DNA from: Planctomycetia bacterium | Lineage (GTDB): Bacteria > Planctomycetota > UBA8108 > SXIK01 | Assembly: GCA_005772855.1 (NCBI GenBank) | Contig: SXIK01000214.1 | Coordinates: forward strand, 1-45,330 | Length of the DNA stretch: 45,330 bases | Reading direction: 5' to 3' | Made by a program: the position numbers and the translations under genes | Notes under the pieces: generated by a model | Seen by the model: the letters and a program-made list of their open reading frames with translations, nothing else | Database searches by the model: none | What the model was told of the DNA's origin: nothing | In this document: positions 1-45,330 of the stretch, piece by piece | How the letters are laid out: every line of letters begins with the position of its first letter | Position numbering within the stretch: the stretch's first letter is position 1

Positions 1-2
1 AC

Positions 3-425
3 ACCTACGGTCCGCGCATGGATCCACAGGACGGGCGCGTGCTTTCGAACTTCGTGGTGCAGGCCTTGAAGGGTGAGCCCATCACGCTTTACGGAGGTGG
101 GCATCAGACCCGGTCCTTCTGTTACGTCGACGACCTCATTGAGGGCATGATCCGGATGATGGACCAGGAACCAGTCGTGGGTCCGGTCAACCTGGGGAAC
201 CCTCTCGAGATCACGGTGCGGGACCTTGCGGAACGAGTTCTGGCTGCCACGGGGTCGAAGTCCAGGATCGTTGAGCGGCCGCTGCCGAAGGATGATCCGC
301 GACGGCGCCAGCCAGACATCACGCTGGCCAGGAGTTTGCTAGGGTGGGAGCCCCGGGTGTCGCTCGAAGAAGGTCTTTCGCGGACGATTGGCTACTTCCG
401 CTCGGTGCTAGGGCTGGGCGGGTAG
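3..425 (+). CDS. UDP-glucuronate decarboxylase (UDP-xylose synthase), C-terminal part
   Basis: The frame is open from the window edge and stops at 425, so only the last 141 residues are present. It starts with TYGPRM and carries [32 protein letters not shown] and [13 protein letters not shown]. These follow the C-terminal half of UDP-xylose synthase (UXS) enzymes, extended short-chain dehydrogenase/reductases that convert UDP-glucuronate to UDP-xylose in the cytoplasm using bound NAD. The Rossmann fold and the catalytic Tyr-x3-Lys lie outside the window. UDP-xylose normally feeds polysaccharide or LPS glycosylation, which fits the glycolipid genes at the other end of the window. The gene meets the next one tail to tail with no gap. 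A related UDP-sugar epimerase is possible but the QTRSF and NLGNP signatures favour UXS. Confidence 0.85.
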
Positions 426-1553
426 TTACTGGCCGCGAAGTCCTGGTCGGGCCAACTGGAGGAAATCGATCGGAAGTTTTGTGCGGCCGTCGATGGCGAG
501 CTCGGATAGCACCTCGCCGAGCACTGAGGTGAACTTGAACCCGTGGCCCGAAAGCCCCGCAGCGAAGGCGAGTCGGGAGTGGGATGGGTGGAGGTCGACG
601 ACGAAGTGCTCGTCGGGGGTCATGGTGTACATACAAACCGAGTGGCGCAGGCGCTCGGACGAAACGCCGCTGAGGTGCTTCGAGAGGAACGAGCGTAGGT
701 CCGCGAGGTCCTGCGGCCGCTCGGCGCGGTCGACCTTGAGCGGGTCCACCACAACGTCACCGCCTGTGTGTTTCGCGGCCTTGAGGCCCGAGCCCTCCAG
801 CTCGGGGAACCCATAAAAGAGGCCCTCGGGAAGCTCGAAAAAGAAGCAGGGTGCGCTCCGATAGTCCTGACTCGTCCGGTGCCAGAAGGCGGCCTTGCGG
901 CGCACCTCGAATCGGACGCCCAGGTCTCGCAAGAGCTCTGGCGCCCAGGCGCCTGCCGTTACGATGAGGCTTGCGGCCCGATAAAGGCCCGATTTCGTGC
1001 GGACCTCGAAGCCATTCCCGTCCGCTCGCCAGCCCTCGACGGCCTCGCCAGAGAGGAGCTCCGCTCCCAGCTGGACCGCCTCGGCGGCGTGAGCTCTGAC
1101 GCATTCCTCGACTCGCAGGTATCCCGCTTGGGGTTCGAAGACCACACGCAGGTCGCCGGGAATGCGGAAACCCGGGAAACGACGTTCTGCCACCCCGGGG
1201 GCAAGCTCCTCGACCTCGAGCGAGTGCAGGCGCGCGCTCTTGAGCACGCCCGGCACGATGACGCCAGCGGGGGGACCCACCTGGAGAAGTCCTGTCTCCC
1301 GGTAGAGGCTTTCGCCCCGTCTTGTCTCAAGCTCTGACCATAGCTCATACGCTCTCTTCAGGAGCGGCACATAGTCGGGATGCTCGAAGTAGGCTTGTCG
1401 GATGATCCGCGTCTCGCCATGCGAGCTACCCTGGTCGTGTCCGGGCGCAAATCGATCGATTCCGAGGGCCCGGACGCCGCGGCGGGCAAGGCTGTAGAGT
1501 GCTGCCGCGCCCACTCCGCCCACACCGAGGACGATGCAGTCAAGGTTTCTCAT
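426..1553 (-). CDS. solA: N-methyl-L-tryptophan/sarcosine oxidase-like FAD enzyme (monomeric, covalent flavin)
   Basis: This 375-residue protein has the usual length of the monomeric sarcosine oxidase / N-methyltryptophan oxidase family, which oxidatively demethylates N-methyl amino acids and yields H2O2 and formaldehyde. The N-terminal dinucleotide motif GVGGVG is at residues 10-15, followed by the family motif SSHGETRIIR at about 43-52. Near the C-terminus VCMYTMTPDEHF holds Cys307, at the position of the Cys that binds FAD covalently in this family. I chose the ATG at 1553 because the Rossmann strand begins directly after it; the upstream in-frame extension of 47 residues is not enzyme-like. 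Family membership is firm; the exact substrate (sarcosine, N-methyltryptophan, pipecolate) cannot be told. The gene ends directly against the UXS-like gene and is divergent from the exported protein at 1887. Confidence 0.85.
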   Translation of the reverse strand: MRNLDCIVLGVGGVGAAALYSLARRGVRALGIDRFAPGHDQGSSHGETRIIRQAYFEHPDYVPLLKRAYELWSELETRRGESLYRETGLLQVGPPAGVIVPGVLKSARLHSLEVEELAPGVAERRFPGFRIPGDLRVVFEPQAGYLRVEECVRAHAAEAVQLGAELLSGEAVEGWRADGNGFEVRTKSGLYRAASLIVTAGAWAPELLRDLGVRFEVRRKAAFWHRTSQDYRSAPCFFFELPEGLFYGFPELEGSGLKAAKHTGGDVVVDPLKVDRAERPQDLADLRSFLSKHLSGVSSERLRHSVCMYTMTPDEHFVVDLHPSHSRLAFAAGLSGHGFKFTSVLGEVLSELAIDGRTKLPIDFLQLARPGLRGQ

Positions 1554-1886
1554 GACTGGAATAGTCGTTGACGGCCTCGAGGCGGTCAAGAGCGCTCTTC
1601 TCCCGCGGCATTCCGGGCCAGGAATGGAAGGATGTGCTCGGTTGATCCGGGCGTAGCGCTGAGTTATAAGAGGCGGCGTGAGAACTTGTCTCAAGGCCTG
1701 AGTTCCAGAGCTTTCTTGCCGATGGCGGCTGCGGGCTCAGCTTTCGCAAACGCGCTGGCAGGAGAGGGACCGGCCGGCTGCTGCTTGTTTAGACGGCTGC
1801 GATTGTTGGCGAAGCGCCTGTTCAGCAACGTAAGAAAAATCGGCAACAATATTTTTCCAAGGTCGACGTTCCCGAGAGGATTGTGT
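1554..1886. other. Divergent intergenic region (333 bp)
   Basis: This lies between the start codons of the amine oxidase (minus) and the FG-GAP protein (plus), so it should hold both promoters. An AT-rich patch at about 1828-1862 (AGAAAAATCGGCAACAATAT) stands out from the GC-rich surroundings and is the likeliest promoter zone for the plus-strand gene. The Shine-Dalgarno GAGAGGA lies at 1874-1880, six bases before ATG 1887. I see no convincing sigma-70 pair, RNA gene or extra coding region. Confidence 0.4.
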
Positions 1887-4799
1887 ATGGTCAAGTTCAC
1901 TTGCAGGCATGGGGTTGCACGGATGGCACTGTGGACACTGGCGGTGATCGGTGCGATCGCCCGGGTGGAACTGGCCGCTCAGAGCTCAAGTGCAAACTGG
2001 ATTCGGCACAGCGGATTCGAGGGGCTGAAGCAGGGAGTCGCCGGTGACTCCGGTGCAAATCTCTATGTCTCGGCCAGGGGGCGCCTTCAGACCATCAACC
2101 GTTGGGACTTGAACCGCGACGGGGAGCTGGACCTCCTGTTCACCCAGGATCACAACAGTGTCTACACTCCCGATTCGTTGATTTACTGGGGTGGGGACGA
2201 TGGCTACCGTTCGTTACTGCCGGAAATGTGGAAGCTTCGGGCTCCCTTTTCGCTTCTCGGCTACGTCGAGCAGGCAAGCAGCCGCATATCGCGCCTCCCC
2301 AGCGCAGGGGGGGGGCGATGCCAGATAGCTGACCTCAACCTTGATGGCTACCTCGATATCGTCTTTGGCAACTACATGCACAACTACCGCACGGACCAGG
2401 CCGCTTACATCTACTGGGGGAGTGCCCAGGGATTCAAAGCGACAAATCGGCTGGAGCTGCCGGCCTTGCTCGCAGGCGGCGTGGCGGTGGGCGACTTGAA
2501 CGGTGATGGCCTGCCGGAGGTGGTGCTCGCGAACCATGGTGATGAGGTCGGCGAGCACCATGAATATGGCCGCCATCTGGAGTCCTATATCTACTGGGGT
2601 AATTTGAACGGGTACGAAGTTTCGCGGCGCTCGTCGATTCCGACCATCAGCGCGGCTGACGTTGCGGTGGGGGACTTCAACGGCGATGGATCTCCAGACC
2701 TGGCCTTCCTGAACAGCAACCGGCAGGAGCAGAGTGTATTTGTTTACCGTGGAGATGGGAAAGGGGACTTTGGCGAGCGGCGGCGGCAAGTGCTATCGCG
2801 CGCCGAGATGCGTCTGAGCGCGGTCGTGAAGGGCTCATCCACGGGGAGCGCCGCAATGAAGACATTGCTCGCGGCCGAGCTGAACGGCGACAAGTTCACC
2901 GACCTCGTGGTGGGCGGGACAAGCCATGCCGTGGTCTTTTCGGGATCGGCGCGCGGCCTGGAGGCCGAAGGGACAGTCGATTTGCCAGCCAAGAATTGTA
3001 CGGGAATGGACGCCGCGGATCTGAACCGCGATGGGCACGTGGACCTGATCCTTGCCAACGAAGGCACCGATCAAGAGGCGCCACCCCCATCGAGTATCTA
3101 CTGGGGCTCAGCTCAGGGTTACAGCGCCGAGCGGCGCCTGGATCTGCCGACCTACGGGGCTGCGGCCGTCAAGGTGGCCGATCTGAACCAGGACGGTCTC
3201 CTCGATATTCTGTTCGGAAACGCTCACGATTTTGAAAGTCAGGATGTCCCCTCGTACATCTACTGGGGGGGGGCGAATGGGTTTGCGAGCCATCTTCGGA
3301 CGGATCTGCAGGGATTTGGGGTCATCGGCTGTGGGGTGGCCGATCTGAACCGTGACGGCAAGCCCGATATCTTGCTGGTCAGCCACGTCAGCGGTTCGGG
3401 CGTCCTTCCATCGCCCATCTTCTGGGGAAACAGGGATCACTACTATTCGAGCGCTTCCGTCTCCCTCCTCGAGCCAGGCGGCAACATGAAATACAGTGTG
3501 GCCGACCTGGATGACGATGGCTATCCGGACATCGTGTTCCTGCAGGAGAAAAAAACCTTCGTGTGGTGGGGTAGCCCCGCGGGTTACAAAAAGGAGAACA
3601 GGACTTGCTTGCCCTTCGAGTCGCCCCTGAGCCATTGTGTTGCTGACCTCAACCGCGACGGGCATCTCGACATTATCCTTGTTGTTGTGGCAGCCCCGGG
3701 GGACAAGCGAGCCAGGGCGCTCATCGTATGGGGGAATGCGGATCGTCTCCAGGGAGTGCGGACCAGCGAGCTGCAGCTGTCAGGGCCCATCCTGGAATCG
3801 AACATGGTTGCAGACTTGAACAAGGACGGCTACCTCGACTTGATTTTCCCCGTCTGCGGTTGCGAGAACTCCGAGATTTGGTGGGGAAGCAGCGAGGGGT
3901 ACAAGCCCGAGAAGGTCACGCAACTGAGAACCCACGACCCTCCCCACGCCCTGGCCGCCGATCTGGACGCCGATGGTTGGCTGGACGTTGTCTTCACAAG
4001 TGGCCGCACGGTGAGCCAAAGTGCTGATTTGCAGGGGATCATCTACTGGGGTGGCCCGGAAGGTTACTCGGCGAAGGCGCAGACGCGATTTGAGGGATTC
4101 ACGAGTTTGGATGCGACAGTGGCGGACCTGAACCGGGATGGGCATCTGGACCTTGCCATCACCAATTACAAGTCGGATGTCACCCGCGAGCTTCCAGCCA
4201 TGATCTACTGGGGAGATGGGAGCCGCAACTTTGGCAATGGGAGGCGCACACTTCTCGAGGCGCATTCCTCCTCGGCGATCGACTCCCTGGACCTGAACCG
4301 GGATGGCTGGGTGGATCTGGTGGTCTCCAACCACCAGCGGTATTTCGACCATGCGGAGTCGGGTACCTACATCTACTGGGGGAGCGACAGGGGCTTTTCT
4401 CCCTTGAATCGGAAGCAGGTTCCGACGATTGGCGTACACCTCGATGCGATGGTGGATGCCGGAAATATCTACACCCGCAAGTACGAGTGGCATTATGTTT
4501 CGCCGCCGATCGAGGCTCCGAAAAACACGAGTTTCGCGCGGATGGAATGGAAAGCCGAGACTGAGTTTGGAACCGGCGTGAAGTTCCAGGTGCGCAGCGC
4601 CTCGACACGCGACGGGTTGGAGAAGGCCGCCTGGTCCGGGCCGGCCGGGGCGACCTCCTTCTACACGTCCTCGGGAGCCCGCTTGACCAGTCCGGGGCGG
4701 GAGCATGGCTGGCTTGAATATCGAGCCGTTCTCTTTTCGCCCGATGGAGGGAATTCTCCCCTTCTGACCGAGGTGGCCGTGGAGTGCGTTCCCAGGTGA
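1887..4799 (+). CDS. Exported FG-GAP/VCBS repeat beta-propeller protein
   Basis: This 970-residue protein has an N-terminal signal peptide (hydrophobic stretch ALWTLAVIGAIA, then Ala-rich up to about residue 30). It is then built almost entirely of repeats of about 55-65 residues with the pattern DLNRDGxxDLxxxN followed by YIYWGxxxGY. Each DxNxDGxxD loop is a calcium-binding FG-GAP/VCBS motif, and such repeats fold as beta-propeller blades. The last ~110 residues (from about KYEWHYVSPPIEAP) differ and look like a beta-sandwich domain found at the end of similar proteins. There is no dockerin-like tail, unlike the other three FG-GAP proteins here. The start is fixed by GAGAGGA six bases upstream and by the signal peptide; the same frame is open back to 1632 but that extension is not signal-like. 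Role unknown; probably extracellular adhesion, binding or scaffold. Confidence 0.85.
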   Translation: MVKFTCRHGVARMALWTLAVIGAIARVELAAQSSSANWIRHSGFEGLKQGVAGDSGANLYVSARGRLQTINRWDLNRDGELDLLFTQDHNSVYTPDSLIYWGGDDGYRSLLPEMWKLRAPFSLLGYVEQASSRISRLPSAGGGRCQIADLNLDGYLDIVFGNYMHNYRTDQAAYIYWGSAQGFKATNRLELPALLAGGVAVGDLNGDGLPEVVLANHGDEVGEHHEYGRHLESYIYWGNLNGYEVSRRSSIPTISAADVAVGDFNGDGSPDLAFLNSNRQEQSVFVYRGDGKGDFGERRRQVLSRAEMRLSAVVKGSSTGSAAMKTLLAAELNGDKFTDLVVGGTSHAVVFSGSARGLEAEGTVDLPAKNCTGMDAADLNRDGHVDLILANEGTDQEAPPPSSIYWGSAQGYSAERRLDLPTYGAAAVKVADLNQDGLLDILFGNAHDFESQDVPSYIYWGGANGFASHLRTDLQGFGVIGCGVADLNRDGKPDILLVSHVSGSGVLPSPIFWGNRDHYYSSASVSLLEPGGNMKYSVADLDDDGYPDIVFLQEKKTFVWWGSPAGYKKENRTCLPFESPLSHCVADLNRDGHLDIILVVVAAPGDKRARALIVWGNADRLQGVRTSELQLSGPILESNMVADLNKDGYLDLIFPVCGCENSEIWWGSSEGYKPEKVTQLRTHDPPHALAADLDADGWLDVVFTSGRTVSQSADLQGIIYWGGPEGYSAKAQTRFEGFTSLDATVADLNRDGHLDLAITNYKSDVTRELPAMIYWGDGSRNFGNGRRTLLEAHSSSAIDSLDLNRDGWVDLVVSNHQRYFDHAESGTYIYWGSDRGFSPLNRKQVPTIGVHLDAMVDAGNIYTRKYEWHYVSPPIEAPKNTSFARMEWKAETEFGTGVKFQVRSASTRDGLEKAAWSGPAGATSFYTSSGARLTSPGREHGWLEYRAVLFSPDGGNSPLLTEVAVECVPR

Positions 4800-4851
4800 A
4801 CCCATTCAGACAGTCCCGGTAAAACGGGTGAAGAAACTCTCATGCTCCGCG

Positions 4852-4877
4852 TGGCCAGGATGGGGACCTCCTGGCCA
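4852..4877 (+). other. Perfect hairpin downstream of the FG-GAP gene
   Basis: TGGCCAGGA at 4852-4860 is exactly complementary to TCCTGGCCA at 4869-4877, giving a 9-bp stem with an 8-base loop, 52 bp past the stop codon at 4799. No T-run follows on either strand, so it is not a canonical intrinsic terminator. It may stabilise the mRNA end, assist Rho, or be a decayed piece of the adjacent repeat. Confidence 0.45.
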
Positions 4878-4966
4878 AAGCCTCCCAGACCATCGGCGCC
4901 GGAGGGACGCCACCAGACGGCCGGCACGGGGGGCTTCCTCCCCCGCGCGGAGTATACAACCTGTAC

Positions 4967-5356
4967 ATACCGCACGCGGGCAGTGATGAGACCTTTTGCA
5001 GCCTGCGAAAGGTTGCGGCTGCTCGCGCCAGAGGCGCCCGGCGCCCATCAGGCGCCGAGGAGGGGGTTTGCGGCGAGCTGGCGGAGCCGTAAACGGCTCG
5101 GAGGGAGCCGGCGCCAGCGAGAGCTGGCGGCTCCCGAGAGCCTGGCCCGGAGGCGCACGCGCAGCGTGCGACCGGAGGGGCCGCGTGTCGTTGTTGCCTC
5201 CGCCCTCGCTCCACCCTCGCTCCACCCTCGCTCCGCTCGGAGGCGAGCCGTCGTGGGGGAGGGTCCGCCTCCCCCACCAGCAGAAACGAGCAGCAGACTT
5301 GAGATGGTCCTCCTCTGCCCATTCGGAATGTCTTACGTGTGGGCGCGCGAGGTATA
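4967..5356 (+). repeat. TATACC-ended dispersed repeat, copy A (390 bp, with hairpin module)
   Basis: The left end (TACCGCACGCGGGCAGTGAT) and right end (GTGTGGGCGCGCGAGGTATA) match copies B and C closely. The two termini are imperfect inverted repeats of each other: about 13 of 17 positions agree when the right end is read as its complement, using the left end of copy C. Inside are a 5' block (about 4967-5064) rich in GGCGCC palindromes, an extra module (about 5066-5180) absent from copy C, three tandem 11-mers CCCTCGCTCC(A/G) at 5203-5235, and a conserved 3' block (about 5281-5356). Open frames through it are shared with copy C only because the DNA is repeated; I take it as non-coding. It fills most of the 660-bp gap before the gene at 5460. 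The rest of the gap (4800-4966) holds the hairpin at 4852 and a TIR-like CCCGCGCGGAGTATA at 4942-4956. Confidence 0.85.
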
Positions 5357-5459
5357 ACTTCACTTTGCCCCGTGGCGCACCTCGCCCCCTGCAAGTATTC
5401 TTGCAGTCCCAGAGAAGTGTCTGTTGAAACCAGAAACAAGCTTGAGGACTCTTGACCTT

Positions 5460-7919
5460 ATGGGCAATTGTGCGCCTCGATTCGCCGGTTCGATCGGCTG
5501 GTTTTTCTGCTGGATTCTCACAGCAACGCCAGTCGCACGGTCACAGGAACAACCCGTTTTTCCCCGACCCGTGCTGATCCCGGTCGAGGCTTCTCCTGGC
5601 GCCATGATCGCTGGCGACTGGAATGGCGATGGGCGCCTCGATTTGGCCGTCCTCCATCCCTCCTCGGGCAAGCTGGGCGTGCTCCTTCACAAGGGACCTG
5701 GAAATTCTGAAGCCCCTCTGGCAAGGCCCCAAATGTTCCCGGTAGGCTTGAGTCCGCTCTCCGTGGATGCCGGAGACCTGGACGGGACGAATGGCCCCGA
5801 TCTGTTCGAGGTCTCGAGCGGTTCAGGTACTGTCGGAGTGCTGCTCAATCGCGGCGACGGGACTTTCCTCGTCGGGAAGACTCTCGATGTCGGCCTGAGC
5901 CCTCGTGTCGGCCGGCTCCTCGACCTTGATTCCGACGGCCGACTGGACGCCGTGGTCGGCACTGCAAAGTCCAGGGAGCTCCAGGTCTACCTCGGCGATG
6001 GACAGGGCAGTTTCGCGAGGCAGCGTGGGGTCCAGCTTGGCGGAAACCCGCACGCGCTCGCTGTCGAGGACTTCGACGGCGATGGCATCATCGACGTCAC
6101 TGCCGTCTATGCCAACAGCGAGGTGGGAGGTGTTCAGTGGCTTGGAGGGATCGGCAACGGTACGTTCAAACGCCCCATCACGACATCCCTCGAGAAGGTC
6201 GACTTCGCCGTTCCGCGTCTGGTGGCCCCTGGCGATTTTGATGGTGACGGCCTCGTCGACTTGGGCATTGTGACCGACAACGCGCTTCTCCTCAGTCTGA
6301 GGTTTCGACGTGGCGACGACTTCGTCGTCTCGCTCGTCGGCAAGGTACCGGCGACGAGCTTGGAATTTGTCCGGGCCGTGGACTTTGATGCGAGTGGACG
6401 CCTCGACCTCACCACTCCCCTGCAAGTTCCGGGCGGAAATGGGGTCAGGATCTGGAAGGGCGAGCCAGAGGCAAAGTTCTCTTTCCTGGGAGATGTGCTC
6501 GTGGGTGGACCGCTTCGTGACGCGCTTTGGGTCGATATCGACAGCGACGGCACGCTGGACCTCGTCGGCTCGCAACCCCGACCGGAGGGAGTCCTCGTCG
6601 TGCGGGGCACCGGCCCCGGCCGCCTGGGCGTTCGAGCCACCGTGGACCTGGAGACCACACCCAGAACGCTCAAATTGGTTGAGCTTGACGGAGACTCAGT
6701 CCTGGAGATCCTCGCCGTCAGCGCGAACTCGGTCCACTTCGTGCGCGCAGCCCAGGCGGGGGGCTTCGCACGATTTGCGCGCCAAGAATTTCCCGGCCGC
6801 GCCTTCGAGGACGCGGCCGTGTTGAGCCTCGCCGAGGGCAACCGATTCGCCCTGGCCCTCCTCGACCTGGCCCGCGAGGAGGTCGTCGTGCTGCCGCTCG
6901 GACCCGCCGGCCCGGCCGGTAATCCAGTAACCCTGGCGGCGGGAGATCTGCCCCGCAAGCTGGCGGTCGCGGACCTCGACGGCGACGGATCCAGCGACCT
7001 CGCAATCTCCCACGCTGGTGACTCCGGGCTGCGAATTTTCCTCCAGCCTGTAGCCGAGGGAGCTTCAAAGCGGAGACTCGACGTTGAGGTTAGCGGTGCG
7101 CAGACCGCACTCGACGCGGGCGACCTCGACGGCGATGGCCTCGCCGACTTGGTCCTGGGAACAAGAACGGAGATCGTGCTGCTCCTGAACCAGGGCAGAG
7201 GCAAGAGCTACCGGAGCCTTGCGATCGATGGCTTTTTCGCTCCACAGCAAATCACCATGTTTGGCGCAGAGCGCGGCACGCCCGCCGACCTCGCGATCGC
7301 GACCGGCGAGAAGGTCGTGGTGCTTCGCAGGCCTGCCGTGGAGGCAGCACCGAGAAGCGAGGAGATCCGCTTTCGGAACAGGGTCGAGACGATCGCAGTC
7401 GCTGACGTGACCGGCGACAGCGAACCGGATCTCCTGAGCGCTGTCAAGGACTTCGTGCTCCTCAGCCGCGGCGTTCCCGAGGGCAACTTCGCCGAGCCCG
7501 AGAGCTATCCGGTCGGCTCATCCCCGAGGGGCATCGCGGTGGGTGTCCTCCATCCAGACGGAGGCATCGATTGCACGACTGCCGACTCCGGATCCAGAGG
7601 GCTCTCGATCTTGCACGGGACCGCGCGTCTGTCCCCTCAACCGGGAACATTTCGGCGAGGTGATTCCGACGGAAGCGGGCGTGTGTTGATCACCGACTCC
7701 GTGATCACTCTCCTGTGGCTCTTTCGCGGCGGATTGCCACCTGTTTGCGTTGACGCCGCTGACGTTAACGATTCGGGCGACGTGAACGTCAGCGATGTCG
7801 TTGGCACGCTCGAGTTTCTTTTCCGCAGCGGCCCCCCACCGGCCCCACCGGGCCCCACCCAGTGTGGCCCGGACGTCAAGGCCGACGATCTGCCGCGCTG
7901 CACTGAAGCAGGGTGTTGA
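5460..7919 (+). CDS. Exported FG-GAP/VCBS protein with dockerin-like C-terminal tail
   Basis: The protein has about 819 residues: a signal peptide (hydrophobic SIGWFFCWILTA, likely cleaved near ARSQEQ), then about a dozen FG-GAP/VCBS blades with motifs such as DWNGDGRLDLAV, DLDGDGSSDLAI and DLDGDGLADLVL. The last ~85 residues hold two EF-hand-like calcium loops, DSDGSGRVLITD and DVNDSGDVNVSD, each followed by a hydrophobic helix ending LF, as in dockerins. They are followed by a Pro-rich linker and CGPDVKADDLPRC. The ATG at 5460 gives the more typical signal peptide. A TTG at 5424 preceded by AGAGAAG is an alternative that adds 12 residues. Repeat copy A ends about 100 bp upstream, so its 3' end lies in or near the promoter. 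Probably a secreted or cell-surface protein; ligand unknown. Confidence 0.85.
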   Translation: MGNCAPRFAGSIGWFFCWILTATPVARSQEQPVFPRPVLIPVEASPGAMIAGDWNGDGRLDLAVLHPSSGKLGVLLHKGPGNSEAPLARPQMFPVGLSPLSVDAGDLDGTNGPDLFEVSSGSGTVGVLLNRGDGTFLVGKTLDVGLSPRVGRLLDLDSDGRLDAVVGTAKSRELQVYLGDGQGSFARQRGVQLGGNPHALAVEDFDGDGIIDVTAVYANSEVGGVQWLGGIGNGTFKRPITTSLEKVDFAVPRLVAPGDFDGDGLVDLGIVTDNALLLSLRFRRGDDFVVSLVGKVPATSLEFVRAVDFDASGRLDLTTPLQVPGGNGVRIWKGEPEAKFSFLGDVLVGGPLRDALWVDIDSDGTLDLVGSQPRPEGVLVVRGTGPGRLGVRATVDLETTPRTLKLVELDGDSVLEILAVSANSVHFVRAAQAGGFARFARQEFPGRAFEDAAVLSLAEGNRFALALLDLAREEVVVLPLGPAGPAGNPVTLAAGDLPRKLAVADLDGDGSSDLAISHAGDSGLRIFLQPVAEGASKRRLDVEVSGAQTALDAGDLDGDGLADLVLGTRTEIVLLLNQGRGKSYRSLAIDGFFAPQQITMFGAERGTPADLAIATGEKVVVLRRPAVEAAPRSEEIRFRNRVETIAVADVTGDSEPDLLSAVKDFVLLSRGVPEGNFAEPESYPVGSSPRGIAVGVLHPDGGIDCTTADSGSRGLSILHGTARLSPQPGTFRRGDSDGSGRVLITDSVITLLWLFRGGLPPVCVDAADVNDSGDVNVSDVVGTLEFLFRSGPPPAPPGPTQCGPDVKADDLPRCTEAGC

Positions 7920-8109
7920 CGGCCCTGGACTCCTCCGGGTGACACAGGGTCGTCTTCCTGGCGATGAGTTTGCGGCTCGAAGTGATGCCAGCATGGCGTG
8001 TCACTTCTAGACCACAGTTTATTTCTTGCGGGGTCCGGGGACAGGGTGTCTTCTATTTCCTTGCTTGCGGCGTGAAGTCACAGCGGGACCCGTCTGGAGG
8101 CGGCAGAGC

Positions 8110-10458
8110 GTGCAACTTGAACTCATGTTCGGGCTCCTTGTCGCGGGAGCGACCATCTTCGCTCTTTACGCAGGCATCTTCGCCTTCTTCCTCGCTCTCA
8201 AGCTCAGGAAGCGTTTGCAGTTTCTCGAGAAACGACTTCTCGAAATGCAGGCCCAGGCAAGGGGCCCCCTGGCGCCAACGATCGCAGGATCGCCCGCGGT
8301 TGTGTTGTCAGCACCGCCAGTTCAGGCCTTGCCACCGACGCAAGTTTCCTCTCCCGCCAGGGCGTCAGCTCCTCTGCGGTCGGTACCGGAGGCGCTCCGG
8401 ACAGCTCCCGGGATCGCTCCGTTGCCAACTCCTCAACCACGGGAGATGCTGGAGTCCTTCGAGCAGCTGCTCGGCACGCGCCTCCTGAGCTGGGTCGGCG
8501 CGCTCGTCACGCTCGTCGGCATTGCCTTCCTTCTGAAGTTTCTCTACGAGCGAGGCTGGATCGGACCCGTTGGCCGCGTCGCCATCGGCCTTGGAGCCGG
8601 GTTGGCAGTACTTGCCCTGGGGGAGCTCAAGGTGCTGAGGGTACACGACCTCCTGTCGCAGGCGGTCAGCTCGGTCGGAATCGGCACGCTCTTCCTCACC
8701 ACGTATCTTGCCTACAAGTTCTACGATTTTGGCGGCCAGGTGGCGACCTTCGCCTTGCTGGCGTGGTTCGCAACGTTCGCCGTGACACTTGCAGTACTGC
8801 GCCGAGGACGCGTGCTGGCGGTTCTTGGCTACGTCTGCGCCTACGCAGTCCCGATCTTGCTCTCGACGGGGCAGGATCAGGCAGAGGTGCTCTTCAGCTA
8901 CCTCGCCGTCCTCGGCCTCGGCAGCCTCGCCGTGCGAGCGCTGCGCGATTGGTGGGAGGTGACTCCCCTCTGCTTCGCCCTGAGCGCCGCTTACTACGTG
9001 GGCTGGCACGAAAGCTTTTTCACCCACGACCGGTTCGCCATCGCCGTCGCGGGGGCTTCTGGCCTGATCGTTCTCTTCGGCTTCTCCTCGCTCGTGCGAG
9101 GCCTCTCCCGGCGATGCGTGGTGGCGATGTCCGACGCGCTGGTGTTGTCGCTCTCCCAGATTGGCGGCATTTGCTTCCTCTGGGTCACGCACACGGAGGG
9201 CCCCCCCGGAACGGTTCATCGGACGTCTCTTGGCTTCATGCTTGTCGGAGTCTGCCTCCTCGATCAGGCCTGGATCTGGCTTCTCCGCCGCCAGAAGGCC
9301 ACGGGCGCCGCGATCGAGGAAATTCTCACCCTGTTGGGCGCAGGGGCCCTTGTCTTGATCATTCCGGCTGTCCTGCGCGCCGAGGGCTCCGTACTTGCGT
9401 GGTCCTTCGCTGCCGTCCTTCTGGCCGACATGGGCTTTCGTTCGGGCAGCCGGGCTTACACCCTGGCCGCCGCCGTCTGCCTTCCGGTGGCTGTCTGGGT
9501 CGGCTTCAGCGAGGGTGTCCAGCATTCCGGCATCTTCTGGCCCTGCGTGAATCGCGTCTTCGTCGCCTGGCTCGCTGTCGGCGTCGCCTGGCTTGCCGTG
9601 GGCTGGCGCGTGAGCGGCTGTCCGTCGCCGAAGGCAGGTGCCAGGGCCGGTGGCGCGCCATCCCCGAGCCTGTGGCTTGGTGTTGCAATCCGCATCGCGG
9701 GCCTCGGCATCCTGCTGATTCTCGGGACGTACGAGACGTACGCCTGGTTTCACGGTCAGATGAACCTTCCCGGCGTGGATGGGCTGGCCCTCAAGGAGTG
9801 GCGCACACGTTGCCTCCTCATCCTGCATGCGCTCTTCCCCGGCCTCTGGCTCTGGCGAGCCCGACGGCAGCCAACGCTGTGGATGGTTGCCGCCGCCTTC
9901 TACGCCGTGCTCGGCGTGGCTTACCTTGTCAACCTCGCCGATCTACACCATCGCGAGACGCTTCTCTTCTTGAATCCATCCTTCGCGGCTGGGCCCCTCT
10001 TGCCCGCCGGAATCTTCCTGGTCGCGCAAAATCTGCGCTGGGCCGGCACGCTGGAGAGAGGTGCGATTGGAGCAGCACTGGAGGTCTACGCGCACGTCCT
10101 CTGCGTTGCTCTCCTGAGCGTCGAGCTTCACCAGGGGTTGACCCTCAAGGCGTGGGAGCCCCAGGGGCAAGTGTGGGTGCGGCTGGCGATGGTTTCCGTG
10201 GGGTGGGCCGTTTACGCCACCGTCACCTTCTGGATCGGGATCCAGCGTGGACGCGCCGTGTGGCGATGGTTTGCCATGGGGCTCCTTCTCGCCACGCTCC
10301 TCAAGGTCTTCCTTGTGGACATGGCGGAGGCAAGACAGCTATGGCGAGTTGTGTCGTTCCTGGTCCTGGGGACGCTGCTCATGGGCTGTTCCTACATCTA
10401 CGCACGCCACGAGAAAAGAAAGTCGAGTGCTTCAACGGAAGGCGGTTCCAAGTCATGA
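8110..10458 (+). CDS. DUF2339 family polytopic membrane protein
   Basis: This protein of about 782 residues begins with one hydrophobic segment (FGLLVAGATIFALYAGIFAFF), then a charged helix (LKLRKRLQFLEKRLLEMQAQ) and a Pro/Ala-rich linker. The DUF2339 core follows: FEQLLGTRLLSWVGALVTLV, then a long series of membrane helices to near the C-terminus, perhaps 20 or more. The motif LLSWVGALVTLVGIAFLLKF is characteristic of DUF2339. The function of the family is unknown. I chose GTG 8110 because GGAGG lies nine bases upstream (8096-8100); the ATG at 8125 is an alternative, and in-frame sequence further upstream has no ribosome site. The stop overlaps the start of the next gene (ATGA), so the two should be translated together; DUF2339 and DUF3999 genes are known neighbours in other bacteria. 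Confidence 0.88.
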   Translation: MQLELMFGLLVAGATIFALYAGIFAFFLALKLRKRLQFLEKRLLEMQAQARGPLAPTIAGSPAVVLSAPPVQALPPTQVSSPARASAPLRSVPEALRTAPGIAPLPTPQPREMLESFEQLLGTRLLSWVGALVTLVGIAFLLKFLYERGWIGPVGRVAIGLGAGLAVLALGELKVLRVHDLLSQAVSSVGIGTLFLTTYLAYKFYDFGGQVATFALLAWFATFAVTLAVLRRGRVLAVLGYVCAYAVPILLSTGQDQAEVLFSYLAVLGLGSLAVRALRDWWEVTPLCFALSAAYYVGWHESFFTHDRFAIAVAGASGLIVLFGFSSLVRGLSRRCVVAMSDALVLSLSQIGGICFLWVTHTEGPPGTVHRTSLGFMLVGVCLLDQAWIWLLRRQKATGAAIEEILTLLGAGALVLIIPAVLRAEGSVLAWSFAAVLLADMGFRSGSRAYTLAAAVCLPVAVWVGFSEGVQHSGIFWPCVNRVFVAWLAVGVAWLAVGWRVSGCPSPKAGARAGGAPSPSLWLGVAIRIAGLGILLILGTYETYAWFHGQMNLPGVDGLALKEWRTRCLLILHALFPGLWLWRARRQPTLWMVAAAFYAVLGVAYLVNLADLHHRETLLFLNPSFAAGPLLPAGIFLVAQNLRWAGTLERGAIGAALEVYAHVLCVALLSVELHQGLTLKAWEPQGQVWVRLAMVSVGWAVYATVTFWIGIQRGRAVWRWFAMGLLLATLLKVFLVDMAEARQLWRVVSFLVLGTLLMGCSYIYARHEKRKSSASTEGGSKS

Positions 10459-11798
10459 GTACGCTGACATTCGCCGCGCACGCGGTCCTCATCTTCCATC
10501 TCCTGGCCACGACGCCGGTACACGCTAACAACTTCAAGGACTGGAGACAGCATGGAGCTCTCAAGGCTCCCACCGGACGCTTCGTGAGGATCTCCCTCAC
10601 ACCCAACATCTTCGATGCCTGTGATCATGCAGATTTGTCGGACCTGCGCCTGGCAGACTCGAAGGGCACGGAAGTCCCCCACGCCATCATTCGAGAGAAG
10701 GAGATTCGCGAGGAAGTGGAGCTTGCCGGGCAGGTCCTCAATCTAGAGAGCCCCACACCCGACTCCTCCCGTATCACGGTCGACTTCGGAGGAAGCGTCG
10801 TGAAGAACCGCATTTCCGTGGCCACGGCCGGGAGCAACTTTCGTCGCAAGGTCCGGGTGGAGGGAAGCGCCGATCAGGTCAGCTGGGCCGAGGTCCTGCC
10901 CGAGGGGTGGCTCTTCGCTGTCCCGGGCGGCCCGCGGTTCGAGAGGCTCGATCTCGGGCCGAACAACCATCGTTACCTTCGGGTGACGGTGAGCCGGATG
11001 CCCGAGGAGCCACGGGCGCCCGGCATCGACTCCGTCCAGTGCCGCCACGTCGTTGTACGGAAGCCCGCGGAGTCGGAGCGTGGAGCCGTGCTCCAGTCCT
11101 ACGCCACGGAGACCACCACGCGCCAAAGCACAGCATTCCTCGACTTCGGCCTCCGTCACCTTCCGGTGGCTCGTCTCAAGATCACCCTTGGGAGCGATCC
11201 GCAGCGAGTGTTTCGGCGGGAGTGTCAGGTCTTCGGTAGAAACAGCCTCGAGGAGAAAATCAAGGTGCGCTTTGAGACCAAGGAGTACGGTGGAGTTCGC
11301 GAGATTGAAACGCCGTGGACGCGACTCGGCTCGGGAGCTCTCTTCCGCGACGCGACGGGTGCGGAGTCTCTCGAGCTGTCTGTCGAGGCGCCGTACCGGT
11401 ATCTCAAGTGCGTCATCGAGAATGCGGATAGCCCACCTCTCGACGTGAGCGGGGTCACAGGAGTCCTGCACCCGGTCCATGTCATTTTCGAGCCAGCCGG
11501 GCAGACGAGTTTCATGCTCCACTGCGGGAATCAAGCCGCAGAGGCTCCAGTCTACGAGGCCACGAGCACCCTTGTGGCGCTTGACGTGCGCACACTGCCC
11601 ACTTGCGAGGTGGCTGCGCTCGTCCTCGATACGGGTGCGCGGACTGGGGAGCCGCCGGCGGGGCAGACTGCCGTGTGGGTCTGCCTGGGGGTCGTCGTCG
11701 TGGCCACCCTGGCGCTTTTGTGGTGGACAGCTGTCTCGGGGATGAAGAAGCCCGTCGAGGCTGGCGAAACACCGGGACAGTCTGCCGTTCTGGAGTAG
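10455..11798 (+). CDS. DUF3999 family exported, membrane-anchored protein
   Basis: The 447-residue protein has a signal peptide (MSTLTFAAHAVLIFHLLATT, cleavage likely near VHAN), a large predicted periplasmic beta-rich region, and one C-terminal membrane helix (AVWVCLGVVVVATLALLWW) before a short cytoplasmic tail. This arrangement and its position behind DUF2339 match DUF3999, whose role is unknown. The region FDFGGSVV..RISV and the repeated GSADQVSW-like stretches look like jelly-roll/discoidin-type sandwiches. The ATG overlaps the upstream TGA by four bases and has GGAAGGCGG about nine bases before it. It probably acts in a complex with the DUF2339 protein. The assignment rests on topology and synteny more than on a sharp motif. 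Confidence 0.75.
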   Translation: MSTLTFAAHAVLIFHLLATTPVHANNFKDWRQHGALKAPTGRFVRISLTPNIFDACDHADLSDLRLADSKGTEVPHAIIREKEIREEVELAGQVLNLESPTPDSSRITVDFGGSVVKNRISVATAGSNFRRKVRVEGSADQVSWAEVLPEGWLFAVPGGPRFERLDLGPNNHRYLRVTVSRMPEEPRAPGIDSVQCRHVVVRKPAESERGAVLQSYATETTTRQSTAFLDFGLRHLPVARLKITLGSDPQRVFRRECQVFGRNSLEEKIKVRFETKEYGGVREIETPWTRLGSGALFRDATGAESLELSVEAPYRYLKCVIENADSPPLDVSGVTGVLHPVHVIFEPAGQTSFMLHCGNQAAEAPVYEATSTLVALDVRTLPTCEVAALVLDTGARTGEPPAGQTAVWVCLGVVVVATLALLWWTAVSGMKKPVEAGETPGQSAVLE

Positions 11799-11854
11799 CC
11801 AGCAGGTGAGGTCAGGGTGCCAGAGGGTGCCGTGATCACGCTTTCACTCAAACG

Positions 11855-11874
11855 AAAAAAAATGGGGCTGCCCC
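11855..11874 (-). terminator. Intrinsic terminator on the minus strand
   Basis: Read on the minus strand, GGGG-CAG-CCCC is followed by ATTTTTTTTCG (eight T, complement of the A-run at 11855-11862). The stem is short but all G-C. No intact minus-strand gene lies upstream of it (towards higher coordinates), only the relic at about 11975-12200, so it looks like the leftover terminator of that former gene. The remainder of the 425-bp gap (11799-12223) also holds a second inverted repeat, CGGGAGCC / GGCTCCCG at 11907-11914 and 11935-11942. Confidence 0.5.
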
Positions 11875-11974
11875 GCGGTTCGGGATTTCCTCGGAGGTGA
11901 TGACGACGGGAGCCGCCCATGCGGTGTGACTCGGGGCTCCCGCGTACACTATTCCTGGATAGAAAAGATAAGCG

Positions 11975-12200
11975 ATTCTCTTGTACCTCCAGGGTGCAAT
12001 CGACCTGCAACAGAAGCCGCAGGGACGTCCCGGGGCTTAGCTGACACACCTCCTCGAGCGTGAGGCGAGGACGCTCGTGACCACAAAAACGCCTTGACCT
12101 CTGCTGGCACGAGGATCGCCACCGACCGGTCGCCTCCGTCGAGGAACCGGTAGCTCTCCAGCGCGTCCATCAACTTGGATTCCCATTGCGCGGGAACGAC
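11975..12200 (-). pseudogene. Frameshifted relic resembling a SpoA (FliN/FliM C-terminal) domain
   Basis: On the minus strand one frame reads ...WESKLMDALESYRFLDGG then SVAILVPAEVKAFL. A second frame continues GHERPRLTLEEVCQLSPGTS and then CTLEVQENRLS. Joined at a one-base shift near 12079-12088 (a CACAAAAAC stretch on the plus strand), this gives a pattern like the SpoA domain of FliN (VPVxVxxxLGxxRLTLxELLxLxPGSxxxL). Neither frame runs far on its own, there is no clear end in one frame, and a minus-strand terminator lies downstream at 11855. I see the joined frames directly; the SpoA identity is by eye only and could be wrong. No other flagellar or type III secretion gene is in the window, so if correct it is an isolated fossil. 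Confidence 0.35.
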
Positions 12201-12223
12201 GCTGGACTTATTGCATTACGATC

Positions 12224-13615
12224 ATGTCGGATCCACTCTCCCTGCCCGTCGCCGAGTTGACCGAGCGCTATCGCAAGAAGGATCTGTCCCCGCTGGAGGT
12301 TACCCGCGCAGCGCTCGATCGCATTGGCAAGTTAAATCCCCTCTACAACGCGTTCTGTGTTGTCGGGGAGGAATCGGCGCTCAGGGCGGCACGAGAGTCG
12401 GAAGCCCGCTGGCAGCGAGGCACGCCGCTGGGGCTCGTGGACGGCGTGCCGACCACGGTAAAGGACTTGTTGTGGGTCAAGGGCTGGCCAACACTGCGCG
12501 GCTCCCGTTCCATTGCGCGCAACCAGCCGTGGGACGAAGACAGCGCCTCGGTTTCGAGGCTGCGCGAGCAGGGCGCGGTGTTTCTTGGCAAGACCACAAC
12601 CTCGGAATTCGGCTGGAAGGGGGTAACCGACAGCCCGCTGACTGGCTTGACCATCAACCCCTGGAACAAGTTCTCTACGCCCGGAGGCAGTAGCGGCGGG
12701 GCAGCCGTGGCGGCAGCGTTGGCAATGGGCAACCTGCACGTGGGCACGGACGGTGGAGGATCGATCCGCATCCCCGCCGGGTTTTGCGGGGTATTCGGTT
12801 TCAAGCCAACCTGGGGTCTGGTGCCAGTATATCCGCATTCGCCGGCGTTCACCCTGTGGCATCAGGGACCGTTATCCCGCAATGTGGCGGACGCAGCCTG
12901 GATGCTCAGCGTCATCTCACATCCTGATGAGCGGGATTGGGCAGCCGCACCGCCGCTCGACATCGACTATCGTGTGGGGCTGGAGGCCGGAGTTCGCGGC
13001 TTGCGCATGGCCTATAGCCCAACCCTCGGTTTTGCCAGGGTCGAGCCAGAAATCGCCGCACGAGTCGAGCGGGGCGTCAACGAGTACGCACAACTTGGCG
13101 CCATCGTTGAGCAGATCGATCTCGGGCTTGATGATCCGATTGCGATCATGAAACCACTCTGGGCCGTGGCTCTCGCACTGGCCGTTGCGCCGATGACCCC
13201 AGCAGAACGTGCGCTGTGTGACCCACCGATGCTGGAGCTTGCCGAACAGGGGTTCCATTTGAGCGCGCTCGAGTATCGGCAATTGGAGCGCGAGCGCGAG
13301 GCATTGGGTCGGCGCATGAACTTGCTCTACCAAGATTATGATCTTCTCATCACGCCGCAGATGCCAATCACTGCCTTCGCGGCCGGTCACAACGTGCCGC
13401 CGGGCAGTGGTATGCACGCCTGGTGGCAGTGGTCGCCTTTCACCTACCTTTTCAACCTCACTCAGCAGCCCGCCGCGACCGTACCTTGCGGGTTCGCGAA
13501 GGATGGCCTGCCGGTGGCGATGCAACTTGTCGGTGCCAAGTTCTCCGATCGCCAGGTGCTACGCGCTGCGCGCGCCTACGAAAAAATGCACCCTTTCGTG
13601 ATGCCACAGCCGTGA
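12224..13615 (+). CDS. Amidase signature (AS) family amidohydrolase
   Basis: The 463-residue protein has the full Ser-cisSer-Lys triad of the amidase signature family: Lys80 in VPTTVKDL, Ser156 in TPGGSSGGAAVAAA and Ser180 in GTDGGGSIRIPAGFCG. The two serines are 24 residues apart, as in fatty acid amide hydrolase. Such enzymes hydrolyse amides in the cytoplasm. This one is free-standing, with no GatB/GatC neighbour, and the C-terminal region (TYLFNLTQQPAATVPCG, GLPVAMQLVG) is that of general amidases rather than GatA. ATG 12224 gives the normal N-terminus (LSLPVAELTERYRKKDLSPLEVT), though no clear Shine-Dalgarno precedes it. By eye its Leu codons use CTG/TTG more freely than the CTC-rich genes just upstream. 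Together with the relic before it this may mark acquired DNA, but that is inference. Substrate unknown. Confidence 0.88.
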   Translation: MSDPLSLPVAELTERYRKKDLSPLEVTRAALDRIGKLNPLYNAFCVVGEESALRAARESEARWQRGTPLGLVDGVPTTVKDLLWVKGWPTLRGSRSIARNQPWDEDSASVSRLREQGAVFLGKTTTSEFGWKGVTDSPLTGLTINPWNKFSTPGGSSGGAAVAAALAMGNLHVGTDGGGSIRIPAGFCGVFGFKPTWGLVPVYPHSPAFTLWHQGPLSRNVADAAWMLSVISHPDERDWAAAPPLDIDYRVGLEAGVRGLRMAYSPTLGFARVEPEIAARVERGVNEYAQLGAIVEQIDLGLDDPIAIMKPLWAVALALAVAPMTPAERALCDPPMLELAEQGFHLSALEYRQLEREREALGRRMNLLYQDYDLLITPQMPITAFAAGHNVPPGSGMHAWWQWSPFTYLFNLTQQPAATVPCGFAKDGLPVAMQLVGAKFSDRQVLRAARAYEKMHPFVMPQP

Positions 13616-13643
13616 TGGCAAGTGCCGCACGTTCTCGGAATCC

Positions 13644-16091
13644 TCATCGGCACCCCAGGGAACAGGCTCCAAGCTCGTCTGGCGTTGGATCTTCGCCACA
13701 CAGGAGCGGCCCGGGCCTGGGGGGCTCCACCCCCGCCTGAAATAGCCACTTGAGGACCACCAGAGCATCGGTCAGGTTGAGGTGGCCGTCATCATCGGCA
13801 TCGCTCGCGTCCTCGCAGGGGCGTTCGCTGCCAAGGAACAGGTAGCCGAGGAGGGCAATTGCGTCGGTAATCTCTGTCTTGCCGTTCTCATCGGCGTCTC
13901 CGCGTCGGAAGGGGCCCGTTGGCGCGTCGGAAGGCACTCCATCGAAGACGTAGGCCGTCCCCGCGGTGAAGAGAGCAAGGTCCGGCACTCCATCCTGGTT
14001 GAGGTCACCGACCAGATGATCCAACGGCTGCGGTAAGTCACCGCCGAAATTGAACGGGGGATCGAGTCCGTCCAGCCCACGGTTGAAGATAAATGAGACC
14101 GTCTGGTTGCTGTTGGCCGTGGTGATGTCGAGAAACCCGTCGCGGTTCACGTCGGCGATGAAGAGGGAGCGCGGACCGCTCGAGAGCTTCACAGTCGCAG
14201 GCTTTTCGAAGGCTCGATTTCCACGCCCGTAAAGGACGAAAACCTCCGGGGCGGCGGAAGTCGCCGCGATCAGGTCAGGAAGGGTGTCCCCGGAGACGTC
14301 CCCCATCGCGAGCTCGAGGAAAGACCGGGGAGCCTCGCTGCGGCCGGCCTCCACAAACTCCGTGAAGCTTCCATCTCCTTTCCCGTAATGAACGGCGAGG
14401 ACAGCCGAGGCGGACACGATCATGTCCACGAACCCATCCCGATCCACATCTCCGAGGACCAAGGCCCTCGGCCGCTCAAGAGTTGGGACGGGCAGGGCTT
14501 CGACAAATTTCGCGCCATCCTGGTTCAGGAAGATTGCCACCTCGCTTGTCGCGATGCGAAGGCCAGCGAGGTCCACGGTCTCGTTGCCGTCGAGCCGCCC
14601 CGCCGAGAGAGGGGAGCTAAGCAATCCTGCAGGCAGAGACTGGCTCTTGAGGACCTTTCCACTGCGGTCGAGGAGCGTCACGAGCAGAATGCTCCCGGCA
14701 AGATTGGACCCGGCGAGATCCGGGACATCATCCGCATTCAGGTCGACGACGACCAGCTGCTTGTAGGCCAGCTCCGTGGGGGTGGTCAGGGAAGGCACCG
14801 CGGACGACCTGAAGCCCGGGCCCATGAAGATGTCCACGCTTGCCGAGCCAGAGCTGGGAAAGAAGAAATCCCCGGCGCCATCGCCATCAAGGTCCGCCAC
14901 TGCGGAAGCCGTGCCCGATCCAATCGTGACCTTGCCTGCCTCGAGAAACTGTTCCCCTGCGCGTCCCCAGAACACCGTGAGTGCAGAAGACCCGGTATCC
15001 GCAGTGACCACATCGAAGCGTCCATCGGCATCGAGGTCGGGAGCAGCCACAAAAGACGGTAGATCTCCGGTCGGACCAAAGGGAATCTGTTGAAGGAACC
15101 TCCCATCGCCCTTTCCTCGATGGACCGAGAGGGTCCTGCTCCCCTCGGACACGAGGGCAAAATCCTGTTGGAGGTCTCCGTTCAGGTCTGCCGCTCCGGC
15201 CGTGGCGATACCCTGGGTGGCCAGGCCGAGCGTCTGTTCATAGCTACCGTCACCCCTCGAAATGCCCGCGACTGCCTTGGAAATCAGGCCCTGCGGCGTG
15301 GTGTCCTGACACGTGAGGAGAAGGTCTCCCTTGCCGTCGTTGTTCCAGTCAGCCGTGAAGACAAACCTTCCGCAGGGTGGAAATCCGCTCACTGGATTCC
15401 GTTGCAGGAAGCTTCCGTCTCCCCGGCCCTCAAATGGCAGGACCCCCTCGGTGCCATGCCCAACGATCAGATCGAGGTCGCCATCCCCATCGTAGTCAAG
15501 GCTTTCCCCGGAGTGAGGCTGCACAATGGAATAGTCCTTGAGGAAAGCGAGACCTCCGTTGCCATCACCGAGGAAGACCGAGACGGAGTTGAGGGAAAAG
15601 TTTGCGGTCGCGATATCGAGGCGTCCGTCCTTGTTCCAGTCGCCCACCATGATCCAGCGCGAGGCGCGCGCCTGACTGAGCGCCCGGGGACCCTGGAAAG
15701 CTCCACGGTCATTACGGATCAGATAGGCCGTCGTGGCCGGGTCCGCCGCAAGAATGTCATCGTAGCCATCCCCGTCCAGGTCTGCGGCCCGCACCATGTA
15801 GGTGCTCGCCCCCACGGCCAGCGAGGACTTGGTCCAACGAGTACGGGTGGCAGGGTCCTGGAGGAACAGCTCGATGAGCCCCGTCCCACCCGCGGTAACC
15901 AGGTCCAGCCGGCTATCCCCATTGAACTCACCCGCCGCAACGGTCACCGGGCTTGTGACATCACTGATTGCGAAGGGGGAGGCGAATCGGATCTCCCCGG
16001 CGCGGGCAGAATGGACTTCAAGAAGGGACACGAGGAATACACCCGCGAAAACGCACACAGGCTGAATGTTCATCGGGTACCGTGCATTCAC
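13644..16091 (-). CDS. Exported FG-GAP/VCBS protein with dockerin-like C-terminal tail
   Basis: This protein of about 815 residues has a signal peptide (MNIQPVCVFAGVFLVSLLEV, cleavage near ARAGE) and about twelve FG-GAP/VCBS blades, for example DLDGDGYDDILA, DWNKDGRLDIAT, DYDGDGDLDLIV and DVNRDGFLDITT. The last ~85 residues carry the dockerin-like tail: DADENGKTEITD and DADDDGHLNLTD loops, each with a helix ending in LF, then CGEDPTPDELGAC. GTG 16091 is preferred because CGAGG lies eight bases before it; ATG 16073, 18 bases further in, is an alternative and also keeps the signal peptide. It lies tail to tail with the amidase, 28 bp apart. It resembles the gene at 5460 in layout and tail, so the two are probably paralogues. 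Likely secreted; function unknown. Confidence 0.85.
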   Translation of the reverse strand: MNARYPMNIQPVCVFAGVFLVSLLEVHSARAGEIRFASPFAISDVTSPVTVAAGEFNGDSRLDLVTAGGTGLIELFLQDPATRTRWTKSSLAVGASTYMVRAADLDGDGYDDILAADPATTAYLIRNDRGAFQGPRALSQARASRWIMVGDWNKDGRLDIATANFSLNSVSVFLGDGNGGLAFLKDYSIVQPHSGESLDYDGDGDLDLIVGHGTEGVLPFEGRGDGSFLQRNPVSGFPPCGRFVFTADWNNDGKGDLLLTCQDTTPQGLISKAVAGISRGDGSYEQTLGLATQGIATAGAADLNGDLQQDFALVSEGSRTLSVHRGKGDGRFLQQIPFGPTGDLPSFVAAPDLDADGRFDVVTADTGSSALTVFWGRAGEQFLEAGKVTIGSGTASAVADLDGDGAGDFFFPSSGSASVDIFMGPGFRSSAVPSLTTPTELAYKQLVVVDLNADDVPDLAGSNLAGSILLVTLLDRSGKVLKSQSLPAGLLSSPLSAGRLDGNETVDLAGLRIATSEVAIFLNQDGAKFVEALPVPTLERPRALVLGDVDRDGFVDMIVSASAVLAVHYGKGDGSFTEFVEAGRSEAPRSFLELAMGDVSGDTLPDLIAATSAAPEVFVLYGRGNRAFEKPATVKLSSGPRSLFIADVNRDGFLDITTANSNQTVSFIFNRGLDGLDPPFNFGGDLPQPLDHLVGDLNQDGVPDLALFTAGTAYVFDGVPSDAPTGPFRRGDADENGKTEITDAIALLGYLFLGSERPCEDASDADDDGHLNLTDALVVLKWLFQAGVEPPRPGPLLCGEDPTPDELGACSLGCR

Positions 16092-16212
16092 AGGAATCGC
16101 CTCGGAGCAATAAACAAAAATGAATGGGACATGGCACCCCTCCATTGTAGGGGCAGGCTAATGTCCAAACGGGATCGAGAATCACAAATACGCAGGAAGC
16201 CTTCGAATTGGG

Positions 16213-17133
16213 CTACAGACTGTTTCGAATCTGCTCCAGCTCGCGCCTTGCGGTCTCGGCGGCCTGCCGGATGGCCTCGATCCACGGAATATCCTTCTGT
16301 TCGTGGGCAAAGAGAATCGATCGCGACGCATTGACCACGGCGCCCCGACCGTCGGCACGAAAGCAAGCCTTCAGCTGGGCCGCCTCTGCGCCTTGCGCCC
16401 CGTAGCCGGGCACAAGAAAAGGCGCATGCGGCAAGGCCGCGCGGATCCGTTTCGCCTGCTCAATCGCCGTGGCTCCGACGACGGCCCCGATCGAGCTGAA
16501 TCCAGATCGCCCGCGGAGCGGCTCTCCCCACCGGGCAGTCAACGCCGCCATGCGGAGGTACAGGGGTTCGCCTTCCACTTCAAGGTCCTGAAGCTCGTGC
16601 GCCGACGGGTTCGAGGTACGTACGAGCACAAAAAGTCCCTTGCCGCCGGAATGCGACATCTTCAAGAAGGACTTCATTGAGTCGGTGCCAAGAAGCGGAT
16701 TCACGGTAATCGCGTCAACGTACGGGCCCGGGGTGTCGGGGGTGCTCCCCAGATACGCGTCCGCGTAAGCCTCGGCCGTATGGCCAACGTCCCCTCGCTT
16801 CACATCGAGGATCACAAGCAGGCCTGCCTTCTTCGCCTTGCGACAGACTTCCGTGAGGACCTCACAACCGCTGGCACCGAATCGCTCGTAAAAAGCGGAG
16901 TTTGGCTTCACCGCAACGGCCGAGTCCCTGACGGCCTCGATGACTCGGCTCAAAAAAAGCCCAAGTGCCCCGGCGGCCCTGGCACAATAGCCAGCATTCG
17001 ATGGCGCGCCCGAGCCCAGGGCGCCGAGAATTTCCCGGGGCAAACGCTCCAGCACCGGATCAAGACCCACGACAAGGCAGCTCTTCTTTTCCTCCACCGA
17101 TTGAACGAGCCGATCGGCGAAACTCTCAGACAT
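16213..17133 (-). CDS. pyrF: Orotidine 5'-phosphate decarboxylase (pyrF type 2)
   Basis: The 306-residue protein decarboxylates OMP to UMP, the last step of de novo pyrimidine synthesis. The catalytic Asp-x-Lys-x-x-Asp array is DVKRGD at residues 110-115 (in LDVKRGDVGHTA), preceded by VGLDP at 22-26 and VKPNSAFYERFG at 75-86; PGYGAQGAE forms the phosphate-binding end. The length and KRGDVGHTAEAYA place it in the longer 'type 2' branch found in mycobacteria, myxobacteria and planctomycetes. ATG 17133 has a strong GAGAGGTG six bases upstream. The stop codon of the preceding unknown gene (17139) lies inside that ribosome site, so the two are almost surely co-transcribed and coupled. No other pyrimidine gene is nearby. 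Confidence 0.93.
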   Translation of the reverse strand: MSESFADRLVQSVEEKKSCLVVGLDPVLERLPREILGALGSGAPSNAGYCARAAGALGLFLSRVIEAVRDSAVAVKPNSAFYERFGASGCEVLTEVCRKAKKAGLLVILDVKRGDVGHTAEAYADAYLGSTPDTPGPYVDAITVNPLLGTDSMKSFLKMSHSGGKGLFVLVRTSNPSAHELQDLEVEGEPLYLRMAALTARWGEPLRGRSGFSSIGAVVGATAIEQAKRIRAALPHAPFLVPGYGAQGAEAAQLKACFRADGRGAVVNASRSILFAHEQKDIPWIEAIRQAAETARRELEQIRNSL

Positions 17134-17138
17134 GGGAT

Positions 17139-18044
17139 TCACCTCTCGCCCGCTTTTCCCAGGGCTTTCTGGGTCATCTGTTCCGCCGCGGCGTCGAAGG
17201 GGGGACCCGAAGGATCCTTGAGCTCGGCGATCCTGCAACGCTTCGTTTGAATCTCTCGCAGGATCTCCCGGAGTCGCGTTGCATCCTCGAGCGTCTTGTC
17301 ACGTTCGGGCTCGTCAGGCGAAGACTCGACCTCGGCGAGGCGGAATGCCTCCAGGGCTTCATCGAGGAAGCCTGAAGCAAAAAAATTCATCCCCACTTGA
17401 AAGAAACCCTCAACAGGACCCAGCCGGTACATGAATCGATAGAACTGCCGGATGCCGTCCGGGTACGCTTCCGCCACGAACTCGGAGCGTTGGAGGTAAA
17501 GCGAGCGCACAAAAGGCCTGTAGTTGGTGAAGCTGGGCAACTTCGATTCGAGTCGGCTCAGAGCTCGGCCGAAGAGGTGCTTGATATGACGCAGCTTCTG
17601 GGGGAAGAGGGTGTGAGCCTCGTCAAGGATGTACTTCAACTCGACCTCGTCCTTGTCGCGCTCGTAAAGCGGCGCGTAGGTCTTCACGTTGTAGTGTTCC
17701 TCCTTGAGAATCGAGATCTCATGGAAGATGTCCGAAACGTAGCGGTCAAAGAGGTCAGTCGAGTCTTGTCCTCTAAAGACGAGGTGCGAGAGCTCCTTCA
17801 ACTCCCAGATGTAGCCGTCCCTGAGGCGTTCAAGGTTCTTGAAATCGAGCAGTCCCCCCAGTTCGGCGGGCTTGAGTCGCAGGTCGTTGCGGTGTATACC
17901 CACTTTCCTGGAATAATCGAGGACCTTCTGCTCGTAGGTCTCGAACACGCCGTTGGAAACGAGACGGGATCGGTAGAACAGCTGCACGATCATCCAGATC
18001 GTGTGGCCCAACTCTTGCTCTCCCAAACTGAATCGTTGCAGCAT
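17139..18044 (-). CDS. Uncharacterised protein upstream of and coupled to pyrF
   Basis: I do not recognise this protein of about 301 residues. It is soluble, rich in aromatic and charged residues (IWMIVQLFYRSRLV, YIWELKELSHLVFRGQD, LYLQRSEFVAEAYPDG), predicted mostly helical, with no signal peptide. Near the C-terminus FFASGFLDEALEAFRLAEVE looks like a single TPR-like helical pair, followed by a charged helix (ATRLREILREIQTKR). The start is uncertain: ATG 18044 has AAGAG four bases upstream; GTG codons a few residues earlier are alternatives; the frame stays open to 18194. Its stop falls within the Shine-Dalgarno of pyrF, so its product is made with PyrF. It is divergent from the lipoprotein gene at 18176, and the 131 bp between them should carry both promoters. 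Confidence 0.65.
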   Translation of the reverse strand: MLQRFSLGEQELGHTIWMIVQLFYRSRLVSNGVFETYEQKVLDYSRKVGIHRNDLRLKPAELGGLLDFKNLERLRDGYIWELKELSHLVFRGQDSTDLFDRYVSDIFHEISILKEEHYNVKTYAPLYERDKDEVELKYILDEAHTLFPQKLRHIKHLFGRALSRLESKLPSFTNYRPFVRSLYLQRSEFVAEAYPDGIRQFYRFMYRLGPVEGFFQVGMNFFASGFLDEALEAFRLAEVESSPDEPERDKTLEDATRLREILREIQTKRCRIAELKDPSGPPFDAAAEQMTQKALGKAGER

Positions 18045-18175
18045 AAGGCTCTTGAAAGACACCGACACTCGTCTCTCGCGCGAAACGGTGTCATGGTAGG
18101 AGCGTCCTCCACCTGAGTCAAACCCAATCACCAGTAGTTCCAACCCGAGAGAGACTGTACAGGATCTCGACGTAT

Positions 18176-21100
18176 ATGCTTGGAGACATGACACGCTCAG
18201 CCCTGCTTCAAAGACTCCTGTGGAGTCTCGTGGTTCTGTTCATCGCCCTCCCTGGGTGCCGTTCGAACTCAGACTCAAAGAAGCGCTCTCAGGCTCAAAC
18301 GCCAGTGCTCACGGTGAAGTCCACCAACCCAGTCGGGGGCGCCGAGGGCGTCGCACGGTCGACCACTGTCAGTGTGACTTTCTCCGGGGCGATCGATTTC
18401 GCAACCGTCGATGAACGGAGCTTCGCAGTCACGGGCTCGAAGTCCGGCCCCGTGCAGGGCGTTTACACGTACGAGTCAGCAATCTACAGGGTCAACTTCA
18501 CACCCCCGGCTGAGCTCATGGCAGGCGAGAAGGTCACCGTTCAGCTCTCGACTGCGGTTCTGTCGCCGGCAAGGACGCCGCTTACTGCAGCCGACTTCTC
18601 CTTTAATATCGCCTCCGACCCGCCCGTGCCGGCCCCCCGACTGGCAGTGGTGGACTCCACCCCCATCGCCTTCGCGAATGATGCGTCCCCCACCCTGGCA
18701 ATCACGATACGTTTTGGCGAGCCTGCAGACTCAAGCTCAGTCTCGCCGGGGTCGGTCCGGGTCACGAGCGGCATGACCGGACGCGTTCCGTCGCGCCTCA
18801 GTGTGAGCCCCGATGGGCTCACCTTGATCATCACGCCCGAGAATCGACTCCTTGCTGGCGACAAGATCAACGTGCAGCTCTCGAGCTCAATAAAGCCTGT
18901 CAGCGGGGCGCCTTTTGACGGCTGGTCTTACGAATTCCGCACCGCGGCATCTCCGCCGCCTGAGGGAACACGAATCGACAGGGTCCACGGCACGCTGGGA
19001 CGAGTTGTCATTCTCGAAGCGGGTGACCTGAACCAGGACGGTCTCGCGGACCTCGTCCACGCGAGCGAAAACGAGACGTTTGTGGACGTACTCCTCGGCA
19101 ACGGCGAGGGGACTTTCACCCTCGGGATTCGCATCGACCTCTTCCAGCCCGTGCTTTCGCTGGCTCTCGCAGACCTCGACGCCGATGGTACCAATGATCT
19201 GGCCGTTGGCTCAACGGATCGCGTCCAGGCCTATCTGATGCGCTCCCGGGAGGGTGCCGGCGGAAAGCGAGAAGTGACCTCGGTCGATGGTGCCAGGGCA
19301 CCGACAGGCGCGGCAGTGCGAGGAATCACAGTGGGTGACCTGGACCACGAGGGCCTCGAAGACTTTGTCCTCGACACGGATCGAGGCCTTCAAGTTCTCC
19401 TCGGAGGAGTGGATCAGCGACCCGTCCAGACCGTCGGAACGAGCCGGCAAGCCCGGACGAACCTCGTCTTGCACGACCTCGACCTCGATGGCAATGCCGA
19501 TCTCCTTTACGGTGATCGGCGAGGTGGACGGGTGACGTTTCACCTGGGAATGGCTTCGCGCACATTGCCTCTGGGTGAGGCACGCCACCATGAGCTGGGG
19601 TCCGACGCAGAGCAGGTGGACGCCGTCAACTTGAGCGGGGAGGCATATCCCGAGATCGTCGTCCTGACACTTGGCGGCGCTCTGGGAGCGGAATTTCGGA
19701 TTCTGCGACGGACCGCTCCCGGGTACTCCGGAGACACGTTCGAGGCCTTCAGTGAGCCGCCTCGGGCCGCTCCGCTCGAGGGTGGCGCCACCCTCGAGCG
19801 GAGCCGATTCACAGCTGGGGATCTCGACGGAAACGGGCTCCTCGACATCATCCTGGCCGATCAGCCACGGGAGGTGGTGGTGTGGTACCCAAACACCGGG
19901 GGGGTCGTGGACTTTTCACAGGGTGGGCGCCACCTCCTACGGGTTCCAGAGGCCCTCCTGCCACTGGCCACTGACCTTACCGGCGATGGGAGCCTTGAGG
20001 TAGTAGCCGCCGGTCAGAGCGAGATCCACGCGCTGGTTCCACCAACGAATCTCCCCGAGGACAGGTTTGAACTCTCGATCGAGGACACGCAAGCACGCCA
20101 GAAGGATCTGGAAGCCATCGCTCTGGTGCGATCGACTCATTCAAAGCCACTGGAAGCCTATTCGGTGGCACTGTCCTACGATGGCGACGTGCTCCTTCCA
20201 GGACGCGTCTCCATTGAAGGCACTGTGACTGGCGAAAGTGGGGTAGAGTTCTCGAGCTTCCAACGCTATACATCCGTCGATGCGGTGAGCTACAGCGTCA
20301 TCGCAGAGTTCAGCGCCCCATTCGAGAACCGTGTGATCCCCGCTGGCGAGAACCAGCTCCTGTTCCGACTTCTCTTTGATGTACTCCCCGGTGCGCCCCT
20401 GGGAGAGACTACGCTTCACTTCATCGAGAGCGCCGGCGAACCCAAGGTGCCGACGACGTTGATTGTCGAGTCCAGGAGCCTCCAGCCCCGCACAAGGGAT
20501 GGCAAGATCACCGTGCTTCCACCAAAGGAGACTCCGCCACCCGGCGGAAACAGCATGAGGATCGAGGAAGTCCACACGCTGGCCGGTAACGAGGGCCAGG
20601 TGCCAGCGCTCGGGACCAACGAGAAGAATGCAGAGGCGTTCACTTCAATCTTCAGTTTCGATCCCAACGCAATCGAGGTGCTCAACCTTGATCTCTCGGC
20701 CTCAGCAGTCGGAGCTCTCAACCCCGATATCTTTGTGCCGTCGATCGACAACGAGACGGGCAACGCGGCCATGACCGTGATCTTCGACATCACGCCACCC
20801 ATTGACGGAATCGGCCTCGCGCCAGGGACTGATTCAGTGCTCTTCATGATTCGCTTTCGGGTCAAGCCAGAGACCAATCCAGGCACGTACAAGTTGGAAT
20901 TCAAGAATCAGATCGGCACACCTCCCTTGAACAACATCTTCGTCTTTGGGGGCCAGTCAGTGTTTCCTGACCTCGTGCCTGGCTCCGTGATCGTGGATCC
21001 GATTTCTGGCATCAAGTTCATTCGAGGCAACGCCGACGGCGGACCACGAGTCAACCTCGGGGATGCTGTCACGATCGCCGACTTTCTTTTTCGCGGAGGC

Positions 21101-21277
21101 GCCCAACCCGGGTGCCTCGATTCGGCGGATACCGATGACAACGGCAAGTTGGAGCTGACCGACCCAATCTTGCTCATGAACCACCTCTTCAAGGGGGGCC
21201 CTCCGCCAGCGCCGCCTTACCCCGATGAAGGCCTGGACCCGACCCCGGACACGCTGAGCTGCTCCGCCGAAACATAG
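18176..21277 (+). CDS. Lipoprotein with Ig-like, FG-GAP, cohesin-like and dockerin-like domains
   Basis: This 1033-residue protein has a lipoprotein signal (LLWSLVVLFIALPGC, lipidated Cys at about residue 28). Two Big_5/SbsA-like Ig domains follow (about 45-145, beginning VKSTNPVGGAEGVARSTTVS, and about 155-260), then FG-GAP/VCBS blades (about 270-625; DLNQDGLADLVH, DLDLDGNADLLY, DLDGNGLLDIIL). Next come two beta-sandwich regions that look like cohesins (about 630-760, with AYSVALSYDGDVLLPG, and about 785-950, with FTSIFSFDPNAIEVLNL), and a dockerin-like tail (GNADGGPRVNLGD, DTDDNGKLELTD, then LDPTPDTLSC). The first tail loop is degenerate. ATG 18176 has AGGA about 11 bases upstream. Carrying both cohesin-like and dockerin-like modules on one lipid-anchored chain is unusual; it could anchor the other dockerin-tailed proteins of this window. 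The cohesin call is from fold pattern only. Confidence 0.8.
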   Translation: MLGDMTRSALLQRLLWSLVVLFIALPGCRSNSDSKKRSQAQTPVLTVKSTNPVGGAEGVARSTTVSVTFSGAIDFATVDERSFAVTGSKSGPVQGVYTYESAIYRVNFTPPAELMAGEKVTVQLSTAVLSPARTPLTAADFSFNIASDPPVPAPRLAVVDSTPIAFANDASPTLAITIRFGEPADSSSVSPGSVRVTSGMTGRVPSRLSVSPDGLTLIITPENRLLAGDKINVQLSSSIKPVSGAPFDGWSYEFRTAASPPPEGTRIDRVHGTLGRVVILEAGDLNQDGLADLVHASENETFVDVLLGNGEGTFTLGIRIDLFQPVLSLALADLDADGTNDLAVGSTDRVQAYLMRSREGAGGKREVTSVDGARAPTGAAVRGITVGDLDHEGLEDFVLDTDRGLQVLLGGVDQRPVQTVGTSRQARTNLVLHDLDLDGNADLLYGDRRGGRVTFHLGMASRTLPLGEARHHELGSDAEQVDAVNLSGEAYPEIVVLTLGGALGAEFRILRRTAPGYSGDTFEAFSEPPRAAPLEGGATLERSRFTAGDLDGNGLLDIILADQPREVVVWYPNTGGVVDFSQGGRHLLRVPEALLPLATDLTGDGSLEVVAAGQSEIHALVPPTNLPEDRFELSIEDTQARQKDLEAIALVRSTHSKPLEAYSVALSYDGDVLLPGRVSIEGTVTGESGVEFSSFQRYTSVDAVSYSVIAEFSAPFENRVIPAGENQLLFRLLFDVLPGAPLGETTLHFIESAGEPKVPTTLIVESRSLQPRTRDGKITVLPPKETPPPGGNSMRIEEVHTLAGNEGQVPALGTNEKNAEAFTSIFSFDPNAIEVLNLDLSASAVGALNPDIFVPSIDNETGNAAMTVIFDITPPIDGIGLAPGTDSVLFMIRFRVKPETNPGTYKLEFKNQIGTPPLNNIFVFGGQSVFPDLVPGSVIVDPISGIKFIRGNADGGPRVNLGDAVTIADFLFRGGAQPGCLDSADTDDNGKLELTDPILLMNHLFKGGPPPAPPYPDEGLDPTPDTLSCSAET

Positions 21278-22010
21278 AGTCATAAGACTTTTTACTAATT
21301 GTATTTATGAAATAGAATTGGGTAAAAGTTCGCAGCAATACGGTCTCCCTGGGTTCGGAAAGCCGGCTTCACCTCGAACTCCATCAATCGCAAAAAAATG
21401 CCTTGCGAGGACGGTTGGTTTCTTATAGAGTTCGAGGCTCTTGATGAGGCCACGCGGCGGTCCCGGTTCTTCACCCTCCCGGGACGTTGATGCCTGAAAG
21501 GCGCGTCAGGACGGGGATGCATGTGAGACTTGTAGATTGTGGGTCAGTATCCCTGGCCCGCGTCTCTGATCCGTGCCTCGAATCCAAGCTCCGAGACAAC
21601 CAACGCCTCTGATTGCGTATCCTGTGACCCTTGTGACCGTCTGACCCGGCGACTTTTTCTGTCGGACGGCATCCAAACGAAGAAATCCGTTCTCCGCCGG
21701 GTCAATGCCGGCTCATGCCGACCGGTTTTGATCCGGCCCTTTTTTTTGAGGGAAACGTGCGATTTTCTCGGCAAGGCGTGGTGAACGCAGAGGCTCCCCT
21801 CCGATCTTCTCGCCAAAGTGGGGCAACGCGTCCCGGGAAGCCCATGCCCGGGGCTGCTATCCAGCGCATCTCAACGCCCCGGCACTCTGAAGTGACTCCT
21901 GACGACGACACCGGCTGACGCCGCCACGCCTTGCTTACGTAACTAATTGCGGCGTAAGGCTGTAAGGGCATTCCGCCCCCGAGAGACACTATTCGTCTGC
22001 CCCATTGTCT
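21278..22010. other. Gene-free stretch between convergent genes
   Basis: I find no convincing gene in these 733 bp. The first ~150 bases are AT-rich compared with the rest of the window (for example TTTTTACTAATTGTATTTAT near 21290). A hairpin with arms GTCCCGG (21460-21466) and CCGGGAC (21479-21485) follows. At about 21711-21747 a weak stem (GCCGG...CCGGC) precedes eight T, which could terminate the lipoprotein transcript coming from the left, but the stem is poor and 430 bp distant. Short open frames here show no recognisable domain. The stretch may be the remains of decayed genes or an old mobile element, but I cannot identify any. Confidence 0.35.
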
Positions 22011-22390
22011 TATACCGCACGCAGGCAGTGATGAGACTTTTTACAGCCTGCGATAGGTTGCGGCTGCTCGCGCCATGGGCGCCCGGCGCCCATCAGGCGC
22101 CGAGGAGGCCGAGGCCGAGTGTTGCGGCCGACGTTGGGGAAGTCCGCCTCCCCCCACCAGCCCTTATACCTCACGCGGGCAGTGATGAGAACTTTTGCAG
22201 CCTGCGATAGGTTGCGGCTGCTCGCGCCATGGGCGCCCGGCGCCCATCAGGCACCGAAGGAGGCCGAGGCCGAGTGTTGCGGCCGACGTTGGGGAAGTCC
22301 GCCTCCCCCACCAGCCCTTGACGAGCAGCAGACTTGAGATGGTTCCTCCTTTGCCCATTCGGAATGTCTCACGTGTGGGCGCGCGAGGTA
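22011..22390 (+). repeat. TATACC-ended dispersed repeat, copy B, with tandem duplication of its 5' half
   Basis: The element starts TATACCGCACGC at 22011. At 22165 it starts again (TATACCTCACGC), so 22011-22164 and 22165-22318 are two near-identical units of about 154 bp, each running from the terminal motif through GCGCCCGGCGCCCATCAGGC to CCGCCTCCCCC(C)ACCAGCCCTT. Only the second unit continues into the common 3' block (about 22320-22390, ending GGGCGCGCGAGGTA). It lacks the hairpin module of copy A and the 11-mer array. The right end lies four bases from the stop codon of the DUF4340 gene, so it may serve as the 3' end of that minus-strand operon. The final TATA of the right terminus is lost (GGTAAG). 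Confidence 0.85.
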
Positions 22391-22394
22391 AGAC

Positions 22395-23753
22395 TCACTT
22401 CTTGTCGCCAGGGGGGGTGGGTGCCGGAGTGGGCGCGGGCGTTGAGGTCGGAGTTGAAGCTGGAGCTGGAGGCGGCTCAGGAACTGCGGCAGACTTCGGG
22501 GACGGAACCGGCTCTGCCTTCGCATCGCTCCCTGGCACCGGCACGGCGGGCTGTTGTTCCGTGGCCCCAGGTGTCACCCCGGCTTCCGGCTTCGGTGTTT
22601 CGGCTGGCTTGGGCTCTTCCTTGGGCTTGGGGAGGAAGTCCTTCAACTCCTTGTTCCAGTTGTCAAAGGTCCAGGACTGGATGAGGTAAACGCGCCCCCG
22701 CTGCTCGTCGTTGTCGACAACCACGTAGTATCCCTTGGTGTCGCCCTTTTCGTCCTTCTTAGCATTTCCCAGGTGGAACGCGACTGTCTTCATCTCCGCG
22801 TCTGGGGTCTCCTTCTTGCGGTAGCTCAAGGAGACCTTGAGCTGTGGCTGGTCGAGGCCGTACTCCTTCAAGTCCTTGGGCTCAACGCCATCTTCGATGG
22901 AGAGGTCCTTGCCTCGATTCAGAAACCCCCTGGCTTGGTACTCCTCCGACTTGCCAACTTCCTTCGTCTCTGGGCCTGACGTAACAACGAAGTACTCCTC
23001 CTTCTTCGTTTCTGGATTTTTTTGCTCTTCTTTCTTATCGCCATCGCCTTCCTTTGGAGCCTCGCCCTCGGGTGGCTTCGGCTGCTCCACAGGCACATCC
23101 TTGAAGCGTCGCTCCACGAGCACATCAGGCTTGTCCGGGCGGGAGAGGCGTACAGCCTCCACATCGAAGTCATCCGGAATCGCGAAGACCTTCTTCTGGA
23201 GAAAGGTCTTGCCCTCAACCGCATCGCCATAAAGACCCAACTCGTTCCGAATTGAGGTCTGGACCTCGTAGGTCGTCGGATCACTCCCAAAACGGAGGTA
23301 GGCTGCTGTCGTATTGAAGCTCTTGCCCATGACGCTCTTGCCGACCACCAGGGTCCCAAGCTGCTTGCCGCCCGCGTCGTAGGCTGTCAGGAAGCCTCCC
23401 TTCTTGTCATCGACGTCAAACTCGGTATGAGCCGCAGGCTCCTTGCCGCGGGGCTCGCCCGTCTTGATCTCGCCAAGGGCCTTCAGGATCTTCTCGGCCT
23501 TCTCGCCGTCAGCTGGATATCCGAAGGTCGAGCCAACGACCCACTTGTCCCCCGCCTTCTTGAGCTCGACCGCGGCACCATTCACGCCCTTCTTGATGCT
23601 GATTTTCGCCGCATCCTTGAAGCTCGCTTGTTGGAAGGCGATAAAGCCCTCGGTGACCCCACCCGAGCGGGAAGACTGTTGTGGCTTGTACAAGACCATC
23701 ACCAGTCCCAACACAACCAACACCCCCAACGCACCGAGTATGGACTTACCCAT
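22395..23753 (-). CDS. DUF4340 domain-containing protein of the Gld-type ABC cluster
   Basis: The 452-residue protein has one N-terminal membrane helix (ILGALGVLVVLGLVMVLY, about 5-22) and a large periplasmic part with the DUF4340 pattern: KISIKKGVNGAAVELKKAGD, KWVVGSTFGYPADGEKAEKI, LGTLVVGKSVMGKS, and YEVQTSIRNELGLYGD around residue 165. The last ~75 residues are a low-complexity Pro/Ala/Thr/Glu-rich tail. DUF4340 proteins typically sit directly behind GldG-like genes, as here (33 bp gap). The function is unknown; it is thought to be an accessory periplasmic subunit. It is the last gene of the operon starting at 27950 and is followed within four bases by repeat copy B. Confidence 0.85.
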   Translation of the reverse strand: MGKSILGALGVLVVLGLVMVLYKPQQSSRSGGVTEGFIAFQQASFKDAAKISIKKGVNGAAVELKKAGDKWVVGSTFGYPADGEKAEKILKALGEIKTGEPRGKEPAAHTEFDVDDKKGGFLTAYDAGGKQLGTLVVGKSVMGKSFNTTAAYLRFGSDPTTYEVQTSIRNELGLYGDAVEGKTFLQKKVFAIPDDFDVEAVRLSRPDKPDVLVERRFKDVPVEQPKPPEGEAPKEGDGDKKEEQKNPETKKEEYFVVTSGPETKEVGKSEEYQARGFLNRGKDLSIEDGVEPKDLKEYGLDQPQLKVSLSYRKKETPDAEMKTVAFHLGNAKKDEKGDTKGYYVVVDNDEQRGRVYLIQSWTFDNWNKELKDFLPKPKEEPKPAETPKPEAGVTPGATEQQPAVPVPGSDAKAEPVPSPKSAAVPEPPPAPASTPTSTPAPTPAPTPPGDKK

Positions 23754-23786
23754 TCTTAGATCTCCAAGAGCGTCGCGCTGGACGCC

Positions 23787-26237
23787 TCATAATTGATACT
23801 TTTGGATATACCTGCGCTCGTAGGCAATGCCGTCGGCGCGACGGATGACGAAGTAGCCGAGCCCTAGCATCGCGACAATCGCTGGCACGCCCACAACGTT
23901 AAACCACCGAATGAAACCGGCGTAACGCTCACTGTCGGACTTGAAACGACGCTCCGTGATCTGCTTTCGGCGGATCTCGATGAGCTGATTGCCGAGCGCG
24001 TAATTCTCAACTGCGTTGTAGAAAAAACTAACGTTCGACTGGTAGGCCCGACTCTGCGACGCGAGATATTCATTTTTTATCATGTCGGCCGAGGCCAGGA
24101 TGAGCACGCTGCCGCCATCTACGGGAGTGACGTCAGCCCTGGGCTTCTCCACAGTCTTCTCCTCACCCTTCGCCACTGGGGGAGGCGAGGTTGGAGCAGC
24201 ACTTGGGCCGGCAGTGACAGGAGCGGGAGGCAGGGGCGGCACCACAGGCTGCGTCGGCACGGGTTGAGCGGATTGCGTCTGAGCTGGCGCCGGCTGGACA
24301 GGCACCGGCGCGGGGAAAGCCCCGTCTGCGGGGGGGGCTCCAGGCTTCGTATCCTCGGCGTTCAAGCCAAGGTCACGGTCATCCTCCTCCATGGGAGGTC
24401 CACCAGGAAGGCCCAGCCCTTCAAGCCCTGGAATGCCGGCGTGAGGCCCGCCCGCCTTGCCCTTCGGAGCAGCGTCCTTGCTCCAGTCGGGGATCGTCTC
24501 CCCCTGGTGGCTAAAAGGCATTTTACCCTGGATAAGAACCGCAAGAGTTGTCTTGTCGACCCAGTCCTGGAACCTGTTTGGATCCTTGGGCGGCACGAGA
24601 TCTTTCTCGTACGCGATGAGGGTAGCGCCCATCCCGGCCTGGGGGTTGAACGGATTCCGCTTCCCGAAGGGGTCGATCTTGACCGACCAAGTCTGATTTG
24701 GAACTGTCCAGGCCAGCTCCTCAGCCTTGAGGCCGTTCTTCTTGAGCGTATCGTGGTTCAGCTTCAGCCCCGTGGTCGCGGGAAAAATGATCGCCGGGAT
24801 CCGGCTCGTGAGCGTTGATTCCTGACTGAGCGTATCCTGCGTCGTGGCCACGCAAATAGCCGCTCCGGCCGGGACCTTAACGACGAGATTTCCCATGACG
24901 CGCTGGGGGATATCTATCGTTCCCATTTCGTTGGAGGCGAGCAGCTCCGTCCCGAGCTCGACGCCCCACTTGCGAAAGAGGTCCTCCAGGCCAGCAGGCA
25001 CCAGCATGTTGATGGGAAGTCGTTGCTTGTAGCCTTCATCCGAGGCATCGAGCGTATAGCGGGAGGTGAAGAAAATAGTCGGCACCCCGAGCGAGATCGC
25101 CCGGCTGATCTCGTAGACCTGGCGAGGCTCGAGTTGATCGGGCTGCGCCACGACAACACACTTCAGGAACCCCTTCAAGTCCCCTGGCTGGACGGTCTTG
25201 TCCTGCTTGGCCTCAAGCTCCTTCTTCTCGGCCTCCGTCTTGCCCTCGAGTTCCTTGCGGAAGTGGTCCTCCTTGAGGCGTTTCACGAGGTCTTCGAAGG
25301 CATCGTTTTCCTTCATGTCGATCGTTCGCACATCAAAAACATCCTGCAACGCTCCAACGATTCGATCATAGTCGGATAACGGCGGCTGCTGCGGGCCGGC
25401 GGGGTTTGGAGGCGGGGCCGGAGGCTTCCGGGCATCGAAGAACGCGATGGTGGGCTTCTCCGGCGTGGCAAGCTTCAGAAGGCGGCTCGTCAACTCGTAC
25501 TCAAGGCTCTCGATCTGAAGATGAGCGGCGATGACCTCGGGCTCTCGCGAGAGGTACTTGATTTCAATGGCCGTGAAGGCGCGGCCCTGCTTGCGACTCG
25601 ACGCCTCCTGCTCGTTGTAGGTGATGGCGCGAATCCCTTCCTGCTCCAGCTTGTCGAGGTACTGCTGGCGAAACTCGTCCGAGAGCAAGTCATAGTAGAT
25701 ATCCTGCTTGGGGCGCTTCTGCTGAGCCGCGATCGTTGTTGCGGCAGTTTCACGGCGAGCGCGAATCTGCTCGGGCGTGGGCTTCTGCCGGCTCGAGAAG
25801 ATGTCCTCCATGCTCTGCACCGGCTCGGGCTCTTCCGGCTTGTTCTTTGCCGCCTCGGCCTGCTTGTACTTGGCCATCGCCTCCGCGGCGAAGTCCTTGG
25901 CCTTTTCGTCGGGATCCAGGATCTCGTAGTTGACCTTCTTGTTCGAGAGTTCGTAGAACTCCTCGAACATGTCCTTCGTGTCGCGGCGAAGGGTCTTCAG
26001 CTGCCCTGGAAGCTCCTCGCTGCAGTAGTACTTGATCTGGACCTCATCCTTGAGCTTGGCGAGAATTTCCTTGGTCTTGCCCGAGATCGTGTAGACCTTG
26101 TCCTTCGTCCAATCAAGCTTCGTTCCGCCGAAAAAGTCGCGAAGGCCGAAGACGAGAGCGAGGATCGCGATGATGATCCCCAGGAGAATGAGGTTGCTCG
26201 CAAAAAACTTTTTCCTGAACTGTTGACTGTCTGCCAT
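23787..26237 (-). CDS. GldG-like ABC transporter auxiliary protein
   Basis: The 816-residue protein has a membrane helix at about 14-34 (NLILLGIIIAILALVFGLRD), then the GldG/ABC-auxiliary domain (KDKVYTISGKTKEILAKL, VQIKYYCS.ELPGQ, FEEFYELSNKKVNYEILDPD, SLEYELTSRLLKLATPEKPT). A long Pro/Ala/Gln-rich linker runs about 650-715, and a C-terminal helix (about 785-803, VGVPAIVAMLGLGYFVIRR) follows PVDGGSVLILASADMIKNEY. The family works with an ABC ATPase and permease; in Flavobacterium GldA, GldF and GldG are needed for gliding, but the cluster is widespread in non-gliding bacteria, so the substrate is unknown here. It contains an extra charged insertion after the first domain (about residues 115-170). 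It lies 12 bp behind the permease gene. The gene symbol is withheld because orthology to Flavobacterium gldG is not proven. Confidence 0.85.
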   Translation of the reverse strand: MADSQQFRKKFFASNLILLGIIIAILALVFGLRDFFGGTKLDWTKDKVYTISGKTKEILAKLKDEVQIKYYCSEELPGQLKTLRRDTKDMFEEFYELSNKKVNYEILDPDEKAKDFAAEAMAKYKQAEAAKNKPEEPEPVQSMEDIFSSRQKPTPEQIRARRETAATTIAAQQKRPKQDIYYDLLSDEFRQQYLDKLEQEGIRAITYNEQEASSRKQGRAFTAIEIKYLSREPEVIAAHLQIESLEYELTSRLLKLATPEKPTIAFFDARKPPAPPPNPAGPQQPPLSDYDRIVGALQDVFDVRTIDMKENDAFEDLVKRLKEDHFRKELEGKTEAEKKELEAKQDKTVQPGDLKGFLKCVVVAQPDQLEPRQVYEISRAISLGVPTIFFTSRYTLDASDEGYKQRLPINMLVPAGLEDLFRKWGVELGTELLASNEMGTIDIPQRVMGNLVVKVPAGAAICVATTQDTLSQESTLTSRIPAIIFPATTGLKLNHDTLKKNGLKAEELAWTVPNQTWSVKIDPFGKRNPFNPQAGMGATLIAYEKDLVPPKDPNRFQDWVDKTTLAVLIQGKMPFSHQGETIPDWSKDAAPKGKAGGPHAGIPGLEGLGLPGGPPMEEDDRDLGLNAEDTKPGAPPADGAFPAPVPVQPAPAQTQSAQPVPTQPVVPPLPPAPVTAGPSAAPTSPPPVAKGEEKTVEKPRADVTPVDGGSVLILASADMIKNEYLASQSRAYQSNVSFFYNAVENYALGNQLIEIRRKQITERRFKSDSERYAGFIRWFNVVGVPAIVAMLGLGYFVIRRADGIAYERRYIQKYQL

Positions 26238-26249
26238 GCTTTTCTCCTA

Positions 26250-26978
26250 TCAAAACTTGCGCCACTCGACGGCAAAGTTGTTCAACACCAGGAAGAAAGC
26301 CGTCATGCTGACCGCGTAGACTATGTCCACGGGGTTCACGAGGCCCTTCGCAAAGTTTTCGAAGTGGTACAGAGAGCCGAACCAGCCAAGGCCAGTGCCA
26401 AGCCTGCCCACAACGTTGTTAAGGGCCTGAACCACCTGCGGGAAACCAATCCCCCATAGAATAAAGAGCACCACCATGGCGGAGAGTAAAGCCACGATCT
26501 GATTCTCGGTCATGGCCGAAATTGCCGAGCCCACGGAAATGTAGACGGCGGCGAGACAAAGCGCCCCCAGGTAGCTGGCGAAGATGACGCCCCAGTCCAG
26601 ATCCACGACGAGCGACACCGAAAGGGGCACAGTCATCGTCAGGAGAAGAGTGATCACCATCACCGAGTAGCCCGCAAGGAACTTGGCGATCACGAGCTCC
26701 CAGGACTTCAGCGGCAGGGTCATCAAGAGCTCAACCGTGCCGGACTTCTTCTCCTCGCTCCAGAGCCTCATGGTAACGGCCGGGATCAGGAGAGCAAAGG
26801 TCAGGGGCAAAATGCTGTAATAGTTGCGGAGATCCGGGTTCGGCTGCTGAAAGAATGGGTTGTAGAAGAAAAAGAAGACTCCCATCACAACAAGGAATGC
26901 ACAGATAAATATGTAGGCGATGGGGCTCGTGAAGTAGCTCATGAGCTCTCGGCGATAAATGGTCAGGATATTTCGCAT
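26250..26978 (-). CDS. GldF-like ABC-2 type transporter permease
   Basis: The 242-residue protein has six predicted membrane helices: YIFICAFLVVMGVFFFFY; YSILPLTFALLIPAVTMRLW; AGYSVMVITLLLTMTVPL; ASYLGALCLAAVYISVGSAI; IVALLSAMVVLFILWG; and a C-terminal VYAVSMTAFFLVLNNF. The ABC-2 permease signature RLWSEEKKSGTVELLMTLPL lies between helices 2 and 3 and contacts the ATPase. Length and layout match GldF-type permeases. The gene is 24 bp behind the ATPase gene and 12 bp ahead of the GldG-like gene, so one transcript is likely. What is moved is unknown. Confidence 0.9.
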   Translation of the reverse strand: MRNILTIYRRELMSYFTSPIAYIFICAFLVVMGVFFFFYNPFFQQPNPDLRNYYSILPLTFALLIPAVTMRLWSEEKKSGTVELLMTLPLKSWELVIAKFLAGYSVMVITLLLTMTVPLSVSLVVDLDWGVIFASYLGALCLAAVYISVGSAISAMTENQIVALLSAMVVLFILWGIGFPQVVQALNNVVGRLGTGLGWFGSLYHFENFAKGLVNPVDIVYAVSMTAFFLVLNNFAVEWRKF

Positions 26979-27002
26979 GGCTGGGTATGCTTTCTTCTCC
27001 GC

Positions 27003-27950
27003 TCAGGCCGACTTTGCCGGCCGGGACGCGGTGAGCTTCAGGTAGACTTCCTCAAGACTCCGGCTTTCCGGTTCGAGGATGGACAACGACCAGCCGCCAT
27101 CGCTCACGGCCCGGTGGACGGAAGTGCCCAGGTCGCAATCAACGCGACCTCGCACACGGTAGTCGCAAGAGTGGTCCGTGGTGCGAATCACCTCGACGGA
27201 CTCAACACCCGCCACAGTGCCCAGCCTTTCGCGGACAGCACCCTCGGGCCCCTGGATTCTGGCCCGGAAAATCTGCTGCCCCGAGGCCCTCGCCTGGAGC
27301 TCATCTGGCCTGCCGTCGGCGACAAGCTTTCCATCCTTGATGATCACGATTCGAGTGCAGATCGCAGAAATCTCTTGCAAAATATGGGAACTAAAGAGAA
27401 CCAACTTCGTCTTGCCAAGCTCCCTCAAGAGCTCGCGGATCTCAATAATCTGGTGCGGATCGAGTCCGCTCGTGGGCTCGTCCAGAATGAGGATGGGCGG
27501 GTCGTGGATCAAGGCTTGCGCCAGCCCGACTCGCTGCCTGTACCCCTTCGAGAGGTGCCCCACGTTCTTCTTCAGCATCCGCTCGATCTTCACCTGGGAA
27601 ACAACCCGGTCGATGGCGCCCTTCAGGGCCCTGGCATCAATTTGCCGCGCCTTTCCGGCGAACTTGAGGTAGTCGATGACGCGCATGTCGTGATAGAGTG
27701 GGGTGCTCTCGGGTAAGTAGCCGATACTTTGCCGCACCCCCAGCGAGTCTTCCAGCACGTCGAAGCCATTCACCCGGACAGTGCCCGAGTCGGCGACGAG
27801 GTAGCAGGTGAGTATCTTCAAAGTCGTCGACTTGCCGGCCCCGTTGGGCCCCAGGAAGCCAAGGATCTCGCCCTTCCCCACCTGGAAGGTCACGTGGTTG
27901 ACGGCGACGGTGGCGCCGTAACGCTTCACGATGTCTTGAACTTCAATCAT
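27003..27950 (-). CDS. ABC transporter ATP-binding protein (GldA-like)
   Basis: The 315-residue ATPase has Walker A GPNGAGKS at 34-41, signature LSKGYRQR at 133-140, Walker B ILILDEP at 153-159 with the D-loop SGLD, and a switch His in FSSHILQE. The signature Ser-Gly is SKG rather than SGG, common in the GldA/CcmA-type ABC-2 exporters. A C-terminal extension of about 90 residues (after IIKDGKLVADG) is typical of that branch. It is the first gene of the GldA-GldF-GldG-DUF4340 operon on the minus strand; the 111 bp up to the PKS stop codon at 28062 presumably hold its promoter, though none is obvious. It energises the GldF-like permease. Confidence 0.93.
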   Translation of the reverse strand: MIEVQDIVKRYGATVAVNHVTFQVGKGEILGFLGPNGAGKSTTLKILTCYLVADSGTVRVNGFDVLEDSLGVRQSIGYLPESTPLYHDMRVIDYLKFAGKARQIDARALKGAIDRVVSQVKIERMLKKNVGHLSKGYRQRVGLAQALIHDPPILILDEPTSGLDPHQIIEIRELLRELGKTKLVLFSSHILQEISAICTRIVIIKDGKLVADGRPDELQARASGQQIFRARIQGPEGAVRERLGTVAGVESVEVIRTTDHSCDYRVRGRVDCDLGTSVHRAVSDGGWSLSILEPESRSLEEVYLKLTASRPAKSA

Positions 27951-28061
27951 GCAATCAACCTCCGGAGCCTGTCTCTGGAAGACCGGTGGAGCCCGGTTCC
28001 CGGACTTGTATGAGTGGGTAGATGATGGAGGCGCAACCGATTCGCGGAAAATCTGCCGTAA

Positions 28062-29153
28062 TCACCACTCAAGGGCCACCAGCTCCGTAGAAAGGCCGGG
28101 TCCGAAGGCCAAAATCAGCCCCCGGTCTCCACCGACTGCCTCCGTTTGCACCCGCGCTATGCCCAGGAGGATCCCCGCCGAGGACGGATTGCCGTGCTCC
28201 CGGAGGACGTCGAGCGAGGGACGGGCAGCCTCCTTGCCCAGGCCCAGCCCCTCGACGATGAGGTGGATGATTTTTTCGCTCCCGGGGTGGATGATCCAGC
28301 GCTGAACGTCCTCGAGCGCCCAGCCCAGATCGCTCAGGAAGTCCGGCACAAGCCGGCAAGCAGCGTCACGAACCAGACGGGGAAGCTCCCTTGCAAGCAC
28401 GATGTGGAACCCCGTCGAACGCAGGTCAAAGCCCAGATGGTGCTCCGTGTTGGGCTCCACATGCGAGCGGGCGCCCACAATCCGTGGACCTCTCAGCGAC
28501 GGCAGAGGCGGGGTGTCATCGGTCCCAAGAATGCACGCCACGGCGGCATCGCCAAAGATGGCACTCGCCACGATGCTCTGGGGAGACAGATCCTCCCTTT
28601 GAAAACTCAGGGTGCAAAGTTCAACGCTGAGGAGGGCGGCCAGGTCAGCGCGGCGAAGGCTGCCGAGACAACCAGTGGAGCCCGGGTGGGCATCGACGAG
28701 CTCGGCAGCCCTGGCCAGGGCTGCTGCACCACCCGAGCAGCCCAGCTCCGTCATTGGAATCCTGCGAACGAAGGGGGAGAGCCCGAGCGATGCAGCAATC
28801 GCGACGTCCGCCGATGGGATGGTGACCCCGGTGCACGAAACGCTCACCAGGGAGTGGAGACGCTCGGCCTGGAACGGGCCCGCTCGCAACGCGCCTCGCA
28901 GGGCCGCGCCCCCCCACTCGGTCCTGGCCCGGCGGTAAAGGAGGTTGCGCTGCGTGAAGGCCGGCAGGTCGCAGGCCTCCTGTCGCGAAAGAATCGAGCC
29001 CCGCGATTCGATCCCGTTGCGATCCAGAGTCTCCTTCCAGCGTCCAGCGCCAACCCCCTCGCCCGAGAGCCACTGCGTGAAGGATTCGCGAATTTCGTCG
29101 CGAGTAAGCGTATGAGGCAATTTGGCCGAGTGAAGAGCCAGGATGCGGGCCAT
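28062..29153 (-). CDS. Type III polyketide synthase (chalcone/stilbene synthase-like)
   Basis: The 363-residue protein carries the complete Cys-His-Asn triad of type III PKS: Cys139 in ELGCSGGAAAL, His289 in IIHPGSEKI and Asn322 in HGNPSSAGIL. The C-terminal hallmark is AFGPGLSTELV (GFGPGLTxE in chalcone synthase), and FGDAAVACILG matches FGDGAAAxIVG. These homodimers condense malonyl-CoA onto an acyl-CoA starter to make pyrones, resorcinols or naphthol-type products. No methyltransferase, oxidase or isoprenylcysteine methyltransferase-like gene is beside it, though such partners often accompany bacterial type III PKS, so it appears to stand alone. ATG 29153 gives the normal N-terminus but has no good ribosome site. 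Family certain; product unknown. Confidence 0.92.
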   Translation of the reverse strand: MARILALHSAKLPHTLTRDEIRESFTQWLSGEGVGAGRWKETLDRNGIESRGSILSRQEACDLPAFTQRNLLYRRARTEWGGAALRGALRAGPFQAERLHSLVSVSCTGVTIPSADVAIAASLGLSPFVRRIPMTELGCSGGAAALARAAELVDAHPGSTGCLGSLRRADLAALLSVELCTLSFQREDLSPQSIVASAIFGDAAVACILGTDDTPPLPSLRGPRIVGARSHVEPNTEHHLGFDLRSTGFHIVLARELPRLVRDAACRLVPDFLSDLGWALEDVQRWIIHPGSEKIIHLIVEGLGLGKEAARPSLDVLREHGNPSSAGILLGIARVQTEAVGGDRGLILAFGPGLSTELVALEW

Positions 29154-29231
29154 CCGCGCATTGTCAGCAGCGCGGCATGGCTTGTCGAACTGAATCTTGA
29201 TAAAGCCACAGGAAAAGCGCCCAGCACGCGC

Positions 29232-31343
29232 TCACTTCAAGACCGTCCTGGCAGAATTCAGGTTCTCCCTATAACTCTGGAGATCGCACCCCGTCAAGTC
29301 GCGTAGACGGCGAGCGGCGTCCCTCGCAAGGACATCGTCCTTGCCGCGCCTCGAGAAGATGAACAGGACGAGATTCTCTGTCGCAACATCAAAGGAATGC
29401 GCCTCGAGTTGCCGTACGCCCTCTTGATAGTACTGCTCCTCCAGCTCCTCAACTCGGCCCATTGCATCCTCCGCCACCTTTTCTCCGAGCCTCACACCGA
29501 GTCGACGGAGCGCCTCCTCCCTCGTCAGCCCCTCACTCGGATCCGGAGGCACATTGCGAGCTGGGTCGCCGACCACGACGCGGTCCTTGACCTCGACTTG
29601 CACTGTGACCCAGCGATCCTTGAAGACGGAGCGCGACTCGAGCCGAAGCTTGTACCTCGCCGCCGCCTCGGCGCGTGTAACCACCTCCAGAGTGGGATAG
29701 ATCAGCGAGTCCCACTCGAGTTGCAAGCCCTCCGCCGCGATCGACGCGAGCAACACCTCGGCCTGTGCCAGCTCAGCTCTTTCGAGGCGCACCCGCCCTG
29801 CCGCAAACAGTCGCTTGTGAGGCGGCACCGCAGCCTCGAGCATCACGGCCCTCGCCACCGAAATTCGCGCCGCCTCCACTGCCCGCGCCGCAACATACGC
29901 CTCGGAATTGGGCACCCTGTGGAACGTTTTCAAGTAGCGTGAGCGCTCCGTCCCGTGAAACGACTCGTTCTTCATTAGATGGAAGTCCAGATCCTCGATC
30001 TCGATCACCATCTCCGGCGTTGTCGGATTCGGCCCGCTTCCGGAACGTCCCTCGCAAATCGCTCCAGAGGCGTCCTGCGCGGCCTGACGCACGGAATCTT
30101 CGAATGCCGCGGCTGCTTCACCCGACACATCCCAGAGGTCGCGTCGAGCCCGAAGGGCACCCGCCTCGAGGCGAGGAAGGTCCACCTTGAGTGCTGGATG
30201 GAGGCGTCTCTCGATGGAGGCTTCCATTCGCTCCAGGGCCGCTTTCACCTCGAGGCTCGACTTGTCGGCTTCGAACGCGAGGGAGTACTGGAGGAGGGAG
30301 CAGCCCGCAAGACCAAGATCCTCGAACCTGCGCGCATCGAGCAGGTGTTTCCGCTGAAGCTCGCGCCGAAAGGATCCCCGCAGCTCGAGACCCTGGACAT
30401 GTTCGGGCTCCACGCTCAACAATCGCTCGATTGCAAGAAGGGCGCCGCGCCAGTCTCGTTCCCTGGCCTTGTAAACGGCTTCCTGGTAGGCCTCTTCCAG
30501 TAGACGACGCGAGACACGGGCATGTGCCGATTGAGCACCCTCGTGCGACGCATGGGCAAGGGAAGCCGCAAGGAAGCAAGCCTGTGCGAGCGACAGGTCC
30601 CCTCGCACCTCGGCCGCGAGGCCCTCTGCGTGCTTCCGGGTCCCCTCGCTCGCTCGTTCGAGAAGGTCCAGGGCAGAGTCCACCTCCGCACGGAGAGCCA
30701 ACAGACTCCTGCGAGTCTCGCCACCGTCTCCCTGCTCCCTTGGATCCTGTGCGAGCATGAAGAAGCTGTCCTCATCTCTCTGAATCAGAGTTTCCAGGTC
30801 CTCTCGGAGGCGCAACCACTGAATGCCAAGTTCAAACAAACTCTGGGGGTCCTCCGGCAGGGGCCCCTCGCACGTCGTTTTCCGAAGCGGCACAAGATGA
30901 GCCCGAACAAGCCCCTCGAGAGCCTCGCGAATCTCGCCCTCGACCGAGGTCGAGGGCCGTTGCGCCATTGCCCAGACACGCGCGTAACCTTCGACAAGCT
31001 CGAGTGAGGAGGGATCGTACTCCATGGCAAGGGCAAAACCCTCGATGGCTAACCCAAGGTCTCCAGCTGCTTCCGCCTGGAGCGCCTTTTCCTGCTCCAG
31101 ATGCGCGACGCGACGACCTGCTTCCCTGAGCGCAGTGAGATGGAGTGGGCAAGGACGCTGGGAGTACGCCTCCCAGAGCAGGTAATAGGCCTGCCGATAG
31201 TCCCCTCGAGCCAGCAGGTCGCTCCCTTTACGGAACTCTGATCGGCCCGCACAGCCAAGCAAGAGGCAACCCGCAATGGCAACAAACGCACAGGGCGTTG
31301 GTGCTCGCAGCCCGGTGGAGGGTGTCACCTTTGAAGATATCAT
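29232..31343 (-). CDS. Large lipoprotein with tetratricopeptide-like helical repeats
   Basis: This protein of about 703 residues has a lipoprotein signal (FVAIAGCLLLGC, lipidated Cys near residue 31). The rest is predicted almost wholly alpha-helical, with TPR-like pairs such as GSDLLARGDYRQAYYLLWEA, AAGDLGLAIEGFALAMEYDP, VYKARERDWRGALLAIERLL and a final YYQEGVRQLEAHSFDVATEN. A middle region (about 440-640; ENESFHGTERSRY, LRLESRSVFKDRWVTVQVEV) is more beta-like and is not recognised. ATG 31343 is chosen because it starts the signal; the frame is open 39 bases further. It is probably periplasm-facing and could assemble envelope complexes, but that is inference. It lies 78 bp ahead of the PKS gene. 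Confidence 0.7.
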   Translation of the reverse strand: MISSKVTPSTGLRAPTPCAFVAIAGCLLLGCAGRSEFRKGSDLLARGDYRQAYYLLWEAYSQRPCPLHLTALREAGRRVAHLEQEKALQAEAAGDLGLAIEGFALAMEYDPSSLELVEGYARVWAMAQRPSTSVEGEIREALEGLVRAHLVPLRKTTCEGPLPEDPQSLFELGIQWLRLREDLETLIQRDEDSFFMLAQDPREQGDGGETRRSLLALRAEVDSALDLLERASEGTRKHAEGLAAEVRGDLSLAQACFLAASLAHASHEGAQSAHARVSRRLLEEAYQEAVYKARERDWRGALLAIERLLSVEPEHVQGLELRGSFRRELQRKHLLDARRFEDLGLAGCSLLQYSLAFEADKSSLEVKAALERMEASIERRLHPALKVDLPRLEAGALRARRDLWDVSGEAAAAFEDSVRQAAQDASGAICEGRSGSGPNPTTPEMVIEIEDLDFHLMKNESFHGTERSRYLKTFHRVPNSEAYVAARAVEAARISVARAVMLEAAVPPHKRLFAAGRVRLERAELAQAEVLLASIAAEGLQLEWDSLIYPTLEVVTRAEAAARYKLRLESRSVFKDRWVTVQVEVKDRVVVGDPARNVPPDPSEGLTREEALRRLGVRLGEKVAEDAMGRVEELEEQYYQEGVRQLEAHSFDVATENLVLFIFSRRGKDDVLARDAARRLRDLTGCDLQSYRENLNSARTVLK

Positions 31344-31389
31344 CACTTCGCGAGGCAGGCAAACAAGCGGGACAAAGCCCAACCCTGGT

Positions 31390-31593
31390 TCAGTAACGAA
31401 CCTGTGAGCGGTGGCTCCTGGCCTTGTTCAGTGAACTGCCGCAACCCTTCCCACAGCCCGAGCCGCAGCCTGTTCCCTTGCCGGAAAGCAGTCGCCAGGC
31501 CTTGCGAAACCAGTGAATCGCGAGCAGGAGAGCCAGGATGAGCGTCACAAAGAGAGCGATCCAGTACTGCGTCGTCGAATCGAGCGAGATCAC
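31390..31593 (-). CDS. FeoB-associated Cys-rich membrane peptide
   Basis: The 67-residue protein has one membrane helix (YWIALFVTLILALLLAIHWF), a short basic stretch and the Cys-rich tail GKGTGCGSGCGKGCG. This is the pattern of the small Cys-rich proteins encoded behind feoB, which may bind iron or an Fe-S cluster. GTG 31593 overlaps the feoB stop codon (GTGA, four bases), which fixes the start and implies coupled translation. The frame is open further upstream inside feoB but that part is not real. It completes a feoA-feoB-Cys-rich operon. Confidence 0.8.
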   Translation of the reverse strand: MISLDSTTQYWIALFVTLILALLLAIHWFRKAWRLLSGKGTGCGSGCGKGCGSSLNKARSHRSQVRY

Positions 31594-33863
31594 AATCGAC
31601 TCCCAACCTGGTAGAGGATGAGCGACGCGACGTAGGCTAGCGCCGTCATGTAGGAGAACGCAAATATCGCCCAGCGCCACGAGTTGCTCTCCCGCTTGAT
31701 GGTCGCCACGGTGGCGCCGCACTGGCAGCAGAGCGCAAAGAAAACCAGGATTGAGAGCGCGACGGGGACGTCATAGACCGGTACGCCCGGCGCCACGGGG
31801 TCGTCGGTTTCCCTCACGGCACTCTTCAAACTGTCCCGGAGCGCGTTCGACCGTTCATCGACGTCCTGTCCGAGATTGTAGATAATCCCAAGCGTCGAGA
31901 TCACCACCTCGCGAGCCGGAAAACTCGCGAGGACCGCCATCGAGATCTTCCAGTCCCAACCGAGAGGCCGGAAGAACGGCTCGACGGCGCGTCCCGCCTG
32001 ACCGAAGAAGCTCTCGCGCAAGAAATCGCCAGCCTCGGACTGCGAAACCGCGGCGAGAGCGGCGAGGCGCGCCTCGCCCTCGGGCACCTCCCGCGCCACG
32101 CGATCGCGCTCCAAGGTGTGCCTGACAGCGATCTCGCCCCGGTGGGGAAAATATGCAAGCGCCCAGACCACAACAGCCATTGCAAGGATCGTGGTCCCCG
32201 CTCGCAGGAGAAAGGCGACAGCCCTCTCATACAGGCGGTACATAACACCACGCAGAGCTGGCACCTTGTAGCTCGGCAGTTCCATCACAAAAGGTGCCTT
32301 GGCACCCTTCAGAAGCGTGCGTCGAAGCAGCCAGGCCACCATGACGGCGGTCACGATGCCCAGAACGTACAGCGCAAACAGCGTCAACCCCTGGAGCCCC
32401 ATACCCACGAAGATACTTCGGTCGGGGATGAAGGTTCCTATGAAGATCGCGTAGACAGGCAGTCTCGCCGAACAGCTCATGAGGGGCGTCACCAAGATGG
32501 TGGCAAGCCGGTCGCGACGGTCCTCGATCACCCGGGTGGCGATAATGCCCGGAACGGCGCACGCAAAGCCGGAGAGCATGGGAATGAACGACTTCCCCGA
32601 AAGCCCGCATTTCTGCATGATCCTGTCCATCAGGAACGCGGCCCGTGCCATGTATCCACAGTCTTCAAGGAGTCCAATGAAGAGAAACAGGATCAGGATC
32701 TGAGGCAGGAAGACGACGATCATCCCAACGCCAGCAATCACTCCATCGACGAGGAGGCTTCGAAGCGCGCCCTCGCTCATGGAGGCCTCGACCACAGCTC
32801 CAAGCGCCTGGAAGAGCCCATCAAGGCCCTCCATGAGCGGCTTCGCCCAGGCGAAAATGGACTGAAAAACAAGCAGCATCACGCCGCCGAAAACCACGAA
32901 TCCAAGGACCTTGTGCGTGAGGAGCCGATCGATACGCTCGCTCGGGGTCGTTCTGCGAACAGCCGTACGAGTTACGCAGCCCACCAGGCGCTCCCGTACC
33001 CACCCATAGCGCACCTTGGCCTCAAGGGCCGGCAGCTCCATCGGGCCAGCCACCGCGCGGCGAACCGCCTCGAAATGCTCAAGCCAGGGCTGACCGAGGG
33101 CCTTCACAATCCGGCCCTCCGCATGTCCACCGCGATCAATCACGGCCCTGAGGACCTCAAAGCTGTGAAGCTTGCGTCCCTCGGCCCGCTCGAAGAGAGG
33201 ACTGACCTCTCGGGTAAGAACCTCCACTTTTTCGTGGAGTTCATCGTGAAGCTTGAGTGATCTGGGCCCGGAGGCCGGCCCCCCGAAGCCCGAGACACGA
33301 GTCCGGGCCGCAACATCATGAAGCACCGCTTCCAGCTGAGAGAATCCCAATCCTCGATGACCTTCGACGGGCACGACGGACGCGCCCAGCGCGGACGAAA
33401 TCTTCTCTGCATCGATCGAGATGCCCCGGGCCTGCGCGATATCGATCATGTTGAGCGCAACGACCACGGGCACGCCGAGGTCGAGAACTTGCGAGAGCAG
33501 GTAGAGGTTTCGCTCGAGGTTCGAGGCGTCCACGACCTGGAGCACCAGGTCCGGAGGAGGCTCACCCTCGGCGTGCCCCAGGAGCAAGTCGACCGCGACC
33601 ATCTCGTCGGGCGAGTGCGCCGCGAGACTGTACGTGCCGGGCAAGTCAATGAACTCCATGTCGAGTTCACGGATTTTCCGGTGGCCAGTTTTCTTCTCGA
33701 CCGTGACCCCCGGGTAGTTCGCAACCTTCTGGGAAAGGCCCGTTAGCCGGTTGAAGATCGTGCTCTTGCCGGCATTTGGGTTTCCGACGACCACAACACG
33801 GATGCGCCGCGGGACCACGGGCTCAGCCGGTGTCCCCTGGCTATGGACCCGAGCGGATGTCAC
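31590..33863 (-). CDS. feoB: Ferrous iron transport protein B
   Basis: The 757-residue protein is the inner-membrane Fe(II) importer. The N-terminal G domain has G1 GNPNAGKST (27-35), G2 in NYPGVTVEKKTG, G3 DLPGTYSL and G4 NMID. A helical domain follows, then the FeoB membrane domain with two Gate regions (VFLPQILILFLFIGLLEDCG; LLRAGTTILAMAVVVWAL), and MLSGFACAVPGIIATR and MSCSARLPVYAIF carry the conserved Cys residues of the pore. GTG 33863 has GAGG about six bases upstream and overlaps the 3' end of feoA by 23 bp. About 140 residues between G4 and the membrane domain include a variable linker. The C-terminus keeps QCGATVATIKRES. Confidence 0.95.
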   Translation of the reverse strand: MTSARVHSQGTPAEPVVPRRIRVVVVGNPNAGKSTIFNRLTGLSQKVANYPGVTVEKKTGHRKIRELDMEFIDLPGTYSLAAHSPDEMVAVDLLLGHAEGEPPPDLVLQVVDASNLERNLYLLSQVLDLGVPVVVALNMIDIAQARGISIDAEKISSALGASVVPVEGHRGLGFSQLEAVLHDVAARTRVSGFGGPASGPRSLKLHDELHEKVEVLTREVSPLFERAEGRKLHSFEVLRAVIDRGGHAEGRIVKALGQPWLEHFEAVRRAVAGPMELPALEAKVRYGWVRERLVGCVTRTAVRRTTPSERIDRLLTHKVLGFVVFGGVMLLVFQSIFAWAKPLMEGLDGLFQALGAVVEASMSEGALRSLLVDGVIAGVGMIVVFLPQILILFLFIGLLEDCGYMARAAFLMDRIMQKCGLSGKSFIPMLSGFACAVPGIIATRVIEDRRDRLATILVTPLMSCSARLPVYAIFIGTFIPDRSIFVGMGLQGLTLFALYVLGIVTAVMVAWLLRRTLLKGAKAPFVMELPSYKVPALRGVMYRLYERAVAFLLRAGTTILAMAVVVWALAYFPHRGEIAVRHTLERDRVAREVPEGEARLAALAAVSQSEAGDFLRESFFGQAGRAVEPFFRPLGWDWKISMAVLASFPAREVVISTLGIIYNLGQDVDERSNALRDSLKSAVRETDDPVAPGVPVYDVPVALSILVFFALCCQCGATVATIKRESNSWRWAIFAFSYMTALAYVASLILYQVGSRL

Positions 33864-34083
33864 GCTCGACCTCGATCATGCCTGCCTCGGATTTTCGCAG
33901 CGACAAATGGTAGTCGGTAAGCTCCACCTCCAGGGGATCACCCAGAGGAGCAAACCTCACGAGACGAACCGGCGCCCCCGCGACAAAACCCATCTCACAG
34001 AGCCGTTGAAAGATTGCACCCGTGCCCCGGCAACGAAGCACCCGGGCGTGATCGCCGGGCTGGAGGTCCTTGAGTGTCACCAT
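33841..34083 (-). CDS. feoA: Ferrous iron transport protein A
   Basis: The 80-residue SH3-like protein starts VTLKDLQPGDHARVLRCRG and has RLCEMGFVAGAPVRLVRFAP and ELTDYHLSLRKSEAGMIEVE, the normal FeoA pattern. FeoA is cytoplasmic and assists FeoB. ATG 34083 has GAGAGG about 10 bases upstream. It is the first gene of the feo operon; the 202 bp before it hold a candidate operator at 34152. Confidence 0.93.
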   Translation of the reverse strand: MVTLKDLQPGDHARVLRCRGTGAIFQRLCEMGFVAGAPVRLVRFAPLGDPLEVELTDYHLSLRKSEAGMIEVERDIRSGP

Positions 34084-34121
34084 GCTTGCTGCGCCTCTCG
34101 TTTGATCGATATAGCGAACAA

Positions 34122-34164
34122 TGGTTTTATAGCACGAACTCTAACGACATGGGAATGACATTCC
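34122..34164 (-). promoter_or_regulatory. Candidate feo promoter with palindromic operator
   Basis: GGAATG-A-CATTCC (34152-34164) is a perfect 6-bp inverted repeat 68 bp before the feoA start. On the minus strand TTCCCA is followed 18 bases later by TATAAA, a possible weak -35/-10 pair, with the palindrome overlapping the -35. The spacing of the half-sites is not that of a standard Fur box, and DtxR/IdeR boxes also differ, so the regulator is unknown. The rest of 34084-34285 shows nothing else. Confidence 0.35.
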
Positions 34165-34285
34165 TGGTCCCACGCGCCGCAAATGGTTGGCGGCAATCCC
34201 TGGTGAGCGCGGGACCCCGAAGGGGGCATCCAGGGCCGCGGAGCCACACCCAATCTCGCCGCTTCCAAGGAGCGCTTCAGCACCT

Positions 34286-35173
34286 TCAGCCACGGATGGT
34301 CAGGACCGGCACCGGGGCACCAGTCACCACCTTTCGTGCCACGCTCCCCAGGAAGACTCGCTCCAGGACCGTGCGACTGTGGGTTCCGAGGACGATGAGG
34401 TCTGCCTCGAACTCCCCGGCCTCCCGGAGAATCTCCTCCGCGGCTTGCCCCACGGTCGCAGAGGCCTCGACCTCAACACCCTTCCAATCCTCTCGAATCA
34501 ACTTGCCAAAGCGCTCCAGAGCCTGCCCTCGAACCCGCTCGAGGTAGTCCTGGAACCGGTCCCGCATGTCGGATGCGTACTCGTAGAGGCTCGCCGACTG
34601 TTCCACCACGAAGTGGAGCCGCACCTTCGCCCGGAATACCCTTGCCCAGTCCAGAGCCACCGCGAGGACGGCCTTGCCCGGCACGCTGAAGTCGTGGGCA
34701 ACGTAGACGCGGCGAGGCTCGAAGTCGGGCTTCACATCACCGCGGAACACAAGCACGGGGCATCGCGCCGCGCGAATCACTCGGTCCGCAAAGCTCCCGA
34801 GCAGGAACCGCTTGAGACCCGAGTAGCCGTGCGTTGGGGTTACAAGGAGCTGGACATGTTCACTGGCCAACGTATCGGCGAGCACTTCAACAGATTCGTC
34901 CCGCACGACGAGCGGCCGCACCCGCAAGCCCGCGAAGGCAGATTCCGTCAACGCCATCTCGACGAGCCGCTTTTCCACCGCGCCATAGATGTCGTCGGGG
35001 AGAATGTACGCGCCAACCTCCGGCCATGGCGAAAGAACGACCGGGGGCATCTGGGCGAGATGGACCAGCAGCAACTCCGCGGAGAATTTTTTCGCCAGGG
35101 CGGCAGCAGGGGCAAAGGCCTGCCTCGACTCGGCAGAGAAATCGGTGGTGACAGCAATACGTGAAGGAAGCAT
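34286..35173 (-). CDS. Universal stress protein with two Usp domains
   Basis: The 295-residue protein has two UspA domains in tandem. The first (about 1-145) starts RIAVTTDFSAESRQAF and ends THGYSGLKRFLLGSFADRVI and CPVLVF. The second (about 152-295) starts RVYVAHDFSVPGKAVL and has GTHSRTVLERVFLGSVARKV before VPVLTIRG. The second keeps the Gly-x2-Gly-x9-Gly-Ser-like nucleotide site more or less; the first resembles it too (THGYSGLKRFLLGS). The role is general stress survival. It starts 10 bp behind the protease gene at 35184 and is the last of a tight run of three minus-strand genes. Confidence 0.9.
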   Translation of the reverse strand: MLPSRIAVTTDFSAESRQAFAPAAALAKKFSAELLLVHLAQMPPVVLSPWPEVGAYILPDDIYGAVEKRLVEMALTESAFAGLRVRPLVVRDESVEVLADTLASEHVQLLVTPTHGYSGLKRFLLGSFADRVIRAARCPVLVFRGDVKPDFEPRRVYVAHDFSVPGKAVLAVALDWARVFRAKVRLHFVVEQSASLYEYASDMRDRFQDYLERVRGQALERFGKLIREDWKGVEVEASATVGQAAEEILREAGEFEADLIVLGTHSRTVLERVFLGSVARKVVTGAPVPVLTIRG

Positions 35174-35183
35174 GGAGTACAGG

Positions 35184-35624
35184 TTACCCAGACGCGTCGG
35201 TTTTCACAGGAATTTTCTTGCGCCTCAGGCTGACGTCGACGACGAACCTGCCCAGGAGAGCCCGCCGGCCAATGATCATACGGTAGTTCATGCCCTCGCG
35301 ACGGTGCAGGTTCACTGAGGTTCGAAAACGGCGGCCCGCAAGCGAGATCACGAGCTCGACAATCGGCCGATTGGTCACGCCGCCGGAGGGATTGCGGACC
35401 CGGCGAAACCTGCTGACAGGCACGCGAACGGTCCGCACACGCGTCCCGTCTCTCAACAGGATCTCGGCATAACGTGGGCAGTCTTGCTCGGATGGCAGAA
35501 CATGGACATCACCGACGTCCAGGGATGACGTGAAGGCACCCGTGTCGATCTTCGCCCGGATCCGCCGGAGGCCCCACTCAGGAATTGTGACTTCCTCGAC
35601 CGCACCAATCCGAGTTTTCTTCAT
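35184..35624 (-). CDS. RimK-associated retropepsin-like (RimB/ATP-dependent zinc protease) protein
   Basis: The 146-residue protein has the pepsin-type Asp motif in AKIDTGAFTSSL (DTGA at 27-30), followed by the family's RTSVNLHRREGMNYRMIIGR and ALLGRFVVDVS. This is the small soluble Zn_protease/RimB family often found beside RimK-type ATP-grasp ligases; no RimK gene is in the window. Despite the old name, catalysis is expected to use the Asp of a homodimer as in retropepsins. ATG 35624 overlaps the upstream methyltransferase stop by four bases (ATGA), so the pair is coupled. Substrate unknown. Confidence 0.85.
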   Translation of the reverse strand: MKKTRIGAVEEVTIPEWGLRRIRAKIDTGAFTSSLDVGDVHVLPSEQDCPRYAEILLRDGTRVRTVRVPVSRFRRVRNPSGGVTNRPIVELVISLAGRRFRTSVNLHRREGMNYRMIIGRRALLGRFVVDVSLRRKKIPVKTDASG

Positions 35625-36274
35625 TGGCCTCGCTCTAGCAGCGTGAAGTGATGGCCGCTGAAGACCGTGGAGATACTCTTCGAGGCGACGACGCGGAACC
35701 CGGCGGCCTGCGCCACCTGGGACACCTCAACACGGCTGAGCGTGTGCTTGGGACGTTTTTTTCCGCCCAGGCGGCGATAGAGATTTCGAAGCTGATTCTT
35801 GAGGCTCTCCTCTCCGAAAAACGTGAGCAGAACATAACGCCTCGAAGCTCTCAACAACTCACGGATGTGGTCCTTCCGGGCCTCGTGCTCGGGGATGTGG
35901 TGCGAGAGCCGGATGGAGACCACGAGGTCAAAGGTACGATCGCCGAAGGGAAGCTGGAAGGCGCTGGCTGCGGCGGCAAACGGCGTGTACCCCACAGCAT
36001 TCTTGCGGCACAGCTTCAGCATCTCCCGCGAGTAATCCACCTCGTAGAGACGACGAGCATGACGCGCAATAACGGGTGAGAGCCGGCCGGCACCGCAAGG
36101 CACGTCGAGAACGCGCTCGCTCGTGCCTGTCCTTGCCAACAAGCTCCCCAGTAAACTTTTTTCGCGCCGATCGGAGAGCCTCTTGTGGAGCTGCTTCTCG
36201 TACTTGACCTCATAGCTGGCGGCCTTTTCGGGCTTCCGCCGGTTTTCAGAGTATTCGATTTTTTCGAGGCGCAT
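35621..36274 (-). CDS. Class I SAM-dependent methyltransferase
   Basis: The 217-residue protein has SAM motif I VLDVPCGAGRL (55-65), acidic loop YEVDYSREML, motif II around FDLVVSIRLSHHIPEHE and post-motif VLLTFFGEES. It is a methyltransferase_11/25 type. ATG 36274 is preceded by GGTGGAAG about eight bases upstream; the open frame goes back to 36304. It sits 60 bp behind the LPS-kinase-like gene and overlaps the protease gene, so it could modify a lipid or glycan made by the neighbours, but the substrate is unknown. The N-terminus (EKAASYEVKYEKQLHKRLSD) resembles methyltransferases found beside LPS kinases. Confidence 0.85.
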   Translation of the reverse strand: MRLEKIEYSENRRKPEKAASYEVKYEKQLHKRLSDRREKSLLGSLLARTGTSERVLDVPCGAGRLSPVIARHARRLYEVDYSREMLKLCRKNAVGYTPFAAAASAFQLPFGDRTFDLVVSIRLSHHIPEHEARKDHIRELLRASRRYVLLTFFGEESLKNQLRNLYRRLGGKKRPKHTLSRVEVSQVAQAAGFRVVASKSISTVFSGHHFTLLERGQ

Positions 36275-36334
36275 CAAAGTTCTTCCACCTTCTTCAACGT
36301 CCACCAGGGAAGCACGCAGTTTGCCAGGAAAGCC

Positions 36335-37399
36335 TCAGAAAGGCCAGTAGTTCCCCACCCCGAAGCGCTTCAGGAGGCGCCTCCAGCGCCGATGAACCCT
36401 CCCGGTGAAGGTGGCGTGGCGCATGCGATCACGCTGTCGGAGGATCTTTCGAATCCAGCGGCGAATCGGTGGTCCCTCACCCAGCCGCCGAAGGTAAGTC
36501 TTCAGAAACCGGTAACGCCCGATGGGGCCGAACACCATTCTGGCCCACTTGTCGAGGCATGCCAGGTCCCTCGCTGCCAGAGAAAAACTGAGGCCTCGAC
36601 CACGTAGCCACCACAGCCTTGGAACGTCACAGAGCACGAGTTCCACGCGTCCTTCTTTGTTGCGCCTCGCCAGGATGTTCTTTCCATAGAGTGTTCGAAC
36701 GTAGCAGCGGGCCCGGTGGAGCTTGGCCAGGTCCTTTGCAAAGACCAGCATGGCCTCACGAATCTCCGCAGCGGAGAAATCAACTGGCTTCCCCCTCGTG
36801 CACGCCTTGAGCCACGTCTTCAGGCTGGTGGCACCCGCGAACTCCCGCGTAATGAGAAACGATCGATGGTAGAGGATCCAGAAACCCGAGTGGCCACAGG
36901 CGAGAGGCTCGACGGCGGGAAAGCCCAAGGACCTCAGAGCCAGCAGATTGTGAAATTCCCGCTCTGCCCGCGGCACTGTCAAGATTCCATGCAGTAGAGT
37001 CGGGAAAGGGTAATGCTCGTCCTTGAGCACAAGTCCCGCGCTGGCACTGGCGACTCGCGTGGCGGCAGCGATCCCCCCGCGGAAACCTCCACCGGCAGGA
37101 CCACCCCCGTTGGCCGAGGGCAAGGGGTCATCAAGACGCACCACTGTGCGGCGTCCTCGATCGGAGAGCAATTGAGCCTCGGGGCAGCTCCTTCGGGGCC
37201 GGAAGAGGCCCTCCCTTCCAAATACAGACTTGTACCACTCTGTACGGTTGGCCGGTACCACTACCCTCCGGTACCTGAGGAACTTTCGCTCCTCAATATA
37301 GGCAATCGGAGGGCCCGTGCCCCAGTCCGGGTTGGCGCGCATGATCGGGCCAAGGGTATCATGCCAACGCAGCAAATCCAGGGGGGCGCCGAAGTCCAT
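36335..37399 (-). CDS. LPS-kinase-like (WaaP/InaA family) protein with altered catalytic loop
   Basis: This protein of about 354 residues has the order of a WaaP/InaA kinase: LVLKDEHYPFPTLLHGIL, then AEREFHNLLALRSLGFPAVE, a hinge SFLITREFAGATSL, LAKLHRARCYVRTLYGKNIL and VLCDVPRL. In active members the catalytic loop reads H-x-D-L-x3-N. Here it is VRTLYGKN (residues 234-241), so the catalytic Asp is replaced by Thr236. Asn241 and the metal-binding Asp258 remain. The C-terminus is very basic (RRWRRLLKRFG), fitting membrane binding. The start is uncertain: ATG 37399 is the first Met outside repeat module D, ATG 37342 is another, and the frame is open back to 37642 through the repeat. It may be a pseudokinase or use another residue. 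The gene lies between the ArnT-like gene and the methyltransferase gene. Confidence 0.7.
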   Translation of the reverse strand: MDFGAPLDLLRWHDTLGPIMRANPDWGTGPPIAYIEERKFLRYRRVVVPANRTEWYKSVFGREGLFRPRRSCPEAQLLSDRGRRTVVRLDDPLPSANGGGPAGGGFRGGIAAATRVASASAGLVLKDEHYPFPTLLHGILTVPRAEREFHNLLALRSLGFPAVEPLACGHSGFWILYHRSFLITREFAGATSLKTWLKACTRGKPVDFSAAEIREAMLVFAKDLAKLHRARCYVRTLYGKNILARRNKEGRVELVLCDVPRLWWLRGRGLSFSLAARDLACLDKWARMVFGPIGRYRFLKTYLRRLGEGPPIRRWIRKILRQRDRMRHATFTGRVHRRWRRLLKRFGVGNYWPF

Positions 37400-37450
37400 G
37401 CTCCTCGCTGGGGAGGAAGACCCGCACCGAGGCGCTTGGCAGCGTCCTTC

Positions 37451-37609
37451 CCCCTCCGGTCGCACGCTGCGCGTGCGCCTCCGGGCCAGGCTCTCGGGAG
37501 CCGCCAGCGCTGTCGCTGGCGCCGGCTCCCTCCGAGCCGTTTGCGGGTGCGCCAGCTCGCCGCAAACCCTCGGCGCTCGATAAGCGCCTTGCGCCTCCGG
37601 CGCCGATGG
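37451..37609 (-). repeat. Solo copy of the hairpin module (module D)
   Basis: Read on the minus strand, 37567 down to 37451 matches the internal module of copy A (about 5066-5180): GTTTGCGGCGAGCTGGCG, AACGGCTCGGAGGGAGCCGG, then CCCGAGAGCCTGGCCCGGAG and GCACGCGCAGCGTGCGACCG. The long hairpin is kept (GGGAGCC-GCCAGC against GCTGGC-GCC-GGCTCCC with a 3-base bulge) while its loop differs (GACAGC here, GAGA in A). Flanking this, CCATCGGCGCCGGAGG (37609-37594) also occurs at 4890-4905 beside copy A. The TATACC ends are absent. It lies between two minus-strand genes, just before the LPS-kinase-like gene. Confidence 0.8.
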
Positions 37610-37659
37610 CGGGTGTGCGTTGGCCAGGGATCTCCCAGTCATGGCCTCGCGCAGTCTAC

Positions 37660-39456
37660 CTACTCCCGCTGAAGTACCTGGACACGATCCCGCTTCACGG
37701 GAGCCTCGGGATTGACGATGCCTCGCACGACGAAGCCCTGAAGCCTTCCGCCTGGGCGGTCGCCCGGCTCCAGAGACATGGGCTCACCGCCACAGAGTGT
37801 CTCGATTCGCTCCTCGTTGATGAGCAAGCCGGCTCCCGCTGACACGCCTCCCAGAGCAGTGTCAGGGCTCTCGAGAATCTTCCGCTCCTCAATCAATTGA
37901 ACCGGCCGATCCAGGTAGTAGACGAATCCCCCGGGCAGGCTCCCCACCGCCTGAGCGAAGAGAGTGCCCACGCAAAAGACTGGAGCTTGCGGATCAAGAA
38001 GACTCGCCGCCACGCGCGAGGCCACGCGCATGTCCCCTTCCTCGATCGGGAGGTCAGCCTTCAACTCGTTGTAGAACCATGTGCCGAGTGAAAGCGCCGC
38101 GCTCAGCGCGAGAAAGGCCGGCAGGGGGCCAGGTCGGCGGAGTCCGAGGGCGAAGCCCAGGCTGCCCAGGAAGGCCACGAGGCCCAGGAGCACAAGGTAG
38201 ATAGGCTTCACGGCAAAGGTGCAGAGGACCTGCAAGCCCTCCTCGCCACAGAGGCGCTCCACGATCCCGTCAAGCGCTTGAGGCGCGAGAGCGAGGCAAA
38301 CGCAAAGCCCGAACAGCACCGCTCCGAACCCGCATAGCGCCCAGGCAACGGGACGCAACCGGGGCTGAAATCTGGGGTACCACGCATCGATAAACCAGCC
38401 GACAAGCAGCGATCCAGGCCCCAGAAGAGGCAGAAGGTAGGCCTGCTTCTTCTCCGTCACCAACGAAAAGCTGATGAAGATCACCACAAAGAGAACCCAG
38501 GGCAGCCGGTGAGCCATGTTTCTCTTGAACCCCAGCACGAGCGCCGAAAGAAGCGCGGGAGTCCAGACCCCAAAAGCCGAAAAGAGCCTCGGCAGGTAAA
38601 AATGCCATTCGTGCGAGTGCCGCTGATACTTGTACCCTCCCTCCACTCCGCTCGAGGGAAGCACCTTGCCCATGGACTCGAGCCACCACAGCCGGCACGC
38701 GTCCACAGGGCTCGACTCGGCGCTCAGTCGCAAGATGACCGCGGCCGGCCAGAAGAGCGCCAGAAGAAGAAAGCAGGCGATTCCGGGCGGGTAGGCCAGA
38801 GGGCGCAGAGGGTCGAGCGAACGAGTCACCGCTGCTTCGAGAAGCGGCGGCACGATACAGAGGAGAAGGATCACGGGGCCCTTCGCCAGCGCCCCGAGCC
38901 CGAGAAACGCGTAGAAACCAAGCTGATTCCAGCCGGAGCGGCGCGACCCCGGGGGGGAACTCGGCTCCAGCGCCTGGCGGCTGCAAAGGTAAAAGTGCCA
39001 GGCGCCCAGAGCGCAGAAAAGCTGGGCCGAGTCGGCTGTCGCCATGCGGCCCTCCTTCACAAAGAGAGCCATCGTGATGAGGCTCGCCGCAGCCAAAAGC
39101 GCCGCCCGGGGGCCAAAGAGCCTGCGCGCCGTCGCCCAGGCAAAGAGAGCCGCCCCGACGCCGAGGACCGCGAACGGGTGCCGGAGGGTGTCGTCGTCAA
39201 AACTTCCGCGCAGCACCGCGTAGGCATGAACGAGCCAGTAGGCAAGTGGCGGCTTCTGCAACCGCAGCTGGCCGTTCATGGTGGGGACGATCCACTCGCC
39301 CTTGCGCCACATTTCTCGCGACGTGATCGCCACGCGCTCCTCGAGAATGCTTGAGACGGTCCGCTCTTTCGTGGGGAGAAAGAAGACGGGCACCGCGAGG
39401 AGAATCACGCCAAGGGGCTCGAGGAAACGGGACCGTTTCATGACGGAGAGAGGCAT
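37660..39456 (-). CDS. ArnT-like GT83 glycosyltransferase (PMT family)
   Basis: The 598-residue protein has about 12 membrane helices and the ArnT/PMT N-terminal motif EERVAITSREMWRKGEWIVP followed by NGQLRLQKPPLAYWL; canonical members begin this with DE, here it is EE. ALGAWHFYLCSRQ and ALAKGPVILLLCIVP are further family marks. ArnT-type enzymes transfer a sugar such as L-Ara4N from undecaprenyl phosphate to lipid A on the periplasmic side. Donor and acceptor cannot be read from sequence. ATG 39456 and ATG 39441 are both possible starts. It leads a minus-strand run into the LPS-kinase-like gene, 260 bp away across module D. Related to, but different from, the ArnT-like protein at 43028. Confidence 0.85.
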   Translation of the reverse strand: MPLSVMKRSRFLEPLGVILLAVPVFFLPTKERTVSSILEERVAITSREMWRKGEWIVPTMNGQLRLQKPPLAYWLVHAYAVLRGSFDDDTLRHPFAVLGVGAALFAWATARRLFGPRAALLAAASLITMALFVKEGRMATADSAQLFCALGAWHFYLCSRQALEPSSPPGSRRSGWNQLGFYAFLGLGALAKGPVILLLCIVPPLLEAAVTRSLDPLRPLAYPPGIACFLLLALFWPAAVILRLSAESSPVDACRLWWLESMGKVLPSSGVEGGYKYQRHSHEWHFYLPRLFSAFGVWTPALLSALVLGFKRNMAHRLPWVLFVVIFISFSLVTEKKQAYLLPLLGPGSLLVGWFIDAWYPRFQPRLRPVAWALCGFGAVLFGLCVCLALAPQALDGIVERLCGEEGLQVLCTFAVKPIYLVLLGLVAFLGSLGFALGLRRPGPLPAFLALSAALSLGTWFYNELKADLPIEEGDMRVASRVAASLLDPQAPVFCVGTLFAQAVGSLPGGFVYYLDRPVQLIEERKILESPDTALGGVSAGAGLLINEERIETLCGGEPMSLEPGDRPGGRLQGFVVRGIVNPEAPVKRDRVQVLQRE

Positions 39457-39497
39457 CAGAGGCGGCGCATTTTACAAGGGTTTCTGGCAGAGCAAGT

Positions 39498-39758
39498 TAT
39501 ACCGCACGCGGGCAGTGATGAGACCTTTTGCAGCCTGCGAAGGGTTGCGGCTGCTCGCGCCAGAGGCGCCCGGCGCCCATCAGGCGTCGAGGAGGGAGAG
39601 GCCGCGTGTCGTTGTTGCCGCCGCCCTCGCTCCGCCCTCGCTCCGCTCGGAGGCGAGCCGTCGTGGGGGCCTCCCCCACCAGCAGAAACGAGCAGCAGAC
39701 TTGAGATGGTCCTCCTCTGCCCATTCGGAATGTCTCAGGTGTGGGCGCGCGAGGTATA
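39498..39758 (+). repeat. TATACC-ended dispersed repeat, copy C (261 bp, shortest form)
   Basis: It begins TATACCGCACGCGGGCAG and ends GTGGGCGCGCGAGGTATA; these ends are imperfect inverted repeats. It is nearly identical to copy A over the 5' block and the 3' block but lacks the ~115-bp hairpin module and has two rather than three tandem CCCTCGCTCCG-type 11-mers (39624-39645). It probably shows the basic form of the element. It takes up most of the 407-bp gap between the ArnT-like gene (minus) and the YejM-like gene (plus); the rest (39759-39863) has no visible feature except GAGGAGAGCCTG just before the ATG, which is the ribosome site. Confidence 0.87.
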
Positions 39759-39863
39759 CAATTCGTCACAACCCTGGAGCGCCGAGCACCAGAACAGAAG
39801 CGACAGCGGACTCGCGAGGCGCGGCCGCCGAGTGCGAGACCGAAGTGAAATGAGGAGAGCCTG

Positions 39864-41818
39864 ATGAAGAGGAGAAACCCCCAGGGGAGGATGCTGGACG
39901 AGAATCAAGGGCGTTGGCGCGTTCTGAGTGCCTATTTCGCGCTCACCTACGCTGCGTTTCTGGTCAACACTGGGTTCTACCTCAAGTACCCGGTGATCGA
40001 CGGCACGATCCAGTGCATCTACCTGGCGTCGGTGTGGCTGACCTACAGCTTCCTCTACCTCGCGGCTCCGATGGCCATGATCGCTGCCTGGAATTCCATC
40101 ACGACATCACCCATGGCTCGACGCATGGGCCTGTCCCGTCTTCCCGTGTGGCTGGTTCTCGGGGCACCTGCGGTCCTCCTCCTTGGTGGCGTACACCTTT
40201 ACTTCTTCGCCAACCGATTCGTCTACGGCCTTTACAAGTTTCACCTCCATAGCGGGTTTGTCCGTAACCTCGTACTGACGAGGGGTGGGCTGGAATCCAT
40301 GGGGAGCGATACCACCACGAGCGTGACGGTCGGCATTCTCACCGCAGGCTTCATTGGGCTGCAATGGGCTCTGTTCGCGCTCGCTTTGAGGAGCGTGCAG
40401 AGCCGCCGGTGGACCACCTGGCTCATTCGGCCGCGGCGCCTCGTGGGCACGGTCGCAGTGCTCATCGTACTGGGGCTCTTCGAACGCTGCACCTTCGCCA
40501 TCAGCAGCATCCGGGGTTACATGCCGGTCCTCTCCTCGGCGGAGACGTTTCCTTTTTACCTCCGCATGACAGTTGGAGGTCTCGCCCGGAAACTCGGAAT
40601 CGAGGCCGCGCGGAGCGACGAGCTGCATGTGAGCGTGGGGGCAAACCACCTCAAGTACCCGCTTCAGCCGATTCGGATGGCAGCGGTTCGGCCCCGGCAC
40701 AACATCGTCTGGCTCGTCAGCGAGTCCCTTCGGTGGGACATGCTCGATCCGGAGATCATGCCGGCCACGTACGCCTTTGGGAAGAAGTCGGCGAGGTTCC
40801 TCAACCACTTCTCCGGTGGAAACGGGACGCGCATGGGCGTCTTCAGCATGTTCTATGGCCTTCATGGCCCCTACTGGTTCTCCTTCATGAACGAGCGGCG
40901 AGGTCCCGTGCTCGTCGATCTCATCCTGGAGGACAACTACCAAATGGAGCTCTTCACCAGCGCCCGCTTCACGTATCCCGAGTTCGACAAGACCTTCTGG
41001 GCCCGCGTGCCCGTGGAGCACCTCCACGAGGCCGAGAAGGGCTTTGGCTGGGAGAAGGATCGCGAGAACGTCGGGAAGATCCTCGACTTCATTGATCAGC
41101 GAGATCCCGCCAGGCCCTTCTTCACCTTTCAGTTCTTCGAGTCTCCACATGCCCGCTACTACTTTCCGCCCGAATGCGTGATTCGTGAGCCCTACCTCGA
41201 GACTTTCAACTACGCGACCTTCGACCCCTCAAAAGACATCGAGCTCGTCAAGAACCGCTATATCAACTCTTGCCGACACCTCGACACACAGATTGACCGT
41301 ATCTTGAAGAGCCTTGAAACTCACGGACTCCTCGACTCAACGATTGTCATGATCACGGGCGATCACGGCGAGGAGTTCATGGAGCATGGCATGTGGGGTC
41401 ACAATTCCAAATTTCACGAGGAACAGATTCGTGTGCCGCTCGTGATCTGGGTCCCGGGAAAACCTCCCGTCGAGATCCCCCGCATGACCAGCCATCTCGA
41501 CATCGCCGCCACCGTTCTGAAGGTGCTCGGGGTGGAGAACGCGGAGTCCGACTACGGCCTCGGCCACGAGACCTCTTCGGCCGCACAGAACGTGACTATA
41601 CCGTTCTCTCGGGGTGGGACGACCTCGCGGTCCTTGATGACCGCTACATCGCAGTTTACCCTCTCCAGGGTGTCGGCTTGGGCGATCAGATCGAGCGCAC
41701 TCCGCAGGGCTATCGAGACCCGAAGCCGCAGGAGTTCCAGGAGCGGATGCGACCCCGCATGAAGGCAGTCCTCCAGGACCTCAAGAAGTTCCTCGACACA
41801 AAAGCCTCTGCCAAGTAG
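39864..41818 (+). CDS. YejM/LtaS-like membrane sulfatase-fold protein, frameshifted near its 3' end
   Basis: The protein has five predicted membrane helices (residues about 20-215), then an alkaline-phosphatase-fold domain: IVWLVSESLRWDML (about 282), GGNGTRMGVFSMFYG (about 320, possible Thr nucleophile), ITGDHGEEFMEHG (about 497) and GHNSKFHEEQIRVPL. This is the layout of E. coli YejM and of lipoteichoic acid synthase, periplasmic-facing proteins acting on envelope lipids. The first frame ends at 41762 with a Ser/Arg-rich nonsense tail. The expected end, RDLFGRTERDYTVLSGWDDL to FLDTKASAK, is in another frame up to 41818. The shift is near 41561-41571 (GGCCACGAGACC; loss of two bases or gain of one restores GRDLFG). 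AGGAGAG lies about six bases before ATG 39864. Confidence 0.82.
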
Positions 41819-41827
41819 TGGGGTCTC

Positions 41828-43031
41828 TCAACGTTCGAGGGTAAAACGGTCCAGCACCTCTTCCTCGAGCCCCACAGCCGCGCATTCAAGGCGATCGGGG
41901 GAGATGGCGAGCCTCAGATGATGATGCCGCACCCAGAATCTCTCGAGCCGAGGGTCGATGCCCACCGTGCTGGACAGGGTGGCGCCGCCGCCCCCCGAAA
42001 CCACGAGAATGGGCGCGAAGGGGCCGTCGCCCAGGGGCTTGTATCGCAAGTATGCGTGCTCGTGCCCCGCCAGGATCAACCGCACGCCCCGGCGCCTGGC
42101 GACCTCGAGCACCGGCGCGAGCTGAAGTGGGTCATCGAGCTGGCCGTCGCCGTGGGCTCCAATGGGCGGGTGATGCGTGAAGATGACCTTCCAGGGCAAA
42201 ACGCTCGCCTGGAGGTCGCGCTCCAGCCATTCCATCTGCGCGGCCGTGAAGCCTCGCAGCGTGGATGTGTCGAGCGACACGAAGTGCGCCGGACCCCGGT
42301 CAAAGCTGTACCACCGTCCCTCCGGGCCTTCCGGTACGAAGAAGCTTTCGTTGTACACGGCCCCCTCGGCGATCGCCCGGTCGTGACTGCCGGGCGTCGG
42401 GCAGATGGGCGCGTCGCGCAAGATACCACGGAAGGGGGTCGAAGAACCCCTCCGCGAACTCCTCGACAGGATCCCCGCCGTGCGAATAGACAATGTCCCC
42501 CAAGTGGATGAAGAGGTCAGGTCGAAACCGTGCGGCCTCTGCGGCCACTCGCCACTGGACCTTGCGCCGAAAGAATCCGAGGACTCCGGAGTCGCCAATT
42601 ACCACGACCCGGATCGAGGCGGAAGCGTCGAGCGGCGCCGTGCCAAGCGTACCTTCCTCCCGGACCGAATCACCGCGCCGAGTGACGCCGGACAATCGAT
42701 AAGCGTAGCGAGTCCCGGGCTCCAGGCCCTCAAGAGAAAAAAGGTGTCGCCGGGACGACAGGCACTCTTCGATCGACACGACGGGCTTGCCAGTAGTGGA
42801 GCGCAAATCGAGCGTCAGCTGCGCGTCCTCCCGGGTGCGGGCCGCGACGTTGATCGAACTCATTCCCGGCCGAAGCAGAAACGGCCCGTGCGCCACGGGG
42901 CGCGTGGCCGCGCAAGCGCAGAGCGCGAGCAGAAACCCTGGCGCGAACCCGCGAACAGCTCCGGCGATCCTGTTGACCCCGGCTGCGACTGCGCACACCT
43001 TCGGCCTCGATTCTTGCGGCGTCGGCGTCAC
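41828..43031 (-). pseudogene. Purple-acid-phosphatase-like metallophosphoesterase lipoprotein, frameshifted
   Basis: Two overlapping frames make one protein of about 400 residues. Frame one (43031 down to about 42436) has a lipoprotein-like signal (FAPGFLLALCAC), a fibronectin-like N-domain (LEGLEPGTRYAYRLSG), and phosphoesterase motifs GDSG and HLGDIVYSHGGD. Frame two (about 42436 down to 41828) has CPTPGSHDRA, FTHHPPIGAHGDG and LAGHEHAYLRYKP. The frames join at a run of five G (42434-42438) where one base too many gives the shift: FFDP then FRGILRDAPICP reads through if one is removed. The usual GNHD/E metal motif is GSHD here. GTG 43031 overlaps the next gene's stop by four bases (GTGA). 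It may be a sequencing error, slippage site or true decay. Confidence 0.78.
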
Positions 43032-44755
43032 GGCTTGGTGCTACTCCTGCGGTCCTGTTCAACGCTCGGGTAGGGCCATGGTTCGGCTTGATTGGAGAGG
43101 AGGTATGCGTTTCGAGTGCTCCCGAGCAGATGCAGTTTTCGCCCAACCATCGCCTCAAATTTGGGCAGGCGACGGCGGCTGATCGAGAGGAAAATACGGC
43201 TCGGCCCATCGAGCCGAGCCTTGAGGGCAGCGAAGTCCCAGAAAAGATCCGGGCGAAGCTTGAGCTCCTCGGAGCCAAAATCAAGCTCGCCCCGCTGCCC
43301 GCAAACAATGACGGCGCGCCCCAGGTGAAAAGCGAAGAGGGGCAAGTACTTGTTCACGCAGACCATCGTATCGGTGGGTCCAGCGACCCGCCGGACGGCC
43401 CGGGCGAGGCCATCGGTGGACACGGCGCGATCGATCGAGGCCTTTTGGAAGCCTCCAGCCAGGAGCAGCGCGGAAAGACCCAGCACGACGGCTGCGAAGG
43501 ACAGCAAGTCCCTCTTCCTCCAGAGGAGTACAGCAGCCGTCCCGAGCCCCGCGACACAGACGGCCAAAGCCGCCCAGGCAACAGGCCACTCCACGTAATC
43601 CGCCCACCAGACCTCAACGTCAAGAGCCCGCGCCATCGCCAGCCCCCCCACCCCGGCCGCGACGAGCGTGGCCGCGAGGGCTGCACCGACCGCCATTGAT
43701 CGTCTCGAGGCCTCGACATCCTCCCACGCGAGCGTGGCTAGAATCGAGACGGCAGGAAAAAGCGGCAGCACGTAGGTCGGCAGCTTCCCGGAAACCATCG
43801 AGAAGAACGCAAACCCGGGCAATAGCCAGCTCCACCCCAGTCGAGCCCAAAGGCTTCGCGTGATCTCCGGGCGGAGAACGCGCCACGGAGCCCCGATGAA
43901 GAGCATCCACGGGGCCGTTCCGCCCAACAGCACGGGCAGGTAAAAGTACCAGGGCTCCCCGTGGAAGTTGACATTCGCAACGTCGTCGCCGATCACTCTT
44001 CCGAGGTGTCCTTTGAGAAAGAAGAAGTCCCAAAACTTAGGGTACTTTGCCTGGACGAGCACAAACCACGGGACGGAGACCGCAAGGAGGATGGTCAGGC
44101 CCCCGAGCAGGCAGGGCGGCAGGATGCGCTCGCGCCCCATCGGCCGCCAGAAGATCCAGACGAGCCCCGGCACCACCAGTGCGACAGGGCCCTTGGTCAG
44201 GATTGCGAGCCCCAGCGAAAGGTATCCGCAATGGAGGATCGTCCTGCGCCAGGGCCTCCCGGGGTCCGGATCCGTCGTGCCTTGGGCAAAGCAAGCAATT
44301 GCAGCCGTGACCCACAAGGTAAACAGCATGTCAAGGGTCACCACCGTCGAGAGGACAAGGAAGAACGGCGAGGTGGCGAGGATCAACCCTGCGCGCAGCG
44401 CCGCTCGAGGCCCCGCGGCGAGACTGGCGATCCAGCTCGTCAGAAGGACGGTGCCCGCGCCGGCAGCGACCGAGACCGCACGAGCAGCCAGGTCACTCGG
44501 TCCGAAGAGCTTGAAGAGGGCCGCAATCGACATGACGTACAGCGGCGGCTTCTCGAGGTAGGGCACGCCGTTGAGGGTCGGGAAGAGCCAATCGTCGCTC
44601 GCCGCCATCTCGCGGGCGCACTCGAGGTAGCGGGACTCATCGGGCTCCCACGGCAGTGAAGGCAGCGTCCAGGAAAGCCCAAAAAGCACCAGAAGCCCGG
44701 CGGGCAAACCGTAGACAACTGCCCGCGAAAAGGCAGCTCGACTCACGACGAACAA
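43028..44755 (-). CDS. ArnT-like GT83 glycosyltransferase (PMT family), second copy
   Basis: This membrane protein of about 575 residues has the full ArnT/PMT motif: [20 protein letters not shown], then [17 protein letters not shown]. About 11-12 helices follow, with [20 protein letters not shown] and the [11 protein letters not shown] and [14 protein letters not shown] segments typical of aminoarabinose-type transferases. It probably moves a sugar from a polyprenyl phosphate carrier to an envelope lipid on the periplasmic face. The start is uncertain: TTG 44755 has GAGAGG nine bases upstream, GTG 44746 is three codons further in, and the frame stays open to 45109, far into the divergent gene, which cannot be real. 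It is divergent from the ArnA-like gene (124 bp apart) and its stop overlaps the phosphatase start by four bases. Confidence 0.85.
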
Positions 44756-44879
44756 GATGCACAGCCTCTCTTCACGCTTCAGGGTTATTTTTTCGTGGCC
44801 CGCGCCGGGGACGGATTGTAGCGTGGCAGCCGGTGAGATCCACTCGCCCCCGAGCCCCCAGGGAGCTGCGGCCAAGCCC
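44756..44879. promoter_or_regulatory. Divergent region between ArnT-like and ArnA-like genes
   Basis: This 124-bp gap must contain start signals for both genes. GAGAGG (complement of 44765-44770) serves the minus-strand gene; GGGAG at about 44861-44865 lies 14 bases before ATG 44880, rather far. GGTTATTTTTTCGTG near 44783 is the only AT-rich patch. No clear operator is visible. Shared control of a sugar-making and a sugar-transferring enzyme would make sense but is inferred. Confidence 0.3.
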
Positions 44880-45330
44880 ATGAAAGTACTCATCCTCGGC
44901 GTCAATGGTTTCATTGGTAGCCACCTCGTCCGCCGCATCCTGGACGACACCTCCTGGGAGGTCTTTGGCATGGACCTGGGCAACGACCGCCTGGGGGCCT
45001 GCCTCGAGTCACCCCGGTTCCGTTTTCTGGAAGGTGACATTTCAATCTCCCGGGAATGGATCGAGTACCACGTCAAGAAATGCGACGTCTGCCTCCCGCT
45101 GGTGGCCATCGCGACGCCGGCCGCCTACGTACGCGATCCCCTGGGCGTCTTCTCCCTCGATTTCGAGGAGAACCTCCGAATCGTCCGGCAGTGTGCGAAG
45201 TTCGAGACGCGCGTAATTGTCCCGTCAACCTCCGAGGTCTACGGCATGTGTCCCGACGAGGAGTTCAACGAGGAGAAAAGCCCCCTGGTCTACGGTCCGA
45301 TCTCAAGACAGCGCTGGATCTACGCCTGCG
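44880..45330 (+). CDS. ArnA-type UDP-glucuronate dehydrogenase/decarboxylase domain (5' part)
   Basis: 150 codons are present and the frame runs off the window. It starts [17 protein letters not shown] (Rossmann Gly motif), then [57 protein letters not shown] and RWIYAC. This follows the C-terminal dehydrogenase domain of E. coli ArnA, which oxidises and decarboxylates UDP-glucuronate to UDP-Ara4O for aminoarabinose lipid A. The active-site Ser/Thr (PSTSE) and Tyr (WIY) are visible; the Lys is beyond the edge. Unlike E. coli ArnA there is no N-terminal formyltransferase domain: this is a stand-alone dehydrogenase. It stands back to back with an ArnT-like gene. Confidence 0.88.

Follow-up and report, generated by a model that had tools for sequence, protein, structure and literature searches.

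In Planctomycetota, a kinase-like protein of the Kdo/WaaP family that has lost its catalytic aspartate is paired with one family of methyltransferases; the loss is conserved, the active-site Lys, Glu, Asn and Asp residues are retained, and the two proteins are occasionally fused. The protein described here is encoded in a 45,330-nucleotide window (the whole stretch of DNA that was analyzed) on contig C204 of a 5.03-Mb genome with 13 Kdo-family matches. We hold, with modest confidence, that it acts as a pseudokinase which binds nucleotide and either positions a substrate for the methyltransferase or licenses it, and that the pair derives from a WbdD-like kinase-methyltransferase module.

Loss of the catalytic aspartate in a Kdo/WaaP-family protein

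The protein and its altered catalytic position are located as follows.

36335..37399, minus strand: Kdo/WaaP-family kinase-like protein of 354 aa, catalytic His and Asp replaced (V234, T236), K126, E148, N241 and D258 kept
36692..36694, minus strand: Thr236 codon (ACA), matched to the catalytic Asp (WaaP D163) by sequence and profile alignment

The 354-residue translation contains LAKLHRARCYVRTLYGKNIL, and its catalytic loop reads CYVRTLYGKN, with Val234 and Thr236 at the positions of His161 and Asp163 in WaaP (Val234 codon 36698-36700, Asn241 36677-36679, Asp258 36626-36628, all on the minus strand). An alternative upstream start, ATG 37642, would extend the protein to 435 aa; alignment of the orthologues favors a start near 37399 or at Met20. 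An earlier note on this DNA had described a loop that is devoid of His and Asp and keeps Asn241 and Asp258, which the translation and the WaaP alignment bear out. The H-x-D-L-x3-N rule that it invoked is not universal in the family, as WaaP has a histidine where other members have the asparagine (PMC6147952).

The protein matches the Pfam Kdo family (PF06293) with 51.9 bits against a cut-off of 21.3, and it scores 31.9 bits against the NCBIfam RfaP/WaaP equivalog NF011703, below the cut-off of 170. In an alignment of WaaP (6DFL) with a profile built from the protein and four relatives, the threonine column falls opposite the aspartate of HRDCYICH. An AlphaFold2 model based on an 11-row alignment (mean pLDDT 80.9, pTM 0.80; modelling is unreliable for residues 1-25 and 95-118) predicts a kinase fold, for which the closest solved structure is again WaaP 6DFL, ranked top by Foldseek (E 2.4e-10) and by VIA (Z 16.1, rmsd 4.2 A across 235 residues); PRPK/Bud32 kinases come after it. 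Where functional Kdo/heptose kinases have the catalytic H-x-D, this protein has V234-R-T236, and the ATP/Mg residues of a functional kinase (Lys, Glu, Asn/His and the DFG-position Asp) are represented by K126, E148, N241 and D258, all invariant in alignment A3. The protein combines a predicted kinase fold with the absence of at least one canonical catalytic residue, shared by its orthologues, as expected of a pseudokinase.

Matches to the protein were obtained in 16 of 59 genomes (the window's own genome and its relatives); a first scan of the genome contigs with the protein itself as query matched no relative. The best relatives by identity, G001 (68%), G005 (40%) and G003 (30%), have the loops CYVRTLYGKN, FYSRTLFAKN and FYGQTLFAKN, respectively, and a more distant protein from elsewhere in the phylum (G050) has LCAYTLFDKN. 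All four retain the threonine, and T236, L237, K240, N241, D258 and P260 are invariant in the five proteins (the four relatives being 68-27% identical to the kinase-like protein). Conservation of Thr236 in orthologues was the check that the earlier note had proposed, and since it holds at 68, 40 and 30% identity, the lone mutation or sequencing error that the note had entertained is rejected. Its reading of a pseudokinase or a kinase with changed chemistry fits; regulation of an envelope enzyme, which the note suggested for a pseudokinase, is at most a possibility.

Catalytic residues were also read at seven other Kdo loci of the window's genome, on six contigs. The domains read have the aspartate except at L006 (contig C143, 8390-8908), where a glutamate replaces it (HWEFHDMN) and no methyltransferase of this kind is in view. 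Tandem Kdo-family proteins, with two kinase domains in one reading frame and the Asp of the catalytic loop in each, are encountered repeatedly in the phylum (L002/L007 on contig C32 of the window's genome, L018, L019, L023, L026, L032, L060 and L064); to our knowledge no function has been assigned to them.

The methyltransferase is the conserved neighbor

Three genes flanking the kinase-like gene are relevant to its context.

35621..36304, minus strand: class I SAM methyltransferase, the conserved partner gene (Methyltransf_11, 55.7 bits; conserved family A2/A4; pairing)
37660..39456, minus strand: PMT_2/ArnT-like glycosyltransferase, upstream of the kinase-like gene, in the same arrangement in G001 only
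35184..35624, minus strand: PF05618 'Zn_protease' gene, listed for context; it overlaps the methyltransferase gene at the latter's end

The methyltransferase gene adjoins a kinase-like gene at nine loci (in the window and in G001, G206, G290, G126, G170, G050, G090 and G043), while the remaining flanking genes vary among relatives (MutL, SNF2 helicase, AAA, VWA, RmlD) and are mostly not glycan genes; the flanks are not O-antigen clusters. Conservation of gene order thus supports the methyltransferase as the partner. The earlier note had placed the protein with both this gene and the ArnT-like transferase; the latter accompanies the gene in G001, which is of the same family, and no copy was seen next to the more distant relatives, which makes it an improbable partner. 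Eleven named methyltransferase relatives from the GTDB collection all come from Planctomycetota metagenome-assembled genomes, and ten have an adjacent kinase-like gene, with none in view at L094; some of these records are the same contigs as genomes listed above and add no further evidence. We also rejected a plasmid-borne module, as a plasmid collection gave no methyltransferase match at E <= 1e-15.

The true start of the methyltransferase is probably Met11 (36274). Its model (pLDDT 88.4, pTM 0.85) has a class I fold that is nearest to ChlM, NodS and DhpI among the matches listed. The family has the invariant motifs S-x-R-x-x-H-H, S-x-K-N and S-G-H and the invariant basic residues R132, H135, H136, R143, R152, K169, R173, K183 and K186.

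Elsewhere in the window, the PF05618 gene (which we take to be RimB-like) is followed by a universal stress protein gene, and a similar frame and stress-protein gene occur in G001 (L033). A sulfatase-domain protein (39864-41762, 116.6 bits) is encoded next to the PMT-type transferase, on the other strand, and a second PMT-type gene lies at 43028-45109; the sulfatase and the two PMT-type genes possibly form an envelope-modification neighborhood.

The pair across Planctomycetota

We searched 392 Planctomycetota genomes with a profile built from nine methyltransferases. Matches at E <= 1e-30 occurred in 85 genomes (104 listed), and the best 89 of the 104 were examined, the 15 weakest being left out; genes on one strand and no more than 700 bases apart were counted as adjacent. 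The top 41 of these 89 score at least 189 bits (G233, at 189.1 bits, included) and come from 41 genomes, one each. A Kdo-family partner is present in all 41 genomes, adjacent in 33 and elsewhere in eight (G217, G005, G243, G169, G140, G196, G003 and G232), where the Asp-less relative was picked post hoc among several Kdo-family proteins; in G140 and G232 it is about 2 kb from the methyltransferase. Two of the 33 adjacent pairs are single fused genes, L127 (G187) and L131 (G072). The catalytic Asp is missing in 38 of the 41 partners, replaced by Thr (16), Arg (12), Ala (5), Asn (3) or Ser (2), and is kept in G090, G072 and G007.

The other 48 examined matches score below 189 bits; 25 have an adjacent partner (16 with Asp, 9 without) and 23 have none in view. 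Eight of the 16 with Asp, all in family f62 (L141, L142, L143, L144, L151, L156, L139 and L140) are paired with a lower-scoring methyltransferase relative and keep the HxD Asp as HGD, with PIGCP or PIGAP placing a Gly at the DFG position; by alignment, this family has lost a different catalytic residue. The window's own genome encodes a second methyltransferase (contig C9, 533-1132; 120 bits; locus L174, 482-1877), which is followed by a kinase-like gene split between two frames by a sequencing error or as a pseudogene, and which was scored as having no partner despite the adjoining pieces. G181 has a Thr protein and no methyltransferase match at E <= 1e-30.

Loss of Asp is associated with pairing by Fisher's test (32 of 35 paired versus 12 of 53 unpaired domains, p 1.4e-10, relatedness ignored); one of 13 unpaired domains first scored as non-Asp, L065, was recounted as Asp, as an insertion shifts its loop, which reads HGDL. 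A test on independent pairs found no association, with only 6-8 supported contrasts and a median p of 1, and the association, strong by counts, is therefore confounded by relatedness.

Upkeep of the remaining active site

Among the 35 distinct partner domains adjacent to methyltransferases of at least 189 bits, the DFG-position Asp is present in all 35, the Asn in 34 and a Lys or Arg just before this Asn in 33. A D-x-P motif occurs in 31 of them, as compared to 4 of 40 unpaired Asp-bearing kinase domains. The 41 paired Asp-less domains, taken at any methyltransferase score, have the β3 Lys, the αC Glu and the Asn in 40 cases each. In a tree built from 110 domains (114 were collected, and 4 with fewer than 140 residues were left out), most paired Asp-less proteins fall into one group of 37 (support 89/90), and the Thr proteins of family f79 lie outside it with several other Asp-less proteins. 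The tree implies at least 12 changes between Asp and non-Asp, or 15 without the loop columns, its deep branches being weakly supported. The appearance of T, R, A, N and S in different lineages argues against one replacement base.

Alternative explanations

Relaxed selection, under which a kinase decays next to an unrelated methyltransferase and the two do not function together, would accord with a catalytic residue that differs among lineages. However, near-invariance of the remaining active-site residues is not what a decaying gene would show, and the partners occur together in 41 of 41 genomes, even when unlinked and sometimes as fusions, whereas other neighbors are not kept; we regard this as very improbable. 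The protein could instead be an active enzyme with changed chemistry, whose ATP site works on an acceptor that needs no base, such as a phosphate or carboxylate, or that transfers AMP or another group in place of phosphate, the methyltransferase then methylating the product. AMP transfer is the activity of SelO, which has a kinase fold but no HRD Asp. Retention of K126, E148, N241 and D258, fixation of Thr-x3-Lys-Asn in the window's group, and the very basic active site of the methyltransferase would suit such a reaction, as would the likeness of its model to ChlM and DhpI, which act on a carboxylate and a phosphonate, respectively. The replacements are chemically unrelated, however, and in one paired lineage it is the DFG-position Asp that is gone, which together point to loss rather than to a shared new chemistry, and we consider changed chemistry unlikely.

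A third alternative is that the pair is a working capping module resembling WbdD, the O-antigen chain terminator of E. coli O9a. That enzyme adds a phosphate to the terminal mannose of the O9a O-antigen and subsequently methylates the added group (PMC3482155); here the end of a glycan would be phosphorylated slowly without the Asp before the methylation. The two activities of WbdD and the occasional one-chain fusions are consistent with this, as are the histidine pair of the methyltransferase, the HxD kept by some paired relatives (G050 contig C163, G007 contig C787), and the spacing of D351 and N356 in WbdD, which equals the five-residue spacing of Thr236 and Asn241. Against it, D351A and D351E each eliminate the kinase activity of WbdD (PMC3482155), and D163A abolishes WaaP function (PMC6147952); moreover, in sequence and predicted structure the kinase resembles Kdo/WaaP proteins, and the flanks are not O-antigen clusters. 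We judge a slow kinase of this type to be quite unlikely.

Proposed role of the pair

Phosphorylation of a hydroxyl is an improbable activity for the protein, which lacks a catalytic base although its fold and its ATP/Mg-binding residues are intact. The tight hold on Lys, Glu, Asn and Asp makes nucleotide use, perhaps turnover, likely, as a pure scaffold need not keep them. In the reading that we prefer, a nucleotide-binding pseudokinase that serves the methyltransferase, the pair would descend from a module that phosphorylated and then methylated its substrate, as WbdD does, and the phosphate-transfer step would have been lost repeatedly. The kinase-like protein would bind the methyltransferase to form a complex, and its nucleotide-binding cleft and old acceptor site would hold or present a glycan or other acceptor; alternatively, it would switch the methyltransferase on under nucleotide control. 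The substrate may still be phosphorylated, given the invariant basic residues of the methyltransferase and the His pair at the phosphate site of WbdD. Also counting against our reading are the three partners that keep the Asp, the independent-pairs result, the Thr protein of G181 with no methyltransferase match, and the flanks, of which most are unrelated to glycans. More tentatively, we raise the possibility of a phylum-wide methyltransferase whose activity depends on a repurposed LPS-kinase-like subunit, such that nucleotide binding and not phosphate transfer controls methylation, probably on a surface glycan, the catalytic residues having been lost repeatedly (the HxD Asp in most lineages, the DFG-position Asp in one) and ATP binding kept.

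Eukaryotes supply most of the well-studied pseudokinases that direct a second enzyme. The proteins described here form a bacterial family with many catalytic-residue losses beside the same methyltransferase, and their Asp-bearing, Asp-less, DFG-less and fused members make a natural series in which the residual role of a retired kinase can be studied. The pair is also a candidate methylation system for the little-known surface of Planctomycetota.

Comparison with known systems

Kinase folds, Kdo-family proteins, pseudokinases in bacteria and WbdD have all been described before, and we found no description of a conserved methyltransferase/Asp-less Kdo-kinase pair in the open-access literature, which was the part of the printed record covered. 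Bacterial pseudokinases such as CP1, DLHK and ActPs likewise have a kinase fold minus at least one catalytic residue, but the families reviewed in one paper are Ser/Thr-kinase-like, unlike the Kdo/WaaP-type protein here, and a word search of its text gave no occurrence of 'methyltransferase', 'lipopolysaccharide', 'WaaP' or 'Planctomycet' (PMC12599244). The LPS heptose(I) kinase WaaP/RfaP (PF06293; 6DFL) shares the fold, the Lys, the Glu and the DFG-position Asp; it differs in having the catalytic His and Asp and a His168 in place of the Asn, whereas the kinase-like protein is paired with a methyltransferase. In P. aeruginosa WaaP, the H161A, D163A, K51A and D188N mutations each abolish growth support (PMC6147952).

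WbdD is a weak profile match of the methyltransferase (24.7 bits) and was not among the best 50 structural matches listed for its model in either search. The invariant H135-H136 and several Arg/Lys residues recall the His pair and Arg at the phosphate-methylating site of WbdD, a likeness drawn from its description and not from residue-by-residue alignment; such a pair is also found in other methyltransferases (PMC3482155). The same source describes an E. coli O8 WbdD that has no kinase domain and methylates the hydroxyl directly, so that a module of this kind can dispense with phosphorylation. Both systems bring methyltransferase and kinase modules together, sometimes in one chain. They differ in that the single WbdD chain includes a coiled coil and a kinase that is active (D351), whereas the planctomycete modules are usually two adjacent genes, outside O-antigen clusters, that join the methyltransferase to a Kdo/WaaP-type kinase in which Thr236 stands where the catalytic Asp would be.

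Follow-up and report, generated by a model that had tools for sequence, protein, structure and literature searches.

Bacterial MITEs are usually viewed as derived, with both their ends and their interior, from a single insertion sequence by shrinkage. Among the described repeats that resemble the family analyzed here (family I), the repeat unit of pneumococcus (RUP) is a 107-bp element for which mobilization by IS630-Spn1 has been proposed (PMC2229807). Like family I, RUP is a short non-coding element with terminal inverted repeats (TIRs), about 100 intergenic copies and TA borders (PMC2229807); its TIRs match a resident IS630, whereas family I elements measure 180–413 bp, have a hairpin cassette as their interior, and no insertion sequence with matching ends was found for them. 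The Correia/NEMIS and ERIC repeats are likewise TA-bordered TIR elements with stem-loop transcripts (stem-loops are predicted for family I), and NEMIS comes in internal size variants, as family I does. They differ from it in sequence and host, however, and PMC2229807 describes no cassette common to other end types.

REPs, including REPINs with their RAYTs, share with family I the character of GC-rich palindromes scattered between genes, and have been reported in Planctomycetes (PMC3733652). In contrast to family I, which has TIRs and TA borders and in whose genome no Y1 transposase was found, REPs are 20–40 bp long, carry a GTAG or CGTC tag, and have Y1 transposases (PMC3733652). No description of the family I repeat was found in open-access papers, which were the scope of our literature search.

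Here, we analyzed a 45,330-nucleotide stretch of DNA (the window), which is the entire contig C204 of a Planctomycetota MAG (the host genome, G000; 5.03 Mb in 244 contigs), and in which three intergenic copies of a dispersed repeat with inverted ends had been predicted from the sequence alone.

Results

The analysis confirmed each of the three predicted copies (Table 1). Copy B belongs to the family, but it is not simply a longer copy: it has two left halves in tandem at a spacing of 154 bp, with the second left end at 22167, and a single right end. The repeat is dispersed well beyond the window: a pattern search of the whole genome, allowing at most 3 mismatches per pattern, returned 85 left and 90 right ends, while the reversed patterns used as a control had 0 matches genome-wide. 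The orientation shared by the three copies in the window is a coincidence, as the ends are mixed between the strands across the genome (48/37 and 43/47).

Table 1. Repeat elements of the window and their positions
Feature	Position	Strand	Remarks
Family II element, GCTCCGCGTGGCCAGG...CCGCGCGGAGTATA	4844..4956	+	11 bp before copy A
Family I copy A, extra ~110-bp hairpin module	4968..5354	+	outer CA (left, changed), TA (right)
Family I copy B, left half twice, one right end	22013..22390	+	outer TA (left), AG (right, changed)
Family II element, ACTGCGCGAGGCCATGACTGGGA...GCGAGGAGCATG	37397..37655	-	same kind of hairpin interior; blocks 98% / 93% identical to copy A
Family I copy C, TACC...GGTA	39500..39756	+	outer TA at 39498-39499 and 39757-39758
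Hairpin cassette within copy C	39557..39679	+	GCGCC/GGCGC and CGGCGCC/GGCGtCG stems through CCTCCCCC arm

We read 49 distinct full copies with lengths of 180–413 bp, the upper value being long for a bacterial MITE. The length classes arise from the extra hairpin module of about 110 bp and from short GC-rich repeats whose number varies, and internally expanded and truncated variants occur together with decayed copies that retain only the left or only the right end. One further copy (L129, on contig C63) is broken soon after its left end by the start of a putative IS66-type transposase gene, identified by eye. Since many contigs end within the element, some copies have been split by the assembly, and the repeat explains part of the fragmentation of the genome assembly.

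The imperfect inverted ends of the original prediction were borne out: the left end TATACCGCACGCGGGCA and, on the opposite strand, the right end TATACCTCGCGCGCCCA match at 13/17 positions, a level reached by 10 of 200,000 17-mer pairs drawn at random in the window, and the inverted repeat runs on into a TGAGAC block on both sides. In a comparison of 93 left with 89 right ends, about 90–100% conservation holds up to the TATA on both sides and gives way to background beyond it, breaking off at TATA/CC...GG/TATA with unrelated flanks beyond; on the left border there is a T/A preference one base outside the TATA. A flanking TA had been thought possible in copy C only, but genome-wide an outer TA is present at 91–94% of the left and about 90% of the right ends, and one of the two has changed in copy A (CA on the left) and in copy B (AG on the right). 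Joined flanks, searched against the retrieved loci as candidate empty sites, gave self-matches only and no empty site. The TA seen at both borders in about 90% of ends may be a target duplication that does not itself belong to the element.

In addition to the intergenic position of all three window copies, none of the 43 copies scored (those with enough flank, against a simple codon-usage gene call) lay inside a predicted gene, and the neighboring genes occur in all orientations (convergent, divergent, antisense) with no clear orientation bias. Among the genes of the 45-kb window are four large FG-GAP repeat proteins (1632-4799, 5424-7919, 13644-16145, 18176-21277). A Kdo/WaaP kinase-like gene has 36335-37642 (minus strand) as its longest ORF, of which the initial ~80 codons fall inside the family II element at 37397-37655, so that the start of this gene is probably further downstream.

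The interior of family I is a series of GC-rich hairpins. For a compact copy (L095), the predicted fold is a single closed multibranch structure whose base is formed by the TIRs (-125.5 kcal/mol, z -5.1); the fold of copy C is less striking (z -2.0). In an alignment of 41 copies from five genomes, four cassette helices keep 96% of their pairs, and 28 cells are changed on both sides of a helix versus 7.2 in shuffles and 1–4 with slid helices. This covariation is supporting but not conclusive, as much of it comes from one pair in helix 2 that separates the genomes and related copies inflate the counts.

Unlike the family I ends, which were present in none of the 391 other sampled genomes of the phylum, the cassette is shared more widely. 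A 90-bp cassette core taken from G007, a genome of the same order as the host, matches 6 of 392 phylum genomes, host included (E<=1e-6); within the set of scored candidates, G146, G160, and G332 had 28–41 matches per genome. The core pattern had no match in IMG/VR, the cassette had none in PLSDB plasmids, and Rfam returned nothing for the window at gathering score or for six cassette loci at E<=1. The exact right-end pattern of family I had no match in GTDB r220 contigs. A hit in G046 was dropped as an apparent chance match to a coding region. Since the ends are confined to the host among these genomes, family I is a lineage-specific expansion.

Most cassettes of the host genome sit within family I ends, but the cassette recurs there behind the ends of families II and III. 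Family II elements are 98–149 bp long in most copies and have TIRs near ACTCCkCGCGGCC / CGCGAGGAGTAT, and family III ends read CTGAGAGCCTGAGCAATAATC ... CTCAGAGCCTGAGCAATTCTTGCTCAGGCTCTGAG. In G007 the cassette lies inside 201-bp elements with ends GGCGTGGTTC, three full copies of which are bordered by 8-bp target duplications (ggattcat/ggattcac, gtttttct/gtttttct, and catgtttc/catgtctc). In G332 it is flanked by CTGAGCTACTAGG and GCGCTGAG, and in G146 and G160 by CTGTACTAC and GCGCTGTG; the cassette elements of these three genomes are CTGA-ended.

Most cassette elements of G332 begin at CTGAG, the TGA of which is the stop codon of the upstream ORF in sense orientation (seen in L195, L206, L212, L215, L218, L246-L265, and others); the ORFs that end there usually extend to the edge of the retrieved sequence. 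Five G332 copies (L209, L224, L250, L254, L260) have a common variant left flank (GTGNATCACACCACTAGG) that continues upstream for another 40 bp at least, as though these copies were seated in another repeat.

Several loci of the host combine parts of different families. In two of them (L144 and L063) a family I left end is followed by all or part of the cassette and then by a family III right end, and a third (L066) apparently joins a family I left end to a family II right end. These three chimeras suggest end-swapping and are most simply explained by recombination within the cassette that the families have in common. The 22 bases upstream of the family I left end in L144 are identical to positions 3-24 of L289, which open another contig bearing a family III right end, and may represent an assembly overlap or a real common site. 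About 11 family I copies adjoin a family II end via a common TATA, a contact that insertion of family I at the TA bordering family II would produce, and one copy (L023) sits at a TA inside the left end of a family III element, which is also expected for TA insertion. Together, the different settings of the cassette suggest the transfer of one hairpin module among mobile elements of different kinds.

In agreement with the original prediction, the 25 main window ORFs that were scanned include no match to a transposase family. A transposase whose own ends match those of family I, which that prediction had called for, was looked for in the host genome and not found; an exact search with the left TIR returned only family copies of the known type, one of them cut by a contig end. 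An IS630-type element on contig C126 (L168, ~1885-3210), which holds the only DDE_3 match in the host genome, was rejected as the mobilizer since its TIRs (GTGCCGTCTTTCATAAG) differ. This element has TA at its borders and separates two parts of what appears to be a single alpha-2-macroglobulin-like gene, named by eye. The MAG is incomplete, and the autonomous copy may be missing from it, as assemblies of this kind readily lose short contigs that are bounded by repeats. Many named MITEs also have no known autonomous partner.

The Y1_Tnp profile had no match in G000, G001, or G007, all of which carry the cassette, and the Y1 genes inspected in other genomes had no cassette within 1.5 kb. These two results disfavor a RAYT origin, which we rejected for the host also because TIR elements of this length are unlike REPs.

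Discussion

Of the two element types originally proposed, a non-autonomous MITE or a REP-type element, the first is supported by sharp common ends, unrelated flanks, intergenic location, TIRs, and TA borders, and the second is not supported. Family I is a genuine MITE family, undescribed as far as could be checked and ordinary as a kind. We consider it likely that a TA-targeting DDE transposase, most probably of the IS630/Tc1-mariner-like type, mobilizes it in trans by a presumed cut-and-paste mechanism. This putative enzyme would recognize the bipartite terminal repeat (TACCkCrCGCG..CA plus TGAGAC) and excise the element, which would then insert at a TA dinucleotide that becomes duplicated to give TA/TACC...GGTA/TA. 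Counting against this reading are the different TIRs of the one DDE_3 element, the search for empty sites that yielded none, and a length that reaches 413 bp. The GC-rich hairpin passenger may be exchanged between element families by recombination.

Tentatively, the conserved, covarying Planctomycetota cassette might be a portable passenger of several unrelated non-autonomous transposon types (those with TA-type TIRs, those with TIRs and 8-bp duplications, and CTGA-ended palindromes) that has retained a function, exerted either as RNA or as DNA. Such a function could be, for example, to insulate the insertion site or to end or stabilize transcripts, as the exact placement at stop codons in G332 hints.

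A different role for the cassette, as the real unit of spread, seems improbable to us. It would then be a structured Planctomycetota ssDNA or RNA module that spreads by itself in a REP/HUH-like manner, the TATACC ends being a local decoration, which would fit its occurrence behind different ends in the six genomes, the compensatory changes in its stems, and the presence of Y1_Tnp genes in G332, G146, and G160. However, three other cassette-bearing genomes yielded no Y1_Tnp match, the Y1 genes examined had no cassette nearby, and both the enclosure of most host cassettes in family I ends and the 8-bp target duplications of the G007 element point to DDE enzymes that recognize ends. Very unlikely is an immobile family I selected as a structured RNA or regulatory element (a terminator or mRNA stabilizer) with the TIRs as the closing stem of the RNA, because, even though the closed fold of the compact copy (weaker in copy C) and the compensatory changes of the core agree with it, the unrelated sequence directly beyond the ends in ~90 copies needs insertion, sites of every orientation relative to genes are used, Rfam has no match, and relatives lack the ends.

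With family I read as a TA-targeting MITE, its unusual part is the hairpin cassette common to several element types. An interior that is common to several end types in one genome and in distant Planctomycetota, together with the chimeras, suggests a modular assembly of MITEs with a common hairpin passenger at the center, and the cassette-bearing genomes provide a set in which to ask what the passenger contributes.
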